Shown here: one piece after another, positions 1 through 23,087 of the stretch
Numbering within the stretch: the stretch's first letter is position 1
Layout: each line of letters starts with the position of its first letter
IMG/VR virus record: IMGVR_UViG_3300023435_000580
Coordinates: 1 to 23,087 of that record
Origin: a virus
Direction: 5' to 3' (one strand)
Length of the DNA stretch: 23,087 bases
Translations under genes and position numbers: made by a program
The notes under the pieces: model-generated
Database searches by the model: none
The model's input: the letters and a program-made list of their open reading frames with translations, nothing else
Told to the model about the DNA's origin: nothing

Positions 1-110
1 GGATCATAGACTTCAAACACCTTGCCTTCAGGCCCATATGTTTCAGCGCGAGCACCGGCATAAATTCCACCTTCTCCAGTATAGCCTAGTCTTTTTATCT
101 GCTTAGCCAT
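1..110 (-). CDS. Hypothetical phage protein, N-terminal part only (cut by window edge)
   Basis: Starts with ATG at 110 on the minus strand and runs off the left edge; 36 residues are visible, beginning MAKQIKRLGYTGEGG. A GGGAG element lies about eight bases upstream, inside the end of the preceding gene, whose TAA is one base away, so the two are probably co-translated. The visible part is basic at first and then glycine-rich, with no recognisable domain. It is the downstream continuation of the virion operon; function unknown. Confidence 0.6.
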   Translation of the reverse strand, partial: MAKQIKRLGYTGEGGIYAGARAETYGPEGKVFEVYD

Positions 111-111
111 T

Positions 112-843
112 TTATACACTCCCTGCCCTTGAATAGGCTGGATTCATAGCGTATTTTGTTTTTGTAGTTGTCCCTGTTGGGACTCTTTGCATTGATGTTC
201 CCGTTGATGTAGTTCCACCACCTGTCTGTGACTGAGTCCCTGACGTACTTTGAGTTCGTTTCATCGTTGCAAGATACTCGTTCATATTGGATTCAAACTC
301 TGTCTTGTATTTATCAAGACTGGCCGCATACGTCATCCGTGCCTTATCTTGCTCTGCCGAGTATTCAGGCCCGTACTGTGACATTGCTTCTTTCTGTGCG
401 GCAAGGCCTATATTGCTTATCCCTTCCCCGTATCCGCTTAATGCCTGTCGGGTCATCTGCCCTCTCACCGCCTTGTTCCCTGCGTAACGGGTTTCCATAA
501 GCGTTCGATTCAATGCTCTCTGTAACCGGCTCATCGGGACAGACATTGAGATTTCCCTTAATTCGCCTACCCTCTCTTCGTCATACTCCGGTTTCTGATA
601 TTCAGGCAATGCGCCCATCGTGGGCCGTGGCATCGTAGGAATTGCAGTTGAAGAAGAATAACCAGTAGTCCTTGAATACGAAGGCTCCCGTCGCGTTGAA
701 CTTGTTGTCGTTACAGGCTCCATAGAATAAGTAGGAGTTTGCGTTTGCTCTGTCTTATAATATTTGTTATCGCTTGCCTTAGCCTTGGATACATCAGGAG
801 TCTGACCAAATTTAGAATAATCTGCTCCATATGTTAGTGCCAT
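112..843 (-). CDS. Hypothetical virion-associated protein with Ser/Thr-rich ends
   Basis: 243 aa. Residues 1-75 and about 195-243 are low-complexity, rich in Ser, Thr, Tyr, Gly and Gln. Between them, roughly residues 85-190, lies a charged, probably helical region (starting EYDEERVGELREI). There is no signal peptide or membrane segment. A strong GGAGGT five bases before the ATG fixes the start. It lies downstream of the nozzle-like and cysteine-rich genes on the same strand, so a minor virion or tail-assembly role is plausible. That is inferred from position only; I do not recognise the family. Confidence 0.7.
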   Translation of the reverse strand: MALTYGADYSKFGQTPDVSKAKASDNKYYKTEQTQTPTYSMEPVTTTSSTRREPSYSRTTGYSSSTAIPTMPRPTMGALPEYQKPEYDEERVGELREISMSVPMSRLQRALNRTLMETRYAGNKAVRGQMTRQALSGYGEGISNIGLAAQKEAMSQYGPEYSAEQDKARMTYAASLDKYKTEFESNMNEYLATMKRTQSTSGTQSQTGGGTTSTGTSMQRVPTGTTTKTKYAMNPAYSRAGSV

Positions 844-844
844 C

Positions 845-1030
845 TTATACCTCCAACCATTCCTTTATGGTCTTTTCTGATATTGCTTTATAATTGCATT
901 TGATACAGCTTATTCGTGTTGTTCCCATGCCACCACATTCTACCTTTACGGTTAAATTGCTTCTGCAATCAGGACATCTACCCTTGATAATGTTCGTTTT
1001 CGTTTCAACGTGCTTACCCTTTATCTTCAA
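845..1030 (-). CDS. Small zinc-ribbon protein
   Basis: The reading frame is open back to an ATG at 1087, but that start would overlap the previous gene by 74 bases. A TTG at 1030 preceded by AAGGAG at seven bases is the better start, giving 61 aa (MKIKGKHVETK...). Four cysteines form a ribbon pattern: CPDC near residues 19-22 and CIKC near 42-45. The C-terminus (EKTIKEWLEV) resembles the end of the neighbouring upstream protein (EKTVEEWFKEL), so the two look like tandem paralogues. Metal binding is inferred from cysteine spacing. Target unknown. Confidence 0.6.
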   Translation of the reverse strand: MKIKGKHVETKTNIIKGRCPDCRSNLTVKVECGGMGTTRISCIKCNYKAISEKTIKEWLEV

Positions 1031-1373
1031 TCTTAAGCTCCTTGAACCATTCTTCAACAGTTTTTTCGGTGTATTCTTCCACGCCACATTTGCAAATCCA
1101 TGAAGTCGGATATATCGTATCGCCTATCTTCCGTGGCATGGGATTGAGTTTCATCTCTTCGCCGCACTCATCACAAGTAGGACGGGTTATATTCCCCCAC
1201 GGTGTATTGATACCGCTTATCATTACGTCCATTTCATCTTTATCAAATACCTTCAGGTACATATGATAGGCAACGGTTATATTGTTTGTCACTCCCGTCT
1301 TTATGAAGATATCTCTTGCTTTTGCCACTTCATTTATTCGTGCTTGAAATTCTCCCAAGTTTAACTTTTTCAT
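1014..1373 (-). CDS. Small zinc-ribbon protein, paralogue of the next gene
   Basis: 119 aa from ATG 1373 (MKKLNLGEFQAR...), preceded by AGGGGA. The frame is open further upstream, but that extension would overlap the 379-aa gene ending at 1382. The N-terminal half has no recognisable domain. The C-terminal half contains CDEC near residues 69-72 and CKC near 94-96, a probable zinc ribbon, followed by the YTEKTVEEWFKEL tail shared with the downstream protein. The 17-base overlap with the next start suggests coupled translation. Function unknown; it may be a nucleic-acid or protein adaptor. Confidence 0.7.
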   Translation of the reverse strand: MKKLNLGEFQARINEVAKARDIFIKTGVTNNITVAYHMYLKVFDKDEMDVMISGINTPWGNITRPTCDECGEEMKLNPMPRKIGDTIYPTSWICKCGVEEYTEKTVEEWFKELKIEDKG

Positions 1374-1381
1374 AGTTTCCC

Positions 1382-2521
1382 CTATAGTGCCTGTGGTGGA
1401 CAGCAACCAGCGGTTATCTGTGCTGAATCTCGTATATCCCCATTTTTCGCAGCAGCGGCACAATCGTCAATAGCTAATTGTTGTGTCCCGTGAACAGAGG
1501 TGATAATTGAGTATGAGTTAGGTGTATCAGAATTACAACTAGCGCAGTATGCCCAAACACCACCGCTACAGGCATAGTCATAATATGTTCCATCGCATTT
1601 AGTGTACCATAAGCAACAGTAGTAATTTCCATAATAGTTGTCTGATACGCAGTTATGTGCCCACGCTCTATCCCTAGTATCACAACCTCCATAGGAGTAT
1701 GCATTTATTGATATATCCAAAGAATCACATACATCACCCTCTACGGTTAAAGTAATCGTGGGGTTATTCGCACATTCTGCATTTGTACTCGGTGCGGTGT
1801 AATCGACCGATGTTCCCGTTGCCGCTGACAATTCGCCACCACCTGATGCTATTGCCCAATTATATGTGCATCCATCTGCGGCTCCGGTTGCGGTAAGAGT
1901 TTGCACTTCATCGACTGACATGCCCTGTGTGGTATAACCTATGGAGATTCCAGTACAACCACAACAATCATCACATTCTCTCAGTTGCTTATTACCGTGC
2001 GAACCCTGTACGGGATTGACTAATTTAGTTACAATACCAAACCTACCCCCCGGAGAACTGCCACCAGAGTATGTCGCCAACATCAAAACATCATAAGAGC
2101 ATATCCCATTTACATTACACCCTTCAGGAACTGTGACGCATAGTTGATTACCAGAAAGAGTAAATTCTATGCATGGGTCACAAAAAGCGGTATCTATCCC
2201 AACTATTGGGTGAGTTGGATATAGAGTCGTACACTGTGTAGTTCCCTCGCAATAGCAAAGCTCCCCTCCACAATAGAATACTATTTCCGAAGGGGTCTTT
2301 ACGGGTATCCCACCAACAGGCATCCCCGGATAATCAATACCTTCAGGATGATTAGTAGGATGATAGTGTTGCATAGCAGAGTAGTCATCACCCCTATACG
2401 GTTTCTCAAATTCAGAATGTTTCTCTACCTGCAACTCCCACGCAGCTTTATTGGTGACTCGTTTCATCATCTCCGGGTAAGACTTTGATATGTAGGGTTT
2501 TCTCCCATACTCGCGATTCAC
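1382..2521 (-). CDS. Cysteine-rich protein with an Ig/PKD-like beta domain
   Basis: 379 aa with 27 cysteines, many clustered (CDDCCGC near 183-189, YYCC near 300-303, CASC near 326-329, CC at 373-374). Residues about 191-275 look like a bacterial Ig/PKD-type beta-sandwich (NWAI core, alternating Thr/Val strands). The N-terminal 80 residues are cysteine-free and polar. There is no signal peptide. Translation starts at GTG 2521, preceded by GAGGAG at six bases. Its place among tail genes suggests a virion surface or fibre-like component, and the cysteines may form disulfides or bind metal. Function is inferred only; the gene itself is clear. Confidence 0.8.
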   Translation of the reverse strand: MNREYGRKPYISKSYPEMMKRVTNKAAWELQVEKHSEFEKPYRGDDYSAMQHYHPTNHPEGIDYPGMPVGGIPVKTPSEIVFYCGGELCYCEGTTQCTTLYPTHPIVGIDTAFCDPCIEFTLSGNQLCVTVPEGCNVNGICSYDVLMLATYSGGSSPGGRFGIVTKLVNPVQGSHGNKQLRECDDCCGCTGISIGYTTQGMSVDEVQTLTATGAADGCTYNWAIASGGGELSAATGTSVDYTAPSTNAECANNPTITLTVEGDVCDSLDISINAYSYGGCDTRDRAWAHNCVSDNYYGNYYCCLWYTKCDGTYYDYACSGGVWAYCASCNSDTPNSYSIITSVHGTQQLAIDDCAAAAKNGDIRDSAQITAGCCPPQAL

Positions 2522-2524
2522 TAT

Positions 2525-2552
2525 TGACTCCTCACTATAAAAATGTTACTAT
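2525..2552 (+). promoter_or_regulatory. Possible rightward promoter for the HNH-like gene
   Basis: TTGACT at 2525-2530 and TACTAT at 2547-2552 are separated by 16 bases, a fair sigma70 match lying about 100 bases upstream of the only rightward gene in this half of the window. It overlaps the start region of the leftward gene. Weak evidence. Confidence 0.3.
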
Positions 2553-2564
2553 TGTTTGCGGATA

Positions 2565-2601
2565 GGGTAGCACCCGAAAAGCTGAGCCACTGGTACTTGG
2601 C
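2565..2601 (+). other. Two short hairpins in the leader of the HNH-like gene
   Basis: GGGT/ACCC (2565-2575) and GCCA/TGGC (2586-2601) can each fold in the 128-base spacer between the leftward GTG gene and the rightward endonuclease-like gene. No T-run follows, so they are not classic terminators. I see no group I or II intron core. Confidence 0.3.
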
Positions 2602-2649
2602 CTTCCGCACTTCAAAACTTACCAGAAATCTTAACCAGGAGATTATATC

Positions 2650-3261
2650 ATGTCTAACAAATTTAAAGATATCACAGGTCAAACTTTTAATCGTCTTTTC
2701 GTAATCTGCAAAACAACCCCTAACAAATGGAATAAGGCACGATGGAAATGTAAGTGCTCTTGTGGAAATTTTATTGATGTAGATGGTGAAAGTCTTAAAA
2801 GCAAAAACACTCAAAGCTGTGGTTGCCTTAATAGAGAACGTAGTCACGAGGCTAACCACAAGCATGGATTGTGTGGCACTCCAGAATACACATCGTGGTG
2901 TCAAATGATAAGTCGTTGTCATTGCCCGACTGCTAAATACTTTTTCAATTATGGAGGACGAGGTATTGAAGTTTTCCCAGAATGGAGAGAAGATTTCATG
3001 TCCTTTTACAATCACATCGGAGCAAGACCAACTGTTAAACATACCATAGAGCGAATTGATAACAATGCTGGTTACTTTCCCGGCAATGTTCGATGGGCAA
3101 CAAGACGAGAACAAGCTAACAATACCAGACGCAATCAGTTTATAACTGCCAATGGAGAAACGCATACAATAGCACAGTGGGCTAGAATTACTGGCATCTG
3201 CGCCGGTACGATTTATAGTCGTATCAGACTTGGATGGAACCCGGTAAAAGCTGTTATTTAA
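2650..3261 (+). CDS. Homing-endonuclease-like protein (HNH-type family), opposite strand
   Basis: 203 aa on the plus strand, against all neighbours. An AGGAG ends eight bases before the ATG. Residues 32-59 form a cysteine cluster (C34, C36, C38, then C57 and C59). Residues 98-160 carry the YGGRGI...EW...ERIDN..GY.PGNVRWAT...EQ..N pattern typical of a common phage HNH-type endonuclease family. The last 40 residues (ITANGETHTIAQWA...) look like a small DNA-binding helical repeat found at the end of such proteins. The likely role is a free-standing homing or mobile endonuclease inserted in the gap between the nozzle-like gene (stop at 3273) and the cysteine-rich gene (start 2521). Family assignment is from motif memory; activity is unproven. 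Confidence 0.88.
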   Translation: MSNKFKDITGQTFNRLFVICKTTPNKWNKARWKCKCSCGNFIDVDGESLKSKNTQSCGCLNRERSHEANHKHGLCGTPEYTSWCQMISRCHCPTAKYFFNYGGRGIEVFPEWREDFMSFYNHIGARPTVKHTIERIDNNAGYFPGNVRWATRREQANNTRRNQFITANGETHTIAQWARITGICAGTIYSRIRLGWNPVKAVI

Positions 3262-3272
3262 TATGTACTCTT

Positions 3273-5930
3273 TCATTGCCCTTCAATTTCCTGTATTTCG
3301 TGTCCACGATCTAATAAATACAAAGTCTGACTTACTGTATTGTTTTGATACTTCATTGTTATATGTTGGCCTGTCAGATTGAAATTCTCTCTATGTCGTC
3401 TGATCGTCTGGTTTGTAACTTCCGCTGTCATTGATAACGTCTTTACAGTTTGAGCGATTGAGTTTATAGAAGGAGTCAAAGTTAAGTCTCCTGCGGTCTG
3501 TACCTTCGTTCTAACGACCCCTTCTCCGATGAAGATGTTCATGCCATGCCCACTTAGTTCTTCGATTGTATAGGCATCTATGGCCGCTGAAACGTCATTT
3601 GTAGTTGTGTTTAAAAGATATGTGAACCCATCCGCTACACCACCGCCTACCTGTAAAATAGGATTATTCCCTGAAGCGGCTTCTACGTTTGCCATACATG
3701 CTAATTGCGGTGTTCTTGAATCGAAACTCCACGTACCATCTTCTAAATCGTAAACCGGGAAAAGATTACAGGTTGCCGAATAAATTTCATAACCTTCACC
3801 AGACGCCATTATATCGGTATCAATCGATAATGTCGTGGCACTATCAATAGCAGTAATTAATGCACTCGTAGAATCCGTAGTATTATAAACTGTATCCCCG
3901 ACTGCTATCGTATGGGCAATGGGATGTCCAGTTACACTCTTTCTTGTTGAAAAAGCTCCTGCGGTATCAACTAATTTATCGCCGGTTGTGCTGGTCGCCG
4001 TTGAGGTCTGAACCGATATCCCTACTACAATACCTAAGTTTATTGTGTTTTCTGAAGGATCGTCTGACATCCAGTGATCGTTATCGTACCCCCTTCGGAT
4101 ACATTCGCTCTCCTGTGGATTGAAATAGTTCTTAATGTCTCCCGTTATATCGGTAACGTATCTTCCGTCACTCATAAAGACACCCTTATGACTTACCCAG
4201 AAGGCTATCTTGGTAATGACCTGATCTGTTGGGGTTCCTACTCTACTACCATCAATCACAACAGCACACTTAGAATTGAGTATTCCTATTTCAGTAGATA
4301 AGACTAATTTACCGAATGTGGGAGGGGAATACCCCTCGAATAGCGTGAGGCATCCCCCCTCCTTTCCTTTTTCTTCTTGCCATGCCATCAATTCATTATT
4401 GAATGGTTTAGCACAAATCACTTTATTGTCCCGTCCATCTCCGGCTTCAAGTACTCCCGTTCCATCGTATCCATTTAAAACCTGTGGTCTGTGTAAAGCC
4501 GAAGCGAATAAGAATCTATCCCCGAACCCGTAGACCATCCTGTTTTTCCATGCCGAACTTACAACTCCCTTAGTCCCGTGATCGGCTATCTTAAAGTACG
4601 GTTGGTACGAAAGACTGATTATCACGTCATCATTCAAAGTCTTATCGACTTCAAAGTAATACCAGTAGGCATAGACCCCTGAGTTAAAGGCTGTCTTGAA
4701 AGCTGCCTTACGTGGGAATGTCACCCATCCGGGCTTACTCATACCTGAAGAACCATCTGATACAGTTCCAACGGTAGAGAATGCCGCACCTGTCCAGTAG
4801 TACATTGCATCGATAGTCGTAGTCCCGGTCGTATTTGGCTTGGCCCCAGGGTCAACATAAATTGCATTAATTGGATCTGCGGTGGCGAAATAGACCTTCC
4901 CTGCATCGGTCATGGAATCTATCTCAATCGCCGTTGAACCGAACTTCTTATACACAGCCGTAGCATCGGTACAGTGTTGAGTCTCGACAACAGGGATTTC
5001 CACTCCATCCCATACGTTTTCAATTCCCTGCCAGTCTGTCTCGTAGGTTACGGAGGTGACTTCGGTTTCAGCATCCAACGCCCCACTTGCTAAAGAGAGT
5101 TGATGCCAGTACCCGACTTGACCAAACATGAAGAATGGAATGGAACTGTCGGGAAGCGTGAATTTCATTGTTCCACCGGTAGTCGCTAGAGTTTTGGTGC
5201 TTGATCCAGCATCTTTTGTGGTGTCGGCAAAAGCCGCACATGGTTCCCATGTATCGTCACTCTTTCGATATTTCATCTGAGCTACTGAAGCAGTATCGTT
5301 TGCCTTAGAAATTGTCCATGTAAAGGTGTGTACGGGAACAGGAGTCATTATAAAGATACAATCATAAGCCGCTAATGTCGAAAGTGAATCCAATACCGCC
5401 ACCGTGGTAGTGAGTCCATCGGAGACTTCATCTGAATAGTCCTCACCAAGAATAGGAACTGTGGGAATCGCCGTGGCACCCTTATAGACAATCAATCTTT
5501 TTACGTAAGAAGCGGTTCCAGGATAGATTTGATGCTGATCTACTCCATTTGAGAAGAAAAGAGTCTCATCCATAACGCTCCATGATGCCGGTACTGAGCT
5601 GGCTGAACCAGTAAAGACCTTTGTTCCGAAGGCTCCCGTAGTCACCGTAGGAGGATCGGCAGTAGCTTCCCAAACGTCATCATCTGACCGTTGCGTGTAC
5701 ATATGTCGCTCTGTCTTCTTACCTTTGGAAAACTGATACGCTGAAAGGATTTTAGCCGCGGTAGCGGTTGTGTGGAGTTGAGACATACCCCCACGTTGTT
5801 CTAAGCCGGGGTGCCTCTGACGCATATTCTGAATCTTTGAGAATCCACCAACCGGAAGTAACGCAGGTTCGTTGCGGGTTATATTCCCGCCCCTGAAGGA
5901 ATTTGTTTCTATTTTAGTTAGCTTTTTCAT
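3273..5930 (-). CDS. Tail-nozzle / beta-propeller-like structural protein
   Basis: 885 aa. The N-terminus (FRGGNITRNEPALLPVGG...N...R.G) is typical of large podoviral tail proteins that begin by threading into the adaptor. Repeating beta-rich units follow, including blade-like pieces such as WVSHKGVFMSDGRYV and YDLEDGTWSFDSR. A Thr/Asp-rich insert (about residues 640-710) interrupts the last third. The order adaptor then this protein, with an ATGA stop/start overlap (5927-5930), supports a P22 gp10-type nozzle or hub role. There is little ribosome-binding site of its own, so translation probably depends on the upstream gene. Structural role likely; the exact P22 equivalence is inferred. Confidence 0.72.
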   Translation of the reverse strand: MKKLTKIETNSFRGGNITRNEPALLPVGGFSKIQNMRQRHPGLEQRGGMSQLHTTATAAKILSAYQFSKGKKTERHMYTQRSDDDVWEATADPPTVTTGAFGTKVFTGSASSVPASWSVMDETLFFSNGVDQHQIYPGTASYVKRLIVYKGATAIPTVPILGEDYSDEVSDGLTTTVAVLDSLSTLAAYDCIFIMTPVPVHTFTWTISKANDTASVAQMKYRKSDDTWEPCAAFADTTKDAGSSTKTLATTGGTMKFTLPDSSIPFFMFGQVGYWHQLSLASGALDAETEVTSVTYETDWQGIENVWDGVEIPVVETQHCTDATAVYKKFGSTAIEIDSMTDAGKVYFATADPINAIYVDPGAKPNTTGTTTIDAMYYWTGAAFSTVGTVSDGSSGMSKPGWVTFPRKAAFKTAFNSGVYAYWYYFEVDKTLNDDVIISLSYQPYFKIADHGTKGVVSSAWKNRMVYGFGDRFLFASALHRPQVLNGYDGTGVLEAGDGRDNKVICAKPFNNELMAWQEEKGKEGGCLTLFEGYSPPTFGKLVLSTEIGILNSKCAVVIDGSRVGTPTDQVITKIAFWVSHKGVFMSDGRYVTDITGDIKNYFNPQESECIRRGYDNDHWMSDDPSENTINLGIVVGISVQTSTATSTTGDKLVDTAGAFSTRKSVTGHPIAHTIAVGDTVYNTTDSTSALITAIDSATTLSIDTDIMASGEGYEIYSATCNLFPVYDLEDGTWSFDSRTPQLACMANVEAASGNNPILQVGGGVADGFTYLLNTTTNDVSAAIDAYTIEELSGHGMNIFIGEGVVRTKVQTAGDLTLTPSINSIAQTVKTLSMTAEVTNQTIRRHRENFNLTGQHITMKYQNNTVSQTLYLLDRGHEIQEIEGQ

Positions 5931-6763
5931 AAATACGACTCGAAATCATTGTAGACTTCTTCTTGTGTTATGTCTGGGGTTCCCAAGTAGGCATGTAGAG
6001 TGCTTACCAACATATCGTTAAAGTCTTTGTAGTCTGCCGGACTTGGTTTCACTGGACTCTGTGGCAGAGACTTCATCATTATAATTGTTCTTGGTGCTAT
6101 GAGGTGATGGAAAAATTCAGGCAATTCAGAGACTAATCCGTAGTAATCATCTGCCGCGCCCGTTCCTGTGATCGTCGCTGCCCTTGCCGCCGAATAGTCA
6201 GTTATAGTGTCTGTACTGTCGTCGGTAATATTGTCGATTTTCATTCCATTGTAATAGTCTGCTTCTAAACGTGCTGAAGTTGCCAGGGTAATTGATTTTG
6301 CCTCGCCAGCCGATGCTTTACCCATTGTAATGTCTCTGCAACGTGAGTAATACCAAAGGGTCAATGTATCACTGAAACTTGAAGCATCACAGACTATCGT
6401 ATTCCCATACCAGTAATACAGAAACTCATTCCCCGAGTAAGATCCTGTATGCTTTTCATCAAGAGAAATAAAGTGAAGTTTGACTCCGTCTGAATTTTCT
6501 AATCTTCTGAGTTTAAAGAAGTCGGCGGGGAAACTGCCCGTTGAATCGGACATAGTGATTGATGCAGACGTTAAGAATAGTGCTGGTTTACGTGCGAATA
6601 TAATACCGTGCAGAAACCTCTGGGAGTCGTTTATCTTCTTTATAATGTGGGCATTCTGAAACGCCCCAGAGGTATCTGTACCGATAACTTTAGTTGAAGA
6701 ATGGTCATTCAATCCATATCTGACCTCTTCTAATATCTCGTAGCAATTTAGATATTTTACCAT
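5927..6763 (-). CDS. Head-to-tail adaptor-like protein
   Basis: 278 aa. It starts with a helical segment (YEILEEVRYGLND), then KKINDSQRFLHG, a beta region with a FPADFFKLRRLE turn, a WYYSRCRDI strand and a long C-terminal helical part. This layout matches podoviral adaptor/gatekeeper proteins (P22 gp4 or T7 gp11 type) that bind the portal and receive the nozzle. Start and stop overlap both neighbours (TAATG at 6761-6765, ATGA at 5927-5930), so it is co-translated with the nozzle-like gene. AAAGGA precedes the ATG. The family call rests on pattern and position, not on a database match. Confidence 0.65.
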   Translation of the reverse strand: MVKYLNCYEILEEVRYGLNDHSSTKVIGTDTSGAFQNAHIIKKINDSQRFLHGIIFARKPALFLTSASITMSDSTGSFPADFFKLRRLENSDGVKLHFISLDEKHTGSYSGNEFLYYWYGNTIVCDASSFSDTLTLWYYSRCRDITMGKASAGEAKSITLATSARLEADYYNGMKIDNITDDSTDTITDYSAARAATITGTGAADDYYGLVSELPEFFHHLIAPRTIIMMKSLPQSPVKPSPADYKDFNDMLVSTLHAYLGTPDITQEEVYNDFESYL

Positions 6764-7308
6764 TACTCATCCTTTTTTACCCCTACCTTCTTCTTTGGAG
6801 CCCTTTTGTGCGGTTGTTTCATATAAACAACTTGCGGTTCTTTGTTCGTCATTGCTTCAGCGAGTTTTGCCATTTGCTCAGTCAAGGAAGAAATCTGACT
6901 TCTTAGATCGTCATTTTCCTTTTTAGCATCTGCAATGGCTTCTCTCTCTTCGTCTCTGACCGCAAAAGGTTCCAGAAGTACAAGGCCGAGGTCGATTGCG
7001 TATTGTTTCACCTCCCGCGTGGCTGGTTGATATGGGAGTCCCGATTGCTTACGGCTTTCGTTGCGCTGGTTGTACTCGACAACCTGTTTCTTTTTAAATT
7101 CAAAGTTACGCTCAATACCATCTTTGCGTACCTTCTCTTCATCGCAACCGTAAGTTAATTGACTCAAACCGCGTGGGCCGTGTGAGTTCAGAACATGCTT
7201 TCCACAAGCATCCTCTACTTCTAACTGTGTGCGGGGTTCCATTGTTCTGGAAATCCCTGCATGTTGCACAGTTATTTTTTCATCTGTCGGATTAAAAAGA
7301 ACTATCAT
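6763..7308 (-). CDS. Hypothetical protein with coiled coil and lysine-rich tail
   Basis: 181 aa. Residues 1-60 look like a small beta domain (MIVLFNPTDEKITV...). Residues about 118-155 form a predicted coiled coil (AIADAKKENDDLRSQISSL), and the last 20 residues are strongly basic (HKRAPKKKVGVKKDE). AGAGGAGG precedes the ATG, and the stop overlaps the adaptor start. The position before the adaptor suggests a head-completion or assembly role, and the basic tail could touch DNA; both are inference. Family not recognised. Confidence 0.72.
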   Translation of the reverse strand: MIVLFNPTDEKITVQHAGISRTMEPRTQLEVEDACGKHVLNSHGPRGLSQLTYGCDEEKVRKDGIERNFEFKKKQVVEYNQRNESRKQSGLPYQPATREVKQYAIDLGLVLLEPFAVRDEEREAIADAKKENDDLRSQISSLTEQMAKLAEAMTNKEPQVVYMKQPHKRAPKKKVGVKKDE

Positions 7309-7339
7309 CTTGCCTCCTCTTACCAGTGATTAAATCGCT

Positions 7340-8932
7340 TTAATGACTGATAAAACTTATTGTTTGTATAACCTCTTCCGGTTCTGGAAGATAATCATAC
7401 AGGTTATTACATTCACTGATATGCCAAGCTACAAGGTCTGTGATTAAGTATCCCTTGATATGGTCGTCATACAGTGTCTTCTTACATAGTGAAACGGTCT
7501 TATAGTCTTTGTGCCCATTCCTGTAGGGTAAAACGTAGTCTGGATGTTTACAGGTAGGAATCAACACAATGTGGTTATCAAATGCGCCGGCAAGGTGTAC
7601 TGGAGCAGAATCGTTTGAAACCAAGACTTTAGCTTTATCTAAAAGAGCAATCAAACCACCCAAAGAGAGCTTGTCCCTGAAGTCATATCCATTCTCAGGG
7701 CATTCAACGGGAGCGTAAGAGTGTTTGGGTACACCGTCACCATCTATCAAGAGCGTTTTCCCTATCATCCCGACTGTATGTGTCTTGCTTATTCCGTCAA
7801 CTACCTTCTGCCACCATTCAATCGGGAATGTTTTACTAGGCCATCCAACCCCTGGGTGAATCAGTACCAAGTCTTTCAGGTTCTTACAGATGTCTTTAGA
7901 TTCCTTCAAATCCTTCTTGGAGTATGTGAGTTTCGGTGTCTTGAACTCATCGGGTAGTATCCTTCCAATACAAGCTGTGGAGATGTAGTCTACCGGGTGA
8001 CACAATGGATGAATGAGCTTCATTTGAAGATGGTCTACCTGGCTTGGATGAGCATTCATTTCGTGCATGGCATCAAATTCACCTTCGGGATACTTACGAT
8101 CTGCCTTAATGTCCAAATGGTCAAAGAGTCTTGGAACTGAGGTCAATGCGAAAATGTTGGCATCGGGATAGAGTTCTTCTTTCATGTATCTCAAAACCGG
8201 TTCCGAACAGACTTGATCTCCAATCCCACCGCCTACGAACATGAAGATGTTTCTTTTGTAGTCGTAGTCTTTACTCTTCCACATTTCAATATCTCGATCG
8301 ATATCTTCAAAGATGTCTCTTTCCCATCCTGCGTAATGAACAAAGTAAGAATCCAGTCTGGTGAATCCGGTTAACCTAGCCATGATGCTCATTGAGTTCA
8401 ATTTGTAGTCCAGATTGTGAACTTCTGTTTCATTCTCAAAGAGTCTGAAGTTTAAGAAGGTCTGTTCACCAAAAGCGTTTCTGAGTTGTTTTATTTCACC
8501 GGGTGGCTTGAAGATGTGGCGATGTTTCTTTGATACCACCATAACACCTGTATTGTAGTAGTCTCTGCCATTCCACTTGGGTAAGCGTACACCATAGACC
8601 TGCATGGCTTCGTGAAGACACATTGATCGTGGCGTGAACTGCCCTTCGTTGAATACCCCAAACTTGTCTTCAGAAACTATTTCAAACAAGTCCGGCGCAT
8701 CATCCCTTATCAGAATATCCGCATCAATAAAGACTACCCTGTCATATTTTTTCTTCAAGAACTCGTAGATACTGAACTTCAACCAATGTGGACTGGGTAC
8801 GAAACTCGCATCTTCCAATACGATTAAATCTGCACCTACCTTATCAGCGTAATTTTCAAAGAACGGTCTGGTTCTTAACCAGATTTTATTATACTTTTCA
8901 CCAGCAACAATGGTGATTATCGCTTTATTCAA
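7340..8932 (-). CDS. Two-domain glycosyltransferase (GT8-like plus GT9-like)
   Basis: 530 aa. Residues 1-210 look like a GT8/glycogenin-type sugar transferase: the DAD metal-binding motif at 70-72 within VVFIDADIL, YNTGV at 126-130, FGEQTFLN near 154-161 and HYAG at 199-202. Residues about 228-530 look like a GT9 (heptosyltransferase-type) domain: GGGIGD at 234-239, HPGVGWPSKTFP at 359-370 and the nucleotide-sugar loop SNDSAPVHLAG at 439-449. Translation appears to start at TTG 8932; no ATG lies near the conserved N-terminus, and AAAGG sits eight bases upstream. It overlaps the previous gene by eight bases, inside the virion operon, so it may glycosylate a virion protein or modify host surface sugar. 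Substrate unknown. Confidence 0.87.
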   Translation of the reverse strand: MNKAIITIVAGEKYNKIWLRTRPFFENYADKVGADLIVLEDASFVPSPHWLKFSIYEFLKKKYDRVVFIDADILIRDDAPDLFEIVSEDKFGVFNEGQFTPRSMCLHEAMQVYGVRLPKWNGRDYYNTGVMVVSKKHRHIFKPPGEIKQLRNAFGEQTFLNFRLFENETEVHNLDYKLNSMSIMARLTGFTRLDSYFVHYAGWERDIFEDIDRDIEMWKSKDYDYKRNIFMFVGGGIGDQVCSEPVLRYMKEELYPDANIFALTSVPRLFDHLDIKADRKYPEGEFDAMHEMNAHPSQVDHLQMKLIHPLCHPVDYISTACIGRILPDEFKTPKLTYSKKDLKESKDICKNLKDLVLIHPGVGWPSKTFPIEWWQKVVDGISKTHTVGMIGKTLLIDGDGVPKHSYAPVECPENGYDFRDKLSLGGLIALLDKAKVLVSNDSAPVHLAGAFDNHIVLIPTCKHPDYVLPYRNGHKDYKTVSLCKKTLYDDHIKGYLITDLVAWHISECNNLYDYLPEPEEVIQTISFISH

Positions 8933-9353
8933 AGACCTTGCCTTTCGTTTTGTGCTCTACCCTTCTAAAAGCACTGTTCCCTTTACCACCGGCAACCTTT
9001 ACGGCACCTTGCGTAAGCTGAATCTTGGAGTCCTTTGTCATGTCACGAATTTCATCACTCGCTTTCTTCTTCTGACTTTCTCTTACGTCTTCCATGTAAG
9101 CCGCAGTCCTGTTCATACGAGCCTTTACCGTGTCATTTGACATATCGCCGGACTTGATGAACTCCAAATCTTTTGGGTTGGGCTGTCTGAATCTTCCTTC
9201 TTCAACGCCGCCGAGTGTGGCGATGGGAACTGACCCGCCCACCGCCCTCTCGTAAGTCACAATGAACTTCTTGTTGACAGGATTCCAGACGCATCCCAAC
9301 TTCGGGTCCATCAATCTCAAATCTTTCATGAATGAAGGATTTACATTAGGCAT
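8925..9353 (-). CDS. Hypothetical small virion-operon protein
   Basis: 142 aa. The first half is beta-like, with a conserved-looking stretch (DPKLGCVWNPVNKKF). The second half is helical and highly charged (AYMEDVRESQKKKASDEIRD), ending in a basic tail. It overlaps both neighbours by eight bases, indicating coupled translation. Only a modest AGG-type ribosome-binding site precedes the ATG. The same kind of protein occurs near capsid genes in environmental podoviruses as far as I recall, but I cannot name it. Confidence 0.65.
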   Translation of the reverse strand: MPNVNPSFMKDLRLMDPKLGCVWNPVNKKFIVTYERAVGGSVPIATLGGVEEGRFRQPNPKDLEFIKSGDMSNDTVKARMNRTAAYMEDVRESQKKKASDEIRDMTKDSKIQLTQGAVKVAGGKGNSAFRRVEHKTKGKVFE

Positions 9354-9540
9354 TTTTTACGAACCTGTATTCCCTTTCCATATAGTCACGGAAGTACATT
9401 ATCCGTGGTTCTATACGTTTATGTTGGTCACTGTAGAAAAAAGCCATTTTCAGTGTTTTCTGAAGATGTGCTTCATCTACAACAACCTCTTCAACGACTT
9501 CAGACTCCACTACTTCATCTTCAACTTTCTTTTTGGTCAT
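9346..9540 (-). CDS. Small acidic protein
   Basis: 64 aa. Residues 4-24 are mainly Glu, Asp and Val (repeats of EVVE), followed by a helix with aromatic and basic residues (AFFYSDQHKRIEPRIMYFRDYMEREY). GGAG lies six bases before the ATG. It overlaps the next gene by eight bases. No domain recognised; it may be a small adaptor or accessory virion protein. Confidence 0.6.
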   Translation of the reverse strand: MTKKKVEDEVVESEVVEEVVVDEAHLQKTLKMAFFYSDQHKRIEPRIMYFRDYMEREYRFVKNA

Positions 9541-9549
9541 GATTTACTC

Positions 9550-9777
9550 CTATTCATTTACTTTCTCGAAAATGTCGTTACACTTGTCAAGGGTGTCATT
9601 GCATTTATCAAGAATATCAACAACCATACGAAACATGGCTACCTTATGAGCTTCACTCATATGAAATCCTTCGGGTGCTTCTATCTCACCTGAACCACCA
9701 CAAGCGGGACAAGGGCGGCCTTGTTCAACTGTGCCTCTCTCGCTGCATATGCTACAGGGTATCTTCATGTCATTCAC
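9550..9777 (-). CDS. Small DnaJ-type zinc-finger protein
   Basis: 75 aa. Two CxxC pairs occur near residues 8-11 and 23-26 (CSIC...CPACGGSGEI), the spacing and GxG of a DnaJ-type central zinc finger. The C-terminal helix contains a near-exact repeat of LDKCND. The listed start is GTG 9777; an ATG three codons on (9768) is equally possible because the ribosome-binding site is weak. The protein may act as a chaperone-like or redox helper in virion assembly, but that is only suggested by the finger type. Confidence 0.65.
   Translation of the reverse strand: MNDMKIPCSICSERGTVEQGRPCPACGGSGEIEAPEGFHMSEAHKVAMFRMVVDILDKCNDTLDKCNDIFEKVNE
9573..9612 (-). repeat. Tandem 21-base repeat inside the zinc-finger gene
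   Basis: Two copies of a 19-base sequence (9573-9591 and 9594-9612, 15 of 19 bases the same) lie with a 21-base period, so the frame is kept and the protein repeats LDKCND. A small in-frame duplication. Confidence 0.7.
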
Positions 9778-9780
9778 CCG

Positions 9781-10800
9781 TTAAGTCTCTACCGTAGCGA
9801 TACCACTACCACCAGCAGCATTAGCCTGAGTGACATAAACTGTACTCCGTGTACCTTCCCAAGAAGCCCAACCAGTTTGGAATGAGTTCTTGACAACAAT
9901 CTTATGCGTTGTGGCACAGTCATCATTGATAACTTCAGTCAATGTGGAAGTAATATCGTTCTCATCATAGAAGTTATAGAACATACTATCTTCAATGAGG
10001 AACAACCTGTCCGTGGTATAGTTTGCTGCAAATTTGATTGCAGAACAACCAGCAGTCTTTGATCTACTGTTGAACTCGCAATTCCTGAGTCTTACGTCAG
10101 ACCCGCCAGATTGAGCACCTGTCGCACCAAAAAGCAATAGGGTATTATTGTTGCTCCTTGTGGAACTGCCCGAATGACCGATGTAACAATGATCAAGCAA
10201 GAGACCATGACCCGCTGCCGTTACTGATGTATCAATCCACATACAAGCCGCAGCCGCAGCCCCCGCTTGCTGAGATCGAACGTGACCACCAATCATGCAG
10301 TAGTGGTAATGGTTACTTCTGCCCTGATCTTTAATGGAGCATACACAAGCGGCATTCTCACCAAAGTTATTGACATGAATACCATGAAACTGACAATAAT
10401 CACCTGTTACGAGCATTGCATAAGCTGCATCTGTAGCTGAAAGATTCCGAATGGTAACATCTCCACCATCACCATACCAACTATGGATCACCTGACCCAT
10501 GCCAAGCATGTGGGACGAGTCCTTACTCCATGTAAAGTTGTCAGAATCGGTATCATACCTGCCGGGGAAAATGAGCATGACATCATTCCTATTAGCTACC
10601 ATTGCTGCATGAGCTGTAACCGGGGAGTCGTAGATTTTATAGTTCTGCTCAACACCCCAACTCTGAAGTTGGGTTCTGAACTGTGAACTTGAACTTGAAT
10701 CGGGAGCTACAAAGAACAACTCACCAACGCCAGGTCCAAGACCTGTCTGTCCCATTATCCATTGAATCAAGCTTGGGTCTAAATTTCGTTTCTTAATCAT
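9781..10800 (-). CDS. Beta-helix-like protein next to the capsid gene
   Basis: 339 aa. After an N-terminal segment (residues 1-60) the sequence becomes a ladder of short beta strands with regularly spaced Asn, His, Cys and Gly (VTIRNLSA, FHGIHVNNF, HYCMIGGHV, LLLDHCYIGH, VRLRNCEF, FLIEDSMFYNF), the look of a right-handed parallel beta-helix (pectate-lyase-like fold). No catalytic pattern is obvious. GGAG precedes the ATG. It is the first gene after the capsid terminator, so a capsid decoration, head fibre or spike role is plausible. The fold inference is fairly good, the function is not proven. Confidence 0.72.
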   Translation of the reverse strand: MIKKRNLDPSLIQWIMGQTGLGPGVGELFFVAPDSSSSSQFRTQLQSWGVEQNYKIYDSPVTAHAAMVANRNDVMLIFPGRYDTDSDNFTWSKDSSHMLGMGQVIHSWYGDGGDVTIRNLSATDAAYAMLVTGDYCQFHGIHVNNFGENAACVCSIKDQGRSNHYHYCMIGGHVRSQQAGAAAAACMWIDTSVTAAGHGLLLDHCYIGHSGSSTRSNNNTLLLFGATGAQSGGSDVRLRNCEFNSRSKTAGCSAIKFAANYTTDRLFLIEDSMFYNFYDENDITSTLTEVINDDCATTHKIVVKNSFQTGWASWEGTRSTVYVTQANAAGGSGIATVET

Positions 10801-10841
10801 GATAATCTCCTAGTTTACCCCCTCCGTAGAGGGATACTGTG

Positions 10842-10935
10842 TTAAGGTTAATAAAAAAGGCGGGCCACCCTCTCGGATGAAACCCGCCTCAGTTTTTCTG
10901 ATAGCGTTCTGTTACTTTAAATATGTCAAGAACTA
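10842..10935 (-). repeat. Intergenic module A (terminator flanked by conserved motifs)
   Basis: Contains, in minus-strand order, AGTTCTT, TAAAGTAAC, GCTATCA, TGAGGCG, a terminator hairpin with T-run, and ATTAACCTTAA. The same series occurs in module B (13128-13234), so the two are diverged copies. It separates the capsid gene from the beta-helix-like gene. A TTGACA at the upstream edge lacks a convincing -10 box. Confidence 0.7.
10853..10888 (-). terminator. Rho-independent terminator after the capsid gene
   Basis: On the minus strand GGCGGG pairs with CCCGCC, with an inner CATCC/GGGTG stem closed by a GAGA tetraloop, followed by six T. The inner stem has a G-U pair only on this strand, which shows it acts leftward. 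A weaker rightward reading (TTTTT at 10892-10896) is possible. Confidence 0.9.
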
Positions 10936-10945
10936 AATCCCACCC

Positions 10946-12265
10946 TTAATAAAGATCAGGTTCGACCAGGTCTTTTAAGAGGGTCAATCCATTGCGACGA
11001 TGTGTCCCTAAATTGGTGTACATTCTCAAATATAAATCCCACTCATCATATCCTGACCTTCTGTGCATGTTGCTTCCGTCCAGATTACCCCATCCCAGAG
11101 GTGTCAACTCGAATTTCTGAATCGCATCAGGAGTCTCGAAGAATACCATGTTCGGCTGTTGCATCGGGTCAACGATCATTTCGAGGGAGCCATCACCGCC
11201 ACTGAAGGTTAGAGTCTCGTATCCACCTTTGAGAACGGTGGGTGCGAATCTCACATCCGGCATCAGGAGGTTGGCGTATTTCCTACGCTGTCCAAGCCCC
11301 ATTCGGATTTTGGATACCCTCAGACCGGAACGCATTCTCGACAGGTCAACTCCGTTGAGCATCAGATCAATCGTGAGTTCTCTGTTCACGCTGGAATTGG
11401 AGATTATGTTTGCTCTCCATCTTGCGTAAGTGTCGGCATTGATGTTCTGGAAGGTGTCGATGTTGGTACCGTCATCGTAGATTCCAGTGAGTCCGGTAAT
11501 CTCTACAGGTGTATCCGCAGAGGTCCATGCAGCATCTCTAGCACCAGACTTTACCGCTATACTACCTATTGCCTGTGCGGCGGTACAGACTGCGTAAGAC
11601 GAGAAATAAGGATGGTTTACAGTATAAGCGGTTGTGGTTGATTCAAAGATAACTACCTTTGTAGACGGATCGATTGAGTAGGCACGGACTCCGGCGGCTC
11701 CTGAAGCGGCTGCGGATAATGAGTCGCCTGCGGAAACGTAAAGATCAACGACCTGTCCTTCCTGGAAGTACTGGACTCCAATATCGTTATCGAAGGTTCC
11801 AGCCCATGTTGCACTTGTACTCGGTGTTGCCGCGGCACTCAGACGGCCTATCTGCCCGAATCCGTCCCAATGGCACTGTCTGTTCATATCAACTACGATG
11901 GACTGATAGATATCATCCATTTCATCGGCAAGACCATCAACGAATGCCGCCGAATCTCCTTTGGCAATTTCAATCGCCGGGCCTGTAAGTCGAATCGAAC
12001 CATAGAGGTAACGTGGCACGACTTTGGCCTGGTCTTTCGTCCCGGTCAACGGATCGGGAAGTTTTTTGCTTTCTGCACGTCCACCCGTACCCTGTGCGCG
12101 AGAGTAACGTACTCCAAATACATAACCATTTCCTTTGGGTGCGATATCCGACTTCGGGAACTGGTTATAGGTTATTGTTTCATCATTAAACTGATTCTTT
12201 AAACCGTCGCCATAGACGTCTTTCAGAATCTCACCAAGATTAGCCAAATCAGCATAGTTAGCCAT
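10946..12265 (-). CDS. Major capsid protein (HK97-like fold)
   Basis: 439 aa, a usual length. It starts MANYADLANLGEILKDVYG, typical of this class, then a long loop region (residues about 35-80), a helix-rich stretch with the IYQSIVVDMNRQ spine, a beta-rich middle insertion (roughly 140-270), and a C-terminal part with MGLGQRRKYANLL and LRMYTNLGTHRRNG. Directly downstream of the scaffold with AAGGAG before the ATG, and followed by a strong terminator. Assembles the phage head shell around the scaffold and portal. The scaffold-capsid pair is a transcription block of its own if the flanking terminators act. Confident from order, length and pattern. Confidence 0.88.
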   Translation of the reverse strand: MANYADLANLGEILKDVYGDGLKNQFNDETITYNQFPKSDIAPKGNGYVFGVRYSRAQGTGGRAESKKLPDPLTGTKDQAKVVPRYLYGSIRLTGPAIEIAKGDSAAFVDGLADEMDDIYQSIVVDMNRQCHWDGFGQIGRLSAAATPSTSATWAGTFDNDIGVQYFQEGQVVDLYVSAGDSLSAAASGAAGVRAYSIDPSTKVVIFESTTTAYTVNHPYFSSYAVCTAAQAIGSIAVKSGARDAAWTSADTPVEITGLTGIYDDGTNIDTFQNINADTYARWRANIISNSSVNRELTIDLMLNGVDLSRMRSGLRVSKIRMGLGQRRKYANLLMPDVRFAPTVLKGGYETLTFSGGDGSLEMIVDPMQQPNMVFFETPDAIQKFELTPLGWGNLDGSNMHRRSGYDEWDLYLRMYTNLGTHRRNGLTLLKDLVEPDLY

Positions 12266-12277
12266 TTTTCAAACTCC

Positions 12278-13111
12278 TTAGGTCCAGAGTTTACCTAATC
12301 GTTCTTTAAAGGCACTCCGGGCCTCTTTCATGTTCTTGACTTCGGGCGGCTTTTCAACAGGAGGATCGCCAGAAGGAATCACAGGGGGTTCTTTCTTGCC
12401 GTCCAAATAGGACTTAATCACCGCCTGATCGTATTCATCCTTCTTTTTGAGTCCATCTGCTACCATCTTATGCACCGCCTTCGTATCTGTTATATCAATG
12501 TCGTTCAGAGGGTTCCCGATGCCGAAGTGTTCTTTGATAAACTTTCCTTCACTTGGCGAAAGATCACTGAGAAGAACTTTAACTTCCTTCTCGTAACCTA
12601 TTACGGCTTTCTTGGCTTCTTTTGCCTCTTCCTGCTTTCTGTCCACATCATCGTTTCGACGTTTCTCATCAGCAAGTTTATCTTCCAGCCGCTTAATCGT
12701 GTCATCGGGAAGCTCGTCCTGACGCTTCTTGCCTTCTTCTTCTTTTGCCCAGTATTCCTGATAACTCTCCAGTAGTTCATTATTATCAAGGAGCGTCTTC
12801 AGGTCTTTCTCACCGAGCTTTCCTTTTAAATCCCTTCCCTCTGTTACATGGGTCATCAAATCTTCGAGCGAATCAAGGTTATTGGCAGTCATGAACGTGT
12901 CAATTCCCTTTTCCTTCTCTCGCCATGCAGTCCAACGAGGGTCTTTATCCCAAGGAACTTTGTCGTCAGCGGGCGGTTCTTTACCGTCCTCCGGTGGCGG
13001 GTCGGTTATTGCGCCTTTGTCGTCAGATGGCGGGTCTGACCCTACTTCGCCTCTTTCATTCATTAACAATCTTTTCCATATCGGGTCCGAGCCGATCATT
13101 GCGGTTTTCAT
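12278..13111 (-). CDS. Capsid scaffolding protein
   Basis: 277 aa, highly charged, almost without cysteine. Residues 20-65 are Pro/Asp/Glu-rich and disordered. Residues about 125-185 form a long coiled coil (TIKRLEDKLADEKRRNDDVD...). A C-terminal Pro-rich linker leads into a short basic helix (KNMKEARSAFKERLGKLW), the usual capsid-binding end of scaffolds. AGGAGG lies just before the ATG, a very strong site in keeping with high expression. It immediately precedes the major capsid gene, its classic neighbour. It guides procapsid assembly and is expected to leave the head before DNA packaging. Confidence 0.87.
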   Translation of the reverse strand: MKTAMIGSDPIWKRLLMNERGEVGSDPPSDDKGAITDPPPEDGKEPPADDKVPWDKDPRWTAWREKEKGIDTFMTANNLDSLEDLMTHVTEGRDLKGKLGEKDLKTLLDNNELLESYQEYWAKEEEGKKRQDELPDDTIKRLEDKLADEKRRNDDVDRKQEEAKEAKKAVIGYEKEVKVLLSDLSPSEGKFIKEHFGIGNPLNDIDITDTKAVHKMVADGLKKKDEYDQAVIKSYLDGKKEPPVIPSGDPPVEKPPEVKNMKEARSAFKERLGKLWT

Positions 13112-13127
13112 AATGTCCTCCTATGGT

Positions 13128-13234
13128 TTAAGGTTAATCAATACTGACTGACCTGAAAGCACAAAAAAAGGCGACAAATGGATGTTAATCCACTCATCGC
13201 CTCAACTTATTTGATAGCGTTATTTTAAAGAACT
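13128..13234 (-). repeat. Intergenic module B (terminator flanked by conserved motifs)
   Basis: Shares with module A (10842-10935), in the same order, AGTTCTT, TAAAATAAC, GCTATCA, TGAGGCG, a terminator and ATTAACCTTAA; the hairpin stems themselves differ beyond GGCG/CGCC. It lies just before the scaffold gene, so A and B are direct repeats around the scaffold-capsid pair. Confidence 0.7.
13163..13201 (-). terminator. Rho-independent terminator before the scaffold gene
   Basis: Minus-strand stem of 14 pairs (GGCGATGAGTGGAT with ATCCATTTGTCGCC, loop TAAC), three of them G-U, followed by seven T. On the plus strand those three become mismatches, so direction is leftward. It would end or reduce transcripts coming from the terminase-portal block. 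Confidence 0.92.
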
Positions 13235-13541
13235 ATTCTGGTATGTCCCAACTTCCTTCTATAAATTTTTTCCTCATTTCTTCTTGGCATTTAGACATCT
13301 TCTTATAAGGGTCTGGAAGAAAGGGATTTAGTAATACACTTTTTCCTTTCCTCGTAGACGCACACTTTAAAAAACCGTTTAAAACTCCTATAAGAAATTT
13401 TTTCCCATTTGCCCTCGACTGCATCTTTACATATTGTTTATTGCTCGATATTCCAAGAAAATCGTTTGCAAACTCTTTTTGCCAAGGAAACAGTACTATA
13501 TTACGTTCTTCACAATATTTCTTAAATTTATCTTTCATCAT
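13233..13541 (-). CDS. Short protein resembling an ATPase N-terminus (degenerate Walker A)
   Basis: 102 aa. Residues 16-30 (LFPWQKEFANDFLG) and 39-52 (VKMQSRANGKKFLI) look like the start of a terminase or helicase motor: an adenine-side glutamine segment then a P-loop. The loop reads RANGKK where a working one would read GKT or GKS, and no Walker B or later part follows, so this is either a remnant or a reused fragment. The start is ATGATG at 13541/13538 with GGAGG just before it; the second ATG has better spacing. It overlaps the upstream 57-aa gene. It ends right at module B. Function unknown. Confidence 0.6.
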   Translation of the reverse strand: MMKDKFKKYCEERNIVLFPWQKEFANDFLGISSNKQYVKMQSRANGKKFLIGVLNGFLKCASTRKGKSVLLNPFLPDPYKKMSKCQEEMRKKFIEGSWDIPE

Positions 13542-13711
13542 CCCCTCCGTTCTTCGGATAGCTTGCTGATAAATCTATCTAAATCTGGTTCCAATAAACT
13601 TATCTTTAACTCAGCACGGGTTATCTTTCCATGTTCTAATATTGGAGATAACTTCCCATAGATCTTATTATCTTCTAAAACTTTCAGCAAGTCAAGTATT
13701 TTTTTTCTCAT
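13538..13711 (-). CDS. Small coupled protein between portal and ATPase-like fragment
   Basis: 57 aa (MRKKILDLLKVLEDNKIYGKL... ending LSEERRG), found by reading the gap after the portal gene. Its ATG overlaps the portal stop (ATGA, 13708-13711) and its TGA lies within the ATGATG start of the next gene, so all three are coupled. It is leucine- and charge-rich and probably all helical. The GGAGG that serves the next gene is encoded by its last codons. No family recognised. Confidence 0.65.
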   Translation of the reverse strand: MRKKILDLLKVLEDNKIYGKLSPILEHGKITRAELKISLLEPDLDRFISKLSEERRG

Positions 13712-15708
13712 TTTCCACTTTCCGGGGATTCTTTCCCCTCCATTTGAGCCATCTGCTCTAGCTCTGCCTGTTTCGCCTTCATAAGAATCATCCTATGAGC
13801 ATCGGTATGCTGCATGGCGATTTCCTTCAGGTCGTCTGACAGGTTATCGAACTCGTTTGAAAGAAGGAATCTCTTATGAACTTCAAAGTGTACTGCGTGT
13901 TCATCGAAGTCAAACAATGGGTCATCGTTAATATCTTTCATCTCGCCGGTTTCCGGGTTGACTTCCATGAGGTAGATGTTTTCTACATTACTCGTAGCGA
14001 TATCGGTATTCTCCCGTTCTGCTCTTTCACGGTCTACGTCAAGTTTCTCTGCAAACCCACTAAGACCTAACTTCTTGAGATATTCCCTGCGAATTTCAGG
14101 ATCTTCAATCTCAAAGAACTTATACTGAATCAAGTCCATAAGGATTTGTTTCTTCCCGGCTTGCGTTGTGGACAATCCAGACTCGATTTCCAGTTTAACA
14201 TCTGTGTTGTTACGTAAATCCGCACCCTTGAAGTTCATTATGCGCTTACGACTGTTTCTGCCCATGACACTTATCTTGCGATTTTCTGTGTAAACGTCCC
14301 GAGATATTATCAGACGCTTCTTGTAAACAGCGCTCATCTGAGTATTGTAGCGGTCTATATCAGGTACATGACCCTTCTCGGCAGTCTCACGCAGGATATC
14401 TACCATGATACCAGAAGATTTAGATGATGGCGCCTTGCCTCTCATTATATTCTTGGGATCACCAGACAGGTCTTGAATCTGTATCTTTGAATTATTGCGT
14501 TCTTCCAAGATTTGCTGTGGTAGTGCAATGCCCTGTTCAAACTTCGGTTCTTTGCCGCCTGAAAGTAAAGCATCATATTCAAGTGCCAGAAAACCTTGCC
14601 CGCCTTCACTCAGTCTCTTTATCGTAAGGCCCGTTGGAGTGATGACTCTTGGCCTACCTAATCCCTTACGATTCATTATAAGAGCCTGATCTATTTCGTT
14701 GATTTTGTTCTGAGGACTGATAAGATCATTCACCCCAGGGTCTGACCAGAATTTGCCTGGAATTTTGTTATAATGGAAGTCAGTCAGAGTATAGTACCAT
14801 TTGCCGTCTTTGACAGGGATAGGCATTCGATCTAAATCTATCAACTTTTCATTGCCAGCAACTACGAGGTATCTGCCCTTTGGATACTTAATAGAGGGTT
14901 TAACTTCCAGTTCCTTGAATAGTACCAATTCCTGTTCGTTGAGTTCGATAGAATTGTTTTCAAGCCCATGCCCTTTCCAGAGTGACACATTGCTTACGAG
15001 CTTCAGTAATCTCTTCTGGTAATCAATCGCTCTCTCGCTATCACCGCCCTTTATCTTTACATTGAAGGTATCTTCTACCCATTCCCGGGGAACCAATGAC
15101 CGTATGCCGATCCAGCGTTTGTCCCTGAAGTTCTCGCCCAGACTGTCCATGATGACGTTGAAGTTTATCACATTCTTGGCGACGACTTCCCCGGTTTTAA
15201 TGACCGTACCCTTTTTATCGATGAACCAAGGCCCACCATCCATTTCGGGGATTGTTCTCATGAATGCCGTACCACCAAGGCACATCCAATCGATGAGTTT
15301 TTCCTTTTCACCCTGAATCTCATTGTCATTGACCGTATCCAGCCATATAAGGAACTGTTCTCCGAGCCTTGCCGCTTCCCGATCTTCTCTTTCATCTGTG
15401 TTGGGGGTAAGGGTTGGTTTAAGATTCTGCCCTAAGAACATTGCTCTGACGGCTTTAACGAAGCTCCTGATCTCATTGTCAACGGGCGTTGGGACATACT
15501 GTGGCATTTGTCTCCGGCGGAATGTCCTGGACGACCTCATGTATTCAATCCACTGTTCGCCCATATAGTACAGTATGTTCCGGTAGGTGACTCGATCTTG
15601 CATTGTCCGTGCGTAATCCACGTCAGTATTGAACAATGCGTTGACAAAATTAACTAAATCCTTACCTTTTAAATCTTCTCCTTTCTTGAAAAACTTATAG
15701 GTATCCAT
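13708..15708 (-). CDS. Portal protein (P22-like)
   Basis: 666 aa, the length of podoviral portals. Features: an N-terminal helical region with RNILYYMGEQWIEY, then DNEIRSFVKAVRAMF, a wing with GGTAFMRTIPE, RSLVPREWVED, a stem region (NKINEIDQALIMNRKGLGRPRVI), a crown-side SGDPKNIMRGKAPSS and a charged C-terminus. It forms the dodecameric ring at one vertex through which DNA passes, and docks the terminase and the adaptor. AAGGAG precedes the ATG. It follows the terminase and the small membrane protein on the same strand, as usual. The stop overlaps the 57-aa gene. Confidence 0.9.
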   Translation of the reverse strand: MDTYKFFKKGEDLKGKDLVNFVNALFNTDVDYARTMQDRVTYRNILYYMGEQWIEYMRSSRTFRRRQMPQYVPTPVDNEIRSFVKAVRAMFLGQNLKPTLTPNTDEREDREAARLGEQFLIWLDTVNDNEIQGEKEKLIDWMCLGGTAFMRTIPEMDGGPWFIDKKGTVIKTGEVVAKNVINFNVIMDSLGENFRDKRWIGIRSLVPREWVEDTFNVKIKGGDSERAIDYQKRLLKLVSNVSLWKGHGLENNSIELNEQELVLFKELEVKPSIKYPKGRYLVVAGNEKLIDLDRMPIPVKDGKWYYTLTDFHYNKIPGKFWSDPGVNDLISPQNKINEIDQALIMNRKGLGRPRVITPTGLTIKRLSEGGQGFLALEYDALLSGGKEPKFEQGIALPQQILEERNNSKIQIQDLSGDPKNIMRGKAPSSKSSGIMVDILRETAEKGHVPDIDRYNTQMSAVYKKRLIISRDVYTENRKISVMGRNSRKRIMNFKGADLRNNTDVKLEIESGLSTTQAGKKQILMDLIQYKFFEIEDPEIRREYLKKLGLSGFAEKLDVDRERAERENTDIATSNVENIYLMEVNPETGEMKDINDDPLFDFDEHAVHFEVHKRFLLSNEFDNLSDDLKEIAMQHTDAHRMILMKAKQAELEQMAQMEGKESPESGK

Positions 15709-15719
15709 TATATTACTCC

Positions 15720-15935
15720 TTATACCGGTATCCCAAATTCTACATCAGGCGCAGGTTCTGTCGGTTTTGCGGCTTCTTCTTTCCGTACTTCTGCCATGAC
15801 GTACTCTTCGTAACTCTTCGCCATAATACGGTTCAGAAGCTCAGATTCACGCCTTACAGCCTCTCTTTTGTCTAATTGGTGTATCACCCCTTGATAAATA
15901 ATGATACCTATTAAAACGGCTATTGCTACTTCCAT
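15720..15935 (-). CDS. Small single-pass membrane protein
   Basis: 71 aa. Residues 1-18 are a hydrophobic segment (MEVAIAVLIGIIIYQGVI), followed by a charged helix and a Pro/Glu-rich tail ending DVEFGIPV. GGAG lies before the ATG. It sits between terminase and portal, where some podoviruses carry a small membrane protein; a lysis-related (holin or spanin-like) or packaging-linked role is possible, with no motif to decide. Confidence 0.65.
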   Translation of the reverse strand: MEVAIAVLIGIIIYQGVIHQLDKREAVRRESELLNRIMAKSYEEYVMAEVRKEEAAKPTEPAPDVEFGIPV

Positions 15936-15947
15936 GATTTCTCCTTT

Positions 15948-18422
15948 CTACCAATGGGCATATTCGCCCTCGTTAATTTCATTGTATTCATCCCATATTT
16001 CCTTCAATTCCAAATGGGCTACCTCTGAAACGTCTTTCGGTGCCTTCTTTGGCTCAACTCTCTTTTCAATGGTTCCAATAGGTCTGGACATGGCGATATG
16101 AGCGGCTTCATCAAAACAATTATGTACTGTTATACCACCATTAACACAAAATGCATGTGTGTAAGCAGCATCTAAACAGAAAACATCTTGTTCACCCACA
16201 TAAATCACTTGCTTTACTTTTGCGTGTTTCCCATGTTGACCTTGAAGTACAATGTGGTGAACAAGTTTTTCCGAATCCAACAAATTTGGTTCCACACCAT
16301 TTACATATTCCTTCGGATCTACTATCAAGTTGCCATTTCCTTTGCTGACACCTTCGTGAACAATAGATTTGAAATGGCAATCCCTTAAAAACCTTTTCAC
16401 AAAAGACACATGTTTTATCTGTTCGCTGACGTATTTTGTCTTTACAGTGTTTTTCGTACTGTTGTTTGTGCCATTCCAATCCTTCTTGACTTCCATGCCA
16501 TTTGTTAGCCCCAACATGCAATGCATCAACCCATTGTTGTGTATAATTAAGTTTCCCATGTTGCGACTTATGCTCTGAAGAGTCTTTACATTCAAGATTT
16601 TCAATTTGGTTATTATATCGGTTAAAGTCTTTATGATGGATATGATAACCCTTTTTAATTTTCCCATTATGATATTCCCATACTGCCCGATGTAACCTTT
16701 TTCTTGTCCTAGCAAAGTATTTTTCTGATAATATGTACCTTTTACCATTAAACTCTTGTGTGGTACTGTCGATATTTTTGACTCGCATGTTAATACCTCC
16801 ATAATATCTTTATTATTTTGGATACTAACATGGCACGCTTCATCAGTCAAGTCTTTTACTTCTTTCCATCTACCATCACTGGTTAATATTTTGTGATCTT
16901 CAGTACAAGTAATAGATTTATCGTCATCGAATAAAACACGAAACACTTCTACTTTTTCTCTAGTTTTCCTACAATTATAAAAATCTGTCCAATATCCCCC
17001 ACAGGTTAAAACCTTACCACTTTTACCTACAAGATTCTGTAATGTAATTTCCCCATCTTTTGTATCGACTATTGTACTACCTACCAAACAATGGTCTTCA
17101 CCTTTTGTATTAACGTCTTCAATGTTATTCTCATCGACTACGAGATTCGGCAAAGTCCTGATAAACTGTTTGCAATTAGGGTATACCTTCATCATCGGCA
17201 TATCTTGATCGTGTCTCAGCCTCTCGTGCATCTGTTTAATCTTGGCGATTCGATTCTTATCATCTGCCGGTCTTAAAGTAAGCCCATTATCCCTGAAAAC
17301 TTCCATTGTCGATGGACCCTGCCCGCCACCCAAGTAGTTAGGACGTTTCTGGAAACAATCACTCCCGGCCAGTCTCGAATTTACCCTTCCCCAGATCCCC
17401 AGACCTTTCTCTTTGGCAATAATCCCTTTGGCAATGTCTGTATCGGTCATTCTCAATCCCTGATTCGGGCTTCCATTCCACCCATACCATTCGTCAAACC
17501 GATAAACCCTACCGTCATTGTCTATCCACCACCACCCTATTGAAAACGGAGCACCAAAACCCCAATCATAGGTCATTACGATAGGCGCATTATCAGGAAC
17601 AGGCAAATCACCATCAACAACGTGCATCGGTGGCGACCATTCCTGAAACGCCTGACCTACAAAGACGTTCCAATCACCATCCCTAAAGGCCTTCCTGATC
17701 GCTTCGGGAAGAGTATTCAGCATGCCCCAATAGGTTGCGTCGATGTACTTGTTATCATCAGCCTTTGACGGAATATAGCAGAATTGTTCCCTGTAATCTA
17801 TAGGTTGTTCAAATGTCGGCGCCCATTCATCACCATATATCCGATCCATCCAAAGAGCTTTTACCCACCCATGACCTACAGACCCAGGGTTCGTACCGCC
17901 TACAAACGGGCATTCTATGTCTTTCAGTCCTGGCCAACGAAGTCTCTGCCTCAAAAATGTGAACACATCGTAATCGTTTTTGGTCAGTTCGTCAACGAGA
18001 ATAGCCGCAAATTCACTTGAAGCGTACTTTGCAGGGTCATCGAGGTTCCTGAAGCAGATAATCCCATTCCCATATTCAGGCGAAAGTATAAAACATCTCC
18101 CATAGTCTTTATGATCGGTATAGTTCTTGCCCAACCAATCAGGAAACTCTCTTGAAATCTTCTGTAACTGACGATCCTTTAAAGCCGGATAGTTCTCACA
18201 AGCCAACATCACATTGACCCATGTAAGTCCATACTTGGCGAAGATCATCATTAAAAAACGTACTGCAAACCATCTCAGGCCATAGGACTTGCCCCCGCCC
18301 AACGCCCCACCATATAGAAGAAACTTATACAGTCCAGTATCAAACTGCTTGCAAAGCTCTATCTGCCGTGGTTGGAACTTGGCTATCTGATATTCAAAAT
18401 TGAGATTCTGTCGCTTTTTCAT
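15948..18422 (-). CDS. terL: Terminase large subunit interrupted by an intein
   Basis: 824 aa from ATG 18422; the frame is open to a TTG at 18434, but the ATG with GGAG upstream fits better. Extein total is 500 aa after removal of the 324-aa intein. Numbering from this ATG: Walker A GGALGGGKS at 38-46; Walker B ILVDE ending at D144-E145; RNase H-like nuclease Asp residues D286 (MTYDWG), D355 (AGSD) and, after the intein, D771 (CFDEAAH). The protein cuts and pumps phage DNA into the head through the portal. The intein splits GEDH from CFDEAAH exactly at the third nuclease motif, so active enzyme needs splicing. It overlaps the previous gene by 29 bases. Confidence 0.93.
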   Translation of the reverse strand: MKKRQNLNFEYQIAKFQPRQIELCKQFDTGLYKFLLYGGALGGGKSYGLRWFAVRFLMMIFAKYGLTWVNVMLACENYPALKDRQLQKISREFPDWLGKNYTDHKDYGRCFILSPEYGNGIICFRNLDDPAKYASSEFAAILVDELTKNDYDVFTFLRQRLRWPGLKDIECPFVGGTNPGSVGHGWVKALWMDRIYGDEWAPTFEQPIDYREQFCYIPSKADDNKYIDATYWGMLNTLPEAIRKAFRDGDWNVFVGQAFQEWSPPMHVVDGDLPVPDNAPIVMTYDWGFGAPFSIGWWWIDNDGRVYRFDEWYGWNGSPNQGLRMTDTDIAKGIIAKEKGLGIWGRVNSRLAGSDCFQKRPNYLGGGQGPSTMEVFRDNGLTLRPADDKNRIAKIKQMHERLRHDQDMPMMKVYPNCKQFIRTLPNLVVDENNIEDVNTKGEDHCLVGSTIVDTKDGEITLQNLVGKSGKVLTCGGYWTDFYNCRKTREKVEVFRVLFDDDKSITCTEDHKILTSDGRWKEVKDLTDEACHVSIQNNKDIMEVLTCESKISTVPHKSLMVKGTYYQKNTLLGQEKGYIGQYGNIIMGKLKRVIISIIKTLTDIITKLKILNVKTLQSISRNMGNLIIHNNGLMHCMLGLTNGMEVKKDWNGTNNSTKNTVKTKYVSEQIKHVSFVKRFLRDCHFKSIVHEGVSKGNGNLIVDPKEYVNGVEPNLLDSEKLVHHIVLQGQHGKHAKVKQVIYVGEQDVFCLDAAYTHAFCVNGGITVHNCFDEAAHIAMSRPIGTIEKRVEPKKAPKDVSEVAHLELKEIWDEYNEINEGEYAHW
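16192..16788 (-). CDS. HNH homing endonuclease nested out of frame in the intein
   Basis: 198 aa in a different frame of the same strand as terL, lying wholly inside the intein. HNH_3-type signature: HRAVWE at 33-38, GYHIHHKDFNRYNNQIENLE at 47-66, closing H73. Two zinc-finger-like pairs follow: C127/C130 with C143/C147, and C162/C165 with C176/C180. Own start ATG 16788 with GGAGGT six bases upstream; a stop in its frame at 16810-16812 excludes read-in from upstream. The stop (TGA) falls at the beginning of the coding part for intein block F. It probably cuts intein-free terL alleles and so spreads the element. A functional HNH is inferred from motifs. Confidence 0.92.
   Translation of the reverse strand: MRVKNIDSTTQEFNGKRYILSEKYFARTRKRLHRAVWEYHNGKIKKGYHIHHKDFNRYNNQIENLECKDSSEHKSQHGKLNYTQQWVDALHVGANKWHGSQEGLEWHKQQYEKHCKDKIRQRTDKTCVFCEKVFKGLPFQIYCSRRCQQRKWQLDSRSEGICKWCGTKFVGFGKTCSPHCTSRSTWETRKSKASDLCG
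16795..16800 (-). promoter_or_regulatory. Internal Shine-Dalgarno site for the nested endonuclease
   Basis: GGAGGT lies six bases before ATG 16788, inside the intein coding sequence (it encodes part of IMEVLT in the terminase frame). It is among the best ribosome-binding sites in the window and decides that the endonuclease is made as a separate protein. Confidence 0.85.
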
Positions 18423-18714
18423 CCGGCTCCGCAAAGGCGTTTTCTACAATCACCTTAAATTCGTCCATATTCGATACTTTAATCTCCGTGGGGAACTCTA
18501 TACCATCCACGGTGATCTTGTCCTTTGGAGACTGGTTAATGAAACCACAATGACCATTCTCGTCGTCATCCCAAGCCCAAGCACCACAGCGCCCGCCAAG
18601 ACATCCACCAATCACCTCACATCCAAACGCCCCCCGGTTGTGATTCAGCAAACGATGCAATTCTGTCACCTGATACTTCGGACACCATACTCTATGCGAT
18701 TCTGCTGCTCTCAT
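18394..18714 (-). CDS. Small cysteine-motif protein upstream of terminase
   Basis: 106 aa. Residues 32-58 carry CEVIGGCLGGRCGAWAWDDD then GHCGF, a CxxxxxCxxxxCxAW...GxCG pattern seen in many small phage proteins near packaging or early genes, probably metal binding. The C-terminal half is acidic with a short beta/helix portion (ITVDGIEFPTEIKV). AGGAG precedes the ATG, which overlaps the previous stop (ATGA). The end overlaps the terminase start by 29 bases, indicating coupling. Function unknown. Confidence 0.7.
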   Translation of the reverse strand: MRAAESHRVWCPKYQVTELHRLLNHNRGAFGCEVIGGCLGGRCGAWAWDDDENGHCGFINQSPKDKITVDGIEFPTEIKVSNMDEFKVIVENAFAEPDEKATESQF

Positions 18715-18920
18715 CTTTTCTCCTTTCCTATTGTACCTACCAGTTTCCGAAGTTTGGCACCAATACTACCCGGTTCAACAGTGACAACCTTGATGTGTTT
18801 TCTGTTTCGTACTGCCAGTTTCAAGGAATCTCTCCGATCAGAACGATTAACAGCGGGCATATCCGTAGCAATCTTCAGAATCTGACACCTTTCATTTAAA
18901 CTTTTACCTTTTAATATCAT
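18711..18920 (-). CDS. Small basic protein
   Basis: 69 aa, rich in Lys and Arg (DRRDSLKLAVRNRKHIKV, ending GTIGKEKR). Linked to both neighbours by 4-base stop/start overlaps (18711-18714 and 18917-18920). It may bind nucleic acid because of its charge, but no motif is recognised. Codon-coupled position argues that it is real. Confidence 0.6.
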   Translation of the reverse strand: MILKGKSLNERCQILKIATDMPAVNRSDRRDSLKLAVRNRKHIKVVTVEPGSIGAKLRKLVGTIGKEKR

Positions 18921-19252
18921 ATCCCTACCTTTCTATTGGTTATTTCCATCAGTCTGTTTAACTTCCTTACGATTTCGCTTATATTGTAATATCCACCACT
19001 AGGCAATTCCCTTATCGGTTCCAGCCCTTCAATGGAAGTGGTCACATTCGTCTCATCGGACTTGGTGACGTATAGCGTCTCTTCTTCCTCTATATCCCAC
19101 TTTTCAGGGCACCACGCAGGCACCTCATTAGCAGGACATACCGGAATACATGGCACACCTGAACCGGCTACACCCCTCTTCTCGACAACCTTATTGCCAC
19201 ACCAGAGAAACAAGGCATGGGCAAGGCTATGTTCGCAGTCGGCGCAGTTCAT
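18917..19252 (-). CDS. Small protein with N-terminal cysteine cluster
   Basis: 111 aa. Six cysteines in the first 50 residues (CADC at 3-6, C18, CIPVC at 35-39, C48), consistent with a zinc or iron-sulfur site. The rest is acidic and then a helix (NISEIVRKLNRLMEITNRK). ATGA overlaps join it to both neighbours. No family recognised. Confidence 0.65.
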   Translation of the reverse strand: MNCADCEHSLAHALFLWCGNKVVEKRGVAGSGVPCIPVCPANEVPAWCPEKWDIEEEETLYVTKSDETNVTTSIEGLEPIRELPSGGYYNISEIVRKLNRLMEITNRKVGI

Positions 19253-19551
19253 GGCTTCATCCAGCGTATAGTCGTATCATCGTCCGATTCTGATGCCCTG
19301 AAGATCCCAGTACCACACCGTAATTGCATGTACGCCACTTCCGGCACCTCGATCATCTCCAGCGGAGTCTCTTCAAGGGTCTTGAGTTCTTCGCGGGCAT
19401 CGATGTAAGCATTTTGTGCATCGTGCAATACCTTCTTCCTATGCTTCACCTTATCAAGTGTCGCCTCCATCAACCCTTCTGCATACTCTTTCCTTCTCGC
19501 ATCCTCTGCCTCTTTACGCCTTAACTCTATATCGTTCTTTATCGTCTTCAT
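19249..19551 (-). CDS. Small helical (coiled-coil) protein
   Basis: 100 aa. Residues 1-65 are a long charged helix, probably a coiled coil (NDIELRRKEAEDARRKEYAE...DAREELKTLEE), then a short beta-like tail. AAAGGAAGGA precedes the ATG, so it is a fresh translation start heading a four-gene coupled chain down to 18394. Function unknown. Confidence 0.65.
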   Translation of the reverse strand: MKTIKNDIELRRKEAEDARRKEYAEGLMEATLDKVKHRKKVLHDAQNAYIDAREELKTLEETPLEMIEVPEVAYMQLRCGTGIFRASESDDDTTIRWMKP

Positions 19552-19585
19552 TGTTCCTTCCTTTCTGTTAATGGTTTAAAAACCC

Positions 19586-19843
19586 TCATCGTATCTCTGA
19601 CCCTACCCTAATCGCCTTCACGTACCTTAAATCCGCCGTATATATCGGCCTACCATACTCATATACCGTAACCAACATCGCAGGGACTACTTGACGTGTA
19701 ACCCTCGAAAAAACGCTAACCTCACTCACCCTCACTGAATTGGCATAAGGAAAAACCATCGGTTCGTCCTGACCAACAAACCAAAGCAGAACACCCAAGA
19801 TGAGGATAAACCGTCTAATCGTCAACATTACACGGATACGCAT
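19586..19843 (-). CDS. Small membrane-anchored or exported protein
   Basis: 85 aa from ATG 19843 (MRIRVMLTIRRFILILGVLLWFVGQ...): basic start, hydrophobic segment at about residues 12-24, then a beta-rich domain with many Val and Arg. The frame opens further upstream, but those starts lie inside the overlapping 59-aa gene. GAGG sits only three bases before this ATG; a second ATG at 19828 is possible. Likely a signal-anchor protein; a lysis or envelope role is possible but not shown. Confidence 0.5.
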   Translation of the reverse strand: MRIRVMLTIRRFILILGVLLWFVGQDEPMVFPYANSVRVSEVSVFSRVTRQVVPAMLVTVYEYGRPIYTADLRYVKAIRVGSEIR

Positions 19844-19994
19844 AATCCTCTTCCAACACTTCAATATACCGCTTCTTGGCTTTCGCCAGATCCACCAAGG
19901 CTTTCGCCTCAGTATCGCCATAACCACTAATATTCGGTGCATCCTTTACCTGAGCGATATAACGTCTAAGTTCTGAACTGTAGAAAACTAACAT
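19815..19994 (-). CDS. Small HicB-like protein
   Basis: 59 aa from ATG 19994, seven bases after the previous stop and close to AGGGG. Residues 12-46 (YIAQVKDAPNISGYGDTEAKALVDL...) resemble the HicB antitoxin-type fold with its GDT.A.AL core. No HicA partner or DNA-binding tail is visible, so it is probably a lone domain reused by the phage. The end overlaps the next gene by 29 bases. Confidence 0.5.
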   Translation of the reverse strand: MLVFYSSELRRYIAQVKDAPNISGYGDTEAKALVDLAKAKKRYIEVLEEDYAYPCNVDD

Positions 19995-20001
19995 ATGACC
20001 C

Positions 20002-20244
20002 CTACCCCTTCCAACCACACCAACATGAACCCGTGCTACTCTCTGACCATTCATGACCCTCACTACACCGGTACTGGGTCGTGGTCGTATTCGGATCGTG
20101 GTGGTGATAGTTACCGTCCTCATCGTAGAATGACTGACACCATAGCAATGTACGGGTACTGCCTCCGGGGAATACCTTCGACCTCCCCTTACACGCCGAA
20201 CAAAACTTCTTCAATGGTGACTTCATACAAATTAACTTATTCAT
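20002..20244 (-). CDS. Small zinc-ribbon-like protein
   Basis: 80 aa. CSAC at 15-18 and a C-terminal YRCSEGHEWSESSTGSCWCGWK (C59, C73, C75) suggest a metal site; a His/Thr stretch lies between. AAAGGGGGTC before the ATG is strong. Function unknown. Confidence 0.65.
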   Translation of the reverse strand: MNKLICMKSPLKKFCSACKGRSKVFPGGSTRTLLWCQSFYDEDGNYHHHDPNTTTTQYRCSEGHEWSESSTGSCWCGWKG

Positions 20245-20253
20245 AGACCCCCT

Positions 20254-20493
20254 TTAAAACTTCCTCACCGTCCTGCCATCTGAAATCATAGCGCCATGAC
20301 TCGACTTCCACACAACCGAATTCTTGCCACAGATTATCGACTTAAACTCAGAAATGCCTATCACCGCAGATAACGTGATCCACTGTCTGTCATAGCATAG
20401 TGTCGTCATGCCTTCACCATCTTTATCCTCTACTGTAATCGCAAGATAACTGTCTGTCCATTCTGCCGCCGCAGCAATCACAAAATGTAACAT
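20254..20493 (-). CDS. Hypothetical small beta-rich protein
   Basis: 79 aa (MLHFVIAAAAEWTDSYLAITVEDKDG...). Alternating beta-type residues throughout and a short hydrophobic start; no membrane segment long enough to be certain. AAGGGGTC precedes the ATG, nearly the same site as the next gene downstream. Family not recognised. Confidence 0.6.
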   Translation of the reverse strand: MLHFVIAAAAEWTDSYLAITVEDKDGEGMTTLCYDRQWITLSAVIGISEFKSIICGKNSVVWKSSHGAMISDGRTVRKF

Positions 20494-20549
20494 CTTAGAC
20501 CCCTTTTATATTAGAAAACCCCTGTAGCGTGATATTAAGTACTATCGAT

Positions 20550-20577
20550 CCCCGCCCCCTGGGGGTGATGCCCCCCG
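20550..20577 (-). other. G/C-run palindromic stretch in a 92-base gap
   Basis: Runs of four to six C on the plus strand (G on the minus) around CCCCCTGGGGG can fold as a hairpin or a G-rich structure. No T-run follows. It lies between the genes at 20254 and 20586; the rest of the gap holds only the ribosome-binding site of the downstream gene. Confidence 0.4.
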
Positions 20578-20585
20578 GTCGTCCT

Positions 20586-20780
20586 CTATCCCTGGTTGCC
20601 GTACTTGCCGTCCTCATCGTCAGACCCGTGGCACATCGCTGCGTATCTCCTACCTGCACCGTACTTCTCAGTCACTAGCCATGCCGGGCCCTTGCTGCTC
20701 TGATCTGTTGCCCTTGTCTCCATGCCAGCACATAGACTGCATTGTCCCTCTATCATACCGTGTTTGCATCTATCCATCAT
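20586..20780 (-). CDS. Small cysteine/histidine protein
   Basis: 64 aa. The N-terminus carries CKHGMIEGQCSLC (C5, H7, C14, C17), a compact zinc-binding motif common in small phage proteins. The rest is polar. ATGATG start with GAGG just upstream overlaps the previous stop. Function unknown. Confidence 0.62.
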   Translation of the reverse strand: MMDRCKHGMIEGQCSLCAGMETRATDQSSKGPAWLVTEKYGAGRRYAAMCHGSDDEDGKYGNQG

Positions 20781-21181
20781 GCCTCACACTGCCTTATGAT
20801 ATCCATTCTCATAGCCCTGGACACTGTGATGCGTTCAATCAATGCCGTTGCTCGCTCTCTGCTGCCTACCCTTATAGCTTCCTTGTTCACCTCTGACTTA
20901 TCACCCCAGTTCTTGTTCCTGCGCTTGAATCCTGCCTCTGAGATATCATAACAGGTAGACCATCGGTTATCTTTATCAGTGGAGTATGCCTTGCCAAGTT
21001 CAAGGACCTGGCCGGCGACTTTTACCGTAACAGACTTAGGTGTTACGCTAAGGGGTTTTGTTACGCTAACCCTGTCATCTGTTACGCTAACTCTTGATGC
21101 TTTTACTCTACACGCCGGGCTACAATACCTTGCTGTGCTTCTCTTGCTCTCATAATTCCTTCCGCACTGTTCACATACCAT
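20777..21181 (-). CDS. Zinc-finger protein with SVT repeats
   Basis: 134 aa. Residues 3-24 form a finger (CEQCGRNYESKRSTARYCSPAC), of the kind seen in DNA-binding phage proteins. Residues 31-54 repeat VSVT/LSVT/KSVT, encoded partly by identical 10-base direct repeats. The rest is helical and basic (GSRERATALIERITVSRAMRMDIIRQ). GGATGGGAG precedes the ATG. Probably nucleic-acid binding; the SVT stretch may be a flexible linker. Confidence 0.68.
   Translation of the reverse strand: MVCEQCGRNYESKRSTARYCSPACRVKASRVSVTDDRVSVTKPLSVTPKSVTVKVAGQVLELGKAYSTDKDNRWSTCYDISEAGFKRRNKNWGDKSEVNKEAIRVGSRERATALIERITVSRAMRMDIIRQCEA
21042..21090 (-). repeat. Three direct copies of GTTACGCTAA
   Basis: Exact copies at 21042-21051, 21060-21069 and 21081-21090 (spacing 18 and 21), all in the coding sequence for the SVT linker and in the same codon phase. 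They may reflect protein repeat growth, or be binding sites. Confidence 0.75.
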
Positions 21182-21228
21182 AATTCTCCCATCCTTTCCT
21201 ATTAGTTAATAATTAAAAGCCCTTACAA

Positions 21229-21672
21229 TCAATCCTCCGGCTTCTCTACAGGCGTAACATCGATAGGCTCTGTACCAAAGCTCACCAAAGGCTTGACGAT
21301 GCTGGTGGCCTTCTCCTCTTCTAAGCGTCGCGCAGTGTGTACTTGGTTGAAAGCATAGGCTATATTGTTTAATGACGCGCCTTTTAGTTTGTCCTCGTTT
21401 ATGAGATTCTCACTCATTACCCTCTCAATATTGGTTAGGATGTTTATTCTTTTAGCCTTAAACGCTTCAGTCACTTGGGGGTCACCGATCATATTGATAA
21501 GTGCTTGTATCTTCTTGTACACTGTAGGTTTAGGCATTCCGTAATAATCGGCTATTTCCTGATAGCTATGGTTATTTATGGTCTTGAGTTTGATTGCTTC
21601 AAGGATGTCAAATTCGTTTACTTGGTTGTTTATTGCTGGTAGGTTCTTAGTCGCTGTGTCTGTCTTAGCCAT
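21229..21672 (-). CDS. Helix-turn-helix protein, probable terminase small subunit
   Basis: 147 aa. Residues 36-57 (SYQEIADYYGMPKPTVYKKIQA) are a helix-turn-helix. A helical region follows (70-125), and the Pro/Glu-rich tail (EPIDVTPVEKPED) is the sort used to bind the large subunit. Size and domain order fit small terminases, which recognise phage DNA for packaging. It is the first gene of the leftward block, about 2.8 kb ahead of terL, with small genes between. AAAGGA precedes the ATG. A transcription regulator is the alternative; being first after the promoter leaves that open. Confidence 0.6.
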   Translation of the reverse strand: MAKTDTATKNLPAINNQVNEFDILEAIKLKTINNHSYQEIADYYGMPKPTVYKKIQALINMIGDPQVTEAFKAKRINILTNIERVMSENLINEDKLKGASLNNIAYAFNQVHTARRLEEEKATSIVKPLVSFGTEPIDVTPVEKPED

Positions 21673-21700
21673 TTCTTTTCCTTTGGCTATGTTAGGTTAT

Positions 21701-21728
21701 GTGACCCCAGGTATTATCCCAGGGCCAC
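21701..21728 (-). other. Leader hairpin upstream of the leftward operon
   Basis: In the leftward RNA GTGGCCCTGGG pairs with CCTGGGGTCAC around loop ATAATA, 11 pairs including three G-U. On the plus strand these become mismatches, so it is meant for the leftward transcript. No T-run, so probably a stabilising or regulatory 5' leader structure 28 bases before the ATG. Confidence 0.55.
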
Positions 21729-21794
21729 GTTATGAGGAGAGAGGTATGAGATTCTTTAGAGTATGAGAGACTGTGCAATTCTATTCATACCTGC

Positions 21795-21823
21795 ATTATT
21801 TCACAGCTTTATTGGCTTGTCAA
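21795..21823 (-). promoter_or_regulatory. Leftward sigma70-like promoter for the packaging/virion operon
   Basis: Minus-strand TTGACA (21818-21823), a 17-base spacer and AATAAT (21795-21800) preceded by TG (extended -10). Nearly ideal. It lies about 120 bases before the helix-turn-helix gene and faces the long leftward operon. Confidence 0.8.
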
Positions 21824-21886
21824 GCAACTATTTCCAAAGTTTACCAAAGGATTATGCGATTTATTTTGATTTAGTGCATTATCTAC

Positions 21887-21916
21887 TTGACATAGTATTA
21901 TTAATAATAGTATAGA
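21887..21916 (+). promoter_or_regulatory. Rightward sigma70-like promoter for the small-gene cluster
   Basis: TTGACA (21887-21892), 18-base spacer and TATAGA (21911-21916), about 30 bases before the first small rightward gene. Back to back with the leftward promoter. Confidence 0.75.
21896..21909. promoter_or_regulatory. Operator-like palindrome between -35 and -10
   Basis: TATTATTAATAATA is a perfect 14-base palindrome inside the spacer of the rightward promoter, an ideal place for a dimeric repressor. Being pure A/T, part of the symmetry could be chance. Confidence 0.45.
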
Positions 21917-21925
21917 TTAATTAAC

Positions 21926-21940
21926 ACAATATGAAAGGGG
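21926..21940 (+). repeat. Repeated leader ACAATATGAAAGGGG, copy 1
   Basis: The same 15 bases occur at 22229-22243. In both places the AAAGGGG serves as ribosome-binding site of a small gene. Points to a duplicated leader, or to a shared translation-control element. Confidence 0.75.
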
Positions 21941-21948
21941 CATGAGAC

Positions 21949-22101
21949 ATGAAGCATTACACTGAAATTTCAAAGGGGCTCGATAGTGAAGGGACTTTCT
22001 GGACTGTCACTGTTGAAACCGACGACGAAGTTCGCCATTATGGCAAGTTCCGAGATAAATTCGACGCTTGGGACAAAGCAAATGAGATAGATAAACAATA
22101 G
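21949..22101 (+). CDS. Small acidic protein, first rightward gene
   Basis: 50 aa (MKHYTEISKGLDSEG...), rich in Asp, Glu and aromatic residues, ending NEIDKQ. AAAGGGG lies eight bases before the ATG. It is first after the rightward promoter; many early phage proteins that bind host factors have this size and charge, but nothing identifies a target. Confidence 0.65.
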   Translation: MKHYTEISKGLDSEGTFWTVTVETDDEVRHYGKFRDKFDAWDKANEIDKQ

Positions 22102-22113
22102 GGAGGCAATAAG

Positions 22114-22215
22114 ATGCACAAGCATAAATGTAAAAGATGTGGTTATGAGTGGGAAAGCAAGTTAAAGGTGCCTAAAGCGTGTCCACGGTGCAAGCGTTAC
22201 GATTGGAATAAGTAG
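22114..22215 (+). CDS. Tiny zinc-ribbon protein
   Basis: 33 aa. CKRCGYEW near 6-13 and PKACPRCKRYDW near 20-31 make a complete rubredoxin-like CxxC...CxxC ribbon with conserved aromatic positions. GGGAGG precedes the ATG. Such mini-ribbons are common in phages and archaea; the role is unknown. The good motif makes it likely real despite its size. Confidence 0.75.
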   Translation: MHKHKCKRCGYEWESKLKVPKACPRCKRYDWNK

Positions 22216-22228
22216 TTAATACATTAAA

Positions 22229-22243
22229 ACAATATGAAAGGGG
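22229..22243 (+). repeat. Repeated leader ACAATATGAAAGGGG, copy 2
   Basis: Exact copy of 21926-21940, directly before the 64-aa gene. Confidence 0.75.
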
Positions 22244-22250
22244 TAGGACA

Positions 22251-22445
22251 ATGAAAAAGACAATCGGTTATAACGAAACAATCAGAGTATACTCCAAAAG
22301 ATTTATTACCATGATTCACCGCATCCAGCGCACCGGGGAAGATGGACCAAGATGGCCCTTACATACAGTGGCAGACCATTCCAATGTTGATTTTGGATAC
22401 TGGGCTGGCCACATTGACACTAACTGGTGTTATTCTCGCATTTAA
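22251..22445 (+). CDS. Hypothetical small protein
   Basis: 64 aa (MKKTIGYNETIRVYSK...), basic at the start and with several Trp, Tyr and His (DFGYWAGHIDTNWCY). AAAGGGG then GTAGGACA precede the ATG. No domain recognised. Part of the early-type rightward cluster. Confidence 0.65.
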   Translation: MKKTIGYNETIRVYSKRFITMIHRIQRTGEDGPRWPLHTVADHSNVDFGYWAGHIDTNWCYSRI

Positions 22446-22451
22446 CTCTTC

Positions 22452-22484
22452 ACTCAGTCCACTACTTTAGTGGGCTGGCATGAG
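22452..22484 (+). other. Hairpin after the 64-aa gene
   Basis: CAGTCCACTA pairs with TAGTGGGCTG across a CTT loop (one G-U), and an outer ACTC/GAGT can add to the stem. No T-run follows, so it is probably not a strong terminator; it may protect or separate mRNA segments. Confidence 0.5.
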
Positions 22485-22514
22485 TAGTTAAATATAAGAG
22501 GGAGGTTAGAGAGC

Positions 22515-22685
22515 ATGAGATTTAATGACGTACACGGGACAGACTGGACATTTAGGAGCGTTGACGGGGAAACATTATACAGGTTCCCTTTTTCCGGCTA
22601 TGCAATCACGGCAGACGACAAGGAAGCAGCCCAAGAGTTTGAAAGGGATCATCCAGACTGGACGAAGGAAATTGAGCACTTTTGA
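22515..22685 (+). CDS. Hypothetical small acidic protein
   Basis: 56 aa (MRFNDVHGTDWTFRSVDGE... ending WTKEIEHF). Beta-like first half, helical second half (DDKEAAQEFERDHPDW). GGGAGG lies ten bases before the ATG. A different frame of the same DNA is open but lacks a ribosome-binding site. Function unknown. Confidence 0.68.
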   Translation: MRFNDVHGTDWTFRSVDGETLYRFPFSGYAITADDKEAAQEFERDHPDWTKEIEHF

Positions 22686-22714
22686 TTGTCAACGATCCAT
22701 TAACTAATCATACT
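22686..22714 (+). promoter_or_regulatory. Possible second rightward promoter
   Basis: TTGTCA (22686-22691), 17-base spacer and CATACT (22709-22714), just after a stop codon and about 40 bases before the next gene. Fair match only. Confidence 0.3.
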
Positions 22715-22751
22715 AAAATCTTGGCATATTGTCAAGAGAAATGAGGGAGTT

Positions 22752-22928
22752 ATGCAGATAGAAAATGCTACAGATTATGAGCTTGATAAAATTATAGAAT
22801 TGTCAATAGGCCGGATTTTACGCCTTGGAAGTCGCCCAACACAACCAGGGGATATTGAAGAATATGACAAATATACCCGGCTCGCAATAAATGCAGATCA
22901 AGAATTGAAAGACCGTAAAGCACTTTAA
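22752..22928 (+). CDS. Hypothetical small helical protein
   Basis: 58 aa (MQIENATDYELDKIIELSIGR... ending ELKDRKAL), mostly helical and charged. GAGGGAG lies just before the ATG. No domain recognised. Confidence 0.65.
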   Translation: MQIENATDYELDKIIELSIGRILRLGSRPTQPGDIEEYDKYTRLAINADQELKDRKAL

Positions 22929-22956
22929 CACCCTACAGGGAGAAAGGTTCAAGACG

Positions 22957-23087
22957 ATGAAAATAGAAAACATGAAGCATATCGGGTTTTATCATGAGGG
23001 GCGACATATCTTTTTCATGGAAAAGAAAGGCAAGGATGTTAGTTTTCCAAGATGGAGATTGACTTGCTACTATGAAGCGCACTTGGC
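22957..23087 (+). CDS. Hypothetical protein, N-terminal part (cut by window edge)
   Basis: At least 43 residues (MKIENMKHIGFYHEGRH...), rich in aromatic and basic residues. AGGGAGAAAGG lies upstream. It continues past the window end, so nothing more can be said. Confidence 0.58.
   Translation, partial: MKIENMKHIGFYHEGRHIFFMEKKGKDVSFPRWRLTCYYEAHL

Follow-up and report, generated by a model that had tools for sequence, protein, structure and literature searches.

We analysed a 23,087-nucleotide stretch of viral DNA (IMG/VR record IMGVR_UViG_3300023435_000580; hereafter the window) and conclude that its terminase large subunit gene (terL) probably harbors a mobile intein in the TerL nuclease motif, the homing endonuclease of which is encoded by a separate overlapping gene rather than by an in-frame domain. 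At the level of sequence, we documented the anatomy of this arrangement, both open frames, the conservation of the HNH protein, the avoidance of stops in the terL frame, the recurrence of the overlap in two frames and a relative with an empty insertion site.

A complete intein in terL encloses an out-of-frame HNH gene

Counted from the ATG at 18422, terL encodes 824 aa, 500 of which are predicted to remain after splicing (Table 1). The initial annotation had reported a full set of intein splicing motifs in the terL frame. All of them are present, from C1 through the TEDH of block B to a terminal VHN directly followed by Cys+1. TIGR01445 (intein_Nterm, NCBIfam) matched the intein above its cut-off (E 1e-5), and Pfam Intein_splicing matched at E 1.7e-8, one bit short of its cut-off (34.8 vs 35.8 bits). 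Residues C1, T63, H66 and N324 were invariant in 23 aligned members. Furthermore, a Foldseek search with the AlphaFold model of the intein retrieved the Hint fold of the Ssp DnaB mini-intein (E 1.5e-6) along with many other inteins. The model is confident at residues 1-100 and 288-324; between them, pLDDT mostly falls to 26-54, apart from one helical stretch that scores better.

Table 1. Features of the terL locus in the window.
Feature	Coordinates	Strand	Remarks
terL ORF, 828 aa including the intein	15948..18434	(-)	PHROG 979 terminase large subunit, E 7.6e-15
TerL N-extein, C-terminal end ...KGEDH	17091..18434	(-)	
Intein, 324 aa: C1, block B TEDH, block F, penultimate His, Asn324	16119..17090	(-)	
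N-terminal splicing half, residues 1-100	16791..17090	(-)	AlphaFold pLDDT mostly 89-97; alignable to 130-aa mini-inteins
Intein-frame linker opposite HNH, residues 101-287	16230..16790	(-)	Open; mostly disordered by prediction
C-terminal splicing half, residues 288-324, end VHN	16119..16229	(-)	pLDDT 92-97
TerL C-extein, start CFDEAAH	15951..16118	(-)	The D is presumably the Asp of nuclease motif III
HNH endonuclease gene, 198 aa, host frame = HNH frame + 1	16192..16788	(-)	Pfam HNH_3, PHROG 15471
Shine-Dalgarno GGAGGT of the HNH gene, 6 bases 5' of ATG 16788	16795..16800	(-)	Duplex energy -10.6
In-frame TAA, eight codons 5' of the HNH ATG	16810..16812	(-)	

The same annotation had placed a 198-aa HNH protein in a second frame of the intein, with its own GGAGGT/ATG start and an upstream in-frame stop, and we located each of these elements. 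The upstream TAA rules out translation that runs in from further upstream within the HNH frame. The protein matched Pfam HNH_3 (E 5.6e-15, 55 bits, cut-off 24.8) and, over residues 1-192, the HNH endonuclease family PHROG 15471 (E 1.6e-28). It carries the HNH motif at residues 31-73 and two CxxC zinc-finger-like pairs. HNH_3 was found in 28 of 28 HNH members, and H51, H52, N60 and H73 were invariant in the 28 aligned sequences. Its AlphaFold model has a mean pLDDT of 93. The closest solved structure was that of I-HmuI (1u3e; Z 7.5, rmsd 2.6), with 74 aligned residues confined to the N-terminal part, and the next structure reached a Z of 4.0. A PDB sequence search with the HNH protein returned only chance-level matches to an unrelated protein. 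Since the 3' codons of the HNH gene overlap the folded C-terminal splicing half, the DNA there truly encodes two folded proteins.

Phage HNH homing enzymes often reside in group I introns, and this frequent association would also allow the gene to sit in such an intron or another RNA element of terL, TerL being made after RNA splicing. An Rfam scan of 15700-17500 revealed no match at E<=1 and no group I intron fold. Furthermore, the terL frame is free of stops throughout, which an intron would not need, and intein motifs occur on both flanks. We therefore regard an RNA element as highly improbable.

Elsewhere in the window, a second, free-standing HNH gene of another family (2650-3261 (+); PHROG 374, E 3e-64) lies between two genes on the strand opposite to its neighbours. 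On the antisense strand, a 251-aa ORF (2521-3276) overlaps it and is probably no gene. A 530-aa ORF at 7340-8932 (-) appears by eye to join two glycosyltransferase domains and gave only a weak match to a PHROG of unknown function.

The nested arrangement recurs in many phages

A PHROG scan of the terL-frame protein matched the terminase family phrog_30251 straight through the stretch opposite HNH, as expected only if other phages share the overlap. Searches with HNH in phage records, IMG/VR and bacterial genomes recovered 168 loci, in which frames were assigned using small HMMs of both splicing halves and of HNH. Clustering at 90% nucleotide identity yielded 105 HNH-first clusters, which are related and not fully independent, and which include many metagenomic fragments. 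The HNH gene was nested with the host frame at +1 in 63 of these clusters (window included) and at +2 in 6/105, lay between the halves of split inteins in 19/105, was free-standing in 15/105 and incomplete in 2/105. None of the 105 contained an in-frame HNH fusion. All the intein loci of this sample occupy one TerL site in motif III, immediately ahead of the Asp in the C-terminal nuclease motif (x-x-D-H/C-x-D-x-x-R-Y, the slash marking the insertion point).

Because these loci had been found through HNH, we conducted a second, intein-first search in which the query comprised only the last intein residues and the following extein. It yielded 63 clusters, in partial overlap with the first set, of which 57 were nested (54 at +1, 3 at +2). 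Three others were mini-inteins of 130-133 aa without endonuclease at the same TerL site (L244, L260 and L275), one (L287) carried a different in-frame domain, LAGLIDADG-like by eye, and two were not classifiable. Again, no in-frame HNH was found in these 63 clusters. Judging from both samples, the nested out-of-frame HNH is the rule for this intein family rather than a curiosity.

The initial annotation had suggested searching related phage terL genes for the same nested frame, and the search returned 69 nested clusters with both frames intact. It had also named a frameshift error at the borders as a possible source of the picture. Two compensating indels introduced by sequencing or assembly would indeed make an ordinary in-frame HNH intein look nested. 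However, the same borders recur in dozens of independent assemblies and in isolate genomes, no in-frame form was found, and every HNH gene carries its own stop codon and, usually, a separate start. Because the arrangement is shared by 69 clusters that include isolates such as Tetrasphaera phage TJE1, such an error is excluded in practice, and we consider this origin scarcely conceivable.

Public records overlook the arrangement: those of TJE1 (L019), Highwayman (L021) and Rhodobacteraceae phage LS06-2018-MD07 (L022) annotate the terminase alone at this place, the overlapping HNH gene being absent. In another TerL (L173, 4234-5142), a different intein lies seven residues upstream of the common insertion point and likewise bears an out-of-frame HNH, in +2 phase. 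In addition, four loci (L007, L004, L066 and L153) have TerL ORFs of about 1,170-1,414 aa, far longer than the others, which suggests a further large insertion; a second intein end (HIVTHN/T) is visible in L004, and L007 shows a break at the P-loop region.

The terL frame is kept open opposite HNH

The terL frame had been said to stay free of stops where stops would be expected, which we assessed by shuffling synonymous codons within each HNH gene while keeping the protein and its codon usage. The claim held in the window, where 0 host-frame stops were found against 4.0 expected (P 0.005) and the third frame had 24. As the window alone provides a P of just 0.005, tests at the level of the class were needed. 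In these tests, which are not blind since the nested class is defined partly by its continuous frame, +1 nested loci contained 0 host-frame stops against 2.14 expected per locus (about 135 in total), and +2 nested loci contained 0 against 8.2 per locus (about 49 in total), with 9.7 stops in their +1 frame. Free-standing relatives contained 7.5 stops against 7.8 expected, and split ones 5.6 against 5.5. A chance origin would require dozens of improbable loci, and openness tracks whichever frame joins the splicing halves. Furthermore, among 17 independent close pairs, 242 synonymous changes in HNH were expected, in the absence of constraint, to create 6.4 new host-frame stops, and none was seen. 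Chance openness is excluded for the nested class as a whole on these sequence comparisons.

We then asked which of the two frames is conserved as protein. Of 566 substitutions in 17 independent pairs, 312 fell at HNH codon position 3, 144 at position 1 and 110 at position 2. In one pair, the HNH proteins were 96% identical whereas the intein-frame translation of the same DNA was 75% identical. Both observations indicate that selection acts on HNH at the protein level, whereas in the overlapping intein frame it mainly maintains openness. The AlphaFold models agree with this lopsided constraint, HNH being confident and the intein middle mostly below 55, and the three mini-inteins lack exactly that middle. 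The dual coding initially proposed thus stands insofar as both frames are kept, while the constraint, which that annotation had recommended measuring in both frames, is unequal: the HNH frame is constrained, and the intein frame opposite it is just kept free of stops.

These results also bear on whether the overlap is accidental, with one frame an unused relic and the other open by chance. The modest P of the window taken alone would leave room for such an accident. Against it stand the 0 stops in 69 clusters of either phase when free-standing relatives show normal stop numbers, the protein-level selection on HNH and the invariant intein residues. An accidental overlap is accordingly very improbable.

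Predicted translation of the HNH gene

For the HNH gene of the window, the best reading of the sequence is internal initiation at GGAGGT/ATG. In the supported seven-member clade to which the window belongs, Shine-Dalgarno energies at the HNH start ranged from -5.4 to -11.6, even though the residues encoded there in the host frame are variable. Over the +1 nested loci as a whole, an energy of -6 or better was found in 35% vs 19% of controls, a modest enrichment, and 5/6 of the +2 nested loci had no clear Shine-Dalgarno. The proposal that HNH levels are set by its own ribosome-binding site therefore fits the window and its clade but does not extend to the class. We discarded a general ribosome-binding-site signal, which is strong in that clade and weak overall. 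Shine-Dalgarno signals are rarely used in Bacteroidota. One nested locus, L166, derives from a Bacteroidales MAG, and some phages of the nested class may infect Bacteroidota.

Programmed -1 frameshifting from the terL frame could instead produce a fusion of TerL-N and the first intein half to HNH, with no internal ATG start. In the common phase, HNH does occupy the -1 frame of terL, and slippery-type heptamers were present in the relevant stretch of 14 of 63 nested loci vs 6.7 expected. However, the window lacks such a heptamer yet has a canonical Shine-Dalgarno and ATG. Among the excess heptamers, several are runs of the GGGAAAN type, apparently a by-product of the NGK motif conserved in HNH, and the +2 phase would require the opposite shift. 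Frameshifting is unlikely in our view.

Probable mobility, decay and evolution of the element

The TerL of L172, 59% identical to that of the window, has an empty site (EDH/VYDEACH) and no intein. Some related intein-HNH pairs occur in very different TerLs, as in L142 and L145. In L007, a member of the clade of the window, the core of HNH is deleted while both frames and the intein are kept. The initial annotation had counted a broken HNH beside a kept intein as evidence against its reading. Such cases do occur, in L007 and the three mini-inteins, and the interpretation stands nonetheless, since a homing cycle with decay predicts both. Together, presence, absence, decay and transfer form the pattern expected of a homing element.

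HNH proteins beside terminases aid DNA packaging in some phages, and free-standing HNH relatives often adjoin terL or terS; the HNH protein could thus be a packaging accessory, perhaps in some phages, rather than a homing enzyme. However, the protein belongs to HNH_3 and its closest structural match, over the N-terminal part, is the homing enzyme I-HmuI. It is also missing from the intein-less TerL relative and from the mini-inteins, which indicates that TerL does not need it. A packaging role is, on this evidence, quite unlikely.

We favor a homing intein that would operate as follows. Ribosomes translating terL would read through the entire intein, and the precursor would splice itself to free active TerL. 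The stretch opposite HNH would be an open, mostly unfolded linker that connects the N- and C-terminal parts of the splicing fold. A second set of ribosomes would initiate inside the intein at GGAGGT/ATG to make the 198-aa HNH_3 endonuclease. This enzyme would cleave terL copies that lack the intein, at the insertion site or close to it, and repair would copy the intein and HNH together. Selection preserves the protein sequence of HNH and bars stops from the terL frame.

In a quick, unrooted HNH tree, supported branches mark at least two origins of the +2 phase, and the split label changes seven times. Several split relatives (e.g. L147, L060 and L072) form three clean genes: TerL-N with the first intein half, HNH, and a C-half fragment leading into TerL-C. 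This fragment of about 36 aa begins with MKVK or similar and has its own ribosome-binding site. Such natural split TerL inteins, with HNH between the halves and a ~36-aa C-half bearing its own start, were seen in L147, L060, L072, L064, L008 and L043.

Discussion

Textbook accounts present intein endonucleases either as domains fused in frame or as free-standing genes next to split inteins. The fractured genes that Dassa reportedly described in NAR in 2009 are split inteins whose halves flank a free-standing endonuclease. They share with the present loci a separate endonuclease gene between splicing halves, and 19 clusters of relatives (e.g. L147 and L060) have just that form. In the window and 68 other clusters, by contrast, the host frame continues through the endonuclease, so that the intein forms a single polypeptide. 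Inteins of the canonical type, with an in-frame LAGLIDADG or HNH endonuclease, have the same splicing fold with an endonuclease in the middle. Unlike them, the window and all nested relatives encode HNH in another frame, without fusion. Mycobacteriophage TerL inteins were found in the N-terminal ATPase domain (Kelley 2016, PMC5050341); that of the window, also in TerL, is in the C-terminal nuclease motif.

The nearest precedent is the ShiLan element, an out-of-frame HNH in an insertion of a phage DNA methylase (Arsenault, Gosselin, Gogarten 2025, PMC11855218). As in the window, its HNH of about 195 aa has zinc fingers and lies in another frame, the host frame is open, and the element is thought to home. 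Its authors reported no intein splicing motifs and no Shine-Dalgarno, thought that the insert stays in the methylase, and dealt with a small number of phages (PMC11855218). Here, a full intein surrounds HNH, the host is TerL, and the arrangement occurs in many phages and in two phases. The statement that no described class has this form agrees with our literature search as regards an HNH out of frame in a contiguous, complete intein, but an out-of-frame HNH in an in-frame insertion had already been published (PMC11855218). A preprint by Gosselin, Arsenault and Gogarten (2025, bioRxiv 10.1101/2025.01.02.630785) is cited there for overlapping actinobacteriophage reading frames. This preprint, on the 'Non-Canonical Architecture' of actinobacteriophage inteins, may describe the same kind of intein, which could lower the novelty of our finding. 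Our literature search, a comparison to which that preprint was external, revealed no description of a contiguous intein with an out-of-frame endonuclease.

These observations reveal a third design, present in many phages, in which one stretch of DNA carries the intein in one frame and the endonuclease gene in another. Splicing and endonuclease expression would accordingly be separate products of the same DNA. A broader proposition, to which we would give an even chance, is that the inteins of phage TerLs constitute a large class, so far undescribed, whose normal state is an out-of-frame endonuclease translated separately. The overlap would then have arisen more than once and in both alternative frames, and the nested, split and mini forms would represent successive stages of a single evolutionary cycle. 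If so, this cycle would be a route to natural split inteins. The split TerL inteins reported here are possible new tools for protein engineering. Since a single insertion site offers relatives of the nested, split, mini and free types, comparison and experiment can address how split inteins originate and what overlapping genes cost.
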